This document shows, piece by piece, positions 1 through 64,000 of a stretch of 64,000 nucleotides of DNA. The translations under genes were made by a program, and so were the position numbers. The notes beneath the pieces are model-generated. The model was not told where the DNA came from. It made no database searches and saw only the letters and a program-made list of their open reading frames with translations. The stretch spans positions 1 to 64,000 of the forward strand of contig NZ_SCML01000035.1 of NCBI RefSeq assembly GCF_005503365.1, in the 5' to 3' direction. Numbering within the stretch: position 1 is the stretch's first letter; each line of letters begins with the position of its first letter. This DNA comes from Hydrogenophaga sp. 2FB. Lineage in GTDB: Bacteria; Pseudomonadota; Gammaproteobacteria; Burkholderiales; Burkholderiaceae_C.

Positions 1-955
1 CAACCCGGGCACGCCCCCCATCGGCCTGCCACACGCGTCCCCCTCGGTGCGCAAGTTCGCGCGCGAACTCGGTGTGCCGCTGGAAGAGCTCAAGGGCAGC
101 GGCCCCAAAGGCCGCATCGTGCTCGACGACATCCAGAACTTCACCAAGGCTGTCATGGCCGGTGCCACGCAGACCAAGGCGCAGTCGGCGAAAGCCCCTG
201 CCGGTGGTGGCGACGGCGCGGGCCTGGGCCTGATCCCTTGGCCCAAGGTCGACTTCGCCAAGTTCGGCCCGATCGAGCGCAAGGAGATGGGCCGCATCAA
301 GAAGATCAGCGGCGCCAACCTGTTGCGCAACGCGGTCATGATCCCGGCGGTCACCAACCACGACGACGCCGACATCACCGAACTCGAAGCATTCCGTGTG
401 TCCACCAACAAGGAAAACGAGAAGAGCGGCGTCAAGGTCACGATGCTGGCTTTCCTGATCAAGGCTTGCGTGGCCGCGCTCCAGAAATTCCCCGAGTTCA
501 ACAGCTCGCTCGATGGCGACGCGCTGGTCTACAAGCAGTACTGGCACATCGGCTTCGCCGCCGACACGCCCAACGGCCTGATGGTGCCGGTGCTCAAGGA
601 CGCCGACAAGAAGGGCGTGCTGCAGATCAGCCAGGAAATGGGCGAACTGGCCAAGAAGGCGCGCGAGGGCAAGCTGAGCCCGGCCGAGATGAGCGGTGCG
701 ACCTTCACCATCTCCAGCCTGGGTGGCATCGGCGGGCGTTACTTCACCCCCATCATCAACGCGCCCGAAGTCGCCATCCTGGGCGTGTGCAAGAGCCAGA
801 TGGAACCGGTGTGGGATGGCAAGGCCTTCCAGCCGCGCCTGATGCTGCCGCTCTCGCTGACCTGGGACCACCGCGTGATCGATGGCGCGGCGGCTGCGCG
901 CTTCAACGCGTACCTCGGCCAGATCCTCGGCGACTTCCGTCGCGTGTTGCTCTAA
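1..955 (+). CDS. aceF: Pyruvate dehydrogenase E2, dihydrolipoamide acetyltransferase (3' part)
   Basis: This is the C-terminal part of the acetyl-transferring core of the pyruvate dehydrogenase complex; the reading frame is already open at base 2, so the start and the lipoyl domains lie outside the window. It begins with the peripheral-subunit-binding domain (SVRKFARELGV, then GPKGRIVLDDI), followed by an Ala/Gly linker and the catalytic acyltransferase domain. That domain ends with the signature LTWDHRVIDG, which holds the active-site His and Asp. The next gene, 9 bases on, is the E3 of the same complex, so this is the end of an aceE-aceF-lpdA operon (aceE not seen). The PDH rather than OGDH assignment rests on that neighbour. 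Confidence 0.95.
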   Translation, partial: NPGTPPIGLPHASPSVRKFARELGVPLEELKGSGPKGRIVLDDIQNFTKAVMAGATQTKAQSAKAPAGGGDGAGLGLIPWPKVDFAKFGPIERKEMGRIKKISGANLLRNAVMIPAVTNHDDADITELEAFRVSTNKENEKSGVKVTMLAFLIKACVAALQKFPEFNSSLDGDALVYKQYWHIGFAADTPNGLMVPVLKDADKKGVLQISQEMGELAKKAREGKLSPAEMSGATFTISSLGGIGGRYFTPIINAPEVAILGVCKSQMEPVWDGKAFQPRLMLPLSLTWDHRVIDGAAAARFNAYLGQILGDFRRVLL

Positions 956-964
956 GGAATGACG

Positions 965-2794
965 ATGGCACTGATCGACATTCAAGTTCCCGACATTGGT
1001 GACTTCGACGAAGTGGCGGTGATCGAGTTGCTGGTCAAACCCGGCGACACGGTCAAGGCAGAGCAGAGCTTGATCACGGTCGAGTCCGACAAGGCCTCGA
1101 TGGAAATTCCGTCGTCGCAGGCGGGCGTGGTCAAGGAGCTCAAGGTGAAGCTGGGTGACAAGGTCAAGCAGGGCAGTGTGGTGCTGACGCTGGAGGCCGC
1201 AGGAGACGCAGCCGCTGCGCCTGCAGCGAGCGCGCCCGCGCCACAAGCCGCGCCCGCAACGCCGGCAGCGACGGTGGCCGCACCCACTGCCGCCAGTTTC
1301 GGTGGCAACGCCGATCTGGAGTGCGATGTGCTCGTGCTCGGCGGTGGTCCCGGTGGCTACAGCGCGGCCTTCCGCGCCGCCGACCTGGGCCTGAAGGTCG
1401 TCATCGTCGAGCGTTACGCCACGCTGGGCGGTGTCTGCCTGAACGTGGGGTGCATTCCCTCCAAGGCGCTGCTGCACGTGGCCGCGGTCATGGACGAGGT
1501 CAGCCACATGGCCGACCTGGGCGTCGAGTTCGGCCGGCCGGTGGTCAACATCGAGAAGCTGCGGGGCCACAAGGAAAAGGTGATCGGCAAGCTCACCGGT
1601 GGCCTGGCGGCCATGGCCAAGATGCGCAAGGTCACCACCGTGCGCGGTGTCGGTTCGTTCGTGGGCGCCAACCACCTGGAAGTGGAAGAGACCGGCGGCG
1701 CCAAAGGCCAGGAGAAGACCGGCAAGAAACAGGTGGTCGCCTTCAAGAAAGCGATCATCGCCGCCGGTTCGCAAGCGGTGCGTTTGCCCTTCATGCCCGA
1801 CGATCCGCGCGTGGTCGACAGCACCGGCGCGCTCGAACTCAAGGACGTGCCCAAGCGCATGCTGATCCTGGGTGGCGGCATCATCGGCCTGGAAATGGGC
1901 ACGGTGTACAGCACGCTCGGCGCGCGCCTGGACGTGGTGGAAATGCTCGACGGCCTGATGCAGGGCGCGGACCGCGACCTGGTGAAGATCTGGCAGAAGG
2001 TGAACGCCAAGCGCTTCGACAACATCATGTTGAAGACCAAGACGGTGGGAGCCAAGGCCACACCCGAAGGGATCGAAGTGACGTTCGCCGCGGCCGAAGA
2101 AGGCGGCGCGGCACCCGCACCACAGACCTACGACCTCGTGCTGCAAGCCGTGGGCCGCACGCCCAACGGCAAGAAGATCGGTGCCGAGAAAGCGGGTGTG
2201 TCGGTGACAGACCGTGGCTTCATCAACGTCGACATCCAGATGCGCACCAACGTGCCGCACATCTTCGCCATTGGTGACATCGTGGGTCAGCCCATGCTGG
2301 CGCACAAGGCGGTGCACGAAGCGCACGTGGCGGCCGAGGTGATCGCCGGTGAACTGCAGGGCAACAAGGAATTGGCCAGCGCGGCGTTCAACGCGCGCGT
2401 GATCCCGAGCGTGGCCTACACCGACCCCGAAGTGGCCTGGGTCGGCTTGACCGAAGACCAGGCCAAGGCGCAAGGCATCAAGGTGAAGAAAGGGCTGTTC
2501 CCCTGGACCGCATCGGGCCGCGCCATCGCCAACGGCCGGGACGAAGGCGTCACCAAGCTGCTGTTCGACGATTCGCCCGAGGCCCATGGCCACGGAAAGA
2601 TCCTGGGTGGCGGCATGGTCGGCACGCACGCGGGCGACATGATCGGTGAGATCGCCCTCGCCATCGAGATGGGCGCCGACGCGGTGGATATCGGCAAGAC
2701 GATCCACCCGCACCCCACGCTGGGCGAGAGCATCGGCATGGCGGCCGAGATCGCGCACGGCTCCTGCACCGACGTGCCTCCGCAGCGCAAGTAA
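965..2794 (+). CDS. lpdA: Dihydrolipoamide dehydrogenase (E3) with N-terminal lipoyl domain
   Basis: E3 of the pyruvate dehydrogenase complex, a flavoprotein that reoxidises dihydrolipoamide with NAD+. The protein (609 aa) starts with a lipoyl domain with the modifiable lysine in ESDKASM, then an Ala/Pro linker (about residues 80-115), then the FAD domain ([10 protein letters not shown]), the redox disulfide [12 protein letters not shown], the NAD domain ([10 protein letters not shown]) and the C-terminal HPHPTLGES with the catalytic His. An attached lipoyl domain is known for betaproteobacterial and Neisseria PDH E3. I chose ATG 965 over ATG 959 because the AAGGA ribosome site at 954-958 is spaced correctly only for 965. 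A second E3 without a lipoyl domain sits in the odh operon at 15.5 kb. Confidence 0.96.
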
Positions 2795-2809
2795 ACGGCA
2801 ACATCCCAG

Positions 2810-2845
2810 AAAAAGCCGCCAGCCTCACGGGCTGGCGGCTTTTTT
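2810..2845. terminator. Bidirectional rho-independent terminator
   Basis: A perfect 11-bp stem (2814-2824 paired with 2830-2840) with a 5-base loop, an A-run before it and six T after it. Because it has A and T tracts on both sides it can serve both lpdA and the convergent hydrolase gene, whose stop codon touches the T-run. Confidence 0.9.
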
Positions 2846-4206
2846 CATGGCGCAGGGCGTGGCGGGACGCGGCTTGACAGTGGCGGGCTGCGGTAGTCCG
2901 GCAGCAGTTTGCAGGTGTCGCCGTACGCGGCTTCGTAGCCCTTGCACAAGGCGGCCACTTTCTGCGGCGTGGGCTTGTCGTTCTTGTCGATCCAGTCCAG
3001 CAGTGCCGTGAACAGGGCGGGGTACTGCGGATCGCTCAGGAAGCTGTGCTCGGATTCGTCGCTGAAGTTCTGCACCAGCAGGTTGCCGGTTCCCGCGCGA
3101 TCCAGCGTCTCGCGGTAGGACGATTCCAGCTCGACGAACGCAGTAGGGTCGTTGACCGCGTGCAGCGCCAGCACCGGCATGTTGATGCGCCCGGCGGGGT
3201 CGCTGTCTTTCGCCAACTCGGCCACCGCAGCCGGGTCGGCCGTGTAGCGCAGCACACCGGCGTTCAGCGCCGCATCGTCCGAAGATCCCTTGTACTGCAC
3301 GCCCGCGGTGGTGAACGGATTGCGGTTGCCCAGGCGCAGTTGCGTGAGATCGCGGAACAACCAGGTCGCCCAGTTCAGGTGGGCGATCAGCGAGCGTTCG
3401 GGGATGCGGATGACGTTGACGATGTTGGCCAGGTTGGCCTTCTGCTGCTCGGTGCGTTGGGCCGCGGGCTTGCGCACGCCGGTGCATTCGTCCACGCGGT
3501 TGGCCAACTCGGCGCGCGAGAGCTTGGCGTCCATGGGCAGGCCCTGCCACAGCGGGTACTGCGGTTCGTCCGCCTTGGGGTGGTTCTTGCAGACGTACTG
3601 GTAGACCACGCGCAGATCGATGCGGAAGTTGTAGGTGCTGGTGCCGCCGCCGAGCATGCCGCTGGTGAGCAGCATGCCGTCGTAGGGGCCTTTGACCGGG
3701 CCATTCGGGCCATCCACCGTGGCATACAGCTCGGCGCCCTTGGACGCGACCGATCCGCCATAGCTTTGCCCGTGCAAGATGGTGCGGCGCGGTTGGCCGA
3801 AGTTTTTCACGAAATGGCGGCGCAAACGCTCGGTGTCTTCGGCCGCCATGCTCACGCCAAAGCCGCCCCGGCGGTACGTGGCGCCCGCCCAGGCGTAGCC
3901 GGCCTTGACGGTGATGGCCCAGCGCTTCAAGTCTTCCTCGCCGCGCTCCAGCTTGGCGGGGCCGGTGTCCGACGGGCCGCCGTGCGCGTGCATCACCAGC
4001 ACGCCGGTCTCGGGTTTCCAGTTGGCGGGTAGGGCGATCCAGTAAAAACCGCCGAGGCCGTCCTCGCCGGTGTGGCAGGTGGCGCCGGCGGGCACTTCGG
4101 CCGGGCAGGCGCGGGGCTGGGGTGCGGTGGGTGTCTGGGCGGTGGCCGAACCGGCGTGGAACGCCAGGGCCGAGAACGCCAGCCAGGCGAGGGGGCGAAT
4201 GTGCAT
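2845..4206 (-). CDS. Secreted alpha/beta hydrolase
   Basis: A 453-aa exported protein. The N-terminus is a signal peptide (MHIRPLAWLA, hydrophobic core, cleavage near ATAQ). The mature part has the alpha/beta-hydrolase nucleophile elbow GQSYGG, an Asp in HAVNDPT and a His in ESEHSF, a plausible Ser-Asp-His triad. Six or more cysteines suggest disulfides in the periplasm. The start at 4206 is preferred over the upstream ATG at 4236 because AAGGAGA lies just ahead of it and because it begins directly with the signal peptide. It is divergent from a LysR gene that is coupled to a Bug receptor, so it may release an acid that the receptor binds (inference). The substrate cannot be read from the sequence; the tannase motif is not present. 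Confidence 0.75.
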   Translation of the reverse strand: MHIRPLAWLAFSALAFHAGSATAQTPTAPQPRACPAEVPAGATCHTGEDGLGGFYWIALPANWKPETGVLVMHAHGGPSDTGPAKLERGEEDLKRWAITVKAGYAWAGATYRRGGFGVSMAAEDTERLRRHFVKNFGQPRRTILHGQSYGGSVASKGAELYATVDGPNGPVKGPYDGMLLTSGMLGGGTSTYNFRIDLRVVYQYVCKNHPKADEPQYPLWQGLPMDAKLSRAELANRVDECTGVRKPAAQRTEQQKANLANIVNVIRIPERSLIAHLNWATWLFRDLTQLRLGNRNPFTTAGVQYKGSSDDAALNAGVLRYTADPAAVAELAKDSDPAGRINMPVLALHAVNDPTAFVELESSYRETLDRAGTGNLLVQNFSDESEHSFLSDPQYPALFTALLDWIDKNDKPTPQKVAALCKGYEAAYGDTCKLLPDYRSPPLSSRVPPRPAP

Positions 4207-4239
4207 GGTGGTCTCCTTGTGTTTGTGCGGATCCACGGC

Positions 4240-4268
4240 ACGATAGGTGTGCTTTCACCCCACGTCAA
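4240..4268 (-). promoter_or_regulatory. Sigma-70-like promoter of the hydrolase gene
   Basis: On the minus strand TTGACG (4268-4263) and TATCGT (4245-4240) are separated by exactly 17 bases. The expected start of transcription leaves a leader of about 30 bases with the AAGGAGA ribosome site before ATG 4206. It lies in the divergent gap with the LysR gene, so LysR control is plausible. Confidence 0.5.
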
Positions 4269-4303
4269 ATATACTGAAACACGGCTTTTGATACCTTGAA
4301 CAT

Positions 4304-5230
4304 ATGGAACTCCGGCACCTGCGTTACTTCATGGCCGTGGCCGAACTCGGCCACATGACGCGCGCGGCCGAGCGCCTGGGCATTCAGCAGCCGCCGCTGA
4401 GCTTGCAGATCAAATCGCTGGAAAAAGAGTTGGGGGTGACGCTGTTCCATCGCCATCCCAAAGGCGTGGCGCTGTCCGATGCCGGGCGCCTGTTCGAGGT
4501 CGAAGCGCGCCAGTTGCTCGACGACATGGCCGCCATGGAGCAGCGCATGGCCCGCGTGGCGCGCGGCGAGCTGGGTGTGCTCAACGTCGGCTTCACCAGT
4601 TCGGCGGCGGCGCACGCCTTCACACCGGAGGCTTTGCGCGCCTGTCGCAGGGCCTGGCCCGGCATCGCGCTGTCGATCCGCGAAGACCACGCGGCGGGTA
4701 TCACCGCCGCGGTGGAGGCTGGTCGGCTGCATTGCGGACTGATCCGCGTGCCGGTTTCGCAACCCGAGGGCCTGACCTTTGAATTGCTGCTGCGCGAACC
4801 GGTGCTGGTGGCCTTGCCGGTAGACCATCCGTTGGCCGCGCGTGACACGGTGGTGCTCTCCGACCTGCGCGAAGAGGGTTTCATCCTGGTGCGCCAGCCC
4901 GGTGCACCGGGGCTTTATGCGAACCTGCTCGCCTTGTGCGAAGCGCAGGGCTTTCGACCGCGCATCGCCGCCGAGGTGGAGCGCATGGTGACGAGCCTCA
5001 ATCTGGTGGCCGCGGGTGCCGGCATTGCGGTGGTGCCGACCTCCATGCGCGGGCTGCACCCGCATGCGGTGGTCTATCTGTCGCTGGCCGACGGCACGCC
5101 GCTGGACGCGCCGCTCACGCTGGTTTATCGCACGGCGGACGCCACCGGGCCGGCCGCGCATTTTCTGAAGATCGCGCGCGATACCGCCCGAAAGGCGCAG
5201 AAGCACTCGCGGCGAGGACGGACGTCATGA
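4304..5230 (+). CDS. LysR-family transcriptional regulator
   Basis: 308 aa. The N-terminal winged helix-turn-helix (ELRHLRYFMAVAE, TRAAERLGIQQPPLS, KELGVTLFHR) is typical of the BenM/CatM/CbnR branch of LysR proteins, which usually sense aromatic acids or their ring-cleavage products. The rest is the periplasmic-binding-protein-like effector domain. It is divergent from the secreted hydrolase, and its stop overlaps the start of the following Bug receptor (ATGA), so regulator and receptor are translated together. The effector is unknown. Confidence 0.92.
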   Translation: MELRHLRYFMAVAELGHMTRAAERLGIQQPPLSLQIKSLEKELGVTLFHRHPKGVALSDAGRLFEVEARQLLDDMAAMEQRMARVARGELGVLNVGFTSSAAAHAFTPEALRACRRAWPGIALSIREDHAAGITAAVEAGRLHCGLIRVPVSQPEGLTFELLLREPVLVALPVDHPLAARDTVVLSDLREEGFILVRQPGAPGLYANLLALCEAQGFRPRIAAEVERMVTSLNLVAAGAGIAVVPTSMRGLHPHAVVYLSLADGTPLDAPLTLVYRTADATGPAAHFLKIARDTARKAQKHSRRGRTS

Positions 5231-6198
5231 CGCTGTCTCGTCGGCATGCGATCGCGGCCCTGCTTGCGCTGGGCCCATGGCTCGCCACCGCGCAGCCTGC
5301 GTGGCGGCCCACGCAACCCTTGCGCATCATCGTCGTGTACCCGCCCGGCGGGCTCAGCGATGGTGTGGCGCGTTCACTGGCCGAGCGCCTGGCGCAGCAA
5401 CTCGGCGTACCGGTGCGGGTGGAGAACCGTGGCGGCGGCGGGGGCAGCGTGGGCTTACAGGCGCTGGCGCGCGCGCCAGCCGATGGGCATACGCTGGCGT
5501 TTTCGGCGGTCAGCCCGCTGACGCTGCGACCGCACCTGGGTGCCGTGGGTTACGACCCATTCCGCGACATTGAGCCGGTGGCCAGCGTGATGTACACGCC
5601 GGTGCTGCTGGTTGGCACATCGGCCTTCACCGGCCGCGATTTTTCCGATCTGCTGGCGCAAGCGAGGGTCCGCCCGAACGGCTTGCGCTGGGCCACCTCC
5701 GGCCTGGCCACCGCGGGTCATCTGGTGTTGGAGCAGGTGCAACTGGGCAGCGGCGTGGCGGTCACACACATTCCCTACAAGGGCGGCGGTCAGCAGCTCA
5801 CCGATGCGCTGGGTGGACAGTTCGAGCTGCTGTCCACCAACGTGGCGCCGGCGCAGTTGAGCCACATCGAAGCGGGTCGCTTCAAGGCGCTGGCCGTGGG
5901 CGCGCCGCACCGCCTGGAGGTGTTGCCGCAGGTGCCCACGTTTGCCGAACTGGGTCTGCCGCAGGCGAACATCACATCCCTCTTTGGCCTGTTCGCGCCG
6001 GGTGGCACGGCGGTGGAGGTGCTGGATCGGCTGAATCGGGAGATCAACGAGGCGGTTCAGACGCCGGCCATTCGCGAGCGCCTGCTGGCTTCGGACAACC
6101 TGCCCGCCCTGGGTGACAGAGCGTCCTTCGTGCGCCGCATTGCGGAGGAATGGCGCAGCAACCGTGCGCTCAAAGGCATGAACATTCGAATGGAATGA
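5227..6198 (+). CDS. Bug-family solute-binding receptor (tripartite tricarboxylate transporter type)
   Basis: 323 aa, starting at the ATG that overlaps the LysR stop. The N-terminus MTLSRRHAIAALLALG is a signal peptide with a twin arginine that may be a Tat signal; cleavage is expected near ATAQ. The mature protein has the Bug hallmarks PLRIIVVYPPGG, VENRGGGGGSVG, THIPYKGGGQQ and the C-terminal FAPGGT...LDRLNREI. Bug proteins bind carboxylates in the periplasm. No TctA/TctB membrane genes are in the window, as is usual for the many orphan Bug genes of Burkholderiales, so it may serve a distant transporter or act as a sensor. Confidence 0.92.
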   Translation: MTLSRRHAIAALLALGPWLATAQPAWRPTQPLRIIVVYPPGGLSDGVARSLAERLAQQLGVPVRVENRGGGGGSVGLQALARAPADGHTLAFSAVSPLTLRPHLGAVGYDPFRDIEPVASVMYTPVLLVGTSAFTGRDFSDLLAQARVRPNGLRWATSGLATAGHLVLEQVQLGSGVAVTHIPYKGGGQQLTDALGGQFELLSTNVAPAQLSHIEAGRFKALAVGAPHRLEVLPQVPTFAELGLPQANITSLFGLFAPGGTAVEVLDRLNREINEAVQTPAIRERLLASDNLPALGDRASFVRRIAEEWRSNRALKGMNIRME

Positions 6199-6214
6199 TG
6201 CCCAGCGTAGCCGG

Positions 6215-7027
6215 TCAATCCTTCAGGTCGAAGCAGAAACCGGAGTAGGACTCGACATCCACGCCCTCGGCATCGGGAATCACCATGCCCTTGCCCAGGT
6301 TGTCCCAGGCGTCTCGCTTGACGTAGCCCAGCGAGCTGACCGACTCTACGAAGGCATCGCGGGCCTGCACGCGATAGGGGCAGAACGCAGTGCCAATGCT
6401 GTTGAGCGTGAAGAACGAGCGGGTCTCGTGGATCGGGGTGGTGTTGACCACGATGCGGCGCGGCATGCGGCGCAGGTTCTTGAGCATGTCCGACAGCGTC
6501 AGGGGCAGGTATTGCAGACTGCCCGAGGCAAAGAGCACCTCTTGGCCATCGAGATCTTCGTATCGGTCGGTAAAGTGCAGCGAGCCTTCTGGCGCTCGTG
6601 CTTGGGCCAGTTCCCGGCCGCGGATCACAACCGCAGGTACGTCGCACACGGTCCACCGAATGTCTGGTGGGAAACCGATGACGCGACGGAAGGCGTAGTA
6701 CTTGACGCCGGTGTGGCCACCGAGATCGAAGAAGGTCCGCATGCCGTCACCCAACGAACGCAACAGCCAGAACATGGCGGGGTAGTCTCGCGGGCTGATC
6801 GCACTGACATAGGCGATGTTGGCGGACTCCTCGTTGTCGTAGCCGAGATGCAGGCTGGGCGGCGCACTCGCTGCGGCAGCCTCGAACGTGTCGTAGACCC
6901 CCATGAAGAGGTTCTGATCGGTGTTCTCGAGAAACCGTTGCCGGTGCGCGCTTTGGCTGACATTGCGCAGGACCGGCAGCTTGTCCAGGCGGTCAATCGC
7001 CTGATGCATCGTGTTCACCCAGGTCAT
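6215..7027 (-). CDS. Putative SAM-dependent methyltransferase, TIGR04325-like
   Basis: 270 aa. Residues around 45-60 (NLFMGVYDTFEAA) and the following LHLGYDN resemble the family of putative methyltransferases known as TIGR04325, found in surface-polysaccharide loci; FFDLGGHTG fits the SAM-binding glycine loop. The substrate is unknown, and no sugar-biosynthesis genes lie nearby, so the role is open. The ATG at 7027 has a GAGAGGG ribosome site a few bases before it; the open frame continues upstream but without recognisable sequence. Confidence 0.7.
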   Translation of the reverse strand: MTWVNTMHQAIDRLDKLPVLRNVSQSAHRQRFLENTDQNLFMGVYDTFEAAAASAPPSLHLGYDNEESANIAYVSAISPRDYPAMFWLLRSLGDGMRTFFDLGGHTGVKYYAFRRVIGFPPDIRWTVCDVPAVVIRGRELAQARAPEGSLHFTDRYEDLDGQEVLFASGSLQYLPLTLSDMLKNLRRMPRRIVVNTTPIHETRSFFTLNSIGTAFCPYRVQARDAFVESVSSLGYVKRDAWDNLGKGMVIPDAEGVDVESYSGFCFDLKD

Positions 7028-7133
7028 TTTTCCCTCTCGTTGGCGGCTGTGTTGGGGCGCGGGATCGCCGGGTGATTCTAGGGGGCGCGGCCTGCAGGGC
7101 GGACACAGGCGCCGATGGGCCGGCCGACCGGGC

Positions 7134-7691
7134 TCAGCGGGAGGCGTCGGCCGACTGCAGCGGCACGCGCCGCGCGCCATTGAAACGCTTGTTCCAATAG
7201 GCCATGCGCATGTCTTCCATTCGCACTTGCGCGCCACTGCGCGGGGAATGGATGAATTTGCCATCGCCGACGTAGATGCCCACGTGGCTGAAGGCGCGGC
7301 GCATGGTGTTGAAGAACACCAGGTCACCGGGTTTGAGCTCGTTGCGCTCGATGGTCTGCGTGGCAGCGGCTTGCTCGTCGGAGCGGCGCGGCAGGATCTT
7401 GCCCAGCGACTGTTCATACACTGCGCGCACGAAGCCGCTGCAATCAAAACCGGTTTCTGCGCTGTTGCCGCCGTAGCGGTAGGGCACGTCGATGAAGGCC
7501 ATGGCGTTGATGACGAGGCTGGAGGCCTGCTCGCTCACCGTATCGCGCGCTTGCTGCACTTGATGACCAAGGCGGGCCATCAGGCCTTTCTCGTTGAGCA
7601 GCGTGTCCATGTCTTCATAGCCTGCGGTGCCGGGCGCGGCGTGTGCCATGGCCGAACAGCTCAGTAAAAGAAGGGGGACCCAACGCGTCAT
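7134..7691 (-). CDS. NlpC/P60 (C40) cell-wall peptidase
   Basis: 185 aa with a signal peptide (cleavage near AHAAP). The C-terminal half is an NlpC/P60 domain: catalytic Cys84 in GFDCSGFV, His136 in FSHVGIYVG and His148 in KFIHSP. Such enzymes cut the D-Glu-diamino-acid bond of peptidoglycan stem peptides in the periplasm. The segment before the domain (about 25-60) is short and may be a helical linker. No Shine-Dalgarno sequence precedes the ATG; the candidate promoter listed separately would give an almost leaderless message. Confidence 0.88.
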   Translation of the reverse strand: MTRWVPLLLLSCSAMAHAAPGTAGYEDMDTLLNEKGLMARLGHQVQQARDTVSEQASSLVINAMAFIDVPYRYGGNSAETGFDCSGFVRAVYEQSLGKILPRRSDEQAAATQTIERNELKPGDLVFFNTMRRAFSHVGIYVGDGKFIHSPRSGAQVRMEDMRMAYWNKRFNGARRVPLQSADASR

Positions 7692-7699
7692 AGCGGGCG

Positions 7700-7728
7700 A
7701 GGGTATCGGCGCTGCTGCTTGAAGTCAA
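7700..7728 (-). promoter_or_regulatory. Candidate promoter of the C40 peptidase gene
   Basis: Minus strand TTGACT (7728-7723), 17-base spacer, TACCCT (7705-7700). The -35 is good and the -10 is poor. The predicted start of transcription falls within a few bases of ATG 7691. Confidence 0.3.
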
Positions 7729-7871
7729 GCGAGAATCGGATGCCAACCCCTTGATTTACAACAAGTTTCGTCACGGCTGACCACTGGTCGGCGTTGAAGG
7801 TGCGTCTGTCGCCCGCCACGGGCTGCCAGAATCGGGGCTTCTTCCGAAGCCGTTGAAGTGAAAGATATCCC

Positions 7872-8477
7872 ATGCTGCTGGACGCAACCGATTCCCAACT
7901 CGTGCTGGTGGACTACCAGGACCGCCTGATGCCTGCCATCTTCGAAGGGCCACAAGTGCTGGCCAATGCCGTTCGCCTGGCGCGCATGGCACAGATGCTG
8001 CGCGTGCCCACGTTCGGTACCGAGCAGAACCCCGAGAAGCTCGGCCCAAACCCCGCCGAACTGCGCGAGCTGTGCCAGAAGACCTTGTCCAAGATGAGCT
8101 TCAGCGCCGCGTCCGACGGCCTGGTCGACTGGTTGCGTCCTCCGGTCAAACAGGGTGGCGGGAACGCACGCAGCCTGCCCAAGCACCTGCAGAAGCCTGC
8201 CGCCGCGCCCGCCGCCGAGCGCCAGACCGTGGTGGTGGCCGGCTGCGAGGCCCATGTCTGCCTGTTGCAGACCGCGCTCGAGTTGATCGAGCAGGAGTTC
8301 GACGTCTGGGTGGTGACCGATGCCTGTGGCTCGCGCACCGAGCGCAACCGCGACGCGGCATTTGACCGGCTGGCGGGCGCCGGCGCTGAGCTGGTGACCA
8401 CCGAGATGGTGGCTTTTGAGTGGCTGCGCAGCGCCGATCACCCGGCGTTTCGCGACGTTCAGGCTTTGATCAAGTGA
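7872..8477 (+). CDS. Isochorismatase-fold cysteine hydrolase
   Basis: 201 aa, the full size for the family. The catalytic triad is visible: Asp14 in LVDYQD, Lys74 in LSKMSF and Cys130 in GCEAHVC. Sequence flavour (VVVAGCEAHVCLLQTAL) is that of the YcaC/nicotinamidase-like isochorismatase-fold proteins, which hydrolyse amides or vinyl ethers; the true substrate is not deducible. The segment of about residues 92-116 (PVKQGGGNARS..AAAPAAE) is an insertion rich in Pro/Ala. It is divergent from the C40 peptidase gene and is followed by prpE. Confidence 0.82.
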   Translation: MLLDATDSQLVLVDYQDRLMPAIFEGPQVLANAVRLARMAQMLRVPTFGTEQNPEKLGPNPAELRELCQKTLSKMSFSAASDGLVDWLRPPVKQGGGNARSLPKHLQKPAAAPAAERQTVVVAGCEAHVCLLQTALELIEQEFDVWVVTDACGSRTERNRDAAFDRLAGAGAELVTTEMVAFEWLRSADHPAFRDVQALIK

Positions 8478-8483
8478 GCGGAG

Positions 8484-8509
8484 GGCGGGGAAGCTGTCGG
8501 CTCCCCGCC
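8484..8509 (+). terminator. Possible stem-loop terminator after the isochorismatase gene
   Basis: An 8-bp G+C-rich stem (8484-8491 with 8502-8509) directly after the stop codon. No T-run follows, so intrinsic termination would be weak. The downstream stretch to 8599 is A+T-rich and probably holds the prpE promoter, but I cannot name its boxes. Confidence 0.3.
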
Positions 8510-8599
8510 GTGTCAGCCTGTCGAAAGCCAGCTGTCAATAATTATGAATTCAATTTTCTGTGATTCCGATTCCATAACGCCGCAGAGCAGGAGACATCC

Positions 8600-10501
8600 A
8601 TGAGCACACCCGAAGGCTACGCCGAGTTCTACCGTCGCTCCATTGAAGACCGCGTTGCGTTCTGGACCGAGCAGGCCGCGCTGGTGGAGTGGAAGAAGCC
8701 CTTTGACCGCGTGTGCAACCCCGACCGGCCGCCGTTCGTGCACTGGTTTGAGGGTGGTTTGACCAACCTGTGCCACAACGCGGTGGACCGGCACCTGAAG
8801 GATCGGGCCGACCAAAGCGCGCTGATCTACGTTTCGACCGAGACCGACACCGAGCGCACCTACACCTTCCGCGAACTGCACGCCGAGGTGCAGCGCATGG
8901 CGGCGGTGCTGCTGGGGCAGGGCGTGAAAAAGGGTGATCGGGTGTTGATCTATATGCCGATGATCCCGGAGGCGACCTTTGCGATGCTCGCCTGCGCGCG
9001 CATCGGCGCCATCCATTCGGTGGTGTTTGGCGGTTTCGCCAGCCATTCGCTGGCCAACCGCATCGACGACGCCGAACCGGTGGTCATCGTGAGCGCGGAT
9101 GCCGGTTCGCGCGGCGGCAAGGTGGTGGCCTACAAACCGTTGCTGGATGAAGCCATTCGCCTTTCCACCCACAAGCCGGCGTCGGTGGTCCTGGTCAACA
9201 GGGGGCTGGCCGCCATGGACGTGGTGCCCGGGCGCGACCACGACTACGCGCCGCTGCGCGAACAGCATCTGGATGCGCAGGTGCCCTGTGAATGGCTGGA
9301 CGCTACGGCCATCAGCTACACCATCTACACCAGCGGCACCACCGGCAAGCCCAAGGGTGTTCAGCGCGACACGGGCGGCTACCTGGTGGCGCTGGCTGCG
9401 AGCATGAAGCACATCTTCATGGGCGAGCCCGGCGGAACCTTCTTTTCGACCAGCGACATCGGCTGGGTCGTGGGCCACAGCTACATCGTCTATGGCCCGC
9501 TCATCGCCGGCATGGCGACCATCCTGTACGAGGGCCTGCCGATCCGGCCCGATGGCGGCATCTGGTGGCGTCTGGTCGAGAAGTACAAGGTGACCGCGAT
9601 GTTCAGCGCGCCCACGGCGGTGCGCGTGCTCAAGAAGCAGGACCCGGCCTACCTGAAGCAGTACGACCTCTCCAGCCTCAAGGCGCTGTACCTCGCGGGC
9701 GAACCGCTGGACGAGCCCACCGCGCGCTGGATCAGCGAAGGCCTGGGCGTGCCCATCATTGACAACTACTGGCAAACCGAAAGCGGCTGGCCGATCCTGA
9801 CCATCGCCAACGGCGTGGAGAAAAAGCCCAGCAAGTTCGGCAGCCCGGGCGTGCCGATGTTTGGCTACAGCGTGAAGCTGTTGCACGAATCGACCGGCGA
9901 GGAGCTGACCGGGGCGAACGAAAAGGGCGTGGTGGTCATCGACGGCCCGACGCCACCTGGCTTCATGCAGACGGTCTGGAAGGACGACACACGCTTCGTC
10001 AACACCTACTGGAAGAGCATTCCCAACAAGCTGGTCTACAGCACGTTCGACTGGGGCATTCGAGACGAGGAGGGCTACTTTTACATCCTGGGCCGTACCG
10101 ACGACGTGATCAACGTGGCCGGCCACCGCCTGGGCACGCGCGAGATCGAGGAAAGCATCTCCAGCCACGCCAACGTGGCCGAGGTGGCGGTGGTCGGGGT
10201 GGCGGACCAACTCAAAGGGCAAGTGGCCATGGCCTTTGTGGTGGCCAAGGACGCGTCGGCGCTGGACGACGAGGCCGCCCGGCTCAAGCTCGAGGGCGAC
10301 ATCATGAAACGGGTGGACGAGCAGCTCGGCGCGGTGGCACGGCCTTCGCGCGTGCGGTTTGTGACCGTGCTGCCCAAGACACGCAGCGGCAAATTGCTGC
10401 GCCGCGCCATCCAGGCGGTGTGCGAGGGGCGCGACCCGGGCGATCTCACCACCATGGACGATCCGGCGGCGCTGCAGCAGATCAAGGATCTGTTGAACTG
10501 A
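8600..10501 (+). CDS. prpE: Propionyl-CoA synthetase
   Basis: 633 aa, the usual length for PrpE. It activates propionate (and related short acids) to the CoA thioester with ATP through an acyl-AMP intermediate. The AMP-forming signature is YTSGTTGKPKGVQRD; the PrpE-type motifs DIGWVVGHSYIVYGPL, DNYWQTESGWP and the C-terminal hinge GRTDDVINVAGHR follow, with the acetylatable lysine in TRSGKLLRR. The QRDTGGY stretch distinguishes PrpE from acetyl-CoA synthetase. AGGAGA precedes the ATG. It is not next to the methylcitrate genes and ends in its own terminator. Confidence 0.93.
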   Translation: MSTPEGYAEFYRRSIEDRVAFWTEQAALVEWKKPFDRVCNPDRPPFVHWFEGGLTNLCHNAVDRHLKDRADQSALIYVSTETDTERTYTFRELHAEVQRMAAVLLGQGVKKGDRVLIYMPMIPEATFAMLACARIGAIHSVVFGGFASHSLANRIDDAEPVVIVSADAGSRGGKVVAYKPLLDEAIRLSTHKPASVVLVNRGLAAMDVVPGRDHDYAPLREQHLDAQVPCEWLDATAISYTIYTSGTTGKPKGVQRDTGGYLVALAASMKHIFMGEPGGTFFSTSDIGWVVGHSYIVYGPLIAGMATILYEGLPIRPDGGIWWRLVEKYKVTAMFSAPTAVRVLKKQDPAYLKQYDLSSLKALYLAGEPLDEPTARWISEGLGVPIIDNYWQTESGWPILTIANGVEKKPSKFGSPGVPMFGYSVKLLHESTGEELTGANEKGVVVIDGPTPPGFMQTVWKDDTRFVNTYWKSIPNKLVYSTFDWGIRDEEGYFYILGRTDDVINVAGHRLGTREIEESISSHANVAEVAVVGVADQLKGQVAMAFVVAKDASALDDEAARLKLEGDIMKRVDEQLGAVARPSRVRFVTVLPKTRSGKLLRRAIQAVCEGRDPGDLTTMDDPAALQQIKDLLN

Positions 10502-10504
10502 GGG

Positions 10505-10534
10505 AAAACCAACCCGCGTCGCGGGCTTGGTTTT
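10505..10534 (+). terminator. Rho-independent terminator after prpE
   Basis: A stem-loop starting four bases after the stop codon: AAAACCAA-CCCGC pairs with GCGGG-C-TTGGTTTT (one bulged base, loop of three), so the terminal T residues are part of the stem. It separates prpE from the ArsR gene. Confidence 0.75.
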
Positions 10535-10563
10535 CACCGCTCACACATGGTTGAGCACGTTCG

Positions 10564-10588
10564 ATGTAAGTATGATTCATGCTTATAT
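10564..10588 (+). promoter_or_regulatory. Palindromic operator candidate upstream of the ArsR-type gene
   Basis: A 12-1-12 imperfect palindrome with 10 of 12 matching pairs, core taagtatga-t-tcatgctta (10567-10585). ArsR/SmtB regulators bind such A+T-rich 12-2-12-like palindromes and control their own genes. It overlaps the more upstream ATG at 10579, which argues that translation starts at 10609. Confidence 0.5.
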
Positions 10589-10608
10589 TCACACGAGCAA
10601 CGACAGCC

Positions 10609-10983
10609 ATGGAACAAATGATCGCGTCCGAAGGCCAGGTGGAAAAAGTCCGCGTGTTCGAGCTCGCGGCCGAACTCTTTGGCGTGCTCGCCACCCCCAT
10701 GCGGCTGCGCATCCTCAGCGCGCTTTGCGACAAGGAAAAGTCGGTGTCGCAGCTGTTGCAGGAAATCGACACCACGCAGCCCAATCTCTCGCAGCACCTG
10801 AACCTGCTCTACCGCGCCGGTGTGCTCGCCAAGCGCAAGGACGGCACGCAGGTGATCTACCGCGTGCAGAGCGAAAAGGCCGTCACGCTGTGCCGCACGG
10901 TCTGCACACAGATCGCCATCGAGATGGACGAGCCGAGCTCCGTGCCCGCTTCCGAGCGGCTCTCGCCTCGGGCCACGTCCTGA
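10609..10983 (+). CDS. ArsR/SmtB-family winged-helix regulator
   Basis: 124 aa from ATG 10609. The winged-helix core is complete: LATPMRLRILSAL, the recognition helix TTQPNLSQHLNLLYRAG and the wing KRKDGTQVIYRV. The ArsR arsenic site (CVC) is replaced by SVS, but there is a Cys at position 40 and a CxxxC pair at 95 and 99 in the last helix, so it could sense a thiol-reactive signal or metal. The open frame starts at 10579, but a palindrome overlaps that codon. Its target beyond itself is unknown; the odh operon starts 180 bases downstream. Confidence 0.85.
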   Translation: MEQMIASEGQVEKVRVFELAAELFGVLATPMRLRILSALCDKEKSVSQLLQEIDTTQPNLSQHLNLLYRAGVLAKRKDGTQVIYRVQSEKAVTLCRTVCTQIAIEMDEPSSVPASERLSPRATS

Positions 10984-11159
10984 GACGGGCCCGAATTCGC
11001 ATCTTGTTGCACGGGGGCGTTCTGACGGTGGCACAATCGCCCGTTGCAGTCAGGTCCTTCCACAGTCACTGTCGCATCCGCCTAACGGTCAAGCCGTGCC
11101 GCGGAAGGTTTTTCTAACCAGCTTATGTTTCCTGCAGGGAAACGGAGGTCAGCGGATTT

Positions 11160-14051
11160 ATGAGCGATTCCCAATCGAACGGGGGCAACGTCTATGTTGC
11201 CTACAAGGGCAACTCGTACCTCTTCGGCGGCAACGCGCCGTACGTGGAAGAGATGTACGAAAACTACCTGGAGAACCCAGGCAGCGTTCCCGAGAACTGG
11301 CGCGGCTATTTCGACGCCTTGCAAAACGTCCCCGCCGGTGATGGCACCGACGCCCGCGACGTTCCCCATCTGCCCGTCATCAACGCTTTCGCCGAGCGCG
11401 CCAAACAAGGTGGCACCCGCGTCGTTGTGGCCACCGGTGCCGATTCCGAACTCGCCCGCAAACGCACCGCCGTCCAGCAGCTCATTGCCGCTTACCGCAA
11501 CGTCGGCGCTCGCTGGGCCGACCTGGATCCGCTGAAGCGCGCCGAACGCGCCCACATCCCTGAACTCGAACTCTCGTTCTACGGTTTCACCGATGGTGAT
11601 CTCGAGACCGTGTTCAACACCAGCAACACGTTCTTCGGCAAGGAGACCATGTCTCTGCGCGATCTGCTCAACGCGTTGCGCGAGACGTATTGCGGCTCCA
11701 TCGGTGCCGAGTACATGTACATCACCGACCAGGCGCAGAAGCGCTGGTGGCAGGAGCGCCTGGAAGCCACGCGCACCAAGCCCGCGTTCAACGCCGAGAA
11801 GAAAAAGCACATCCTCGACCGCCTGACCGCGGCCGAAGGCCTGGAGCGTTTCCTGCACACCAAGTACGTCGGCCAGAAGCGTTTCTCGCTCGAAGGTGGC
11901 GAGAGCTTCATTGCCTCGATGGACGAACTGATCCGCGAAGCCGGCCAGGTCGGCGTTCAGGAAATCGTCATCGGCATGGCCCACCGCGGCCGCCTCAACG
12001 TGCTGGTCAACACCCTGGGCAAGATGCCCAAGGACCTGTTTGCCGAGTTCGACCACACCGCGCCGGAAGACCTGCCCTCGGGCGACGTGAAGTACCACCA
12101 GGGCTTCAGCTCCGACGTCACCACCCCCGGCGGCCCGGTGCACCTCTCGCTGGCGTTCAACCCCTCGCACCTGGAAATCGTGAACCCGGTGGTCGAAGGC
12201 TCGGTGCGTGCCCGCATGGACCGCCGTGGCGATCCGCTGGGCAAGCAAGTGCTGCCCGTGCTCGTGCATGGTGATGCGGCGTTTGCCGGTCAAGGCGTGG
12301 TCATGGAAACGCTGGCGCTGGCCGAAACGCGTGGCTACACCACCGGCGGCACGGTGCACCTGGTGATCAACAACCAGATCGGCTTCACCACCTCCGACCC
12401 GCGCGACAGCCGCTCCACGTTGTACTGCTCCGACGTCGTGAAGATGATCGAATCGCCGGTGCTGCACGTCAACGGCGACGACCCGGAAGCGGTGGTGTTC
12501 GCCACGCAGCTGGCGCTCGAATTCCGCATGGCCTTCCAGAAGGACGTGGTGGTCGACATCGTGTGCTTCCGCAAGCTCGGCCACAACGAGCAGGACACCC
12601 CGAGCCTGACGCAGCCGCTGATGTACAAGAAGATCGCGGCCCACCCCGGCACGCGCAAGCTGTACGCCGACAAGCTCGCCGCCCAAGGCCTGGGCGACAC
12701 GCTGGGTGACGACATGGTCAAGGCCTACCGTGCCGCGCTGGACGATGGCCGCCACACGGTCGACCCGGTGCTGACCAACTTCAAGAGCAAGTTCGCCGTC
12801 GACTGGAGCCCGTACCTGGGCAAGAAGTGGACCGACACCTCCGATTCCGCCATCCCCATGGCCGAATGGAAGCGCCTCTCCGATCGCCTCACCACCATTC
12901 CGGACAGCATCACCCCCCACCAACTGGTGAAGAAGGTGTACGCCGACCGCGCGGCCATGGGCCGTGGCGACATTCCGGTGGACTGGGGCATGGGCGAACA
13001 CATGGCCTTCGCGTCGCTGGTGGCCAGCGGTTTCCCGGTGCGCCTGTCGGGTGAAGACTGCGGCCGTGGCACCTTCACGCACCGCCATGCGGTCATTCAC
13101 GACCAGAACCGCGAGAAGTACGACGAAGGCATCTACGTGCCGCTGCAGAACGTGGCCGACAACCAGGCGCCGTTCGTGGTGATCGACTCCATCCTGTCCG
13201 AAGAAGCCGTGCTCGGCTTCGAGTACGGCTACGCCTCGAACGACCCGAACACGCTGGTGATCTGGGAAGCGCAGTTCGGCGACTTCGTCAACGGCGCGCA
13301 GGTGGTGATCGACCAGTTCATCGCCTCGGGCGAAGTGAAGTGGGGCCGCGTCAACGGCATCACGATGATGCTGCCGCACGGCTACGAAGGCCAGGGCCCC
13401 GAGCACAGCTCGGCGCGCCTGGAGCGCTTCATGCAGATGGCGGCCGACACCAACATGCAGATCGTGCAGCCGACCACGGCCAGCCAGATCTTCCACGTGT
13501 TGCGTCGCCAGATGATCCGTGGGCTGCGCAAGCCGCTGATCATCTTCACGCCCAAGTCGCTGCTGCGCAACAAGGACGCGACCTCGCCGCTGTCCGAGTT
13601 CACCAAGGGCGGTTTCCAGACCGTGATTCCGGAGCAGAACGCCGATGTCGCGAAGAAGGCCGAGAAGGTCAAGCGCATCATCTGCTGCTCGGGCAAGGTG
13701 TACTACGACCTCGTGAAGAAGCGCGAAGAGCGTGGTTCGGACGACGTGGTCATCCTGCGCGTGGAACAGCTGTATCCGTTCCCGCACAAGGTCTTCGGCG
13801 CCGAGCTGCGCAAGTACCCCAATGCGACGGACATCGTGTGGTGCCAGGACGAGCCGCAGAACCAGGGCGCCTGGTTCTTCGTGCAGCACTACATCCACGA
13901 GAACATGCTCGATGGCCAGAAGCTGGGCTACGCCGGGCGTGCCGCTTCGGCATCGCCGGCAGTGGGTTATGCCCACTTGCACCAGGAGCAACAGAAGTCG
14001 CTCATCGAAGCCGCCTTCGCCAAGCTCAAGGGCTTCATCCTCACCAAGTGA
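11160..14051 (+). CDS. odhA: 2-oxoglutarate dehydrogenase E1
   Basis: 963 aa, thiamine-diphosphate-dependent decarboxylase of the TCA-cycle 2-oxoglutarate dehydrogenase complex. The N-terminal peptide (NSYLFGGNAPYVEEMYENY) and the conserved blocks FLHTKYVGQKRFSLEGGES, GMAHRGRLNVLVN, GDVKYHQGFSSD, the ThDP motif region HVNGDDPEAV..CFRKLGHNEQDTP and PHGYEGQGPEHSSARLER are all present. GGAGGT lies upstream of the ATG. It is the first gene of odhA-odhB-odhL-zapE; a leader of about 110 bases with inverted repeats precedes it. Confidence 0.97.
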   Translation: MSDSQSNGGNVYVAYKGNSYLFGGNAPYVEEMYENYLENPGSVPENWRGYFDALQNVPAGDGTDARDVPHLPVINAFAERAKQGGTRVVVATGADSELARKRTAVQQLIAAYRNVGARWADLDPLKRAERAHIPELELSFYGFTDGDLETVFNTSNTFFGKETMSLRDLLNALRETYCGSIGAEYMYITDQAQKRWWQERLEATRTKPAFNAEKKKHILDRLTAAEGLERFLHTKYVGQKRFSLEGGESFIASMDELIREAGQVGVQEIVIGMAHRGRLNVLVNTLGKMPKDLFAEFDHTAPEDLPSGDVKYHQGFSSDVTTPGGPVHLSLAFNPSHLEIVNPVVEGSVRARMDRRGDPLGKQVLPVLVHGDAAFAGQGVVMETLALAETRGYTTGGTVHLVINNQIGFTTSDPRDSRSTLYCSDVVKMIESPVLHVNGDDPEAVVFATQLALEFRMAFQKDVVVDIVCFRKLGHNEQDTPSLTQPLMYKKIAAHPGTRKLYADKLAAQGLGDTLGDDMVKAYRAALDDGRHTVDPVLTNFKSKFAVDWSPYLGKKWTDTSDSAIPMAEWKRLSDRLTTIPDSITPHQLVKKVYADRAAMGRGDIPVDWGMGEHMAFASLVASGFPVRLSGEDCGRGTFTHRHAVIHDQNREKYDEGIYVPLQNVADNQAPFVVIDSILSEEAVLGFEYGYASNDPNTLVIWEAQFGDFVNGAQVVIDQFIASGEVKWGRVNGITMMLPHGYEGQGPEHSSARLERFMQMAADTNMQIVQPTTASQIFHVLRRQMIRGLRKPLIIFTPKSLLRNKDATSPLSEFTKGGFQTVIPEQNADVAKKAEKVKRIICCSGKVYYDLVKKREERGSDDVVILRVEQLYPFPHKVFGAELRKYPNATDIVWCQDEPQNQGAWFFVQHYIHENMLDGQKLGYAGRAASASPAVGYAHLHQEQQKSLIEAAFAKLKGFILTK

Positions 14052-14066
14052 ACTGAACGGACCTGA

Positions 14067-14100
14067 GCCGGTCACACGACGTTGACGTCCTGTGACCGGC
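14067..14100 (+). repeat. Long stem-loop between odhA and odhB
   Basis: Ten perfect base pairs (14067-14076 with 14091-14100), one C/C mismatch, then a further five pairs (14078-14082 with 14085-14089). No T-run follows, so it is more likely an mRNA-stability or processing element than a terminator. Confidence 0.6.
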
Positions 14101-14139
14101 CCGTCCGGCGCACCCCACAAAACTCCAGGTAGAACACAC

Positions 14140-15399
14140 ATGGCAATCGTAGAAGTCAAAGTTCCACAGCTGTCCGAATCGGTGGCCGAAGCCACCTTGA
14201 TGACGTGGAAGAAAAAAGCCGGCGAGGCAGTCGCCATTGATGAAATCCTGATCGAAATCGAGACCGACAAGGTCGTGCTCGAAGTGCCCGCACCCGCCGC
14301 TGGCGTGCTGGCCGAACTGGTCCAGGGCGATGGCGCCACCGTCGCTGCCGAACAGGTGATCGCACGCATCGACACCGCTGCGGTGGCCGGCACCGCGGCT
14401 CCTGCCGCCGCGCCCGCGCCGGCTGCCGCCGCTGCACCGGCCGCAGCACCCGCCGCCGCTGCAACGTCCCAGTCGAAGGCCGGCGTGGCGATGCCCGCCG
14501 CCGCCAAGCTGATGGCCGACAACAACCTGGCTACCGGCTCCGTGCCAGGCACCGGCAAGGACGGCCGCGTGACCAAGGGCGACGTGCTTTCTGCCGTGGC
14601 TGCGCCCAAGGCTGCTGTTGCCGCGCCCGTGGCGATCCCGACCGGCGCGCCTTCCAGGGTGCTGCCGCAAGTGCCCGTGGTCGCGCCCGATCTGGGTGAC
14701 CGCCCCGAAGAGCGCGTGGCCATGACCCGCCTGCGCGCGCGTGTGGCCGAGCGTCTGCTGCAATCGCAGTCGACCAACGCCATCCTGACCACGTTCAACG
14801 AAGTGAACATGGCGCCCGTGATGGAGATGCGCAAGAAGTTCCAGGAGAAGTTCGAGAAGGAACACGGCGTCAAGCTGGGCTTCATGAGCTTCTTCGTGAA
14901 GGCCGCGGTGCATGCGCTCAAGAAGTACCCGATCATCAACGCTTCGGTGGACGGCAACGACATCGTCTACCACGGCTACTTCGACATCGGTATCGCCGTG
15001 GGCTCGCCGCGTGGTCTGGTGGTGCCGATCCTGCGCAACGCCGACCAGCTGAGCTTCGCCGACATCGAGAAGAAGATCGCCGAGTTCGGCCAGAAGGCGA
15101 AGGACGGCAAGCTGGGCCTGGACGACCTCACCGGTGGCACGTTCTCCATCTCCAACGGTGGCACCTTCGGCTCCATGCTGTCGACCCCCATCATCAACCC
15201 GCCGCAGTCGGCCATCCTGGGCGTGCACGCGACCAAGGACCGCGCGGTGGTGGAGAACGGTCAGATCGTGATCCGTCCGATGAACTACCTCGCCATGTCG
15301 TACGACCACCGCATCATCGACGGCCGCGAAGCCGTGCTGGGCCTGGTGGCGATGAAGGAAGCGCTGGAAGACCCGGCCCGCATCCTGTTCGACATCTGA
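14140..15399 (+). CDS. odhB: 2-oxoglutarate dehydrogenase E2, dihydrolipoamide succinyltransferase
   Basis: 419 aa. It carries the succinyl group from E1 to CoA and forms the complex core. Domains in order: one lipoyl domain with the modified Lys44 in ETDKVV, an Ala/Pro-rich linker (about 85-120), the E1/E3-binding domain ([23 protein letters not shown]), a second linker and the catalytic domain ending in [11 protein letters not shown]. The start at 14140 begins directly with the lipoyl domain; the longer open frame upstream (from 14092) adds a non-homologous leader that overlaps the stem-loop. Confidence 0.97.
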
Positions 15400-15414
15400 T
15401 CGACAACCTCTCTT

Positions 15415-15442
15415 GCCAACGCCCCCGTCCAGGGGCGTTGGC
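15415..15442 (+). repeat. Stem-loop between odhB and odhL
   Basis: A perfect 11-bp stem (15415-15425 with 15432-15442) and six-base loop, with only three T shortly after. It may partly terminate transcription or protect the odhB message end. Confidence 0.6.
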
Positions 15443-15464
15443 CCTTTGAATTCAGGAAAACAAC

Positions 15465-16892
15465 ATGTCCCAAGCTTTTGATGTCGTCGTGATCGGCGGC
15501 GGCCCCGGCGGCTACATCGCCGCCATCCGTGCGGCGCAACTCGGCTTCAAGGTGGCCTGTATCGACGAGTGGAAAAACGCGACAGGCGGCCCGGCGCCGG
15601 GTGGCACCTGCACCAACGTCGGCTGCATCCCCAGCAAGGCGCTGCTGCAGTCGTCGGAACACTTCGATCACGCCAACCACCACTTCGCCGACCACGGCAT
15701 CAGCGCCACCAACGTGAAGATCGACATCACCAAGATGGTCGGTCGCAAAGACACGGTGGTGAAGCAGAACAACGACGGCATCCTGTACCTGTTCAAGAAG
15801 AACAAGGTCACGTTCTTCCACGGCCGCGGCTCGTTCGTGAAGGCCGTTGAAGCCGGTTACGAAATCCAGGTCGCGGGTGCGAAGGAAGAGACCATCACGG
15901 GCCAGCAGGTCATCCTGGCCACCGGCTCCAACGCGCGCGCGTTGCCGGGTGTGCCGTTCGACGAAGAAACCGTGTTGTCCAACGACGGCGCGCTGCGCAT
16001 CGGCGCCGTGCCCAAGAAGTTGGTGCTGATCGGCTCCGGCGTGATCGGCCTGGAAATGGGCTCGGTGTGGCGTCGCCTCGGTTCCGACGTGACCATTCTC
16101 GAAGGCCTGCCCACGTTCCTGGGTGCGGTGGACGAGCAGATCGCCAAGGAAGCCAAGAAGGCGTTCGACAAGCAAGGCTTGAAGATCGAACTCGGTGTGA
16201 AGGTTGGCGAGGTCAAGACCGGCAAGAAGGGTGTGAGCGTGGCCTACACCAACGCCAAGGGTGAGGCGCTGAGCATCGATGGCGACAAGCTGATCGTCTC
16301 CATCGGCCGCGTGCCCAACACCATCGGCCTCAACGCCGAAGCCGTGGGCTTGCAGCTCGACGAGCGCGGTGCCATCGTGGTGGACGCCGAATGCCGCACC
16401 AGCCTCAAGGGCGTGTGGGCCGTGGGCGACGTGGTGCGCGGCCCCATGCTGGCGCACAAGGCGGAAGAAGAGGGTGTGGCCGTGGCCGAGCGCATTGCCG
16501 GCCAGCACGGGCATGTCAACTTCAACACCATTCCCTGGGTGATCTACACCAGCCCGGAAATTGCCTGGGTCGGCGAAACCGAGCAGCAGCTGAAGGCGCG
16601 CGATGCGAAGTACAAGGCCGGCACCTTCCCGTTCCTGGCCAATGGCCGTGCGCGTGCGCTGGGCGACACCACCGGCATGGTGAAGTTCCTGGCCGACGCG
16701 ACCACCGACGAAATCCTGGGCGTGCACATCGTGGGCCCGATGGCCTCCGAGCTGATCGCCGAGGCCGTGGTGGCGATGGAGTTCAAGGCCAGCGCCGAAG
16801 ACATCGCGCGCATCTGCCATGCACACCCATCGCTGTCCGAAGCGACGAAGGAAGCCGCACTCGCGGTGGACAAGCGCACGCTGAACTTCTGA
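15465..16892 (+). CDS. odhL: Dihydrolipoamide dehydrogenase of the 2-oxoglutarate dehydrogenase complex
   Basis: 475 aa, the standard E3 without a lipoyl domain. FAD motif GGGPGGYIAA, redox disulfide [19 protein letters not shown] motif GSGVIGLEMGSVW, second FAD motif VGDVVRGPMLAHKA and catalytic CHAHPSLSE are present. Its place right after odhB ties it to the OGDH complex, while the longer E3 at 1 kb belongs to PDH. The insertion of a few residues before the disulfide (EWKNATGGPAPGGT) is known in proteobacterial OGDH E3. Confidence 0.97.
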   Translation: MSQAFDVVVIGGGPGGYIAAIRAAQLGFKVACIDEWKNATGGPAPGGTCTNVGCIPSKALLQSSEHFDHANHHFADHGISATNVKIDITKMVGRKDTVVKQNNDGILYLFKKNKVTFFHGRGSFVKAVEAGYEIQVAGAKEETITGQQVILATGSNARALPGVPFDEETVLSNDGALRIGAVPKKLVLIGSGVIGLEMGSVWRRLGSDVTILEGLPTFLGAVDEQIAKEAKKAFDKQGLKIELGVKVGEVKTGKKGVSVAYTNAKGEALSIDGDKLIVSIGRVPNTIGLNAEAVGLQLDERGAIVVDAECRTSLKGVWAVGDVVRGPMLAHKAEEEGVAVAERIAGQHGHVNFNTIPWVIYTSPEIAWVGETEQQLKARDAKYKAGTFPFLANGRARALGDTTGMVKFLADATTDEILGVHIVGPMASELIAEAVVAMEFKASAEDIARICHAHPSLSEATKEAALAVDKRTLNF

Positions 16893-16893
16893 G

Positions 16894-18003
16894 TTGGCGC
16901 CGGTCTTGAGCGTTCGCCGCATCTACGAAGCCGCGCTCAAGGAGCGCGGCTACACGTCCGACCCCGCCCAGGAACGCGCCATCGACGCGCTGGAGCGCTG
17001 CGCGTCCGAGTGGGCAGCGTACAAGCAAAAGCGCTCCAACTCGCTGAAGAAGCTCTTCGTCAACCCCGAGATCCCGCGCGGCGTGTACATGTACGGCGGC
17101 GTGGGGCGGGGCAAGAGCTTCCTGATGGAGTGCTTCTACGAGGCGGTGCCGCTGCGCCGCAAGACGCGGCTGCATTTTCACGAGTTCATGCGCGAGGTGC
17201 ACCGCGAGTTGCGCGATCTGCAGGGCACGGCCGACCCGTTGGACGAACTCGGCGCACGCATCGCCAAGCGCTACAAGCTGATCTGCTTCGACGAGTTTCA
17301 CGTGGCCGACGTGACCGACGCCATGATCCTGCACCGTTTGCTCGATGCCTTGTTCAAGGCCGGTGTGGGCTTCGTCACCACCTCCAACTTTCACCCCGAC
17401 GGCCTGTACCCCGACGGCTTGCACCGAGACCGCATCCTGCCCGCCATCGAGCTGCTCAAGCAGCGGCTGGAGGTGCTCAGCGTGGACAACGGTACCGACT
17501 ACCGCCAACGCACGCTCAACCACATCCAGCTCTACCACTGCCCCCTGGGGCTTGAGGCCGATGCCGCGATGCAGGCCGCGTTCGGCGCCTTGGCCGATGT
17601 CGGCGACCAGGATCCGGTCATGCACATCGAGTCGCGGAACATCCAGGCGGTGAAGCGCGCAGGGGGCGTGATCTGGTTCGACTTTCGCACGTTGTGCGGC
17701 GGGCCACGTTCGCAGAACGACTACCTCGAGATCGCGAGCCAGTTCCACACACTGATGTTGTCGAACGTGCCGCAGATGGCGGTGCGTCAGGCCTCCGAGG
17801 CGCGGCGCTTCACCTGGCTGGTGGACGTGTTGTACGACCGCCGGGTCAAGCTGGTGATGTCGGCCGCCGTGCCACCCGACGAGCTGTATCTCGAAGGGCC
17901 GATGTCGCACGAGTTCCCGCGCACGGTCTCGCGCTTGACCGAGATGCAGTCACAGGAATTCTTGTCGCTCGAACACCGGGTGGTGGACACCGGGCTGACT
18001 TGA
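16894..18003 (+). CDS. zapE: Cell-division ATPase ZapE (AFG1-like)
   Basis: 369 aa P-loop ATPase. Walker A is GGVGRGKS (68-75), Walker B is LICFDEFHVAD, and SNFHPDGLYPDGLHRD is a family signature. ZapE modulates the FtsZ ring and links to respiration and membrane protein quality control. It begins one base after the odhL stop at a TTG codon (another TTG lies four codons on); no ATG is available before the conserved RRIYEA block, so a rare start is needed. Co-transcription with odh genes is common in Burkholderiales. Confidence 0.9.
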   Translation: MAPVLSVRRIYEAALKERGYTSDPAQERAIDALERCASEWAAYKQKRSNSLKKLFVNPEIPRGVYMYGGVGRGKSFLMECFYEAVPLRRKTRLHFHEFMREVHRELRDLQGTADPLDELGARIAKRYKLICFDEFHVADVTDAMILHRLLDALFKAGVGFVTTSNFHPDGLYPDGLHRDRILPAIELLKQRLEVLSVDNGTDYRQRTLNHIQLYHCPLGLEADAAMQAAFGALADVGDQDPVMHIESRNIQAVKRAGGVIWFDFRTLCGGPRSQNDYLEIASQFHTLMLSNVPQMAVRQASEARRFTWLVDVLYDRRVKLVMSAAVPPDELYLEGPMSHEFPRTVSRLTEMQSQEFLSLEHRVVDTGLT

Positions 18004-18011
18004 CACCCGCT

Positions 18012-18770
18012 TCAGCCGAGCGGGTCGAACTTGACGATCACCAGCGACAGGTTGTCGCCCGCGCCCTTGGCGCGCGTGCGCGCCTTCTGGATCAGGAATT
18101 CGCAGGCCTCGCGCGGCGAGAGCATGGCAATGGTGCTGGAGAGTTCTTCCGGGGTGAAGTAGTGCCAGATGCCGTCGCTGCACGACATGAGCGCATCGCC
18201 CGCGCCCAGCTGCGGCACCACATGGAGGTCCACCGGCGGGTCGTTCTCCGTGCCCAGGCAGCCCATGAGGATGTTGGCGTGCGGGTGGTCCAGCGCTTCT
18301 TCCTCGGTGATTTCACCCTGGCTCACGAGCGTCTGCACGTACGAGTGGTCCATGGTGCGGAAGACCATCTTGCCGTTGCGGAAGTGGTAGATGCGCGAGT
18401 CGCCCGCGTGCACCCAGTGGCTGTCGCCGCCAGGGTTGATGAGGAACGCGGCGATGGTGCTGTGAGGCTCCTGCTCGGCCGACACCGCGGTGAGCTTGAT
18501 CACCAGGTGCGATTCCTCCACGATCTGGCGCAGCAGGGCGGTGGCGTCGTCCGTCTCCGGGTCGTAGCGTTCGAACAGTTGCCGCGCCGTGAGCATCACC
18601 TGATCGGAGGCCTTGCGCCCGCCACTGCGCCCGCCCATGCCATCGGCCAGCACCGCCAACATGCAACTGGCCTGGCGCGGGTGGTTCAACAGGGCCACCT
18701 GATCTTGCTGGTAGTCGCGGTCACCGCGGTGAATACCGGAGGACGCGTGGATGCGGTAGCCTTTGGGCAT
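18012..18770 (-). CDS. PP2C-type serine/threonine protein phosphatase
   Basis: 252 aa. Metal- and phosphate-binding PP2C motifs are in order: GDRDYQQD, LAVLADGMGGRSGG, the central HAGDSRIY, MSCSDGIWHYF and the final GDNLSLVIV. It is cytoplasmic, with no membrane segment, and dephosphorylates Ser/Thr-phosphorylated proteins; no kinase partner gene is seen here. The start at 18770 matches the family N-terminus but has no clear ribosome site; the in-frame ATG 18 codons upstream sits just after GGAG, closer than normal, and is an alternative. Convergent with zapE. Confidence 0.88.
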   Translation of the reverse strand: MPKGYRIHASSGIHRGDRDYQQDQVALLNHPRQASCMLAVLADGMGGRSGGRKASDQVMLTARQLFERYDPETDDATALLRQIVEESHLVIKLTAVSAEQEPHSTIAAFLINPGGDSHWVHAGDSRIYHFRNGKMVFRTMDHSYVQTLVSQGEITEEEALDHPHANILMGCLGTENDPPVDLHVVPQLGAGDALMSCSDGIWHYFTPEELSSTIAMLSPREACEFLIQKARTRAKGAGDNLSLVIVKFDPLG

Positions 18771-18954
18771 GGAGGGTGTGCGCGTTCTGTTCTGTATCGG
18801 TCGTCGGGTGCGTGCAATGGTATCCATTTCTCCGCGGCGCACGGCCATGCGGCGTGCGAAAGCGTGAACCCGTGCGCGCAGCGCCACAGCGCATGCACGC
18901 GCCTGCTGGCGCAAGGGCTGCGCGCCTCGTATTTCAACCATTGACGGGACAGGT

Positions 18955-21000
18955 TTGAGCGAACTGGAACACACCGTGCTGGCCGCGTTTGCGGCTGGCG
19001 GGCCCCTGGGGCGCGTGCGTGACGGCTTGCGCGAGCGGCCCGGGCAGCAGGCGATGGCAGCGGCCGTCGCGCGCGCCATCGAAGCGGGCGGCAGTTTGGC
19101 GGTCGAGGCCGGTACGGGTGTGGGAAAGACGTTTGCCTACCTGGTGCCGGTGCTTCTGAGCGGACGACGGGCGCTGTTGTCCACCGCCACCCAGGCCCTG
19201 CAGGACCAGCTGTTCACGCGCGACATCCCCGCCGTGGTGCGCGCCCTGGGGCTGCCCGTGCGCGCGGTCGTTCTCAAGGGACGATCGAGCTATGTCTGCC
19301 TGCAGCGCGTGGAGCAGGCGTTGCACGGGCCTGCCTCCAGCGCCCTGCGCGACCCGGCGATCGCGGCGGGGCTGGCGCAGGTGCTGCGCTGGGCATCGGC
19401 ATCGCGCCATGGCGACCTGGCCGAACTCGCGGCGCTGGACGAGCGCTCGCCGCTGCGTCCACTGATCACCTCCACGCGCGAGAACTGCCTGGGCTCGAGC
19501 TGTCCGCGCCACGCGCAATGCCACGTCAACCGCGCGCGCAGCGAAGCCCTGTCGGCCGAATGGGTGGTGATCAACCACCACCTGTTCTTCGCCGACCAGT
19601 TGCTGCAGGAGTCCGATGTGGCCACGCTGTTGCCCTCGGCCGAGGTCGTGGTGTTTGACGAGGCGCACCAGTTGAACGACACCGGCATTCCCTTTCTGGG
19701 CCACGCGGTGGGCGCCGGGCCGTTGCGCGAGCTCGCGCGCGACATCGCCCTGCACGGGCCGCAGTGGGCGCGTGGGCAACGGCCCTGGGCGCACCTGGCC
19801 TTGGCGCTCGAGCAAGCCACGAAGACCATCGGGTCGCTGCCCCGGCCCAGCGCGGCGGGCGCGCGCCACCGGTGGCCCGGCGCGGTACCGGAAGGGGTGG
19901 ATGCGGTCGCCTGGACGCAGGCGGCCGTTGCGCTCGAACAGGCGTTGCGGCAATGCCTTGCCGCGCTGAAGGCCACGGCAGATGCCTCGTCTGAATTGCA
20001 GCGCCTGGCGGTGCGCGCGCAGGATACGTGGGTGCTGTGGCGTGTGTTGGCGTCGGGAGCGGACATGGGCGCTGGGCCCGACACCGTGCGCTGGGCGGAG
20101 TGGGGTGCCGGTGGCCACTGGCGCATGGTGCGCGCACCCGCGGACGCCTCGGCCTTGTTCCAGCATTTGCTCAACGACGCCTCGCCCCAGCGCCCGCGCA
20201 GTTGGGTGTTCTCTTCCGCCACGCTGGGCAGCGACGATGCGCTGAGCTGGTTCACCCGTGGCCTGGGCGTGGACGGCATGCCGCACCTGCACACGCTGCG
20301 CGTGCCGAGCCCGTTCGATCATGCGGCGCAGGCGGCCCTCTACGTGCCAGACCACCTGCCCGAGCCGGGCGATGAAGTCCACACCGCAGCGCTGGCCGAG
20401 TCGGTGGCGCGCTGGGCCTCGCGCCTGGGCGGGCGCACGCTCGTGTTGACCACCACCCTGCGCGCAGCCGCACAGATGGCGCAACACCTGCGCACACGCG
20501 TGGAGCAGCGCCGTTGTGAGCCCTTGCAGGTGCTGGAGCAAGGGCGCGCTTCCAAGCGCGCACTGCTGGAGCGGTTCCGCAGCGAGGCGGCGGGCGCTCG
20601 CGTGATGGTTGCTTCGGCCGCGTTCTGGGAGGGTGTGGATCTCGTCGGCGACGCACTGCAACTGCTGGTCATCGACAAGCTGCCATTTCCGCCGCCCGAC
20701 GATCCCCTCATGCAGGCGCGAGGCCAGCGTGTCGAAGCGCGGGGCCTGAACGCGTTCAACGACGTGTGGGTGCCGGAAACCGCCATGGCCCTGAAGCAGG
20801 GCGCGGGGCGGTTGATACGGTCAGAGACCGACCGCGGCGTGCTGGTGATCGGGGATCGGCGCCTGCTGACCCGTTCCTACGGCAACCGCTTGCTGGCGGC
20901 CTTGCCGGACATGCGCAGGCTGCTGGACGAGGCCGACATGGACGCGGCGCTCGATGCGCTGGTGATTACCAGATCTTCCACCAAGGGTCAGACGACCTGA
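18955..21000 (+). CDS. dinG: DinG/YoaA-type ATP-dependent DNA helicase
   Basis: 681 aa superfamily-2 (XPD-like) helicase. Walker A GTGVGKT (53-59), four spaced cysteines that can hold a 4Fe-4S cluster (around YVCLQ, ENCLGSSCPRHAQC), the DEAH box DEAHQ, and C-terminal motifs SATLGS, FWEGVDL and QGAGRLIRSETDRG. These enzymes unwind DNA with 5' overhangs and resolve R-loops. The start is TTG at 18955. The 3' end overlaps the convergent bamD gene by 35 bases. Whether it is DinG or YoaA in the strict sense cannot be decided by eye. Confidence 0.9.
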   Translation: MSELEHTVLAAFAAGGPLGRVRDGLRERPGQQAMAAAVARAIEAGGSLAVEAGTGVGKTFAYLVPVLLSGRRALLSTATQALQDQLFTRDIPAVVRALGLPVRAVVLKGRSSYVCLQRVEQALHGPASSALRDPAIAAGLAQVLRWASASRHGDLAELAALDERSPLRPLITSTRENCLGSSCPRHAQCHVNRARSEALSAEWVVINHHLFFADQLLQESDVATLLPSAEVVVFDEAHQLNDTGIPFLGHAVGAGPLRELARDIALHGPQWARGQRPWAHLALALEQATKTIGSLPRPSAAGARHRWPGAVPEGVDAVAWTQAAVALEQALRQCLAALKATADASSELQRLAVRAQDTWVLWRVLASGADMGAGPDTVRWAEWGAGGHWRMVRAPADASALFQHLLNDASPQRPRSWVFSSATLGSDDALSWFTRGLGVDGMPHLHTLRVPSPFDHAAQAALYVPDHLPEPGDEVHTAALAESVARWASRLGGRTLVLTTTLRAAAQMAQHLRTRVEQRRCEPLQVLEQGRASKRALLERFRSEAAGARVMVASAAFWEGVDLVGDALQLLVIDKLPFPPPDDPLMQARGQRVEARGLNAFNDVWVPETAMALKQGAGRLIRSETDRGVLVIGDRRLLTRSYGNRLLAALPDMRRLLDEADMDAALDALVITRSSTKGQTT

Positions 21001-21766
21001 CGCCCTTGCCCAGGTACTCGCTCTGCGGGTAGTTGGTCTGCATCACACGGCGCGCGTCGTCGCGCAGCTGCGGCAACCCCAGCGCATCGTAGGAGCGCAC
21101 CATGATGAACAGCGCTTCTTCGGAGGCGGGCGCGTCGGCATAGTCGGCCAGAGCCGTCTGCGCGCGGTTGATGGCCGCCACATAGGCACCCCGGCTGTGG
21201 TAGTAGCGCGCCACATGCACCTCGTACTGCGCCAGCGAGTTGACGATGTACGTCATGCGGTTGCGGGCGTCGGGGGTGTAGCGCGAGTCGGGGAAGCGGT
21301 TGGCGAGTTCGCGGAACGCTTCGAACGATTCTTTGGCGGCTTTCTGGTCGCGCTCCGACAGGTCCTGGCGCGCCAGCGAACCGAAGATGCCCAGGTTGTC
21401 GTTGAAATTCACCAGGCCCTTCAGGTACAGGGCGTAATCCATTGCCGGGCTGGCGGGGTGCAGCTTCTGAAAACGCTCGATGGCCGCCAGGGCCTGCGCC
21501 TGCTCGCCACCTTTGTAGTGGGTGAAGGCCTTATCGAGTTGGGCTTGCTGCGCCAGCGGTGTGCCGGCCGCGCGCCCTTCCAGTTTTTCGAGCAGCGTCA
21601 CCGATTTTTCGTAGTTGCCGGCAGCACGCTCCTCGGTCGCTTCGGTGTAGATGCGGTTGGGGCTCCAGCCTGCGGTCTCGTCCACCTTGGTGGTGCTGCA
21701 CGCGCTCAGCGCGAGCACGGATGCCAGCACGCACACGGGCACAGCCGATAATCTCAACGTCAACAT
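20966..21766 (-). CDS. bamD: Outer-membrane assembly lipoprotein BamD
   Basis: 266 aa lipoprotein of the BAM complex, which inserts beta-barrel proteins into the outer membrane. A signal peptide ends in the lipobox LSAC; the rest is five TPR-like repeats (NYEKSVTLLEKLEGR, YKGGEQAQALAAIERFQKLHP, ANRFPDSRYTPDARNRM are recognisable). The start at 21766 gives the correct signal peptide; the open frame continues 13 codons upstream. It is divergent from rluD, a conserved pairing. bamB is also in this window. Confidence 0.95.
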   Translation of the reverse strand: MLTLRLSAVPVCVLASVLALSACSTTKVDETAGWSPNRIYTEATEERAAGNYEKSVTLLEKLEGRAAGTPLAQQAQLDKAFTHYKGGEQAQALAAIERFQKLHPASPAMDYALYLKGLVNFNDNLGIFGSLARQDLSERDQKAAKESFEAFRELANRFPDSRYTPDARNRMTYIVNSLAQYEVHVARYYHSRGAYVAAINRAQTALADYADAPASEEALFIMVRSYDALGLPQLRDDARRVMQTNYPQSEYLGKGVRSSDPWWKIW

Positions 21767-21810
21767 CACAGGCGTACCTTTACAAGGGATCAATAGGATT
21801 GGCATCGCAA

Positions 21811-21816
21811 ATTATA
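21811..21816 (-). promoter_or_regulatory. -10 box upstream of bamD
   Basis: A perfect TATAAT on the minus strand about 45 bases before the bamD ATG, in the short gap to rluD. No -35 box of good quality stands at the usual distance, so it may need an activator or an extended element. Confidence 0.4.
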
Positions 21817-21885
21817 TCGACGGGGGGTGGCGAGGCCGCCCACGCGCAGGGCGGGGAATCCGATGGCGCTGCGCCGGGTGACGAG

Positions 21886-22857
21886 ATGTTGCAAGACGTC
21901 GAAATGCGTCACTGCGAGGTGCCGCCGCAGATGCATGGCTGGCGCACCGACCAGGCGCTGGCGCAACTGATTCCCGAGTTCTCGCGTTCGTACCTGAAAC
22001 AACTCATCACCGACGGCGCGGTCATGCTGCGCGGTGCGCCGCTGCGCAAAGCCTCGGCCCATATCGCGGTCGGGGACCGCCTGGTGGTCGAGTTGCGACC
22101 CACGCAGCAGGCCCAGGCCTTCGTGCCTCAGGCGATGGCGCTGGACATCGTGTTCGAGGACGCGCACCTCCTCGTGATCAACAAGCCCGCCGGCCTGGTG
22201 GTGCACCCGGCGGCGGGCAACTGGACCGGCACCCTGCTCAACGGCCTGCTGGCCCATCACGCCGGTGCCGCGGGTCTGCCGCGTGCCGGCATCGTGCACC
22301 GCCTGGACAAGGACACCTCGGGGCTGATGCTGGTGGGCAAGTCGCGCGCAGCGGTCGATGCCCTGGTGCGCGCCATTGCCGCGCGCGAGGTCAACCGGCA
22401 GTACCTCGCGCTGGCCCATGGCGCCTGGAAGGGGCTCGTCGAGCAGGGCGTGGACCAGCCGATCGGGCGCGATGTGCACAACCGTCTGCGCATGGCCGTG
22501 GTGCGCAACGCCGATGGCACCACAGGCAAACCCGCCCAGACCAGCCTGCGGCTGCTCGATGGCTCTCAGCAAGCCTGCCTGGTGGCGTGCAAGCTGCACA
22601 CCGGGCGCACCCACCAGATCCGCGTGCACATGGCCTGGCTCAGCCATCCGTTGGTGGGGGACACGGTGTACGGCGGCCGACCGCTGTGGGGCATGACCCG
22701 CCAGGCCTTGCACGCCGCGCGATTGCAACTGAGCCACCCCATCACCGGTGACGAGCTGGTGTTTCGCTCGCCGCCGCCGCAGGACATGCAGAACGCGATG
22801 GCCGAAAGCGGGCTCCGCTACAATGAAGCGCGTGTGGACAGTGGCTTTTTCGAATGA
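21886..22857 (+). CDS. rluD: 23S rRNA pseudouridine synthase RluD
   Basis: 323 aa from ATG 21886, matching the usual length of RluD, which makes pseudouridines 1911, 1915 and 1917 in helix 69 of 23S rRNA. An S4 RNA-binding domain (SRSYLKQLITDGAVMLRG) is followed by the catalytic domain with HRLDKDTSGLM (catalytic Asp) and TGRTHQIRVHMAWL. The frame is open far upstream but contains no homologous residues there; a TTG at 21799 is the only other candidate. Divergent from bamD as in many proteobacteria. Confidence 0.93.
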   Translation: MLQDVEMRHCEVPPQMHGWRTDQALAQLIPEFSRSYLKQLITDGAVMLRGAPLRKASAHIAVGDRLVVELRPTQQAQAFVPQAMALDIVFEDAHLLVINKPAGLVVHPAAGNWTGTLLNGLLAHHAGAAGLPRAGIVHRLDKDTSGLMLVGKSRAAVDALVRAIAAREVNRQYLALAHGAWKGLVEQGVDQPIGRDVHNRLRMAVVRNADGTTGKPAQTSLRLLDGSQQACLVACKLHTGRTHQIRVHMAWLSHPLVGDTVYGGRPLWGMTRQALHAARLQLSHPITGDELVFRSPPPQDMQNAMAESGLRYNEARVDSGFFE

Positions 22858-23017
22858 AAAGCCGCGCCGCTACCGAGCGCTGCCAGGCAGTGCCGGGGCG
22901 TTGATCCCACTCTCCTGTTTTTGCCGGACCCGCGACGGATTGCGTTGAGGTGTTCCGAGCCGACGGCCGTCCCCGTCTTCGCCGGTTCGCGCGACGGGCC
23001 CTTGCCCACCCCCTGTG

Positions 23018-23041
23018 CCGGTACGGTCACGACCGGTTTTT
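23018..23041 (+). terminator. Possible terminator before scpB
   Basis: CCGGT (23018-23022) pairs with ACCGG (23032-23036) and five T follow; the loop has an internal repeat. The 198-base gap from rluD to scpB otherwise shows nothing I can name. The stem is short, so confidence is low. Confidence 0.35.
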
Positions 23042-23055
23042 GACAGACTGACGCC

Positions 23056-23841
23056 ATGAACACCACGGATGCCAAGCGAGTCCTCGAGACGGCGCTGATC
23101 TGCGCACCCCAGCCGCTGTCCGTGCGGGATTTGGGTGCGCTGTTTGAAGCCGAGGTTTCGGCGGACACGCTCAAGACCTTGCTGGGTGACCTGCAACTGG
23201 AATGGACCGGGCGCGGTGTGGAGCTGGTGCAAGTGGCCAGCGGCTGGCGTTTTCAAAGCCGCCCCGAACTGCGCCCCTACCTGGACCGCCTGCATCCCGA
23301 AAAGCCACCGCGCTACAGCCGCGCCACGATGGAAACCCTGGCCATCATTGCCTACCGCCAGCCCGTCACGCGCGGCGACATGGAAGACATCCGTGGCGTG
23401 ACCATCAACTCGCTGATCATCAAGCAACTGGAAGACCGCGGCTGGGTCGAGGTGATCGGTCACCGCGAGACGGTGGGCCGGCCCGCGCTGTTCGCCACCA
23501 CCCGCCAGTTCCTCGACGATCTGGGCCTGTCGTCGCTCGACCAGTTGCCACCGCTCGAAGGCAACGAGGTCCAGGAGTCGGCGCTGGACCGGCTGGACTT
23601 CGAGTCCCTGTCGTCCAACCTGATCGCCGACCCCCCAGAAACCCCCGACATCCCGCCAGAAGCAGCGTCCTCGGACGCTGCAGACGCCGAGGAACCCGAC
23701 CCCACCACCGAGGCCGAGACGCCAGCCCTCGCCGACGAGGCTCCCTCCGAGGTCGCCACCAGCGACACCGGCACCGAGCCGTTGGCCCCGTCCACCCAGG
23801 AAGACCATGAACCCGGCGCACACCCCCCCATCGACCACTGA
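23056..23841 (+). CDS. scpB: Segregation and condensation protein B
   Basis: 261 aa. ScpB joins ScpA and the SMC ATPase in the condensin that organises and segregates the chromosome. The two winged-helix domains are clear: residues about 5-75 ([43 protein letters not shown]) and 90-165 ([41 protein letters not shown]). The last 80 residues are an acidic, disordered tail rich in Glu, Asp, Ala and Thr. scpA is not adjacent. The tail overlaps the start of rluB by 35 bases. Confidence 0.95.
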
Positions 23842-25168
23842 GCCCGCGTCTGACGCGGCGGCCCCCACACCCGAGGGCACCACAGCCGCGCCCGGCGCAA
23901 CGGCGGTTTCGCCGGACGCGACGCCCCAGCCTGCGCAGGCCAGCGATCCAGAAGCCCTGGCGTTTGACGACGTGGTCAGCGGCGCCTTCGACGCAGTCCA
24001 GGAGCAGGACCTGCCGCTGCCCGCCAAGCGGGTGCTGGCGCCGCAGGCCGAGTCGCCCAAGCTGCACAAGGTGCTGGCGCAGGCCGGCATGGGTTCGCGC
24101 CTGGAGATGGAGCAGTTGATTCTGGAAGGGCGCATTTCCGTCAACGGCGAGCCCGCCCACATTGGCCAGCGCATCCAGTTCGGCGACGTCATCAAGGTCA
24201 ACGGCAAGCCGGTGCGTGTGCGCATGACGCCGCCGCCGCCCCGCGTGCTGGCGTACCACAAGCCCGCGGGCGAGGTGGTGTCGCACGACGATCCGCAGAA
24301 CCGTCCCACCGTGTTTCGCCGTTTGCCCAAGCTGATGCAGGGCAAATGGCAGTCGGTCGGTCGGCTCGACCTGAACACCGAAGGTCTGCTGTTGCTGACC
24401 AACTCGGGTGAGCTGGCCAACCGCCTGATGCACCCGCGCTTCGGTCTGCAGCGCGAATACGCGGTGCGCGTGCTCGGTGCCTTGTCCAACGAAGAGAAGC
24501 AGCGCCTGCTCGACGGCGTGCGGCTTGACGACGGCATGGCCCAGTTCGCCTCCATCGAAGACGGTGGCGGCGAGGGCGCCAATTGCTGGTACCGCGTGAC
24601 CATCGGTGAAGGCCGCAACCGCGAGGTGCGTCGCATGTTCGAAGCGGTGGGCCACGCGGTCAGCCGCCTGATCCGCATCCGCTACGGCGCGGTGATGCTG
24701 CCGCGCGGTCTCAAGCGCGGCGTGTGGCTGGAGCTGGACGAGCGCGACATTGCTCGCTTGACCGCCGCTGCCGGCCTGGTGGGGGAGGACGAAGGGGCTC
24801 GTGGGCCGCGCCCCGGCGGTCGACACCCCGCCCAGCGCGGCAAGCAGGGCGCCAAGGGCGGCCGCACGCAAGGCAAACCGCCCGGCAGCCGACCCGAAGG
24901 CCCGGGGTATTTCAACCGCGGGGCCAACAGCGGCTATGGCATGGGCGGCGCAACCCCCGGACCCAAACCCCGCGGCAAGGGCGCCCCTGGCAAAGGTCCG
25001 GGCACACCAGGGTCTCAACAACCCGATCCGATGAAGACATCCTTTGGCTACATCGGCCAGGATGCGCTGCAACGCCGCCGGGAACAGGAAGCGGGCCGGG
25101 GTGGTCCAACGGGTGGTTCGCGCCGCCGGGGCGGCGGTGGAGGTGGTGGTCGTTCGGGTGGCCGCTGA
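23807..25168 (+). CDS. rluB: 23S rRNA pseudouridine synthase RluB
   Basis: 453 aa. RluB makes pseudouridine 2605 in 23S rRNA. Order: a disordered Pro/Ala/Thr leader (1-75), S4 domain ([21 protein letters not shown]), catalytic domain with [14 protein letters not shown] (catalytic Asp) and [15 protein letters not shown], then about 120 residues of low-complexity Gly/Arg/Pro/Lys sequence ending in an [13 protein letters not shown] run. The basic tail is probably an RNA-binding appendage. The frame overlaps the scpB end, a conserved scpB-rluB pairing. Confidence 0.94.
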
Positions 25169-25284
25169 CAGGCATCTGTCGCCCTTTGATGCGGCGCAGC
25201 ACTGACACCTGGGCAATGTAGAATCGTGGGCTTTGTGGGGCCATGCAGGCCTCGGCAGATTGACCCAGAAACTTCAGGATTTTT

Positions 25285-25710
25285 ATGGCCATCGAACGCA
25301 CCCTCTCGATCATCAAGCCCGACGCCGTCGCCAAGAACGTCATCGGCCAGATTTACGCCCGCTTTGAAGCCGCTGGCCTGAAGGTCGTGGCCGCTCGCAT
25401 GGCCCACCTGTCGCGCGGTGAAGCCGAAGCCTTCTACGCTGTGCACAAGGCACGTCCTTTCTTCAAGGACCTGGTCGACTTCATGATCTCCGGCCCTGTG
25501 ATGATCCAGGCGCTCGAAGGCGAAGGCGCCATCGCCAAGAACCGCGACCTGATGGGCGCCACCGACCCCAAGAAGGCCGACGCCGGCACCATCCGCGCCG
25601 ACTTCGCCGACAGCATCGACGCCAACGCCGTGCACGGTTCGGACGCACCCGAAACGGCCGCTGCCGAAGTGGCATTCTTCTTCGCCGGTCTCAACGTCTA
25701 TTCGCGTTGA
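25285..25710 (+). CDS. ndk: Nucleoside diphosphate kinase
   Basis: 141 aa, complete. It balances NTP and dNTP pools by phosphate transfer through His117 in [22 protein letters not shown] and RNLMGATDP-type motifs (here RDLMGATDP) are present. CAGGA precedes the ATG. A TAGAAT box at 25219 is a possible -10. It heads the conserved run ndk-rlmN-pilF-rodZ-ispG-hisS. Confidence 0.97.
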
Positions 25711-25717
25711 TCATGGT

Positions 25718-26863
25718 ATGACGGCCAATCTGCTCGATTTCGACCTCGAGGGTTTGGCCGCCTTTTGTGAGCAATTGGGCGAGAAGCGCTTTCGCGCCGT
25801 CCAACTGTTCCGCTGGATTCACCAGAAGGGGGCGTCGGACTTCGCACAGATGACCGACCTCGCGCGCAGCCTGCGCGACAAGCTCCCCGGCGTATGCGCC
25901 GTCACCGACCTTCCCGTGCTCTCGCGCCAGGACTCGGCCGACGGCACCATCAAGTGGCTCTTCGACGTGGGCGATGGCAATGCGGTGGAAACCGTGTTCA
26001 TTCCCGAAGAGGACCGCGGCACGCTGTGCATTTCTTCCCAAGCGGGCTGCGCCGTCGGCTGCCGCTTCTGCTCCACGGGTCATCAGGGTTTTTCGCGCAA
26101 CCTCACCACGGGTGAGATCCTGGCGCAGCTCTGGCATGCCGAACATTTCCTGCGACGCCACCTCAAGCGCAGCGAGCGCGTGATCACCAACGTGGTCATG
26201 ATGGGCATGGGCGAGCCTTTGCAGAACTACAACGCGCTGGTGCCCGCGCTGCGCGTCATGCTCGACGATCACGGCTACGGACTTTCGCGCCGGCGTGTCA
26301 CGGTCTCCACGTCGGGCGTGGTGCCGATGATCGACCGCCTCGCACAAGACTGTCCGGTGGCGCTCGCGGTATCGCTGCACGCGCCCAACGATCCGTTGCG
26401 CGACGATCTGGTGCCCCTGAACCGCAAGTACCCGTTGGCCGAGTTGTTGGACGCCTGTCTGCGTTACCTGCCGGCCGCGCCGCGCGACTTCATCACTTTC
26501 GAGTACTGCATGCTCGACGGCGTGAACGACCAACCCGAACATGCGCGCGAATTGCTGGCGCTGGTCAAGCAGCATGGCGAACGTGGCGTGTCCTGCAAGA
26601 TCAACCTGATCCCGTTCAATCCTTTCCCCGATTCCGGGCTGACCTGTTCGCCGCGTGCCGTGGTGCAACGCTTCGGCCAGATGCTCAACGAAGGCGGCCT
26701 GGTGACCACGGTGCGCAAGACGCGCGGTGACGACATCGATGCCGCCTGCGGTCAGCTCGCGGGTGATGTGCTGGACCGCACCAACGCTGCACAACGGTTG
26801 GCGCAGCGGCGTCAGTCGACTGAGCGCCCGATCCGTTTCGTTCACAAGGACAAGCAGGCATGA
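25718..26863 (+). CDS. rlmN: 23S rRNA/tRNA adenine-C2 methyltransferase RlmN
   Basis: 381 aa radical-SAM enzyme that methylates C2 of A2503 in 23S rRNA and A37 in some tRNAs. The 4Fe-4S cluster cysteines are 111, 115 and 118 (CAVGCRFC); [11 protein letters not shown] and [12 protein letters not shown] are family motifs; the second catalytic Cys is expected near [12 protein letters not shown]. It starts 8 bases after ndk, and its stop overlaps the pilF start (ATGA). Confidence 0.96.
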
Positions 26864-27693
26864 CTCACGCGACCCGCATCGGTTTTCTGCGTTTTCTTCT
26901 GGGACTGGGCGCCATGCTGGTCCTGGTGGCGGGTTGCGCGCACCCGTCGGGTGGGCCGGCCTCGGTGGCAGCCGCCGTGGCCAGCGGCACCGAGCCCATC
27001 ACCGAGTCCGATGAGCCTGAAGTGCGCAAGCGCGCCCGCCTGCGCGTGGAGCTGGCCTCGAACTATTTCGCGCAGGGACAAACCACGGTGGCGCTTGACG
27101 AGATCAAGCTGGCATTGAATGCCGATCCGACCTATGCGCCGGCCTACACGCTGCGAGGTCTGGTCTATTCCCAGCTCAACGAATTCCGCCTGGCCGAAGA
27201 CAGCTTCAAACGCGCCCAGCAGCTCAGCCCGCGCGACCCCGATGTGTTGCACCACTATGGGCTGTTCGTCTGCCAGCAAGGCCGCTACGCGCAGGCCGTG
27301 GAGCTGTTCCAGCAGGCCTTGGCCAGTCCCGTCTTTGGCGGCCAGGCGAAGACCTTGATGGCCAAGGGCGTGTGCCAGGTGCGCGCGGCCCAGTTCGCCG
27401 AGGCCGAGGGCAGCCTGGCGCGCTCGTACGAGCTGGATCCAGGCAACCCGATCACGGCTTACAACCTGGCGGCTCTGCAACTCAGGCGTGGCGAATACGC
27501 CAAGGCCCAGTTCATCATCCGACGTCTGAACAACAGCGAACTGGCCAACGCCGAAACCTTGTGGTTGGGCATCAAGGTGGAACAACGCATGAACAACCTG
27601 GAAGCGATGGCGCAGCTGGCGCAGCAACTGGGTCGGCGTTATCCCGATTCGCGCGAGTGGGCGTCGTACCAACGGAGAGCATTTGATGAATGA
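26860..27693 (+). CDS. pilF: Type IV pilus assembly lipoprotein PilF/PilW
   Basis: 277 aa outer-membrane lipoprotein that pilots the secretin PilQ. Signal peptide with lipobox VAGC (about residues 23-28), then tandem TPR repeats ([68 protein letters not shown]). No other pilus genes are near, but this location after rlmN is conserved in betaproteobacteria and gammaproteobacteria. Overlaps rlmN and rodZ at both ends. Confidence 0.9.
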
Positions 27694-28588
27694 GGCGTTT
27701 GCCAGCGATGGAGGTCAGGTGACAGGCGAGGGCATTTCGCGCCCGGTGCTGCTGCGCACGGCGCGTGAGTCGGCCGGTTTGCACATTGCCGCGTTGGCGG
27801 CGGCGCTGAAGGTGCCGGTGCGCAAGCTCGAGGCGCTCGAAGCCGGGCGCTACGAAGAGCTGCCCGATCTCACGTTCGCGCGCGCCTTGGCGTCCAGCGC
27901 GTGCCGCCACCTCAAGGTCGATCCCGCGCCCGTCCTCGAACAGATTCCGAACCGCGTGGTGCGCGAACTGGGTGGATCGCGCCAGAAGATCAACGCGACC
28001 TTCCAGTCGGCCCAGGACCCTGGGCCCATCAACCCGGTGAGCTGGCTGTCGCGGCCTGCGCTGCTGGCGGCGATCGTGCTGTTGTTGGGGGCGCTGGTGA
28101 TCCTGTTTTTGCCGCGCGTCGAAGACACGACGGCGTCCGTACAAGAGAGCGTGGCCGAGACGGTGACCCCTGCGGAACCCGCGGAGCCTGCTGAGCCGGT
28201 GCCGGCCCAGGAGCCCGAAGCGCCGGCCGCGCCCGCCATGGCCGACGGCAATGCGCCTGCAGGCGCCGCTGCTGGCGTGGCAACCACCGTGCCTGCGGCC
28301 CCGACAGCGGCGCCCGTATCACCCGCCACGGAGGCCGCGGCGCCGACGGCCACCGGCCTGCTGACCATCTCCGCCACCGGCGAGACCTGGATCGAAGTGG
28401 TCAATGGCGCGGGCAGCATGGTGATGCAGCGCGTGCTGAAGGCGGGCGACACGGTGGACTTCTCCACCGCGCCACCCTACAAGGTCGTGATCGGACGGGC
28501 CGACGCGGCGCAGGTCGCCGTGCGTGGCAAACCGTTCGACGTGACGGGCCTGTCGCGCAGCAACGTGGCCCGCTTCGAGGTGAAATGA
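27686..28588 (+). CDS. rodZ: Cell-shape protein RodZ
   Basis: 300 aa, single-pass membrane protein linking MreB filaments to the wall-synthesis machinery. N-terminal cytoplasmic helix-turn-helix ([34 protein letters not shown]), one membrane helix near 120-140 ([18 protein letters not shown]), a periplasmic Ala/Pro/Glu-rich linker (about 145-225) and a C-terminal DUF4115 beta domain ([27 protein letters not shown]). ATG 27686 is preferred over the TTG one codon before, with GGAGA upstream. Overlaps pilF and ispG. Confidence 0.9.
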
Positions 28589-29880
28589 ACATGGACGTGA
28601 ATGCACAGCCGGCTGGCTCCGCCACTTCTTGCGAGCCGATTCCCGTGTCGAAGCCGCAGGCCCGGCGTTCGAGGCAGGGCGTGGTGGTCTGGGGCAGCCA
28701 TCGCGTGACCGTAGGCGGCGACGCACCGGTGCGGGTGCAGTCCATGACCAACACCGACACCGCTGACGCCATCGCCACCGCGATCCAGGTCAAGGAACTG
28801 GCCTTGGCGGGCTCGGAGCTCGTGCGCATCACGGTGAACAACGACGAAGCCGCCAAGGCCGTGCCTTACGTGCGCGAGCAGCTCGACCGCATGGGCGTGA
28901 ACGTGCCCTTGATCGGCGACTTCCACTACAACGGCCACCGCCTGCTGACCGACCACCCGGCCTGTGCCGAGGCGCTCTCCAAGTACCGCATCAACCCCGG
29001 CAACGTGGGCCGCGGCGACAAGGGCGACCGCCAGTTCGCGCAGATGGTGGAGATCGCCGCGCGCCACGACAAGGCCATTCGCATCGGCGTCAACTGGGGC
29101 AGCCTGGACCAGGACCTGCTCGCGCGCCTGATGGATCAGAACGCCGCCCGCAGCCAGCCGTGGGATGCGAAACAGGTGATGTACGAAGCGCTGATCACCT
29201 CAGCGCTCGAGTCCGCGCGCAAGGCCGAAGAGATCGGGCTCAACGGCAACAACGTCATGCTGTCGTGCAAGGTCAGCAGCGTGCAGGACCTGATCGCCGT
29301 GTACCAGGCGTTGGCGCAGCGCTGCAACTACGCGCTGCACCTGGGGCTGACCGAAGCCGGCATGGGCACCAAGGGCGCGGTGGCGTCCGCCGTGGCGCTG
29401 TCGGTGCTGTTGCAGCAAGGCATTGGCGACACCATCCGCGTGTCCCTCACGCCGCAACCCGGCGAGGCGCGCACGCAGGAAGTGGTGATCGCGTCGGAAA
29501 TCCTGCAGGCCCTGGGCCTGCGCGCCTTCGTGCCGTCGGTCACCGCCTGTCCGGGTTGTGGCCGCACCACCAGCACCACCTTCCAGGAACTGGCCAAGCA
29601 GATCGACGACTACCTGCGCAGCTCCATGCCGGTCTGGCGCGCGCGCTACCCTGGTGTGGAAAACCTCAAGGTGGCGGTGATGGGCTGCATCGTTAACGGC
29701 CCCGGCGAAAGCAAGCACGCCGACATCGGCATCAGCCTGCCGGGCACCGGCGAAGCGCCGGCCGCGCCGATCTTCATCGACGGGCAGAAGGCCATGACGC
29801 TGCGGGGTGCCGGCATCGCGCAAGAGTTCCAGCAGATCGTTGAAAACTACATCGAGAAAAAGTTCGGCACCACGGCTTGA
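28585..29880 (+). CDS. ispG: 4-hydroxy-3-methylbut-2-enyl diphosphate synthase
   Basis: 431 aa iron-sulfur enzyme of the MEP isoprenoid pathway. N-terminal TIM barrel ([24 protein letters not shown]) and C-terminal 4Fe-4S domain with [13 protein letters not shown] and [21 protein letters not shown]. The size and the insertion in the barrel fit the proteobacterial form. Its start overlaps the rodZ stop. Confidence 0.97.
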
Positions 29881-29909
29881 GCCTGTGTGCAGCCGAGAGT
29901 GAGATCGCC

Positions 29910-31214
29910 ATGGCAGAAAAACTGAGCGCCGTCAAAGGCATGAACGACATCGCCCCTCCCGCGTCCGCGCACTGGGAGTGGCTTGAAGAAAAACTGCGCA
30001 CGCTGATGCGCCGCTACGGCTACCGCAACCTGCGCACGCCCATCGTCGAGCCCACCGCGCTGTTCGTGCGCGGCCTGGGCGAGGTGACCGACATCGTCGA
30101 GAAGGAGATGTACTCCTTCGAAGACCGGCTCAACGGTGAACAACTCACCTTGCGGCCCGAGAACACCGCCGGCGTGGTGCGCGCCGCGCTCGAACACTCG
30201 CTGCTGTACGACGGCGGCAAGCGCCTCTACTACATGGGCCCGATGTTCCGCCACGAGCGGCCGCAGCGCGGCCGCTACCGGCAGTTCCACCAGTTCGGCG
30301 CTGAAGCCCTGGGCTTTGCCGGGCCGGACGTGGATGCCGAGCTCATCGTGCTGGCGTGCGACCTGTGGGCCGAGCTGGGTCTCAAGGGTATCGAACTCGA
30401 AATCAACAGCCTGGGCCAGCCGCCCGAACGCCTGGCGCACCGGCAGGCGCTGATCGCCTACCTCGAAGCCCACATCGACCAGCTCGACGAGGAAGCAAAG
30501 CGCCGCCTGCACAGCAACCCGCTGCGCATCCTGGACACCAAGAACCCTGCCATGCAGGACCTGGTGAACGCCGCGCCGCGCCTGATGGACCACCTGGGCG
30601 CCGAGTCCCTCGACCACTTCAACCGCTTGCGCGGCCTGCTCGACGCGCACGGCATCGCCTACCGCATCAACCCGCGCCTGGTGCGCGGCATGGACTACTA
30701 CAACCTCTCGGTCTTCGAATTCGTCACCACGCAACTCGGCTCGCAAGGCACGGTGTGCGCGGGTGGGCGTTACGACGGTCTGTTCGAGCAGATCGGCGGC
30801 AAGGCCGCACCGGCCGTGGGTTGGGCCCTGGGCATGGAGCGCATTCTCGAGTTGCTGAAAGAGCAAGGCCTGCTGCCCGAGCAACCCGCGCCCGACGCCT
30901 ATGCCGTGGTGCCCGATGCGGCGCATGTGCCGCAGGTCATGCCCGTGCTGCGCGCGTTGCGCCAACGGGGCGTGAACGTGCAGATGCACGCGGGTGGCGC
31001 CGATGGCATGGGCAGCATGAAGTCGCAGTTCAAGAAGGCCGATGCCAGTGGCGCACGCTTTGCGTTGATCTTCGGCGAGCAGGAAATGCAGCAGGGATCG
31101 GTGGCGCTCAAACCGCTGCGCGGCCCCCGCACCGACACGCCTACCGAAGCCGCTCAGAGCCTGCTGCCGCTGGCAGCCGTGGCCGACTGGGCGGCACGGC
31201 TGCGCGCAGCCTGA
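29910..31214 (+). CDS. hisS: Histidyl-tRNA synthetase
   Basis: 434 aa class II aminoacyl-tRNA synthetase. Motif 2 [18 protein letters not shown], the histidine motifs [15 protein letters not shown] and [14 protein letters not shown], and the C-terminal anticodon-binding domain ([28 protein letters not shown]) are present. ATG 29910 gives the family N-terminus ([13 protein letters not shown]). Follows ispG closely. Confidence 0.97.
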
Positions 31215-31320
31215 ATATCCGCAGATTCGCACCGGGTGACCCCAGGGCAGGGCGCCCGGGCCACCCGCCTACAATGCCCCGTTGCGCGCACTGCGCACGG
31301 ACTCCAAGCAGAACATCCAC

Positions 31321-31986
31321 ATGGCCAAACACCTCGACCTCGAAGAGCAGGAACAGCTCGACCAGATCAAACACTTCTGGGCGCAGTACGGCAACCTCAT
31401 CAGCTGGGTGCTCATCGTCGTTTTCGGCTCGTTCGCGGCCTGGAACGGCTGGAACTATTGGCAACGCTCGCAAGGCGTCAAGGCCGCTGCGCTCTACGAC
31501 GAAGTGGACCGCGCCGCCCTCGCGAACGACGCCCAGCGCATGGAGCGCGCACTCGCCGACATGCAGTCCAACTTCGGTGGCACCACCTACGCCAGCCAGG
31601 CCGCGCTGCTGGCCAGCAAGACGCTGTTCGATGCCGGCCAGGTGGACAAGGCCCGCGCCGCGCTGACCTGGGCCGCCGACAAATCCGGTGAAGATTCCTA
31701 CAAGGCCCTGGCGCGCTTGCGCCTGGCCGCGCTGGACATCGAATCCAAGGCCTTTGACCAGGCTCTCAAGACGCTGGAAGCCCCCGTGCCCAAATCGTTC
31801 GAGCCCCTGGTGGCCGATCGCCGCGGCGACGTGTTCATGGCCCAAGGCAAAGCCGACGAAGCCAAGACCCAGTACACCAATGCCTGGAAGGCTCTGGGCG
31901 AGCGCGCTGAATACCGGCGTCTCGTCGAAGTCAAGCTCGCCGCGCTCGGCGTGGATGTCTCCAGCCTGACCCCTACCGTGCCTTGA
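31321..31986 (+). CDS. yfgM: YfgM-like membrane TPR protein
   Basis: 221 aa. A cytoplasmic N-terminus (LDLEEQEQLDQIKHFWAQYGN), a membrane helix about residues 22-40 (LISWVLIVVFGSFAAWNGWNYW) and a periplasmic TPR region. YfgM is an ancillary SecYEG subunit that works with periplasmic chaperones. It lies between hisS and bamB exactly as in E. coli. Start at 31321 is supported by the family N-terminus MAKHLDLEEQ. Confidence 0.88.
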   Translation: MAKHLDLEEQEQLDQIKHFWAQYGNLISWVLIVVFGSFAAWNGWNYWQRSQGVKAAALYDEVDRAALANDAQRMERALADMQSNFGGTTYASQAALLASKTLFDAGQVDKARAALTWAADKSGEDSYKALARLRLAALDIESKAFDQALKTLEAPVPKSFEPLVADRRGDVFMAQGKADEAKTQYTNAWKALGERAEYRRLVEVKLAALGVDVSSLTPTVP

Positions 31987-31990
31987 ATCC

Positions 31991-33130
31991 ATGTCCCATA
32001 GCACCTACCGCCATTCCATGAGTCGCGCTCTTTCCCTGCTGGCCACCGCTCTGGTGGTGGCTGCCTGTTCGTCGAGCCCCAAGAAGCCGCAGCCCACGCC
32101 ACTGGCGCCGGCAGCCGCGCTCATGGGCACGCAACTCGCGTGGTCTGCCCAGGTGGGGCAGAGTGGCGTGTCGCTGGTGCCCCATGTGGCGGGCGGGCGT
32201 GTCTTCGTGGCGGGCAACGCCGGCGTCGTGGCTGCGCTGGACGCGGCCACGGGCAAGGACGTCTGGCGCCTGAATCTGGGCACGCCGATCGCGGCGGGCG
32301 TGGGTTCCGACGGTCAAACCGCGGCCGTGATCACGGGCAACAACCAGTTGGTGGCCATCGCCGACGGCAGCGAACGCTGGCGTGTGCGCATGCCGGCACG
32401 CTCCTTCACCGCGCCCCTGGTGGCCGGTGGGCGCGTGTTCGTGCTGTCGGCCGACCGCGCGGTCCTGGCCTTTGACGGCAAGACCGGCGCACGGTTGTGG
32501 ACCCAGAGCCGCCCCGCCGAGCCGCTGGTGCTGAGCCAGACCGGCGCGCTGCTGGCCGTTGGCGACACCCTGGTGGCTGGCCTCGCAGGCCGGCTCACGG
32601 GCCTGAACCCCGACAACGGTGCGGTGCGCTGGGAAACCCCGGTGGCCACGTCGCGTGGCACCAACGAGGTGGAGCGTCTCGTGGACGTCGTCGGCCCGGT
32701 CAGCCGCATCGGCAACAACGTCTGCGCGCGCGCCTACTCGGCCGCTGTCGGCTGCGTGGACGCCAGCCGCGGCACCCCGGTCTGGACCCGCGCGGCGCAG
32801 GGCACCACCGGTGTGCATGGCGACGACCGGCTGGTGTTCGGCAGCGAAACCGATGGCCGCTTCCTGGCCTGGCAGCGCGCCAATGGCGAGCCCGCCTGGA
32901 GCATTGACCGCCTGAAGTACCGCAGCCTGAGTGCGCCGCTGGCGCTGGGCCGTGTGGTGGCCGTGGGCGATGGCAGTGGCATCGTCCACCTCATCTCGCG
33001 CGAAGACGGCAGCGAAATGACCCGCCTGACCACCGATGGCTCGGCCATCCTCGCCGCCCCGGCGCTCGCCGGCGATGCGCTGGTGGTGCAAACGCGCAAC
33101 GGCGGCGTGTTCGCCTGGCGCCCCCAGTAA
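31991..33130 (+). CDS. bamB: Outer-membrane assembly lipoprotein BamB
   Basis: 379 aa, eight-bladed PQQ-type beta-propeller of the BAM complex. Signal peptide with lipobox VVAAC; propeller repeats such as [56 protein letters not shown]. The ATG at 32018 (nine codons on) would give a tighter signal peptide and is an alternative. Starts 5 bases after yfgM. Confidence 0.93.
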
Positions 33131-33179
33131 TGCATGTCACGGACGCCGTGTTCGTGACCCTCTGAACGAAAGCTTGTCC

Positions 33180-34514
33180 GTGAAACCCGTCATCGCCCTG
33201 GTGGGCCGCCCCAATGTGGGCAAATCCACCCTGTTCAACCGCCTGACGAGTTCACGCGACGCCATCGTGGCCGACTTTGCCGGCCTCACCCGCGACCGCC
33301 ACTACGGCAACGGCCGCCAAGGCAAGCGCGAGTACATCGTCATTGATACCGGTGGCTTCGAGCCCAAGGCGAGCGAGGGCATCTACAAGGAGATGGCCAA
33401 GCAGACCCGCCAGGCCGTGGCCGAGTCCGATGTGGTCATTTTTGTCGTCGATGCGCGCGCCGGCATCAATGCCCAGGATCACGAAATCGCGGGTTACCTG
33501 CGCCGTCTGGGGAAACCCACCCTGCTCGTGGCCAACAAGGCCGAGGGCATGACCGAAGGCGTGCAGCTGGTGGAGTTCTTTGAACTCGGCTTGGGTGAGG
33601 TTATGCCCGTGTCCGGCGCGCATGGACAGGGCATTCGCACCATGCTCGACACCGCCATGGAGCGCATTCCCGGCCTGCCACCGGAAGACCAGGAGGAGTC
33701 CGAACTCGAGACGGGCGTGATCCGCCTGGCCGTCGCAGGGCGACCCAACGTCGGCAAGTCCACCCTGATCAACGCCTGGCTGGGCGAAGAACGCCTGGTG
33801 GCCTTCGACCTGCCCGGCACCACGCGCGATGCCATTGCCGTGCCGTTCGAGCGCTCGGGCCAGAAGTTCGAGTTGATCGACACGGCGGGCATCCGCAAAA
33901 AAGGCAAGGTGTTCGAGGCCATCGAGAAATTCTCGGTGGTGAAGACCCTGCAAGCGATCGAGAATGCCCACGTCGTCCTGCTGTTGCTCGACGCCACGCA
34001 GGGCGTGACCGACCAGGACGCGCACATTGCCGGCTACATCCTGGAGAGTGGCCGCGCCGTGGTGATCGCCATCAACAAATGGGACGCGGTGGACGCCTAC
34101 CAGCGCCAGCAGATCGAGCGCCAGATCGAAACCCGCCTGGCGTTTCTGAAATTCGCCTCGCTGCACCTCATCTCGGCGCAGAAGCGCCAGGGCCTGGGGC
34201 CGGTCTGGAAGTCCATCACGCAGGCGCACGCCTCGGCCATGCGCAAGATGTCCACGCCGGTGCTCACGCGTTTGCTGATGGAGGCGGTGGCGTTTCAGGC
34301 GCCCATCCGCACGGGCATGTTCCGGCCCAAGATGCGCTATGCCCACCAGGGTGGCATGAACCCGCCCGTGATCGTGATCCACGGCAATTCGCTCGAAAAG
34401 GTGCCCGACGCCTACACGCGTTTCCTCGAAGGGCGTTTTCGCAAGGCCTTCGACCTGGTGGGAACGCCGCTGCGCATCGAGTTCAAGACCTCGGCCAATC
34501 CCTTTAAGGAGTAG
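33180..34514 (+). CDS. der: GTPase Der (EngA)
   Basis: 444 aa tandem GTPase needed for 50S ribosome assembly. Two G domains: [12 protein letters not shown] and DTGGFE in the first, [14 protein letters not shown] and DTAGIRKK in the second, each with an NKxx/NKWD motif ([15 protein letters not shown]), then the KH-like C-terminus ([19 protein letters not shown]). The start is GTG at 33180, two codons after a TTG; the frame is open further upstream inside bamB. Confidence 0.96.
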
Positions 34515-34598
34515 GAATTCGGCTTCAGCGGCGGGTGCGTACCGACGCTGTGGTATGGTCCATTCCTCATTAACAATCTTTTGAACACGGAGCATATC

Positions 34599-34850
34599 GT
34601 GAGCAATAACAAAGGCCAACTCTTGCAAGACCCCTTCCTGAACCAGCTTCGCAGGGAGCATGTGCCGGTTTCGATCTATCTGGTCAACGGCATCAAGCTT
34701 CAGGGTCAGATCGAGTCTTTCGACCAGTACGTCGTGTTGCTGCGCAACACCGTCACGCAAATGGTCTACAAGCACGCGATTTCCACCATCGTGCCGGGCC
34801 GCCCGGTGCAATTCTCGGCCGTCGGCACGGACGAGCCGGCTGGCTCCTGA
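34599..34850 (+). CDS. hfq: RNA chaperone Hfq
   Basis: 83 aa. Sm1 motif ([33 protein letters not shown]) and Sm2 motif ([13 protein letters not shown]). It forms a hexamer that pairs small RNAs with mRNAs. The start is GTG at 34599 with GGAG before it; the TTG six codons upstream lacks a ribosome site and would add MNTEHI. hfq-hflX-hflK-hflC is the classical order. Confidence 0.97.
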
Positions 34851-34929
34851 GCCCGCATCTGAATCCCATTCGGCCCGTGCAGCCGTGCTGCCGGGGCAGC
34901 AACGCCGCGCGCGTCGCTGTTGAAACGAT

Positions 34930-36114
34930 TTGAATTCTCCTGCCACTGCTCTGTCCTCCGCGCCCTCGGTCATTCTGGTGGGCGTGGATTTCGGTGAGCC
35001 TCATTTCGATGCCGGCCTCGAAGAGCTGGGCTTGTTGGCGCAGACCGCCGGCTACACCGTGGCCGAGCGCGTCAGCTGCAAGCGGCGCGCGCCCGATCCG
35101 GCCTTGTTCGTCGGCTCCGGCAAGGCCGATGAAATCAAGATGCTCAGCCAATCGACCGGCGCCACCGAGGTGCTGTTCGATCAATCGCTGAGCCCCGCGC
35201 AACAGCGCAACCTGGAGCGCCACCTGGGCGTGCCGGTGAACGACCGCACGCTGCTCATCCTGGAAATCTTCGCGCAGCGCGCGCGCAGCCACGAGGGCAA
35301 GTTGCAGGTCGAGCTGGCGCGTCTGCAGTACCTCTCCACGCGCCTGGTGCGGCGCTGGTCGCACCTGGAGCGCCAGAGCGGTGGCATCGGCATGCGCGGC
35401 GGGCCTGGTGAAACCCAGATCGAACTGGACCGCCGCATGATCGGCGACGCCATCAAGCGCACCAAGGAGCGGCTGGAGAAGGTCAAGAAGCAGCGCTCCA
35501 CCCAGCGCCGCCAGCGCGAGCGCCGCGACACCTTCTCGATTTCGCTGGTGGGCTACACCAACGCGGGCAAGTCCTCGCTGTTCAATGCGCTGGTGAAGGC
35601 CCGCGCCTACGCGGCCGATCAACTGTTCGCCACCCTGGACACCACCACGCGCCAGCTCTACCTCGGTGAGGCAGGGCGCTCGGTATCCCTGTCGGACACC
35701 GTAGGGTTTATCCGCGACCTGCCGCACGGCCTGGTCGACGCCTTCGCCGCCACGCTGCAGGAAGCGGCCGATGCCGATTTGCTGCTCCACGTGGTCGATG
35801 CGTCCAACCCTTCGCACCCCGAGCAGATCGCCTCGGTGCTCGGTGTGTTGCGCGACATCGGGGCGGATCACGTGCCGCAGATCCTGCTCTTCAACAAGCT
35901 CGACGCCATGGACCCCGCCAACGTGCCGCGTTTGTTGACCGATGCGATGGAACTGGAAGGCCAGTCCGTGCCTCGTATCTTCGTGAGCGCGCAGACGGGC
36001 GCCGGTTTGCCCGAGTTGCGAGCGATGCTGTCCGCGCGCGTGCTGGCGCAGAAGATGGGGGTTGACCCGCAAGGCTCGGAGCCGCTGCCGGAAAACGGCG
36101 AACCGGTGTCTTGA
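34930..36114 (+). CDS. hflX: GTPase HflX
   Basis: 394 aa ribosome-splitting GTPase that rescues stalled ribosomes. N-terminal HflX domain (VGSGKADEIKML, LSPAQQRNLERHLGVPVNDRT), the Gly-rich loop GIGMRGGPGETQIELDRR, then the G domain (VGYTNAGKSSLFN, DTVGFIRDLP, NKLD). The start is TTG at 34930 without a strong ribosome site; no better codon lies before the homologous region. Confidence 0.94.
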   Translation: MNSPATALSSAPSVILVGVDFGEPHFDAGLEELGLLAQTAGYTVAERVSCKRRAPDPALFVGSGKADEIKMLSQSTGATEVLFDQSLSPAQQRNLERHLGVPVNDRTLLILEIFAQRARSHEGKLQVELARLQYLSTRLVRRWSHLERQSGGIGMRGGPGETQIELDRRMIGDAIKRTKERLEKVKKQRSTQRRQRERRDTFSISLVGYTNAGKSSLFNALVKARAYAADQLFATLDTTTRQLYLGEAGRSVSLSDTVGFIRDLPHGLVDAFAATLQEAADADLLLHVVDASNPSHPEQIASVLGVLRDIGADHVPQILLFNKLDAMDPANVPRLLTDAMELEGQSVPRIFVSAQTGAGLPELRAMLSARVLAQKMGVDPQGSEPLPENGEPVS

Positions 36115-36160
36115 TTGGGCACAATGTGATGGTTTTGAATCGACAACGAGTTGCTACGAC

Positions 36161-37546
36161 ATGGACGTGAATCTGCACAACCCTGCCCGCGGCGCTGAAT
36201 CAGCGTCTCGCCCTGTTCGCCGCGCTGGCTGGCGCCGACTGTGGGGCATGTTCAATCTGAACGATCCGCGCTGGGGCCGTGGCGAAGAGGGGTCGAAGGA
36301 CGGGCAGGAGCCCGGTCGCGACGACGAGCGCAATGCACAGCGTCCCCCACCGCGCGGGCAGGGCCCGAACGACGGCCCACCCGATCTGGACGAACTCTGG
36401 CGCGATCTCAACCGAAAGCTCGGCGGCCTGCTCGGCAACAAGGGCCGAGGCGGTGGCAATGGCTCCAACGGCAACGGCGGTGGCGGCATGCCCGGTTTCA
36501 ACCCGAATCCCAAGACCACGGGCATCGGCGCGGGCCTCATCGGCGCCGTGGCGGTGTTGATCTGGTTGGGCACCGGCTTCTTCATCGTGCAGGAAGGCCA
36601 GCAGGCGGTCATCACCCAGTTCGGCAAGTACCACAGCTCGGTGGGCGCCGGTTTCAACTGGCGTTTGCCGTACCCCATCCAGCGCCACGAGACCGTCTTC
36701 GTCACGCAGATCCGCTCGGTGGACGTGGGCCGCGACAACGTCGTGCCGGCCACCGGCTTGCGCGAATCGGCCATGCTGACCGAAGACGAGAACATCGTCG
36801 AAATCAAGTTCGCGGTGCAGTACCGCCTGAACGACGCGCGCGCCTTCCTGTTCGAAAGCCGCGACCCCGATGCCGCGGTCGTGAAGGTCGCCGAAACGGC
36901 GGTGCGCGAAGTGGTCGGCAAGATGAAGATGGATGCGGCGCTCGCCGAAGAGCGCGACCAGATCGCGCCACGCGTGCGCACCCTGATGCAAGCCATCCTC
37001 GACCGCTACAAGGTCGGTATCGAGGTGGTGGGCATCAACATGCAGCAGGGCGGTGTGCGCCCGCCCGAACAGGTGCAATCGGCGTTCGACGACGTGCTCA
37101 AGGCCGGCCAGGAGCGCGAGCGCGCCAAGAACGAAGCCCAGGCCTATGCCAACGACGTGGTGCCGCGCGCACGCGGTGCGGCCTCGCGCCTGACCGAAGA
37201 AGCCGAAGGCTACCGCGCCCGCATCGTGGCGCAGGCCGAAGGTGATTCGCAGCGCTTCCGCTCGGTGTTGGCCGAGTACCAGAAGGCACCCCAGGTCACC
37301 CGCGAGCGCATGTACACCGATGCCATGCAGGAGATCTACAGCAACGTGACCAAGATCCTGGTGGACTCCAGGTCGGGCTCCAACCTGCTGTACCTGCCGC
37401 TGGACAAGCTCATGCAGGTGACAGGGCAGACCGCGCCGGCGGCTTCCTCGTCCAGCGCTCCCACACCGAGCCCCAGCACCGTCCCCGCGCCGTCCAGCCG
37501 CATCCCGGACAACGCCGCGCGTTCGCGCGAGCGTGAAAGCCGCTGA
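36161..37546 (+). CDS. hflK: HflK, subunit of the FtsH modulator complex
   Basis: 461 aa SPFH/band-7 protein. HflK and HflC form a membrane cage around the FtsH protease. A hydrophilic, Gly/Asn/Arg-rich cytoplasmic leader (about 1-120, with FNLNDPRWGRG), one membrane helix at about 122-143 (IGAGLIGAVAVLIWLGTGFF), then the band-7 domain in the periplasm. ATG 36161 is chosen; ATG 36248, just before FNLNDPRW, is an alternative. The C-terminus is Ser/Pro-rich. Confidence 0.94.
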   Translation: MDVNLHNPARGAESASRPVRRAGWRRLWGMFNLNDPRWGRGEEGSKDGQEPGRDDERNAQRPPPRGQGPNDGPPDLDELWRDLNRKLGGLLGNKGRGGGNGSNGNGGGGMPGFNPNPKTTGIGAGLIGAVAVLIWLGTGFFIVQEGQQAVITQFGKYHSSVGAGFNWRLPYPIQRHETVFVTQIRSVDVGRDNVVPATGLRESAMLTEDENIVEIKFAVQYRLNDARAFLFESRDPDAAVVKVAETAVREVVGKMKMDAALAEERDQIAPRVRTLMQAILDRYKVGIEVVGINMQQGGVRPPEQVQSAFDDVLKAGQERERAKNEAQAYANDVVPRARGAASRLTEEAEGYRARIVAQAEGDSQRFRSVLAEYQKAPQVTRERMYTDAMQEIYSNVTKILVDSRSGSNLLYLPLDKLMQVTGQTAPAASSSSAPTPSPSTVPAPSSRIPDNAARSRERESR

Positions 37547-37572
37547 ACGGCGCCAGCGATCAGAGAAGCAAC

Positions 37573-38466
37573 ATGAACAAACTCGGTTTCATCATCACAT
37601 CTCTCATCGTGGTCCTGGCCATCGCCAGCTCCACGCTGTTCGTGGTGGACCAGCGCCAGTTCGGCGTGGTCTTCCAGTTGGGGCAGATCAAGCGGGTCGT
37701 CACCGAACCCGGCCTGAACTTCAAGATGCCGCCGCCATTCCAGAACGTGTCCTACATCGACAAGCGCCTGCTGACGCTGGAGAGCACCGACACCGAACCC
37801 ACGCTCACCGCCGAAAAGCAGCGCGTGGTGATCGACTGGTACGTGCGCTGGCGCATCAGCGAGCCGCAGGAATACATCCGCAACGTGGGTGTCAACGAAC
37901 GTGCGGGCGCTTTGCAACTCAACCGCGTGGTGCGCAACTCCTTCCAGCAGGAAGTCAACAAGCGCACTGTGAACGAACTGCTGTCCACGCGCCGTGAAGA
38001 ACTCATGGCCGACGTCAAGCGCGAGGTGCTGGCCGCCGTGCGCGGTGCGGACAAGCCCTGGGGCATGGACGTGGTGGATGTGCGAATCACGCGCGTCGAC
38101 TACGCCGAGAGCATCACCGCATCGGTCTACCAGCGCATGGAAGCCGAGCGCAAGCGCGTGGCCAACGAGCTTCGCTCCACCGGTTTTGCCGAAGGCGAAA
38201 AGATCCGCGCCGACGCCGACCGCCAGCGCGAGGTGATCGTCTCGCAGGCCTACCGCGATGCGCAGCTGATCAAGGGTGCGGGCGATGCCAAGGCCGCAGG
38301 CCTGTTCGGCGATGCCTTCGGGCGCGACCCGGCCTTCGCGCAGTTCTACCGCAGCCTGGACGCGTACAAGGCCAGCTTTGCCAGCAAGTCCGACGTGCTG
38401 GTGGTCGATCCGTCGTCCGACTTTTTCAAGGGCATGCGCAGCAGCAACCTCGCGCCGGCACGATGA
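37573..38466 (+). CDS. hflC: HflC, subunit of the FtsH modulator complex
   Basis: 297 aa band-7 protein, partner of HflK. N-terminal membrane helix (LGFIITSLIVVLAIASSTLFVV) and periplasmic domain with QRQFGVVFQLGQIKRVVTEPGLNFK and RMEAERKRVANELRSTGFAEGEKIRADADR. Starts 26 bases after hflK. Confidence 0.96.
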   Translation: MNKLGFIITSLIVVLAIASSTLFVVDQRQFGVVFQLGQIKRVVTEPGLNFKMPPPFQNVSYIDKRLLTLESTDTEPTLTAEKQRVVIDWYVRWRISEPQEYIRNVGVNERAGALQLNRVVRNSFQQEVNKRTVNELLSTRREELMADVKREVLAAVRGADKPWGMDVVDVRITRVDYAESITASVYQRMEAERKRVANELRSTGFAEGEKIRADADRQREVIVSQAYRDAQLIKGAGDAKAAGLFGDAFGRDPAFAQFYRSLDAYKASFASKSDVLVVDPSSDFFKGMRSSNLAPAR

Positions 38467-38502
38467 GGCCGCTGCGCTGAAGGCGCGAGCTTCTTCCCAT
38501 CC

Positions 38503-38691
38503 ATGTCGTCCGATCCGTTGTGGCTCGCGCTGGCCTTGGTGCTGGTCTTCGAAGGCCTGCTGCCTTTGCTGGCGCCGACCCTGTGGCGCCGCGTTTTCAC
38601 CGACATGATGCGGCTGCGTGACGGGCAGTTGCGCTTCTTTGGGCTGATCAGCGTGGGCAGCGGGTTGCTGCTCTGGTGGTTGTTGGCCTGA
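38503..38691 (+). CDS. DUF2065 small membrane protein (YjeT-like)
   Basis: 62 aa with two membrane helices (LWLALALVLVFEGLLPLLAP and FFGLISVGSGLLLWWLL). Family DUF2065 (E. coli YjeT) lies between hflC and purA in E. coli; its role is unknown. Here it is the last gene before an unrelated catabolic block that separates it from hisZ-purA. Confidence 0.85.
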   Translation: MSSDPLWLALALVLVFEGLLPLLAPTLWRRVFTDMMRLRDGQLRFFGLISVGSGLLLWWLLA

Positions 38692-38823
38692 TCCGGCTCC
38701 GCGTGCGTTGCGCCGCTTTCCCGCTGACGGAAAACTGATTTTCAGCGCCTTCCAGCACGCGCTCATGGCCGCAGACGCTGCCATCATCCCGATGCACGAC
38801 GCATCACGAACGGGGTGAGAGCC

Positions 38824-39882
38824 ATGAAATCCTTTGTCTACCAGAACCTGCCGGCGCGCGTGGTCTTTGGTGCCGGCTCGCTGGCCCAACTGCCGCGCGA
38901 GATGGACGCGCTGGGCGCTGCGCGCGCGCTGGTGCTCAGCACGCCTGGGCAGCGCGCCCTGGCCGAACGAGTGGCGGGCCTGCTGGGCGAGCGTGCCGCC
39001 GGCATCTTCGACCGCGCCGTGATGCACGTGCCGATCGAGACCGCGCGGGAAGCCCGCGAGGTGGCACGCCAGTTGGGCGCCGACTGCGCGGTCGCCATCG
39101 GCGGCGGCTCCACCACCGGCCTGGGCAAGGCCATCGCGCTCGACTCGGGTCTGCCCATCGTGGCCATTCCCACCACCTACGCGGGCTCGGAGATGACACC
39201 CATCTACGGCATCACCGAAGCCGGCCTGAAGAAAACCGGGAAGGACCCGCGCGTGCTGCCGCGCACGGTGCTCTATGACCCCGAGCTGTCCCTGGGCTTG
39301 CCCGTGGCTTTGAGCGTGACCAGCGGCATCAACGCGATCGCGCACGCGGCCGAGGGCCTGTACGCGGCGGACAGCAACCCCATCACCGACCTGATGGCCG
39401 AAGAGGGCATCGCCGCGCTGGGTCGCGCGCTGCCGCGCATCCACGCGCAGCCGACGGATGCCGAGGCGAGGTCGGACGCGCTCTACGGCGCCTGGCTCTG
39501 CGGCACCGTGCTGGGCGCGGTGGGCATGGGCTTGCACCACAAGCTCTGCCACACGCTGGGTGGCAGCTTCAACCTGCTGCACGCCGAGACGCACACCATC
39601 GTGCTGCCGCACGCACTGGCCTACAACGCGGCGTCAGCACCGCAGGCCATGGCGCGAATCCGCCGGGCCCTCGGCGGCGCGAGCGCGGCGCAGGCGGTGC
39701 ACGACCTTGCGAAGGCCCATGGCGCGCCGGTGGCGCTGAGGGACATCGGCATGAAGGCGCAAGACCTGGACAAGGCCTGCGACATCGCGATGAGCCACCA
39801 GTACCCGAACCCGAGGCCGCTGGAGCGGGCGGCGATTCGGCGGTTGTTGCAGGATGCGTTCGAGGGTGTGAGGCCGAGCTGA
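38824..39882 (+). CDS. Maleylacetate reductase
   Basis: 352 aa iron-type alcohol-dehydrogenase-fold enzyme. It reduces maleylacetate, the ring-opened product of hydroxyquinol or chlorocatechol cleavage, to 3-oxoadipate with NAD(P)H. NAD-binding GGGSTTGLGKAIA, PTTYAGSEMTPIYG and the His-rich GMGLHHKLCHTLGG are typical of maleylacetate reductases (MacA/TcbF type). ATG 38824 has GGGGTGAGA before it; an in-frame GTG lies three codons upstream. It is cut off from the dioxygenase operon by two minus-strand genes but belongs to the same pathway. Confidence 0.92.
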   Translation: MKSFVYQNLPARVVFGAGSLAQLPREMDALGAARALVLSTPGQRALAERVAGLLGERAAGIFDRAVMHVPIETAREAREVARQLGADCAVAIGGGSTTGLGKAIALDSGLPIVAIPTTYAGSEMTPIYGITEAGLKKTGKDPRVLPRTVLYDPELSLGLPVALSVTSGINAIAHAAEGLYAADSNPITDLMAEEGIAALGRALPRIHAQPTDAEARSDALYGAWLCGTVLGAVGMGLHHKLCHTLGGSFNLLHAETHTIVLPHALAYNAASAPQAMARIRRALGGASAAQAVHDLAKAHGAPVALRDIGMKAQDLDKACDIAMSHQYPNPRPLERAAIRRLLQDAFEGVRPS

Positions 39883-39916
39883 ATGCGGCGAGTCACCCGT
39901 TGCAATAGCGAGGTGC

Positions 39917-40396
39917 TCAGACCGCAACCCGCGACAGAAGGAGCTTGCGCATCAACGCGTTCGGTATGGTCACACCCGAGCGCACGGGAAAGCGCAATTC
40001 CACGATGTCGAACCCGAAGCGGGCGAAGAAGGGTTGTGCGGTCTTGCTGACGTCCGCCGTGAGTTCGGTGATGCCCAGGTACGCTGCCTCTTCATGAATC
40101 CGCTCCATGAGCAGACGGCCCACGCCCTGGCGCGGGAAGTCGGCGGACACGAAGAAGTGATCGATGTAGCCGCCGGGTTGCACATCGGCGTAGCCCGCGA
40201 TCACGCCATCGACCTCGGCCACGAAGGGCCGAAGGTGGCGCATCTTGATGGCCCATGGCCCGGGATCGTGCCGCAGGGGCGCCCAGGCGTGGATCTGTTC
40301 GGGCGTGTAGTCGCGCGAGGCGATGCGGTGGATGGCCTCGTGGTGCACGCGGTAAAGAGCGGCTTCGTCGCCGGTCTGAAAAGGGCGGATGTTCAT
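39917..40396 (-). CDS. GNAT-family N-acetyltransferase
   Basis: 159 aa. Acetyl-CoA-binding motif A is FPRQGVGRLLMERIHEEA, with IAGYADVQPGGYIDHFFVSAD before it. The C-terminus FFARFGFDIVELRFPVRSGVTIPNALMRK places it with the YafP-like acetyltransferases. The substrate is unknown. It follows the LysR gene by 19 bases on the same strand and may be co-transcribed with it; a link to the aromatic pathway is not evident. Confidence 0.85.
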   Translation of the reverse strand: MNIRPFQTGDEAALYRVHHEAIHRIASRDYTPEQIHAWAPLRHDPGPWAIKMRHLRPFVAEVDGVIAGYADVQPGGYIDHFFVSADFPRQGVGRLLMERIHEEAAYLGITELTADVSKTAQPFFARFGFDIVELRFPVRSGVTIPNALMRKLLLSRVAV

Positions 40397-40415
40397 GCGA
40401 GAGCCTGCGCTGCGA

Positions 40416-41345
40416 TCAATACACCGGGAACCGCCCCGTCCACTTGCGCTCGTAGTCCATCTTCTCGAAGTGCGCGGCCATGAAGTCGATGAAGGTGCGC
40501 ACCTTGGCGCTGAGGTGTTTGCGGCTGGGGTAGGCGAGGTTGACGGTGAGGCGGGGCAGGTCCCAGTCGTCGAGCATGGGCACCAGGCGGCCGGCGACGA
40601 TGTCGTCGTAGACGATGTAGCTGGGCTGGATCAGGATGCCCATGCCGTCGAGCGCGGCGGCGCGCAGGATCTGGCCGTCGTTGCTTTCCAGCAGGCCTTT
40701 CACGTGGATGGCCTGCTGTTCGCCTTCGCGCGTGAAGCGCAGCTCGTTGGGGTTGTTGGCGTGGGTGTAGATCAGCAGCTTGTGCCGGTGCAGGTCGTCG
40801 ATCTCGCGCGGCACGCCATGGCGCGACAGGTAGGCCGGCGAGGCCACCAGGATGCGCCGCGTGCCCGCGAGGCGGCGGATGGTGATGTTGCTGTCGGGCT
40901 CGACTTCGCGGTTGCGGATGGCGACGTCGATGTTGTTGTCGATGATGTCCAGGTAGCGGTTGGCCGCTTCCACGTGCACCGACACGTTGGGGTAGCGGTC
41001 GGTGTATTCGCGCAGCAGCGGCGCGATGTGGTGCATGGAGAACGAGAGCGACGCCGTGATGCGCAGCACCCCGGTGGGGTTGAGCGCGGCCGCGTTCACG
41101 GTGGACTCGGCGTCGCGCAGGTCGCTCAGGATGGCGCGCGAGCGCTGGAAGAACTCCTGGCCCGTTTCCGTGAGGTACAGGCGGCGCGTGTTGCGCTCCA
41201 CCAGCCGCACGCCCAGGCGTGTCTCCAGCGCGGCCAGGTGGCGGCTCGCGCTCGCGTTGGACAAATTGAGCAGTTCGGCCGCGCGGCTCAGGCTGCCCGT
41301 CTCGGCCACGTGCACGAACAGTTCGATCTCGGTCCAGCGGTCCAT
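40416..41345 (-). CDS. LysR-family regulator of the hydroxyquinol operon
   Basis: 309 aa. N-terminal helix-turn-helix (WTEIELFVHVAETGSLSRAAELLNLSNASASRHLAALE) and LysR substrate domain. The sequence style (LSNASASRHLAALETRLGVRLVERNTRRLYLTETG) fits the large group of LysR proteins of unknown effector in Burkholderiales. It is divergent from the dioxygenase operon, whose control region it presumably binds. Confidence 0.9.
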   Translation of the reverse strand: MDRWTEIELFVHVAETGSLSRAAELLNLSNASASRHLAALETRLGVRLVERNTRRLYLTETGQEFFQRSRAILSDLRDAESTVNAAALNPTGVLRITASLSFSMHHIAPLLREYTDRYPNVSVHVEAANRYLDIIDNNIDVAIRNREVEPDSNITIRRLAGTRRILVASPAYLSRHGVPREIDDLHRHKLLIYTHANNPNELRFTREGEQQAIHVKGLLESNDGQILRAAALDGMGILIQPSYIVYDDIVAGRLVPMLDDWDLPRLTVNLAYPSRKHLSAKVRTFIDFMAAHFEKMDYERKWTGRFPVY

Positions 41346-41377
41346 CGGTCTATCGTCTCCTCTTCTCTATTGCGCCT

Positions 41378-41398
41378 GGCGAAAAAGTCATTTTTGCC
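41378..41398. promoter_or_regulatory. Candidate LysR operator in the divergent gap
   Basis: ggcgaaaaa-gtc-atttttgcc, an imperfect 9-3-9 inverted repeat (7 of 9 pairs), lies 33 bases from the LysR start and 62 bases from the dioxygenase start. Position and symmetry suit a LysR recognition site; the sequence alone is weak evidence. Confidence 0.4.
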
Positions 41399-41459
41399 TC
41401 AGGTCTTTTTCTCGGTCGCTCGTCGCCGTACATTGTGCCGGCACTCCCGGAGACCCCAC

Positions 41460-42311
41460 TTGAAAAACCTCGACCAGTACAACATCACCCAGGCAGTGCT
41501 CGCGCGCATGGCGAACACGCCGGACCCGCGCCTGAAGCAGATCATGACCAGCCTGGTGCAGCACCTGCACGCCTTCGCGCGCGAGGTGAAGCTGACCGAG
41601 GCCGAATGGAAAGCCGGCATCGACTTCCTCACCGCCACCGGCCACATGTGCACCGAGCAGCGCCAGGAGTTCATCCTGCTGTCGGACACGCTGGGCCTGT
41701 CCATGCTCACCGTGGCGATGAACAACGACAAGCCCGCGGGCTGCACCGAGGCCACGGTGTTCGGTCCCTTCCACGTGGAAGGCGCACCGCACTACGAGCA
41801 CGGCGCGGACGTGGCCAACGGCGCGGCGGGCACACCTTGCCTGGTGCGCGGCAGCGTGCGCGGGCTCGATGGTGAACCGGTGGCCGATGCGGTGATCGAC
41901 GTGTGGCAAGCCGATGCCGAAGGCCTGTACGACGTGCAGCGCAGCGACCTGCCGCAAGCCCAGGGCCGTGGCGTTCTGCGCAGCGGCGCCGATGGCCGTT
42001 TTCATTTCCGCAGCGTGGTGGCCGAGCCGTACCCGATTCCCGACGATGGCCCCGTGGGCGATATGCTGCGCGCCACCGGCCGCCACCCATGGCGCCCCGC
42101 GCACCTGCATTTCATGATCCAGGCGCCCGGTTACGAAACGCTGGTGACGCACGTGTTCCGCGAGGGCGGCGAGTACCTCGACTCCGACGCCGTGTTCGGC
42201 GTGCGCCAGTCGCTGGTGGCCGACTGGGTGCGGCAGCCCGATGGCACCTGCACGCTGGACTTTCACTTCGTGCTCAACCGGGCCAAGCCCACCACCGCGC
42301 GCGCCGCATGA
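41460..42311 (+). CDS. Hydroxyquinol 1,2-dioxygenase (intradiol)
   Basis: 283 aa non-haem Fe(III) enzyme that opens 1,2,4-trihydroxybenzene to maleylacetate. The iron ligands fit Tyr157 (GLYDVQ), Tyr191 (EPYPIPDDGPVGDML), His215 and His217 (HPWRPAHLHFMI). The PIPDDGPVGDML and GRHPWRPAHLHF blocks are more typical of hydroxyquinol than of catechol dioxygenases, and the nearby maleylacetate reductase supports that. The start is TTG at 41460 with GGAG eight bases before; the open frame upstream is not homologous. Stop and next start overlap (ATGA). Confidence 0.9.
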   Translation: MKNLDQYNITQAVLARMANTPDPRLKQIMTSLVQHLHAFAREVKLTEAEWKAGIDFLTATGHMCTEQRQEFILLSDTLGLSMLTVAMNNDKPAGCTEATVFGPFHVEGAPHYEHGADVANGAAGTPCLVRGSVRGLDGEPVADAVIDVWQADAEGLYDVQRSDLPQAQGRGVLRSGADGRFHFRSVVAEPYPIPDDGPVGDMLRATGRHPWRPAHLHFMIQAPGYETLVTHVFREGGEYLDSDAVFGVRQSLVADWVRQPDGTCTLDFHFVLNRAKPTTARAA

Positions 42312-42610
42312 TCAAGCACATCGTCATGTGGAACGTGCAGGGCGAGACCGCATTGGCCAAGGCGCACAACGCACAACGGCTCAAGCGCGCGTTCGAAGGA
42401 CTGCGCGAGCAGATCCCCGGGCTGCTGCGGCTGGAGATCGGCCTGGACGAGAGCGGCGTGAATTACGCCTGCGATGCCGTGCTCTACGCCGAGTTCGAGT
42501 CGCGCCAGGCCCTGGCCGACTACGCCGACCACCCCGCGCACACCCGCGTGCGCCATGAACTGGAGGGCGTGCGCACCGCGCGCCACCAGGTCGATTTCGA
42601 AACCCTTTGA
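42308..42610 (+). CDS. Dabb (stress-responsive A/B barrel) domain protein
   Basis: 100 aa, a single Dabb domain: IKHIVMWNVQG, LREQIPGLLRLEIGLDES, DAVLYAEFESRQALADYADHPAHTRV. Dabb proteins are dimeric ferredoxin-like barrels; some are cyclases of polyketide-like phenols (olivetolic acid cyclase), others have no known function. Translationally coupled to the dioxygenase, so it should act in the same pathway, perhaps on a hydroxylated aromatic or its ring-opened product (inference). Confidence 0.85.
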   Translation: MIKHIVMWNVQGETALAKAHNAQRLKRAFEGLREQIPGLLRLEIGLDESGVNYACDAVLYAEFESRQALADYADHPAHTRVRHELEGVRTARHQVDFETL

Positions 42611-42639
42611 ATGACCGCTACCACCCGAGGAGACGACGA

Positions 42640-43275
42640 ATGATCGAACAACAACTGAAAGACGAACTGCAGATCCGCCAGATGGTGGAGCGCTGGGCCG
42701 TGTGGCGCGACGCCGGTGACTGGGCGCGCTTTGCCACCGTGTGGCACCCGCAGGGCGTGATGATGGCCACCTGGTTCCAGGGCCCGTTCGCCGAGTTCAT
42801 CCGCGTCACACAGGAAGGCTGGGCCAAGGGCGTGAGCATCCTGCACTTTCTGGGCGGCTCGGCGGTGGAAGTCGCGGGCGACCGCGCCATCGCGCAGACC
42901 AAGATGACCATCTCGCAGCGCGGCATGGTCGAGGGCGAGAACGGCCCGGTGCTGTGCGACGTGGTCTGCACCGGCCGCTTCTACGACTTCGTGGTGCGCG
43001 AAGCAGGCGAATGGAAGTTGCTGCACCGCCAGCCCATCTACGAAAAAGACCGCATCGACCCGGTCGACTCCACGGCGGTGCTCGCGCTGGACCAGCAGGC
43101 CCTGGCCAAGATGCCCGAGGGCTATCGCCACCTCGCCTACATCCAGACCCGCATCGGCTACACGGTGAAGATGGACATGCCCATGCTCAAGGGGGCGGAG
43201 GTCGACGAGCTCTACCGGCGCGGTGCGCGCTGGCTCGCCGGTGGCGCATTGGAGCGCGACGTGAACCCGGTCTGA
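42640..43275 (+). CDS. NTF2-fold (SnoaL-like) protein of the aromatic operon
   Basis: 211 aa from ATG 42640, with GAGGAGA just upstream. The first 140 residues look like an NTF2/SnoaL cone: LQIRQMVERWAVWRDAGDWARFATVWHPQG, HFLGGSAVEVAGDRAIAQTKMTISQRG, EWKLLHRQPIYEKDRIDP. The C-terminal 60 residues (LAKMPEGYRHLAYIQTRIGY..YRRGARWLAGG) are an extra helical part. NTF2-fold enzymes include dehydratases, isomerases, decarboxylases and the small subunits of ring-hydroxylating dioxygenases. No enzyme activity can be assigned; the operon suggests a step before or at hydroxyquinol. Confidence 0.8.
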   Translation: MIEQQLKDELQIRQMVERWAVWRDAGDWARFATVWHPQGVMMATWFQGPFAEFIRVTQEGWAKGVSILHFLGGSAVEVAGDRAIAQTKMTISQRGMVEGENGPVLCDVVCTGRFYDFVVREAGEWKLLHRQPIYEKDRIDPVDSTAVLALDQQALAKMPEGYRHLAYIQTRIGYTVKMDMPMLKGAEVDELYRRGARWLAGGALERDVNPV

Positions 43276-43340
43276 GTTTCATGCGGCGGGCGCGGGCCGC
43301 TGTCACCACCGCGCCAGACACCACAACAAGGAGACAAGAC

Positions 43341-44357
43341 ATGAACGCATTCGATCCGACATGCGGGGGACCGGCTTCGCCGTTTCGCCGCCAACTGCTC
43401 GTCGCCGTGCCGGCCGCCGCGCTCGCCTCCATGGCCCCGGTGGCCTGGGCGCAGGCCGATTTCCCGAGCCGGCCCCTGCGCGTGATCGTGCCGCAGCCAC
43501 CCGGTGGCGGTTTCGATTTCGTGGGCCGCGCGCTGGCCGACCGACTGGCCCAGCCGCTGGGCCAGGCCGTGGTGGTGGAGAACCGCACCGGCTCGGGCAC
43601 GGTGGTGGGCACCGACGCGGCCGCCAAGGCCACGCCCGATGGCTACACGCTGCTCACCGGCTCGGTGTCGAACATGGTCCTGAACATGGGCCTGTACAAG
43701 AGCCTCTCGTACGACAGCTTGAAGGACTTCGAGCCCGTGGGCCTGGCCGTGAGCTACAGCTACACGCTGCTGGCGCGCAACGGCCTGCCGTTCAACAACC
43801 TGGCCGAGCTGGTGGCCCACGCCAAGGCCCACCCCGGCAAGCTCACCTACGCCTCGGCGGGCAACGGTTCCGGCCAGCACGTGCTGGCGGCCGCGCTGTG
43901 GAGCCTGGCCGGCGTGGACATCGTGCACGTGCCTTATCGGGGCGCACAGCCGGCCTACGCCGACCTGCTGGGCGACCGGGTGGACCTGTTCTTCGATCTC
44001 ACGCCCACCACGCGCGCGCACGTCGATACCGGCAAGCTCAAGGCCATCGTGGTCTCCAGCGCCGCGCGCAACCCCATGCAGCCCAACGTGCAGACGATCA
44101 ACGAGTCCGGCACGGTCAAGCTCGAATTGGAGTCGTGGTTCGGTTATTTCGCGCCGAGCAAGACGCCGCCCGACGTGCTCAAGCGCCTGCGCGCCGAATT
44201 GGCGAAAATCATCGCTACACCCGAACTGCAGGAAACCTTCCGCAAGGCGGGTGGGTCGCCCATGAACATCAGCGTGGCCGACACCAAGACCATGCTGGCA
44301 CGTGATGTGCAGCGCTGGACCGGCCTCATCCGGGCGGCCAACATCAGCCTGGACTGA
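43341..44357 (+). CDS. Bug-family solute-binding receptor of the aromatic operon
   Basis: 338 aa. Signal peptide with a twin arginine (PFRRQLLVAVPAAALASM, cleavage near AWAQ). Mature motifs PLRVIVPQPPGGGFDFVGR, VVENRTGSGTVVGTDAAAKATPDGYT, HVPYRGAQPAYADLLGDRVDL. AAGGAGA precedes the ATG. Likely ligand: the aromatic acid or phenolic substrate of this operon (inference). No TctA/TctB genes are nearby. Confidence 0.92.
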   Translation: MNAFDPTCGGPASPFRRQLLVAVPAAALASMAPVAWAQADFPSRPLRVIVPQPPGGGFDFVGRALADRLAQPLGQAVVVENRTGSGTVVGTDAAAKATPDGYTLLTGSVSNMVLNMGLYKSLSYDSLKDFEPVGLAVSYSYTLLARNGLPFNNLAELVAHAKAHPGKLTYASAGNGSGQHVLAAALWSLAGVDIVHVPYRGAQPAYADLLGDRVDLFFDLTPTTRAHVDTGKLKAIVVSSAARNPMQPNVQTINESGTVKLELESWFGYFAPSKTPPDVLKRLRAELAKIIATPELQETFRKAGGSPMNISVADTKTMLARDVQRWTGLIRAANISLD

Positions 44358-44384
44358 CCTTTTTTCTTCAACCTGTTTCCGCCC

Positions 44385-44966
44385 ATGACCCTCGATTCGC
44401 AAGCCCTCGACCAGATCTTCCTCAAGGCACGCACCGCCAACACCTTCCTCGACAAACCCGTGCCCGACGCGTTGCTGCGGCAGGTGTACGAGGTGGCGCG
44501 CATGGGCCCGACATCGATGAACACCCAGCCCGCGCGCTACGTGTTCCTGAAAACGCCCGAGGCCAGGGCGCGGCTGCTGCCCGCGCTCTCGCCGGGCAAC
44601 CTGGACAAGACGCGCACGGCGCCAGTGACGGTGATCGTGTGCGCCGACAACCGCTTCCACGAATTCATGCCGCAGGTGTGGCACCGCGAAGGCGCGAAGG
44701 AGAACTTCGAGGGCAACCCGGCGCTGTCGGAAGCCACCGCCACACGCAACAGCACGCTGGGCGGTGCCTACTTCATCATCGCGGCGCGCGCCCTCGGACT
44801 CGACTGCGGACCCATGAGCGGCGTGGACCTGGCCAAGGTCAACGCCGAGTTCTTCCCCGACGGCCGCTGGCGCGCCAACTTCCTCATCAACCTGGGCTAC
44901 AGCGACAACAAGGTCTTCGACCGCAACCGCCGCCTGGATTTCGAGCAGGCCTGCCAGGTGCTCTGA
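44385..44966 (+). CDS. RutE-like nitroreductase-family reductase
   Basis: 193 aa FMN-dependent nitroreductase fold. Motifs ARTANTFLDKPV, ARMGPTSMNTQPARYVF, and the C-terminal GLDCGPMSGVD..FFPDGRW..LINLGYSDN match the RutE/HadB group, which reduces malonic semialdehyde in E. coli pyrimidine breakdown. No other rut genes are present, and here it ends the hydroxyquinol operon. It may reduce a nitro or quinone group or a semialdehyde of this pathway. The size matches RutE. Confidence 0.85.
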   Translation: MTLDSQALDQIFLKARTANTFLDKPVPDALLRQVYEVARMGPTSMNTQPARYVFLKTPEARARLLPALSPGNLDKTRTAPVTVIVCADNRFHEFMPQVWHREGAKENFEGNPALSEATATRNSTLGGAYFIIAARALGLDCGPMSGVDLAKVNAEFFPDGRWRANFLINLGYSDNKVFDRNRRLDFEQACQVL

Positions 44967-45073
44967 GCGGCCTGTCCGCGGCGGTCCGCCCGGGAGCGGG
45001 GCGGGCCGCGCGCGAAAAGGGCCCGTTGCGCGGACCGGTAGAATCGCGTTTTTAACAGCGCCTGAAAATTGCC

Positions 45074-47652
<2,579 letters not shown>

Positions 47653-47724
47653 AACCCCCAGGGCGTAGTGCAGCCGTTTGTGCAAAATCCCCATCGATAG
47701 ATTGAACCCCCACCCGGAGTCCGC

Positions 47725-48249
47725 ATGCTGACCGAAGACGGCAAACACCTTTACGTCTCTTACGACGAGTACCACAACCTGATCGAGAAGCTGGCGCTCA
47801 AGGTCTACCAGTCGGGCTGGGAGTTCGACACCATCCTGTGCCTGGCGCGCGGCGGCATGCGCCCGGGGGACATCCTCTCGCGCATCTTCGACAAGCCGCT
47901 GGCCATCATGTCCACCAGCTCCTACCGTGCCGCTGCCGGCACCGAGCAAGGCAATCTGGACATCGCGCGCTACATCACCACGCCCAAGGGCGAAATCGCA
48001 GGCAAGGTGCTGCTGGTCGACGATCTGGCCGACTCGGGCCACACGCTCAAGGCGGTGATCAACCTGCTCAAGAACAACTACGCGCCCATCACCGAGATGC
48101 GCAGCGCCGTGATCTGGACCAAACAACTGTCGACCTTCGCGGCCGACTACTCGGTGGAGTTCCTGCCCACCAACCCATGGATTCACCAGCCCTTCGAAGG
48201 CTACGACAGCATGCGCCCGGCGCAACTGCTGGAAAAGTGGAAGCTCTGA
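47725..48249 (+). CDS. Purine-type phosphoribosyltransferase
   Basis: 174 aa type I phosphoribosyltransferase. PRPP loop VLLVDDLADSGHTLKAV, with LCLARGGMRPGDILSRIF before it. The length and position after purA suggest a hypoxanthine- or xanthine-guanine salvage enzyme. The base specificity is not clear from the sequence. GGAG upstream of the ATG. Confidence 0.85.
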   Translation: MLTEDGKHLYVSYDEYHNLIEKLALKVYQSGWEFDTILCLARGGMRPGDILSRIFDKPLAIMSTSSYRAAAGTEQGNLDIARYITTPKGEIAGKVLLVDDLADSGHTLKAVINLLKNNYAPITEMRSAVIWTKQLSTFAADYSVEFLPTNPWIHQPFEGYDSMRPAQLLEKWKL

Positions 48250-48254
48250 GCTGA

Positions 48255-49454
48255 ATGAAAGACGACGACCTGACCACCCGGCTGATCCACCACCCCTACA
48301 AGCCCCCGGAGGGCTTCGAGGCGGTCGCACCGGGTGTGCACAAGGCGTCGACCGTGCTGTTCCCCAACGTCGAGGCGCTGCGCACCTACGACTGGAAAAA
48401 CAAGAGCGGCTACACCTACGGCCTGCACGGCACACCCACCACCTTCACGCTCGAAGAACGCATCGCCACCATCGAAGGCGGTGAGCAATGCATGCTCGCC
48501 CCCAGCGGCCTGGCGGTGATCACGCTGGTCGACATGGCCCTGCTGCGCCAGGGCGATGAAGTGCTGCTGCCCGACAACGCCTACGGGCCGGGCACGGTGT
48601 TCGCGCAGGTCGAGCTGGCGGCCTGGGGCATCACCCACCGCTTCTACGACGCCCAGGACCCGGACGACCTGGCGCGCCAGATCGGCCCGGCCACGCGCCT
48701 GGTCTGGCTCGAAGCCGCGGGCTCGATCACGCTCGAATACCCCGACATTCCCGCGCTGGTGGCGCGCGTGCGCGAGGCCAATGCCCAGCGCAGCGGCGAG
48801 CATGCCATCGTCACCGCGCTCGACAACACCTGGGGCGCGGGCATCGCCTTCAACGCCTTCGAACAGGGTGTGGACGTGTCGGTGCAGGCCCTCACCAAGT
48901 ACCCCAGCGGTGGCGCCGACGTGCTCATGGGGTCGGTGGTGACGCGCGATCTCGCGCTGCACCGCAAGATCCTGCTGACCCGCATGCGCCTGGGCACCGG
49001 CGTGGGCGCGAACGACGCCGAACTCGTGCTGCGCGGCTTGCCCAGCATGGCCCTGCGCTACCACGCGCAAGACGCCGCCACCCGCGCGCTCGCCATCTGG
49101 ATGCAGCAGCAACCCGGCGTGCTGCGGGTGCTGCACCCGGCACTGCCCGGTTCGCCCGGCCACGAAGCCTGGAAACGGGACGCCACCGCCGCCGCCTGCC
49201 TGTTCAGCGCCGTGTTCGATGCGTCCATTTCGCAAGCGCGCATCGACGCCTTCTGCAACCGCCTGCGCCTGTTCCGCCTGGGCTGGAGCTGGGCCGGCCC
49301 GATCAGCCTGTGCGCGACCTACGACCTGGCATCGCTTCGCACCAGCCATGGCTGGAAAAACGCCGGGGGTCTGGTACGCTTTGCCGTGGGTCTGGAGTCG
49401 GTGGACGACCTGCGCGCCGATCTGGCGCAGGCCTTGACCGCATTGCACGACTGA
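48255..49454 (+). CDS. metC: Cystathionine beta-lyase
   Basis: 399 aa PLP enzyme of the Cys/Met-metabolism family, splitting cystathionine to homocysteine, pyruvate and ammonia. KASTVLFPNVEALRTYDW, YGLHGTPTTFTLEERIATIEGG, and the PLP lysine in ALTKYPSGGADVLMG are characteristic of MetC. Starts 5 bases after the phosphoribosyltransferase. The gamma-lyase activity of relatives cannot be excluded. Confidence 0.9.
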   Translation: MKDDDLTTRLIHHPYKPPEGFEAVAPGVHKASTVLFPNVEALRTYDWKNKSGYTYGLHGTPTTFTLEERIATIEGGEQCMLAPSGLAVITLVDMALLRQGDEVLLPDNAYGPGTVFAQVELAAWGITHRFYDAQDPDDLARQIGPATRLVWLEAAGSITLEYPDIPALVARVREANAQRSGEHAIVTALDNTWGAGIAFNAFEQGVDVSVQALTKYPSGGADVLMGSVVTRDLALHRKILLTRMRLGTGVGANDAELVLRGLPSMALRYHAQDAATRALAIWMQQQPGVLRVLHPALPGSPGHEAWKRDATAAACLFSAVFDASISQARIDAFCNRLRLFRLGWSWAGPISLCATYDLASLRTSHGWKNAGGLVRFAVGLESVDDLRADLAQALTALHD

Positions 49455-49489
49455 CCCTTTCCCTTTACCCACAGACTTGAAAGACTGTT

Positions 49490-49684
49490 TTGGCCACTCC
49501 CAACTACGGATACGAAAAACGCCAGCGCGAGCTCGCCAAAAAGAAGAAGAAAGAGGAGAAGCTCAAAGCCAAGGCGGCCGGGCGCCAGCACACCGACGAC
49601 GGCGATGCGCCGGCCGAGGGGCAGGACGGCGGACCGCAAGAGCCCGGCGCCACACCGGCCGGCAACGACAGCGCGGCGGACTGA
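49490..49684 (+). CDS. Small lysine-rich hypothetical protein
   Basis: 64 aa beginning at TTG 49490. The first half is strongly basic (YEKRQRELAKKKKKEEKLKAK), probably a charged helix; the second half is acidic and disordered (DDGDAPAEGQDGG). No domain is recognised. The basic N-terminus suggests nucleic-acid or ribosome contact (inference). The charge-biased pattern is a normal one for small conserved proteobacterial proteins, so I think the gene is real. Confidence 0.65.
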   Translation: MATPNYGYEKRQRELAKKKKKEEKLKAKAAGRQHTDDGDAPAEGQDGGPQEPGATPAGNDSAAD

Positions 49685-49696
49685 CGTCCACCGCCG

Positions 49697-49729
49697 GCCC
49701 CACCGAGCTTCGCTCAGGCCGGTGGGGGC
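49697..49729. terminator. Stem-loop between convergent genes
   Basis: GCCCCACCG (49697-49705) pairs with CGGTGGGG-GC (49720-49729), enclosing a small AGC-TTC-GCT hairpin. It lies between the small lysine-rich gene and mnmH and covers the mnmH stop codon. No T-run, so a weak terminator at best. Confidence 0.35.
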
Positions 49730-50790
49730 GGGCTCTCGCTGGCGATCAGCGCCTGTGCAGCGCTGGCCAGTGACGAGGGCGAGCGGTCGCGCAGGGCCAG
49801 CGGCAAGGCCTGCGCAAACTGCGTGAAGTTGCGCCCGATCGATTGGGCGTACATCGGGTCGTAGTGGCCCGTGAGCAATTCCAGCACCACCTCGGGCGTG
49901 CGGCCTTGTTCGATCTTGTGGATCCAGGCCGACACCACCGCCTTGCCCCGCAGCTCGGTCAACGCGCCCAGGCGCTCGCAGAAGGCCGCCGGGTCCTTCA
50001 CAAAAAAGTCGTAGTCTTCCAGCAGCAGGGCCACGCGTTCGGCGTCGTCCAGTTGCAGATCGACGCAGGGGCTCGCGCGCATGTTTTCCATCAGCGCCTC
50101 GGGCACGCGCAGGTTGCCCACCTTGCGGCTTTCGCTTTCCACGTAGACCACGCGCGCCGGGTCGAAGCCGCGCAGCGCGTCCCACACCAGCGACTCGAAA
50201 CGCTTTTGACCGGGTTGCGGTACGCCGGGAATCTGCCCCAGCACCGAGCTGCGGTGGTTCGCCAGCGCTTCGAGGTCGAGCACTTGCGCGCCTTGCGCGG
50301 CCAGCGCGTGCAGCAGCCGCGTCTTGCCGCTGCCGGTGGGGCCGCAGACCACGCGGTACGACAGGCGCTGTGACTGCGCGGGCAGGGCGCTGACCAGCGC
50401 GGCACGCCAGGCCTTGTAGCCGCCTTCGATCAGCGTCACCCGAAAACCGATGGCGCCCAGGATGGTGGCGAGCGCGCCGCTGCGCTGGCCACCGCGCCAG
50501 CAATAGACCAGCGGTTGCCAGCCCTTGGGTTTGTCGAACACCTCGCGCTCGACGTGGGCCGCGATGTTGCGCGCCGCGATCGCCGCGCCGCGCTTGCGCG
50601 CCTCGAACGGGTTGACCTGCTTGTACAGCGTGCCGATCTCGATGCGCTGCTGGTTGTCCAGCGTGGGCCAGTTCAGCGCGCCGGGCACATGGTCGAGCGC
50701 GTGCTCGGCCTCGCTGCGGGCGTCGATGATGGTGTGGAACTCGGCGAGGCGGGCCAGCGCTTCGGTGGCGCTCAAGGTGTGCACGGACAT
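49714..50790 (-). CDS. mnmH: tRNA 2-selenouridine synthase MnmH (SelU)
   Basis: 358 aa. It exchanges sulfur for selenium in the wobble 2-thiouridine of tRNAs through a geranylated intermediate. N-terminal rhodanese domain with active Cys in YCWRGGQRSG and a P-loop domain GPTGSGKTRLL; the Glu-rich EAEHALDHVPGALN is typical. No selD lies in the window. The C-terminus is Pro-rich. Confidence 0.93.
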   Translation of the reverse strand: MSVHTLSATEALARLAEFHTIIDARSEAEHALDHVPGALNWPTLDNQQRIEIGTLYKQVNPFEARKRGAAIAARNIAAHVEREVFDKPKGWQPLVYCWRGGQRSGALATILGAIGFRVTLIEGGYKAWRAALVSALPAQSQRLSYRVVCGPTGSGKTRLLHALAAQGAQVLDLEALANHRSSVLGQIPGVPQPGQKRFESLVWDALRGFDPARVVYVESESRKVGNLRVPEALMENMRASPCVDLQLDDAERVALLLEDYDFFVKDPAAFCERLGALTELRGKAVVSAWIHKIEQGRTPEVVLELLTGHYDPMYAQSIGRNFTQFAQALPLALRDRSPSSLASAAQALIASESPPPPA

Positions 50791-50797
50791 GCGCCGA

Positions 50798-51457
50798 TTA
50801 TCGAGCCGCGAGCAGCTTGCGCAGTTCCGGCCAGACGTTGTCGCGCATCGTGGCCTGGGCCGATTCGTTGGGGTGGATGCGGTCGGCCTGGAACAAGGCA
50901 GTCGGGTCCCGGGTGTCGGCCACGCCCTTGAGGAAGAAGGGCACGAGTGCGGTCTTCTCGGCTTTGGCGACCGTGGTGTACATCTCGCGGAATTCCTGGC
51001 CGTATTTCGCGCCGTAGTTGGGTGGCATCTCCATGCCCACCAGCAGCACCTTGGCGCCGGCTTCGCGCGAGAGGCGGGCCATGTTGGCGAGGTTGTCGCG
51101 CGTCATGTTCAGCGGCAGGCCGCGCAGGGCATCGTTGCCACCGAGTTCGATCACCACCAGCGCGGGCTTGTGTTGTTTGAGAAGGGACGGGATGCGCGAG
51201 CGGCCGCCCGAGGTGGTGTCGCCGCTGATGCTGGCGTTGACCACGCGGGCGCGAACTTTTTCCCCTTGCAAACGCTCTGTCAACAAGGCCACCCAGCCGG
51301 TGCCGCGCTTCAAGCCGTATTCGGCGCTGAGCGAATCGCCCACCACGAGGACGAGCGGATCGGCGGGGTTGGACTGCGCATGGGTGAGGCCTGAAGACCC
51401 TGCGGCGGCCAGTGCGCACAGCGCGGTGGCCAGCGCGTTAAAGTGACGGCGTTTCAA
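50798..51457 (-). CDS. tesA: TesA-like GDSL arylesterase/acyl-CoA thioesterase
   Basis: 219 aa periplasmic SGNH hydrolase. Signal peptide to about THAQ; catalytic blocks VVGDSLSAEYG (Ser), NASISGDTTSGG, ELGGNDALRG (oxyanion) and DRIHPNESA (Asp and His). The substrate range (thioesters, lysophospholipids, aryl esters) is broad in the family. It is divergent from the ABC ATPase gene, the same pairing as E. coli tesA-ybbA. Confidence 0.92.
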   Translation of the reverse strand: MKRRHFNALATALCALAAAGSSGLTHAQSNPADPLVLVVGDSLSAEYGLKRGTGWVALLTERLQGEKVRARVVNASISGDTTSGGRSRIPSLLKQHKPALVVIELGGNDALRGLPLNMTRDNLANMARLSREAGAKVLLVGMEMPPNYGAKYGQEFREMYTTVAKAEKTALVPFFLKGVADTRDPTALFQADRIHPNESAQATMRDNVWPELRKLLAAR

Positions 51458-51474
51458 CTTGAGAAGTCCTTTCC

Positions 51475-52167
51475 ATGTCCGATGTGATGATCGCGGTCCA
51501 GCATGTGTTCAAGTCCGTGACCGACTCCACCGGTTCCCTGACGATTCTGCGCGATATCGATTTCACCCTGAACAAGGGGGAAACCGCCGCCATCGTGGGC
51601 GCTTCCGGCTCGGGCAAGAGCACGCTGCTGTCGATCATTGCGGGTTTGGATACGCCCAGCAGCGGCACAGTTCACATCGATGGTGCCGATTTGTTCGCCA
51701 TGGACGAGGACCAGCGCGCCGCGCTGCGCGCGCAGAAGGTGGGCTTCGTGTTCCAGAGTTTCCAGTTGTTGGGCAACCTGACCGCGCTGGAGAACGTCAT
51801 GCTGCCGCTGGAGTTGGCCGGTCGGCGCGATGCGCGGGCCACCGCCACGCAGATGCTGCAGCGCGTGGGCCTGGGCGAGCGCCTCTCCAGCTACCCCAAG
51901 GTGCTCTCGGGAGGAGAACAGCAGCGCGTGGCGCTGGCGCGCGCCTTCGTCGTGCAGCCGGCCGTGCTGCTGGCCGACGAGCCCACCGGCAGCCTGGACT
52001 TCGCCACCGGCGGCAAGATCATGGAATTGATGTTCGACCTGAACCGCGAACAGGGCACCACGCTCGTGCTGGTGACGCACGACCGCGCGATTGCCGAACG
52101 CTGCGAACGCCGCATCACCATCGAGGCCGGCCAGGTGGCGGCGGTCGCCGAAGCCGCGCCGGTCTAG
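51475..52167 (+). CDS. ABC transporter ATPase, YbbA/LolD type
   Basis: 230 aa nucleotide-binding subunit. Walker A GASGSGKSTLL, Q-loop FVFQSFQLLGNLTALEN, signature LSGGEQQRVALARAF, Walker B VLLADEPTGSLD, switch VTHD. The MacB/LolD-type ATPase (YbbA) normally works with the FtsX-like permease YbbP encoded downstream. Here the stop overlaps a convergent gene, so the permease must be elsewhere or lost. The divergence from tesA supports the YbbA assignment. Confidence 0.92.
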   Translation: MSDVMIAVQHVFKSVTDSTGSLTILRDIDFTLNKGETAAIVGASGSGKSTLLSIIAGLDTPSSGTVHIDGADLFAMDEDQRAALRAQKVGFVFQSFQLLGNLTALENVMLPLELAGRRDARATATQMLQRVGLGERLSSYPKVLSGGEQQRVALARAFVVQPAVLLADEPTGSLDFATGGKIMELMFDLNREQGTTLVLVTHDRAIAERCERRITIEAGQVAAVAEAAPV

Positions 52168-52520
52168 GACCGCAGCCGCTGCCAGAGCGCGGCCACGTCG
52201 CCGTCGACACCCGCGGCGTGTTGCTGCGTGGCGAGCGATTCGACCAGGCGCGCGACCAACTCCGCCTTGGGCAGCACCGGCCCGAAGAACAGCACCTGGT
52301 CGCCCCGGCCCACGAGCAGCGTGGGCAAGGTTTCCACATCCAGGTCGCCCAGCAGATCGGCATCGTCCTCGATGTCCAGCCAGCGCCAGCGCACCTGCGG
52401 GTGCGCCCGCGCCACCTCGTCGATCACCGGTTTCCAGTCGCGGCAGGTGCCGCACCACTCGGCACACAGGCTGATGACGTGCAACTCAGCGGCCAAGCGG
52501 CCCTCGCATCTGCTGCACAT
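52164..52520 (-). CDS. Thioredoxin-like protein
   Basis: 118 aa thioredoxin fold without a signal peptide. Active site WCGTC (Cys23 and Cys26) and the cis-Pro loop VETLPTLLVG. The first residues add another CxxC (MCSRCEG), but the start is uncertain; a TTG at 52496 would remove it. It overlaps the 3' end of the cytochrome gene by 35 bases on the same strand and the stop of the ABC gene by 4. It may reduce apocytochromes or another partner (inference). Confidence 0.75.
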   Translation of the reverse strand: MCSRCEGRLAAELHVISLCAEWCGTCRDWKPVIDEVARAHPQVRWRWLDIEDDADLLGDLDVETLPTLLVGRGDQVLFFGPVLPKAELVARLVESLATQQHAAGVDGDVAALWQRLRS

Positions 52521-53793
52521 CCAGCGCGCTCACCGGGGATGCCTGGTTGCCCCACTGGGTGCGCACGTAGCTCAGCACCTCGGCCAGTTCGTTGTCGCTG
52601 AGTTGCAGCACGAACGGCGGCATGCCGTACGGGCGTGGGTGGCCGGCCGTGGTGGGCGAGAAGCCGCCGTTGAGAACGATCTGCGCGAGGTTCGCGGGCG
52701 AGGCCATCGTCACCGTGCGGTTGCCCGCCAGCGCCGGGTAGGCCACCGCGCCGTTGCTCTTGACGCCTTCGCCGCTCAAACCGTGGCACTGCGCGCAGTT
52801 CTGCTCGTACTGCTTCGCGCCGGCACTCAGCGTGCGCGAGTCCGCGGCGGCGGGCTCTGTGCGGCGCGATGTGGTGTGAACGGGCAGTTGTTTCAGGTAG
52901 CTCGCCATGGCGCGCAGGTCTTCGGGGGTCCAGTGTTGGGTGCTGTGTTGTACCACCTCGGCCATGGGGCCGCTCACCAGCGCATCGCGCGTGCGGCCAT
53001 CCTTGAACAGGGCCACGATCTCGTCGACGGACCAGTCCTGCACGCCGGCTTCGCTCGGGTCCAGCAGCGAAGGCGCGTACCAGCGCTGCATGGGAATGAG
53101 TCCGCCGGACAGGCCGAGCAGGTCGCTCTGGCCGCCCAGCGCGTCGCGCGGCACGTGGCAGGCGCTGCAGTGGCCGGGGCCATTGACGAGGTACGCACCG
53201 CGCAACAGTTCGGGCGACGACGACCCGTTCGCCGGTGGTGGGCTGTAGGCCTCGGCCGTGAAGTACAGCGTGCGCCACGCCTTGAGCGCGAACTGCGTGC
53301 TGTAGGGCCAGCGCATGTCGTGCGCGGGCACCGGCGTGTCGCTCGGCGGCAGGCTGCGGAAGAAGGCGTAGAGCGCGTCGCTGTCTTCGCGCGAGAGGTG
53401 CGTGGTGTTGTTGTACGGGAAGGCCGGGTTGAGCCAGCGGCCGTCGCGCCCCTGGCCGTGGTGCAGCGCGCGCCAGAAGTCGTCGGCGCTCCAGGCGCCC
53501 AAGCCACCTGCACTGGGCGTGAGGTTGCTGCCGTATACCGTTCCAAAGGGGGTGACGATGCCCACGCCGCCCGCGAACGGCTCGCCGCCCCGCGTGGTGT
53601 GGCAGGCCTGGCAGTTGCCCAGCACCGAGAGATAGCGCCCGCGCTCGATGGTGTGGGGGTCGTTCAGTTGCACGGCGGTGGGCGCGGGGTCGATCGCGAT
53701 CGGTTTCGCCGGCCAGGCCAGCCACGCCAGCACGCCCGCGCCAGCCAGCACCAGCAGGCCAACGCCTTGCGCGAGTTTGCGGCGGGCGCTCAT
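52486..53793 (-). CDS. Triheme membrane-anchored cytochrome c (dehydrogenase subunit type)
   Basis: 435 aa. N-terminal membrane anchor or uncleaved signal (about 7-27, LAQGVGLLVLAGAGVLAWLAW), then three CxxCH haem sites at 61-65 (CQACH), 209-213 (CSACH) and 333-337 (CAQCH). The layout matches the cytochrome subunit of membrane-bound alcohol, gluconate or sorbitol dehydrogenases, which passes electrons from a periplasmic dehydrogenase to quinone or oxidase. No such dehydrogenase gene is adjacent. The start overlaps the stop of the diheme cytochrome gene (ATGA). Confidence 0.9.
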   Translation of the reverse strand: MSARRKLAQGVGLLVLAGAGVLAWLAWPAKPIAIDPAPTAVQLNDPHTIERGRYLSVLGNCQACHTTRGGEPFAGGVGIVTPFGTVYGSNLTPSAGGLGAWSADDFWRALHHGQGRDGRWLNPAFPYNNTTHLSREDSDALYAFFRSLPPSDTPVPAHDMRWPYSTQFALKAWRTLYFTAEAYSPPPANGSSSPELLRGAYLVNGPGHCSACHVPRDALGGQSDLLGLSGGLIPMQRWYAPSLLDPSEAGVQDWSVDEIVALFKDGRTRDALVSGPMAEVVQHSTQHWTPEDLRAMASYLKQLPVHTTSRRTEPAAADSRTLSAGAKQYEQNCAQCHGLSGEGVKSNGAVAYPALAGNRTVTMASPANLAQIVLNGGFSPTTAGHPRPYGMPPFVLQLSDNELAEVLSYVRTQWGNQASPVSALDVQQMRGPLGR

Positions 53794-54533
53794 GGCCGAC
53801 CTCCTGCCGGGGCTGGCGCACTGCCGCATTGCAGCGGCAAGGGCGTGCTCGACGGGGCCACGGCGTGCGCGTCGGCGGGCACGCGCTGTGTGGCGAGCCA
53901 GGCGCTCACGGCGGAAATGTCGCTCGGAGCCAGGCGCTTGGCGATGTCGGCCATGCAGTCGGGCGCGTGGGCTTTGCGCAGGCCGGCGCGCCATGCGCCG
54001 AGCTGGGCGTTGAGGTAGTCGCGCGGCAGGCCGAGCAGGCCGGGCGTGGCGGGCTTCACGCCGGTGAGCGCGGTGCCGTGGCAAGCCACGCAAGCTGGCA
54101 GGTTGCGCGAGGCGTCCCCACGCAGGGCCAGTTGTTCGCCGCGCTGCAGGTCTTGCGGCGTCGCATTCACGCGCGCCGGGGCGGGGTAGGGCACTTCCAT
54201 CGCGGCGAAGTGCTCGGCGATTTCCATCAGGTAGGTTTCGTTCAGCGGGGCGATCAGGTGCGTCATCAGCGGGTAGACGCGCCGGCCATCGCGAAAGTGC
54301 AGCAACTGGTTGTAGAGATAGCCCGCGGGCTTGCCCGCCAGGCGCGGGTAGTAGCCGTCGGGCGCGGCGCGCCCCTGGGTGCCATGGCAGGCGGTGCAGG
54401 CGAGCATGCGCTGGGCCATGCTGTCTTCGAAGTGGACGGTCTGCGCGGAGGCCGGCAGCAGCAGGCAGCCGGCCGCGAACAACAGGGCTTGCGGCCAACG
54501 TCGGCGCGGGGACAAGCGGGAGAGGAAGCTCAT
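53790..54533 (-). CDS. Diheme c4-type cytochrome c
   Basis: 247 aa with a signal peptide (cleavage near ASAQ) and two CxxCH sites (CTACH, CVACH) in two similar halves, as in cytochromes c4. PDGYYPRLAGKPAGYLYNQLLHFRDGRR is the typical first-half sequence. An electron shuttle in the periplasm, probably partner of the triheme cytochrome. The ATG at 54533 overlaps the stop of the preceding acyl-CoA-dehydrogenase-like gene; AGAGGAAG precedes it. Confidence 0.9.
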   Translation of the reverse strand: MSFLSRLSPRRRWPQALLFAAGCLLLPASAQTVHFEDSMAQRMLACTACHGTQGRAAPDGYYPRLAGKPAGYLYNQLLHFRDGRRVYPLMTHLIAPLNETYLMEIAEHFAAMEVPYPAPARVNATPQDLQRGEQLALRGDASRNLPACVACHGTALTGVKPATPGLLGLPRDYLNAQLGAWRAGLRKAHAPDCMADIAKRLAPSDISAVSAWLATQRVPADAHAVAPSSTPLPLQCGSAPAPAGGRP

Positions 54534-55219
54534 GGGATTCGGGGTGTTGTGGTGGTGAGCGGTCGTGGGTCGGTTCGGTTCCAGTCGGTGGCGTGTGGCC
54601 AGCAGGCGGTCAGTGCCGCGGCCACGGGGGCCACGCGTTCGGGCAGGTCCGGGCCGCACAGCCATTCGTCTTCACGGAAATACACCAGCTCCAGCTTGAG
54701 CGTGGCGGTGAGCGAGGCCGCGGGCGTGCCGACCCCCGTGTCCGGCACGGGGCCCAGGCCATCTTCTTCGTTGCGCAGCATCACCCATTGTGGCCTCGCG
54801 TCATCGAACCGGACCGGCGCGACCACCGAGAAACCCGCCCACTGCAGGTTGGGCGTCAGGATGAGTTCGCCCTGCAGCAACCAGCCTCGGCCGGTGTCGC
54901 GCGCCCGCAGTGCGTCGAACGAGGGCGACACCGTGGCCGCGCGCTCGCCCGAGAGGAAGTCGGCCAGCCAGTGTTCGCGCAGGGCGACATTGGGCGACTG
55001 CAGCAGCGCTTCGATGGCCAGGCGCTGCGCCCACAGCAGCCGCGCCGCCGCGGGGTGCTGCCGCGCGAGTTCGGCCGCGCCGTGGGCCAGCGCGTCGAGC
55101 CCTTGGGTCGAACCACCCAGATGGGCTGGCACGCCGCAACGCAGCAGGCCGCTGTCGACCACCTCGCGCAGCGCGAGCAGGCCGGCTTCGGTCGGTGTGA
55201 TCGGGGGACTTTGGAGCAT
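54530..55219 (-). CDS. Acyl-CoA-dehydrogenase-like protein lacking the C-terminal domain
   Basis: 229 aa. Residues 10-200 resemble the N-terminal helical and middle beta domains of acyl-CoA dehydrogenases (SGLLRCGVPAHLGGSTQGLDALAHGAAELARQHPA, LSGERAATVSPS, GWLLQGE, AASLTATLKLELVYFREDEWL). The C-terminal helical domain, which holds the catalytic Glu and part of the FAD site, is missing; the usual enzyme has about 380 residues. The gene overlaps the diheme cytochrome gene by four bases. Either a truncated relic or a specialised flavin carrier. The family call is from pattern only. Confidence 0.5.
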   Translation of the reverse strand: MLQSPPITPTEAGLLALREVVDSGLLRCGVPAHLGGSTQGLDALAHGAAELARQHPAAARLLWAQRLAIEALLQSPNVALREHWLADFLSGERAATVSPSFDALRARDTGRGWLLQGELILTPNLQWAGFSVVAPVRFDDARPQWVMLRNEEDGLGPVPDTGVGTPAASLTATLKLELVYFREDEWLCGPDLPERVAPVAAALTACWPHATDWNRTDPRPLTTTTPRIP

Positions 55220-55372
55220 GCCGTGATCGTGGCCTGCTTTAATCTGATGCGCAAGATACAGTTTTATTGAAAAATGACCGGATCAGATGGCCTGACTGAT
55301 CTGCTCTGGTCCGCCCGCAATGGTGTGGATCTGATCCGTGGCAGATCGGCCGCCTGCGGGGATACTGGCGCG

Positions 55373-55735
55373 ATGTTCAAGTGGTTCAAATACATGGTCG
55401 CGGCGCTGGCTTTGGCGGGCTTGCAGTGGATGGGCGACGCGCTCGTGGCGTTGCTGGGCTGGCCCTTGCCAGGTTCCCTGGTGGGCCTGCTGCTCCTGCT
55501 CGGCGCGCTCGCGCTGCGGGGTGGCGTGCCGCAGAGCCTGGAGGCGGTGGCGTCGCCCTTGCTGCGGCACCTCATGCTGTTCCTCATTCCCTCGGTCGCG
55601 GCGGTCGGGCTCTACGGTGGGCTGCTGTCGCAGCACCTTGTGGTGTTCGTGCTGGCGGCCACGCTGGTGACGGCCTTGACCATCGCGGCCACGGGCTGGA
55701 CCCTGCACCGCCTGATGCGGGGCCGGAAACCATGA
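55373..55735 (+). CDS. lrgA: LrgA/CidA-family membrane protein
   Basis: 120 aa with four membrane helices. Helices include MVAALALAGLQWMGDALVALL, LPGSLVGLLLLLGALALRGG and LMLFLIPSVAAVGLYGGLL, with PxPGSLVG and FIPSVAAVG-type motifs (here FLIPSVAAVGLY). LrgA and LrgB together form a transport or export unit linked in some bacteria to pyruvate, lactate or glycolate. The ATG at 55373 is preferred over the longer frame. Confidence 0.85.
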   Translation: MFKWFKYMVAALALAGLQWMGDALVALLGWPLPGSLVGLLLLLGALALRGGVPQSLEAVASPLLRHLMLFLIPSVAAVGLYGGLLSQHLVVFVLAATLVTALTIAATGWTLHRLMRGRKP

Positions 55736-56412
55736 GCGCGGTGTTCGCCTGGACCGGCGTGACCGTGGCCGCCTACGGGGCCGCTGTGTGGCTCTACCGG
55801 CGCAGCGGCCACCACCTGTTGTGCCTGCCGGTGCTCACCGGCACGGCGCTGGTGCTGGGCGCGCTGGCGCTGGCCCACACCGACTACCCGGTGTACGCCG
55901 ACGCCACGCGCGCGCTGCGCTGGCTCACGGGCCCGGCCATCATCGCGCTGGCCGTGCCGTTGTACCGGCAGGCGGCGCTGTTGCGGCGCATGGCGGGGCC
56001 GCTGCTCGGGGCCTTGTTGGCCGGCTGCCTGGCTTCGGTGCTGGGCACGCTCGCGCTGGCGAGGGCGTTGGGCACGCCGCTGCCGTTTGCGTTGTCGCTC
56101 GCGCCCAAGGCCGCCACCATGCCGATCGCCATGCAGGCCGCGGAGGGTGCGGGTGGTCTGCCCGCGGTGGCGGCGCTGGCCGTGGTGGCCACGGGCGTGC
56201 TGGGCACCTTGTTCGCCGGGCCCGTGTTGCGCCGCTTGCGGATCGACGACGACACCACGCGCAGCTTCGCGCTCGGGCTGGTCGCGCACGCCATCGGCAC
56301 CGCGCGGGCTTTGCAGACGCAGCCGCAGAGCGTGGCCTTCGCGGCGCTGGCGATGGGCCTGAACGGTGTGTGCACGGCGCTGGTGTTGGCTCTTTTGGCG
56401 CGTTGGTTATGA
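55732..56412 (+). CDS. lrgB: LrgB-family membrane protein
   Basis: 226 aa with about six membrane helices. LrgB motifs FALSLAPKAATMPIAMQ, GVLGTLFAGPVLRRLRI and GLVAHAIGTARALQ are clear. Its start overlaps the lrgA stop, and its stop overlaps the regulator gene start, so the three are one operon. Confidence 0.9.
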   Translation: MSAVFAWTGVTVAAYGAAVWLYRRSGHHLLCLPVLTGTALVLGALALAHTDYPVYADATRALRWLTGPAIIALAVPLYRQAALLRRMAGPLLGALLAGCLASVLGTLALARALGTPLPFALSLAPKAATMPIAMQAAEGAGGLPAVAALAVVATGVLGTLFAGPVLRRLRIDDDTTRSFALGLVAHAIGTARALQTQPQSVAFAALAMGLNGVCTALVLALLARWL

Positions 56413-57833
56413 CCGGCGTTCGCCTCAGCCGTTACCAGCAACTGGCCGAAGAGATCGCCGATGGCATCCGCGCCGGGCTGCTGCGACCGGGCGAGCGGCT
56501 GCCGTCCGTGCGCGAGACCTGTGCGCTGCGCGGTGTGAGCCCGTCCACGGTGTTTCAGGCCTATGGGCAACTCGAATCGCAAGGACTGGTGGAAGCGCGG
56601 GCACGCTCGGGCTTTTTCGTGCGCGCGGCGCGGCGGGCCACACGCTCGACGCTGCAAGCCACCCGTCCCAGCGGCGAGGCCACGCCGGTGGCCATCAGCG
56701 AGCTGGTGTTCGAGCTGCTCGGCTCCACGCGCGACGCCGACGTGGTGCCCCTCGGGTCGGCCTTTCCCGCATCGCACCTGTTCCCGTTCGACGCACTCGC
56801 GCGCAGCGGCGCCCGCGCCATGCGTCGGCTGCCGGCGGCGCGCATCACCGGCGCCTTGACCGCGGGCGACGAAGGCCTGCGCCAGGCCCTGCGGCGGCGC
56901 TATGCGCTGCACGGCGTGCCGCTGGCCGAGGACGAACTCGTCATCACCAACGGCGCGATGGAAGCGCTCAACCTCTGCCTGCAGGCCGTGACGCAACCGG
57001 GTGACGTGGTGGTGGTGGAGTCACCCACTTTCTACGCCGCGCTGCAGGCACTCGAACGCCTGCACCTGAAGGCGGTGGAGGTGGCCACCGATCCGCGCGA
57101 GGGCGTGGACATCGCCGCGCTGGCCGAATTGCTGGAACGCCAACCCGTGGCGGCCTGCTGGTTCATGCCGAGCTTCCAGAACCCGCTGGGCGCGCTGATG
57201 CCGCCCGAACGCAAGCAGGCGCTGGTCGAGTTGCTCGCGCGACACCGCGTGCCGCTGATCGAGGACGACGTGTACGGCGAGCTGCACGCGGGTGCGCGCC
57301 GCCCTCCGCCAGCCAAGGCCTTCGACCGCGAGGGTGGGGTGCTGCACTGCGCGTCGTTCTCCAAATGCCTCGCGCCGGGCTACCGCGTGGGCTGGGCAGC
57401 GGCGGGCCGTTATGCGCCCGTGGTGGAGCGATTGAAGATGTCGAGCTCACTGGCCACGTCCATTCCGCCGCAACTGGCGCTGGTCGACTACCTGGCCCAG
57501 GGTGGCTACGACCGCCACCTGCGCCGCCTGCGCGAAGCACTCGCGGACCAGCAGCAGCACGCGCTGCGCCTGGTGGAGCGGCACTTTCCCAGCGGCACGC
57601 GCGTCACGCGCCCGCTCGGTGGCTACTTCCTCTGGCTGGAGCTGCCGCCGCAGGTGGACGCGCTCGCGCTGCACCACCGGGCCAGGGCGCACAACATCAG
57701 CACCGCGCCCGGCGTGTTGTTCTCGGCCGACCGGCGTTTTACGCACCACCTCCGCTTGAACGTCGGGCATCCGGACGATCCGCGTTTTGATGGTGCGATG
57801 CGCCTGTTGGGGGAATTGGCGCATGCGGGTTGA
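56409..57833 (+). CDS. MocR-type GntR/aminotransferase regulator
   Basis: 474 aa. N-terminal GntR winged helix (RYQQLAEEIADGIRAGLLRPGERLPSVRETCALRGVSPSTVFQAYGQLESQGLVEARARSG) fused to a fold-type-I aminotransferase domain. The PLP lysine is in ASFSKCLAPGYRVGW, with EDDVYGEL before it. Such proteins sense PLP or an amino compound. The stop overlaps the next gene frame, but the actual start of the methyltransferase lies downstream. It probably controls the lrgAB genes. Confidence 0.9.
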   Translation: MTGVRLSRYQQLAEEIADGIRAGLLRPGERLPSVRETCALRGVSPSTVFQAYGQLESQGLVEARARSGFFVRAARRATRSTLQATRPSGEATPVAISELVFELLGSTRDADVVPLGSAFPASHLFPFDALARSGARAMRRLPAARITGALTAGDEGLRQALRRRYALHGVPLAEDELVITNGAMEALNLCLQAVTQPGDVVVVESPTFYAALQALERLHLKAVEVATDPREGVDIAALAELLERQPVAACWFMPSFQNPLGALMPPERKQALVELLARHRVPLIEDDVYGELHAGARRPPPAKAFDREGGVLHCASFSKCLAPGYRVGWAAAGRYAPVVERLKMSSSLATSIPPQLALVDYLAQGGYDRHLRRLREALADQQQHALRLVERHFPSGTRVTRPLGGYFLWLELPPQVDALALHHRARAHNISTAPGVLFSADRRFTHHLRLNVGHPDDPRFDGAMRLLGELAHAG

Positions 57834-57904
57834 GGACCCATCCACCCGCGTGCGGCTTCACCTGGGCTAGGATGTCAGACATAGGCCAGCCACCGACACT
57901 CACG

Positions 57905-58528
57905 ATGATGAACACGAAAGCGCAATCACACTGGGATCGCGTGTACAGCACCAAGGACGCGGACGCGGTCAGCTGGTACCAGCCTGAAGCCACGGTGTCC
58001 TTGAACCTGATCTCGCGACTCGCGACCGATGCCAGCAGCCATATCCTGGACGTCGGCGCAGGCGCGTCGAACCTCGTCGACGGCTTGATATCGCGCGGCA
58101 TGCGTCGGGTGAGCGTGCTGGACATCTCGAGTGAAGGCCTTGCCGTCGCGCGCCGCCGTCTCGGTGCGGATGCGAACAAAGTGCGGTGGATCGAGGCCGA
58201 CGTTACCAAGGTGTGTCTTGAGGCGGCGAGCGTCGACGTCTGGCACGACCGCGCCGTATTTCATTTCCTGACCGAGCCGAAGGACCGTGCCGCGTACGTC
58301 GAGCAAGTGCGAAAAGCGGTGCGTCCGGGTGGGCACGTCATCGTCGCGGCGTTCGCGCCCGACGGCCCGCTGCAGTGCAGCGGCTTGCCCGTCGTTCGCT
58401 ACGACCCCGAAGGGCTCCATGCCCAGTTTGGCGCGCACTTCGAGCTGCTGGAACACATCGAAGAGCAACATCAAACGCCCATGGGTTCAACACAGCACTT
58501 CATCTATTGCCACTGTCTGGTGCATTAG
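57905..58528 (+). CDS. SAM-dependent methyltransferase
   Basis: 207 aa class I methyltransferase: WDRVYSTKDADAVSWYQPEA, SAM loop ILDVGAGASNLVDGLI, ADVTKVCLE, and VRPGGHVIVAAFAPDGPLQCSGL. It resembles the tellurite/thiol-methyltransferase-like group (DUF of class I trans-SAM). Substrate unknown. ATG 57905 (or 57908) gives the family N-terminus; the open frame reaches back to 57830 and overlaps the MocR gene but has no similar residues there. G+C starts to fall after this gene. Confidence 0.85.
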   Translation: MMNTKAQSHWDRVYSTKDADAVSWYQPEATVSLNLISRLATDASSHILDVGAGASNLVDGLISRGMRRVSVLDISSEGLAVARRRLGADANKVRWIEADVTKVCLEAASVDVWHDRAVFHFLTEPKDRAAYVEQVRKAVRPGGHVIVAAFAPDGPLQCSGLPVVRYDPEGLHAQFGAHFELLEHIEEQHQTPMGSTQHFIYCHCLVH

Positions 58529-58613
58529 CGCTGTTGGCCCGGTGCGGATCTATACGCTTGCGGCCAGCGGCCACGAGTGGACAGTCCTTCGCCCCTCGAA
58601 AATAGGAGATTAC
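58529..58613 (+). other. Intergenic stretch at the left edge of the low-G+C segment
   Basis: No gene, terminator or clear promoter is visible. A strong AGGAG ribosome site at its right end serves the small gene that follows. Confidence 0.4.
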
Positions 58614-58811
58614 GTGAAGCCTCGCAACACGAAAGATCAGGCAGAGGTCGAGCGGGGCGACGCTTGGTCTCGTCGGCAAGCATCGCTCGGTGTGAACTGT
58701 CTATTCTTCGGGCCGGGATACAAACTCGCCCTGGAACAACACCAAGTACTCCGATGTCGCGTCTGGCGCAACGGGAGAGAATGCGCGATTGGCTTCAATA
58801 TATTGAACTGA
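58614..58811 (+). CDS. Small hypothetical protein
   Basis: 65 aa from GTG 58614, which has AGGAG six bases before it. The sequence is mixed (VKPRNTKDQAEVERGDAWSR, FFGPGYKLALEQHQVL) and not recognised. It may be a remnant; the frame is open upstream to 58287 inside the methyltransferase gene but only this part follows a ribosome site. G+C is clearly lower than in the flanks. Confidence 0.35.
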   Translation: MKPRNTKDQAEVERGDAWSRRQASLGVNCLFFGPGYKLALEQHQVLRCRVWRNGRECAIGFNILN

Positions 58812-58925
58812 GAACCATCGGCTATCGGCGGCGAACGCCAAATCGTCAAGACTTGTATCTACTCGCGCTTCGAGATGCATCCGCTGTAGCTTTGCTTGCG
58901 CTTTGACGTTGCCGACACATGCGTA

Positions 58926-59525
58926 TTAGTGCGCAAGCGCGAGCAAGTCGGGGCTGTGGAGCAGTTCATCAGCAAATCTACGGAGCATTCGAAAGTGATT
59001 GTTCACCACTGGAGCCGAGACCTTCTCGCCATCTTCCGCTATCTTCGTTGTGAGCCAGAAACCCTCGTTTAGCGCATCGAGGTTCACGTCGGGCGAGTCA
59101 ACGTGTGCTCCACCATCTTTGTTCGCCGCCGCCAAGATGACATCTCTTCTACACAGAAGGTGCCCATTTATGAGATAGACGGGCTGCACCCACCACTCGT
59201 AGCATGGGATTGAAGGCAGACCAAAGTCGATGGGCGTGTACTCGATTGACTCGCCAAATGTCATCCCTCCCATGAGTTCGGCAACATCGACGCCGTTGGG
59301 AATCTGATCGCCCCGCACTTTCACGGTAGTTGTGAGTTGCAGCGTGTTCTTCACACCAAGTTGCTTCATCAGAGAGTGACTAAACCTGGTGTCGTGGCAT
59401 AGCACCCGAACACCGACAGCGATGCGGACCGCCTCCTCCTTGTGTCCCGCGTCATACGCTGCCGCAGAGTTGCGAAGGAAAAGCAGCTGACGTGTCAATT
59501 GCTTATGGAGCTCAAAGGAAGTCAT
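58926..59525 (-). CDS. Hypothetical protein (about 200 aa)
   Basis: 199 aa from ATG 59525, no signal peptide or membrane segment. It starts with a helical stretch (TSFELHKQLTRQLLFLRNSAAAYDAGHKEEAVRIA) and has a later beta-rich part (CYEWWVQPVYLINGHLLCRRDVI). I do not recognise the family. The A+T-richer composition sets it apart from its neighbours. The frame extends 45 codons upstream; that part is not convincing. It may form an operon with the membrane protein gene upstream on the same strand. Confidence 0.6.
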   Translation of the reverse strand: MTSFELHKQLTRQLLFLRNSAAAYDAGHKEEAVRIAVGVRVLCHDTRFSHSLMKQLGVKNTLQLTTTVKVRGDQIPNGVDVAELMGGMTFGESIEYTPIDFGLPSIPCYEWWVQPVYLINGHLLCRRDVILAAANKDGGAHVDSPDVNLDALNEGFWLTTKIAEDGEKVSAPVVNNHFRMLRRFADELLHSPDLLALAH

Positions 59526-59667
59526 GAGTATTGAACTTGCGAGAGGAGATAACGACTTCGAGTCGGAAAACGTGCTTTGCGCTGAACGATCACTCCCAGG
59601 GGGCTTCAGCGTTCGCTCTGGAATATGCATATGAAGACGAACGCAAGCATGCGGCCGCATGCCGACA

Positions 59668-60426
59668 TCAATGCAACAGGCCTTTAGAAGCCATGGACCT
59701 TATAGCTGCGTTCAGTGTTCCGAATTCCTCAACCGCCTTCTTGGCCCCCACATCTCCGATGCGACGACGCCAAGAATCAACACGGTTTGCAAACTCCAAG
59801 AAAATGTCGGCGTCCTCCGGACGCAAGCCAACGTTGAAATTTTCTGCGGGATTCCACTGTCGTGGGTCTCCATACCGCGGGAAGGTCCGTCGGTATTCGG
59901 CCGCAGCAACGCTCGTGTCACGTCCCTGAAGTCGTGCTATGTCGACGTAAACGAAATTCAGCATCTCACGCATTTTGTTCTCGCTTAGCACGACGACCAG
60001 TGGACGATTCCAGTGATGCCTGATGTCCTCTGCGGTCAGGCCTTCTGCAAGACGCGGTGCCGTGAATTCTGGATTCGCAGCAAGCTCGTCGCCCCTTGTC
60101 TGCTTAAAGGGATCAACACCTAGGCCTTTTAGTTCAGCCAGAACCTCTGTGACGATGCGTGATGACGCTTCAAGGGCATCGGATTCTTTGAGGCCAAGCT
60201 CCATGAAAGTGAGCGTGAAGGAGGCTATCAATCGCTGTTCTTGCGATGTGATCATTACGCCAGGGGCAAGTGCTTCGAGGGTTTGTGCACCGGGGCGCCA
60301 AACGAACGCTCCATACGTCATGGCGAACATGAGACTGCCAAACAGAATGCCTGAAATCACTCCATTGGTGGAAAGCCCCAGGAAAAATCCGAGGAGACCC
60401 AGAACGATCGCTGTAGTGGTTCCCAT
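59668..60426 (-). CDS. Hypothetical protein with two N-terminal membrane helices
   Basis: 252 aa. Two hydrophobic helices at about 5-37 (IVLGLLGFFLGLSTNGVISG and ILFGSLMFAMTYGAFVW), then a cytoplasmic or periplasmic helical part of about 200 residues with SFTLTFMELGLKESDALEAS and FLEFANRVDSWRRRIG. No family recognised. It is the first gene of the low-G+C minus-strand pair. No ribosome site is evident before ATG 60426. Confidence 0.6.
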   Translation of the reverse strand: MGTTTAIVLGLLGFFLGLSTNGVISGILFGSLMFAMTYGAFVWRPGAQTLEALAPGVMITSQEQRLIASFTLTFMELGLKESDALEASSRIVTEVLAELKGLGVDPFKQTRGDELAANPEFTAPRLAEGLTAEDIRHHWNRPLVVVLSENKMREMLNFVYVDIARLQGRDTSVAAAEYRRTFPRYGDPRQWNPAENFNVGLRPEDADIFLEFANRVDSWRRRIGDVGAKKAVEEFGTLNAAIRSMASKGLLH

Positions 60427-60722
60427 GATAGGTCTGTTAAATATCTGACTGAATCAGCGGGTGCTGTGTATCGATTCGCCGAGAAGCGGCAAGCAAAATT
60501 GGCGCAGTTGACCTATCGTTTGCACGCAGGTGGTGGATGGGTTGCGGATAAATGTCCGTTTGTGGCGGCAATGGCCGTCATAGTAGCTGAGGCAGAAACG
60601 GTCCCTAGGCAGACTTGGCGTTGCGGATCCATTTAGCGTCACAACACAAATCTTTCCAAATCTTGTCGATCGCCACGCACCAGCTTCGTCGTGAAGGCAT
60701 CAGCCATCAAAAAGGATTTGTC
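60427..60722. other. Gene-free stretch at the right edge of the low-G+C segment
   Basis: 296 bases without a convincing gene. It must hold the promoter of the minus-strand pair and that of the YCII gene, but I find no good -35/-10 pair. Part of it (60530-60600) looks like a worn coding or repeat remnant; this is an impression only. Confidence 0.4.
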
Positions 60723-61091
60723 ATGAAGTACCTCGGCCTCGCGTACTACAACCCCGAAAAATTCGCCGCGATGGCGCCAGGCGACGTGCAAGCACTGGTG
60801 AGCCAATGCCCGCCGATGGATGAAAAGATGCGCGCCACCGGGAAGGTTCTGGTGTCCGCGTCACTTTCCGAGCCCAAGGACTGGATGACGCTGCGCCCGC
60901 GCGGCGGCAAGCCACAGATCAGCGACGGGCCCTATACCGAGTCCAAGGAAGTGGTGGGTGGGCTGTTCATCATCGAGGCGGCAGACCGTGACGAGGCGAT
61001 GCGCCTCGCGGCCATGCACCCCGCCGCTTCGTTGGGTGAAGCGGGAGGATGGGGCATCGAGTTGATTCCCATGGATTTCTTCCTGGGCTGA
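60723..61091 (+). CDS. YCII-domain protein
   Basis: 122 aa, one YCII domain: MKYLGLAYYNPEKF, SEPKDWMTLRPRGG and the signature DGPYTESKEVVGGLFIIEA. YCII proteins have a dimeric alpha/beta barrel fold with a conserved His/Asp pair in some members; family genes often sit beside ECF sigma factors, but none is here. AAGGA precedes the ATG. Function unknown. Confidence 0.85.
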   Translation: MKYLGLAYYNPEKFAAMAPGDVQALVSQCPPMDEKMRATGKVLVSASLSEPKDWMTLRPRGGKPQISDGPYTESKEVVGGLFIIEAADRDEAMRLAAMHPAASLGEAGGWGIELIPMDFFLG

Positions 61092-61166
61092 TGGTGGTCC
61101 GGGTCCGTCTGCCCCAGGGCATGGCGGGCCCGAATCGCTCTCAAGCTCTGCGCGGATAATCCCCGG

Positions 61167-61910
61167 ATGTCTTCTCCCAAAGTGCTGTTCGGCTTTCACG
61201 CCGTGGGTGTGCGCCTCAAAACCGCGCCGCAATCGATCATCGAGATCTACTACGAGCCCACGCGGCGCGACGCGCGCATGCGCCAGTTCCTGGACAAGGC
61301 GCGCGAAGCCAATGCGAGGTTGATCGAGGCCGACAGCCTGCGCATTGCCAAGTTGGCCGGCAGCCACGGCCACCAGGGCGTGGCCGCGCGCGTGGAAGAG
61401 ATCAAGCAGGTGCACTCGCTCGATGAGCTGCTGGAGCAACTCGAAGCGGCGGGCATCCCGCCGCTGCTGCTCGTGCTCGACGGCATCACCGACCCGCACA
61501 ACCTCGGCGCCTGCCTGCGGGTGGCCGACGGCGCCGGTGCGCACGCGGTGATCGCACCCAAGGACCACGCGGCCGGCATCAACGCCACCGTGGCCAAGGT
61601 GGCCAGCGGCGCGGCCGAGACCATGCCGTACTTCATGGTCACCAACCTGGCGCGCACGCTGGGCGAACTCAAGGAACGCAACATCTGGGTCATCGGCACC
61701 AGCGACGACGCGCCCAAGACGCTTTACCAGGTCGATCTCAAGGGTCCGGTGGCACTGGTGCTGGGCGCGGAAGGCGCGGGCATGCGCCAGCTCACGCGCA
61801 AGACTTGCGACGAGCTCGTGAGCATTCCCATGGCCGGCGCGGTGGAAAGCCTGAACGTGTCGGTGGCCAGCGGCGTGTGTCTGTACGAAGCGCTGCGCCA
61901 GCGCACCTGA
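61167..61910 (+). CDS. rlmB: 23S rRNA (guanosine-2251-2'-O)-methyltransferase
   Basis: 247 aa SpoU/TrmH-fold enzyme. N-terminal substrate-binding domain (FGFHAVGVRLKTAP) and the knotted catalytic domain with LDGITDPHNLGACLRVAD, VLGAEGAGMRQLT and IPMAGAVESLNVSVASGV. It methylates G2251 in the P-site loop of 23S rRNA. TrmH-family relatives are excluded by the N-terminal domain. Confidence 0.95.
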   Translation: MSSPKVLFGFHAVGVRLKTAPQSIIEIYYEPTRRDARMRQFLDKAREANARLIEADSLRIAKLAGSHGHQGVAARVEEIKQVHSLDELLEQLEAAGIPPLLLVLDGITDPHNLGACLRVADGAGAHAVIAPKDHAAGINATVAKVASGAAETMPYFMVTNLARTLGELKERNIWVIGTSDDAPKTLYQVDLKGPVALVLGAEGAGMRQLTRKTCDELVSIPMAGAVESLNVSVASGVCLYEALRQRT

Positions 61911-61912
61911 GC

Positions 61913-62635
61913 ATGTGGGAGACGGTGCGCCTCTGGGTCCGCGAGGCGCGCCACATCGCGGTGCTGACCGGCGCCGGGGTGAGCGCCGAATCCGGCGTGC
62001 CCACGTTCCGCGACGCACAGACCGGCCTGTGGGCGCGTTTCAACCCGCAAGACCTCGCCACCGAAAGCGCTTATCGCGCGAACCCGCAGCGCGTGTGGGA
62101 CTGGTACGTCTATCGACGCGAGATGATCGCGGCCGTGTCGCCCAACGCGGGCCACGAGGCTTTGGCCGCTTTCTCTCAGCGACATCCCGGGCGCATGACC
62201 TTGATCACGCAGAACGTGGACGGCCTGCACCAACGCGCGGGCAACACCGACGCGCTGGCATTGCACGGCAGCATTGCCGAAGACCGATGGCTCGATGCGC
62301 CACGCGTTTGCTGTCAGGTCGACAAGCTCGAAGCAGGGCGCCCGCCACGCTGCCGGGTGTGCGGCAACCTGCGCCGCCCGGCCGTGGTCTGGTTCGGCGA
62401 ACACCTGCCGGCCGATGCCCTGGAAGCCGCTGAACAGGCCGCTCACGGTTGCGACCTGATGCTGGTGGTCGGCACCTCGGGCGAGGTGTACCCCGCCGCG
62501 GGCCTGGCCTTTGCCGCGCACCAGAGCGGCGCGCGCGTGGTCATCGTCAACCCCGAGCCCACACCGCTGGACGTGGTGGCCGAGCATTGTCTGCGCGAGC
62601 CGGCGGCGGTGTGCCTGCCGGCGTTGCTGGGCTGA
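61913..62635 (+). CDS. cobB: NAD-dependent protein deacylase (sirtuin)
   Basis: 240 aa Sir2 enzyme. NAD-binding GAGVSAESGVPTFRD, TQNVDGLHQRAGN, catalytic His in ALHGSI, four zinc Cys (CC.. and CRVCG), GTSGEVYPAAG and VNPEPT. It removes acetyl or other acyl groups from lysines, for example on AMP-forming CoA synthetases such as PrpE (known for the family). It begins two bases after rlmB. Confidence 0.9.
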   Translation: MWETVRLWVREARHIAVLTGAGVSAESGVPTFRDAQTGLWARFNPQDLATESAYRANPQRVWDWYVYRREMIAAVSPNAGHEALAAFSQRHPGRMTLITQNVDGLHQRAGNTDALALHGSIAEDRWLDAPRVCCQVDKLEAGRPPRCRVCGNLRRPAVVWFGEHLPADALEAAEQAAHGCDLMLVVGTSGEVYPAAGLAFAAHQSGARVVIVNPEPTPLDVVAEHCLREPAAVCLPALLG

Positions 62636-62656
62636 CGGTGCCTGCCAGGGCTGGCG

Positions 62657-63400
62657 CTATACCGACATGCCCCCGGACACCTCGATCACCGCACCGTTGA
62701 TGTAGCTGGCCTCGTCGCTCGCCAGGAAGGCGTAGACGTTGGCGATTTCCTCGGGGCGGCCGAGGCGGTTCAGCGGCACGCGGCTTTCCAGCTCGGTGAT
62801 CACCTTCTCGGGAATCGTGTCCAGGATCGGCGTGGCGATGAAGCCCGGCGCCACCGCGTTCACGCGCACACCCTTGGGGCCAAGTTCGCGGCTCCAGGTC
62901 TTGGTGAAGCCGATCACGCCGAACTTGCTCGCCGCGTAGTTGGTCTGGCCGAAGTTGCCGTAGATGCCGACCACCGACGAGGCGTTGATGATCGAGCCGC
63001 CGCCTTGCGCGGTCATGGTGTCGGCCACGGCCTGCGCGCAGTGGAACACGCCGCGCAGGTTCACGTCGATCACGCGGTCGAACTGGTCTTGCGTCATTTT
63101 CTGCAGCCGCGCGTCCTGCGTGATGCCGGCGTTGTTCACCAGCACGTCGATGCGGCCAAAGCGTTCCTTGGTCTGCGCCACCACGGCATCGACCATCTCG
63201 CGCTGTGTTACGTCCATCACGAAGCCCACGGCCGTGGCTCCCAGCGCTTCGCACTGCTGCACGGCGCTGTCGACGGCCGATTGCTTCACGTCGCAGATGA
63301 CGACGATCGCGCCTTCCCGCGCGAACTTGAGTGCGGTGGCCAGGCCAATGCCTTGTGCGGCGCCGGTGATGAGGCTGACTTTTTTGTCGAGTCGTTTCAT
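62657..63400 (-). CDS. FabG-type short-chain dehydrogenase
   Basis: 247 aa. Rossmann [16 protein letters not shown], catalytic Ser in NASSVVG and YAASK; C-terminal GGMSV. Resembles 3-oxoacyl-ACP or acetoacetyl-CoA reductase. Beside a 3-hydroxyacyl-CoA dehydrogenase gene it probably works in beta-oxidation or PHB metabolism rather than fatty-acid synthesis (inference). ATG 63400; the upstream frame is a shadow of the next gene. Confidence 0.9.
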
Positions 63401-63404
63401 GAGA

Positions 63405-64000
63405 TCAATACGTGGGTTGGTGTTGGCGGATGGCGCTCTTCGTCGCGTCGTTGAGTTCGAAGCCCGCGCCGTAGCGCTTGGCCAGCTCGGCGCAGCGCTT
63501 CTCGAAGGCCTCGATGCCCATGCCGTAGATGAACTGCAGCGCGCCACCCGTCCAGGCCGGGAAGCCGATGCCGAAGATGGAGCCGATGTTGCCGTCGTGC
63601 GCCGTGGTGAGCACACCCTCGGCGAGGCAGCGCGCGGTCTCCACCGACTGGCGGTACAGCAGGCGGTCCTTGATGTCCTGCAGGTCCCAGGCGACGGTGG
63701 GCTTTTTCTCGAAGCGCGCCTGGAGTTCGGGCCAGAGGTGCTTCTTCTGCCCCGCGGGGTAGTCGTAGAAACCACCGCCACCCGCGCGGCCTGGTCGCTT
63801 GAATTCCTTGACCATGCGCTCGACCAGGCGTTCACCTGGCGTGGCGGTGTAGCGGCGGCCTTCCTTCTCGAAGTCGGCGCGGGTCTGGTCCATCACGTGC
63901 ACCGAGAGCGAGAGCGCGGTTTCGTCCAGCACCGCGAGTGGCCCCACCGGCATGCCGGCCTGCATGGCCGCGTTTTCGATCACCGGCGCGGGAATGCCTT
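63405..64000 (-). CDS. 3-hydroxyacyl-CoA dehydrogenase / enoyl-CoA hydratase, C-terminal part
   Basis: The C-terminal 198 residues of a FadB/FadJ-like multifunctional beta-oxidation protein; the 5' part is outside the window. The 3-hydroxyacyl-CoA dehydrogenase C-terminal domains are visible ([63 protein letters not shown]). It ends five bases before the start of the short-chain dehydrogenase gene, so the two are one operon. Confidence 0.9.

Follow-up and report, generated by a model that had tools for sequence, protein, structure and literature searches.

A patchwork insert in Hydrogenophaga sp. 2FB carrying a PHROG 7805 mobile cargo gene with a possible role in phage defence

The insert and its genes

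The window, by which we mean the whole 64,000-nucleotide stretch of Hydrogenophaga sp. 2FB contig NZ_SCML01000035.1 that was analysed, contains towards its right end a group of accessory and orphan genes situated between a regulator gene and an rRNA methyltransferase gene that we take to be rlmB (Table 1). The average G+C content of the window is 0.66, and it falls to 0.52-0.58 across ~58.4-60.9 kb. When measured in 500-base segments at steps of 100 bases, 22 segments in total are below 0.58, of which one is at 34,301 and the other 21 all have start positions from 58,401 to 60,401. Third-position G+C (GC3) is likewise low in the small ORF (0.61), protein A (0.63) and protein B (0.55), all of them under the minimum (0.65) of 41 reference ORFs. 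The low-G+C island of the original prediction is thus borne out by sliding-window G+C and by GC3, and the three ORFs placed in it are present: a small plus-strand gene, and the minus-strand genes for the 199-residue A and for B with its two N-terminal hydrophobic helices. The segment at 34301-34800 is the sole other 500-base stretch in the window below 0.58 G+C.

Table 1. Positions of the insert, its genes and its flanking genes in the window.
Feature	Coordinates	Strand	Evidence
Left flank, GntR/MocR-type regulator with aminotransferase-like domain	56409..57833	+	ORF; family name read from sequence
Whole insert, between the GntR/MocR-type regulator gene and rlmB	57840..61150	none	Empty-site comparison
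Class I SAM-dependent methyltransferase, accessory	57905..58528	+	Pfam Methyltransf_25, 1.5e-14
Small ORF, 65 aa, orphan	58614..58811	+	GTG start, AGGAG-like site upstream; low GC3
Protein A, 199 aa, family phrog_7805	58926..59525	-	PHROG match; AF2 model
Protein B, 252 aa, two N-terminal hydrophobic helices, orphan	59668..60426	-	ORF
YCII-domain protein, accessory	60723..61091	+	Pfam YCII, 8e-14
Right flank, rlmB-type rRNA methyltransferase gene	61167..61910	+	Present in 40 of 40 same-genus genomes

The limits of the insert are revealed by the region upstream of the rlmB-type gene, which was taken from 20 of the 40 same-genus genomes. In four of these 20 loci (L121-L124) the regulator gene directly precedes rlmB, its protein being 85-93% identical to that of the window, and DNA homology to the window ends at 57823-57837 and restarts at 61148-61155. 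Because the two flanking genes adjoin in these empty sites, the insert is ~3.3 kb long, with the methyltransferase and YCII genes inside it. It follows that base composition returns to normal within the insert and not at its end; the dip itself had been placed correctly, whereas the right-hand limit proposed for the segment, at the YCII gene, does not hold. For the remaining 16 loci the fetched stretch yielded no regulator relative, and neither A nor B was found in any of the 20. The segment is foreign, as had been predicted, and this is supported by the empty site, by the composition, and by the finding of A and of B in just one of the 60 relatives searched, which is the window's own genome. 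Neither gene is conserved at this site, and no match to a housekeeping family was found.

There is little at the ends of the insert to indicate how it arrived. No repeats bounding it were found, just short imperfect ones, among them a 16-nt inverted pair (I3, at 57812 and 61275) that lies within the flanking genes. No tRNA gene was found in the window, no Rfam match between 57700 and 61300, and no plasmid match in a DNA similarity search with the island. A sigma-70-like site was also not found in the region, which has no bearing on whether A has a promoter of its own.

The two accessory genes at the edges of the insert are sparsely distributed. The methyltransferase is present in two of the 40 same-genus genomes, own genome counted, so that one other genome carries a relative. 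The YCII gene is present in nine of the 40, again counting its own genome, with the relatives placed elsewhere in those genomes; in the eight relatives fetched just 401-526 bases around this gene match the window. The matching segment, consisting of the YCII gene and ~40-120 bases upstream (window 60604-61128), has 78-90% DNA identity in these eight same-genus relatives with differing surroundings, as if the gene and its short upstream stretch move as a small unit. One same-genus genome (L114) has, immediately upstream of its YCII relative and on the other strand, a second, weaker YCII-like stretch (6199-6399, 42% identity).

Protein B and the small ORF have no convincing relatives. Searches of Pfam, PADLOC and NCBIfam gave no match for B, and its PHROG matches are to holins alone (E 0.096 and 7.4); the protein is missing from the other 59 of the 60 relatives searched, from the other 368 of 369 genomes of the class, and from the plasmids, phages and viral contigs searched, and a model built from its single sequence is poor (pLDDT 47). 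The best match of the small ORF in Pfam, PADLOC, NCBIfam and PHROG scans has an E-value of 0.25, and no match was found in plasmids. The description of the three genes as unrecognised therefore stands for B and the small ORF and fails for A, which belongs to a PHROG family.

It had also been proposed that A and B form a membrane-plus-soluble defence module. They share a strand, are separated by a gap of 142 bases and are similarly low in G+C; however, B is present at none of the 93 loci with A relatives and in no other collection searched, and A has no conserved partner, so that a conserved pair is ruled out and a module of this kind is highly improbable. The insert is most likely a small patchwork in which B and the small ORF are unrelated passengers, and what it contains besides A looks like a set of such passengers.

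Protein A and its family

Protein A matches phrog_7805 (E 2e-32), with residues 50-242 of a longer, 244-residue reading aligning to positions 13-215 of the 218-position profile, and this match over most of the length places it in PHROG 7805, a family annotated as being of unknown function. Relatives were found in nine phage records representing five phages (Lactobacillus PL-1, J-1 and PLE2, Gordonia JuJu, and Arthrobacter BrayBeast), in 22 plasmid records, in 148 genome stretches (80 of them retained) and in 48 viral contigs; the genome and viral scans demanded the pattern NxDGGAH[VLI]D or DGGAHVD, and the phage and plasmid matches were found without it. No convincing match to the core of A was obtained in Pfam, in PADLOC or in NCBIfam (the last scanned with the window protein alone), and searching the PDB by sequence gave nothing better than E 0.63. 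DNA searches of E. coli genomes with A and with its Klebsiella relative showed no similarity. We found no paper, within the literature searched, for 'phrog_7805', spelling variants of it, or the string DGGAHVD.

The family is widely dispersed. A tree of 78 sequences (the window protein plus 77 sequences from the 80 genome loci, after exclusion of three whose frames were short or broken) mixes phyla, requiring 31 label changes against a possible minimum of 13. Shuffling the labels gives a mean of 45.6 changes, and none of 200 shuffles is as low as 31, which indicates some clustering of the labels as well. The window protein groups with full support with relatives from Comamonadaceae, Gallionella and one 'Bacteroidetes' bin, and at least one archaeal bin (L077) contains a member. 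Some of the mixing of phyla may result from mis-binned contigs. A contig binned as Bacteroidetes has an A relative and neighbours, including recombinase and DUF2924-type genes, that closely resemble those of Hylemonella (loci L020, 7980-8588, and L019, 4126-4734), and it is probably either mis-binned or home to a shared mobile element.

Several members are extended at the C-terminus. Pfam identifies a C-terminal SEC-C motif in 13 of the 78 members and TPR repeats in one; a strict pattern finds SEC-C in seven of 93, and the Pfam figure is used here. In a deltaproteobacterial bin (L093, 7971-9788) the A relative is continued by a long series of TPR repeats, the fusion protein having 605 residues. 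Mycobacterial and Nocardia relatives (L008, 5977-7149; L042, 7974-9128; L051, 7938-9137) have a C-terminal extension of ~170 residues that, by eye, seems to consist of two similar halves.

Conserved residues and predicted fold

Ten residues do not vary among the 78 sequences: D25, R40, R126, N135, D137, G138, G139, A140, H141 and D143. A further five (H44, W111, W112, R182 and E187) are conserved in all but one or two sequences (76 or 77 of 78). The invariance of the N-x-DGGAH-x-D loop is inflated by its use in the search pattern, of which D25, R40, R126, W111 and W112 were not part. Comparison of the window protein with 13 relatives from phages and plasmids, in the search for which no pattern was used, leaves Q13, R40, W111, W112, D137, G138, G139, H141 and E187 invariant, and loop variants such as DGGSHVD (L012) and DGGAHVG (L006) occur among phage and plasmid relatives of this kind. 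Overall, the family signature consists of R-x3-H, WW, R, N-x-DGGAH-x-D and R-x4-E.

A further member is apparent from a search of predicted viral structures. The top match is a 189-residue protein of Gordonia phage Bowser (E 5e-7; one other match has E 2.7e-4), which, judging from its length, we take to be gp33. Bowser gp33 (L253, 27334-27903) fits the family profile (6e-25 in a search of two sequences), and its loop reads NTDAIHYD, having lost the GG and retained N, D, H and D.

Conservation of this type also bears on whether the insert does anything at all. The patchwork of accessory genes, with B and the small ORF as orphans, is in keeping with a decaying remnant that has no function; we regard this as improbable, in that the A reading frame is intact and has kept every near-invariant residue of the family even though its relatives are just 25-56% identical to it.

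An AlphaFold2 model of A built from the 78 sequences is of high confidence (pLDDT 90.3, pTM 0.87), and contains long helices at residues 3-25, 31-43, 126-136 and 177-189 with strands in between. Foldseek finds no match to the model in the PDB at E≤0.001. The best weak match reported by VIA-align is to residues 327-454 of Csx1, presumably its HEPN domain, with a Z-score of 4.1 and an rmsd of 4.2 over 98 residues (the runner-up has Z 2.6), a score that can reflect merely a common arrangement, in a list that covers a limited set of families.

The HEPN motif is defined as R-x4-6-H in PMC3710099, and it is not conserved in the A family, the commonest column pair with this spacing being present in three of the 78 sequences; where R and H are each conserved in at least 90% of the sequences, 3, 9, 14, 100 or 106 residues lie between them. 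Comparison by hhalign with DUF4145, Abi_2 and HEPN (20, 28 and 3 sequences) gives probabilities below 1% in each case, but in the positive control known relatives equally missed each other, with 2.3% for DUF4145 against Abi_2 and 0.1% for DUF4145 against HEPN. A resembles the HEPN superfamily in its mostly helical core, its conserved polar residues and the histidine in its loop, and the A family shares with one HEPN family, LA2681, the occurrence of a TPR fusion, as reported for that family in PMC3710099. It differs in having neither R-x4-6-H nor a match in the profile comparison just described, and in the strands that separate its second long helix from the helices that follow. It could be a true but strongly diverged HEPN-superfamily RNase, a reading compatible with an anti-phage function and drawing on the Csx1 match, the helical core and the TPR fusion, but the missing motif and the lack of a PDB match in Foldseek make this unlikely. 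With the motif not conserved and the Z-score low, we do not class A as a HEPN protein, and it may nonetheless work like a HEPN RNase.

Genomic surroundings and a candidate role in defence

The surroundings of the A relatives vary, and there is no recurrent partner; the largest other ORF cluster spans eight of the 93 loci, at scattered distances. In Lactobacillus phage PL-1 the gene overlaps the integrase gene, in Arthrobacter phage BrayBeast it is 1.3 kb from the integrase, in Gordonia phage JuJu it comes after the tail genes, with the integrase 3 kb away, and Bowser gp33 lies within a reversed block, an integrase being 1.5 kb away. It is reversed among late genes in a Klebsiella plasmid with phage genes, and four small plasmids (6-11 kb) of lactic acid bacteria have six to eight annotated genes each, this one among them. 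Another A relative, in the Gallionella locus L017, has a replication protein and an integrase upstream of it. At the loci viewed in detail A is thus positioned as cargo would be. Temperate phages and plasmids carry the gene singly, and close relatives of the host lack it; that A is mobile, stand-alone cargo of prophages and plasmids, belonging to an undescribed family, is well supported.

The proximity to integrases in PL-1 and BrayBeast, together with the occurrence on very small plasmids, raises the possibility of roles other than defence, such as lysogeny control, host modification, plasmid stability or stress. A general role in lysogeny control is argued against by a seven-seed scan in which an integrase or recombinase was detected within 2.5 kb of A in 18 of 141 loci and none in the other 123, a scan that undercounts and missed at least one integrase, that of L017. 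Conserved residues that look catalytic, and the plasmid neighbours described below, also weigh against these other roles, which we consider rather unlikely; in their favour are the lack of a convincing PADLOC match to the core of A and of any PADLOC enrichment near it.

Product names indicate neighbours of a defence type in seven of the 14 plasmid loci viewed (from the 22 records), namely L010, L011, L012, L014, L015, L016 and L251. They include restriction-modification subunits, SIR2, a three-component ABC system, and an AAA ATPase with a helicase. None was seen in L007, L008, L009, L013, L249, L250 and L252, among which L009 has phage DNA methyltransferases and L013 has toxin-antitoxin-type genes; L250 and L251 encode identical A proteins. 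On six large plasmids, defence-type neighbours are present at four of the six A flanks and in none of six control stretches, each 44-50 kb long and taken from the plasmids concerned, using a defence word list that was fixed after the neighbours had been seen and a control count that excludes lone helicases, an AAA ATPase by a transposase, an addiction-module antidote and a non-specific endonuclease.

PADLOC profiles do not add to this. At the genome loci, 117 families match among the 148 proteins nearest to A and 267 among 126 proteins beyond 4.5 kb (25 families of each set being listed by name), with no enrichment near A; the comparison is not decisive, since it tallies families and not proteins, and the far genes can share the same island. 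The window protein itself matches no PADLOC model. Among the 78 members, eight models score at E≤0.1, namely PDC-S12 and E1-E2/E2 models, in at most 13 members, the same number that carry the C-terminal SEC-C motif, and PglZ in one member at 0.003; PDC-S15 is matched at 0.005 in one of 14. None of these is a convincing match of a known defence system to the core of A. The phage-defence role suggested in the original prediction is thus plausible for A alone, from its mobile context and some of its plasmid neighbours, and gains no support from the PADLOC comparison of near and far genes.

Our proposal, to which we give about even weight, is that A is stand-alone prophage or plasmid cargo acting as an intracellular enzyme that protects its carrier against other phages; its defence role and its chemistry are both what we infer. 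A reached the chromosome as part of the small patchwork insert; infection would trigger it to harm either the infected cell or the invader, with the carrier protected by abortive infection or superinfection exclusion. Counting against the proposal, besides the PADLOC results, are the few loci in which the undercounting scan detected an integrase within 2.5 kb, the seven plasmid loci that lack a defence-type neighbour, the missing HEPN motif and the low Z-score. The putative active site would be formed by the N-x-DGGAH-x-D loop together with R40/H44, R126, D25 and R182/E187, and the leading, if tentative, candidate for its chemistry is that of a helical-bundle RNase akin to the HEPN proteins. 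A broader and more doubtful proposition is that PHROG 7805 as a whole is an undescribed and very widespread family of single-protein phage-defence enzymes with a signature of its own, whose fold would be new for an enzyme or else HEPN-like with the active site rearranged, and which is carried by prophages and plasmids across the bacteria and in at least one archaeal bin.

The closest parallel in how A might work is Tha, a HEPN anti-phage protein of Staphylococcus aureus prophages that protects the lysogen, and whose inhibitor gene was previously mistaken for an excisionase gene (PMC11087260). A is similarly encoded by temperate phages, but Tha is described as having an R-x4-H motif and DALI Z-scores of 9.0 and 9.9 to HEPN RNases (PMC11087260), and A lacks the motif and has Z 4.1 to Csx1. 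If the defence proposal is correct, A adds to the single-gene systems by which prophages counter their rivals, and the 'hypothetical protein' of Lactobacillus, Gordonia and Arthrobacter phages, of dairy plasmids and of many phyla would be a single defence-type family with a recognisable signature. A is small, stands alone and is confidently modelled, and it can therefore be cloned and tested directly.

Prophage morons, or lysogenic-conversion genes, provide a second parallel. Like them A is a single gene, in several loci oriented opposite to the late genes, that is found in many mobile elements and near antirestriction-type and O-antigen-modifying genes, and it differs in being present also on chromosomes with no obvious prophage, that of the window included. 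In viral contig L138 (6001-12588) A lies in reverse orientation, flanked by an endolysin-type gene (phrog_7, 1e-22) and by a gene for a 1965-residue protein, whose best matches are two PHROGs of unknown function and whose N-terminal part matches DarB-like antirestriction (4e-147). L139 (2612-9202) has the same layout with a large protein of 1966 residues, the DarB-like part having been scanned in L138 alone, and in L136 one small ORF separates A from an O-antigen acetylase gene (8e-168).
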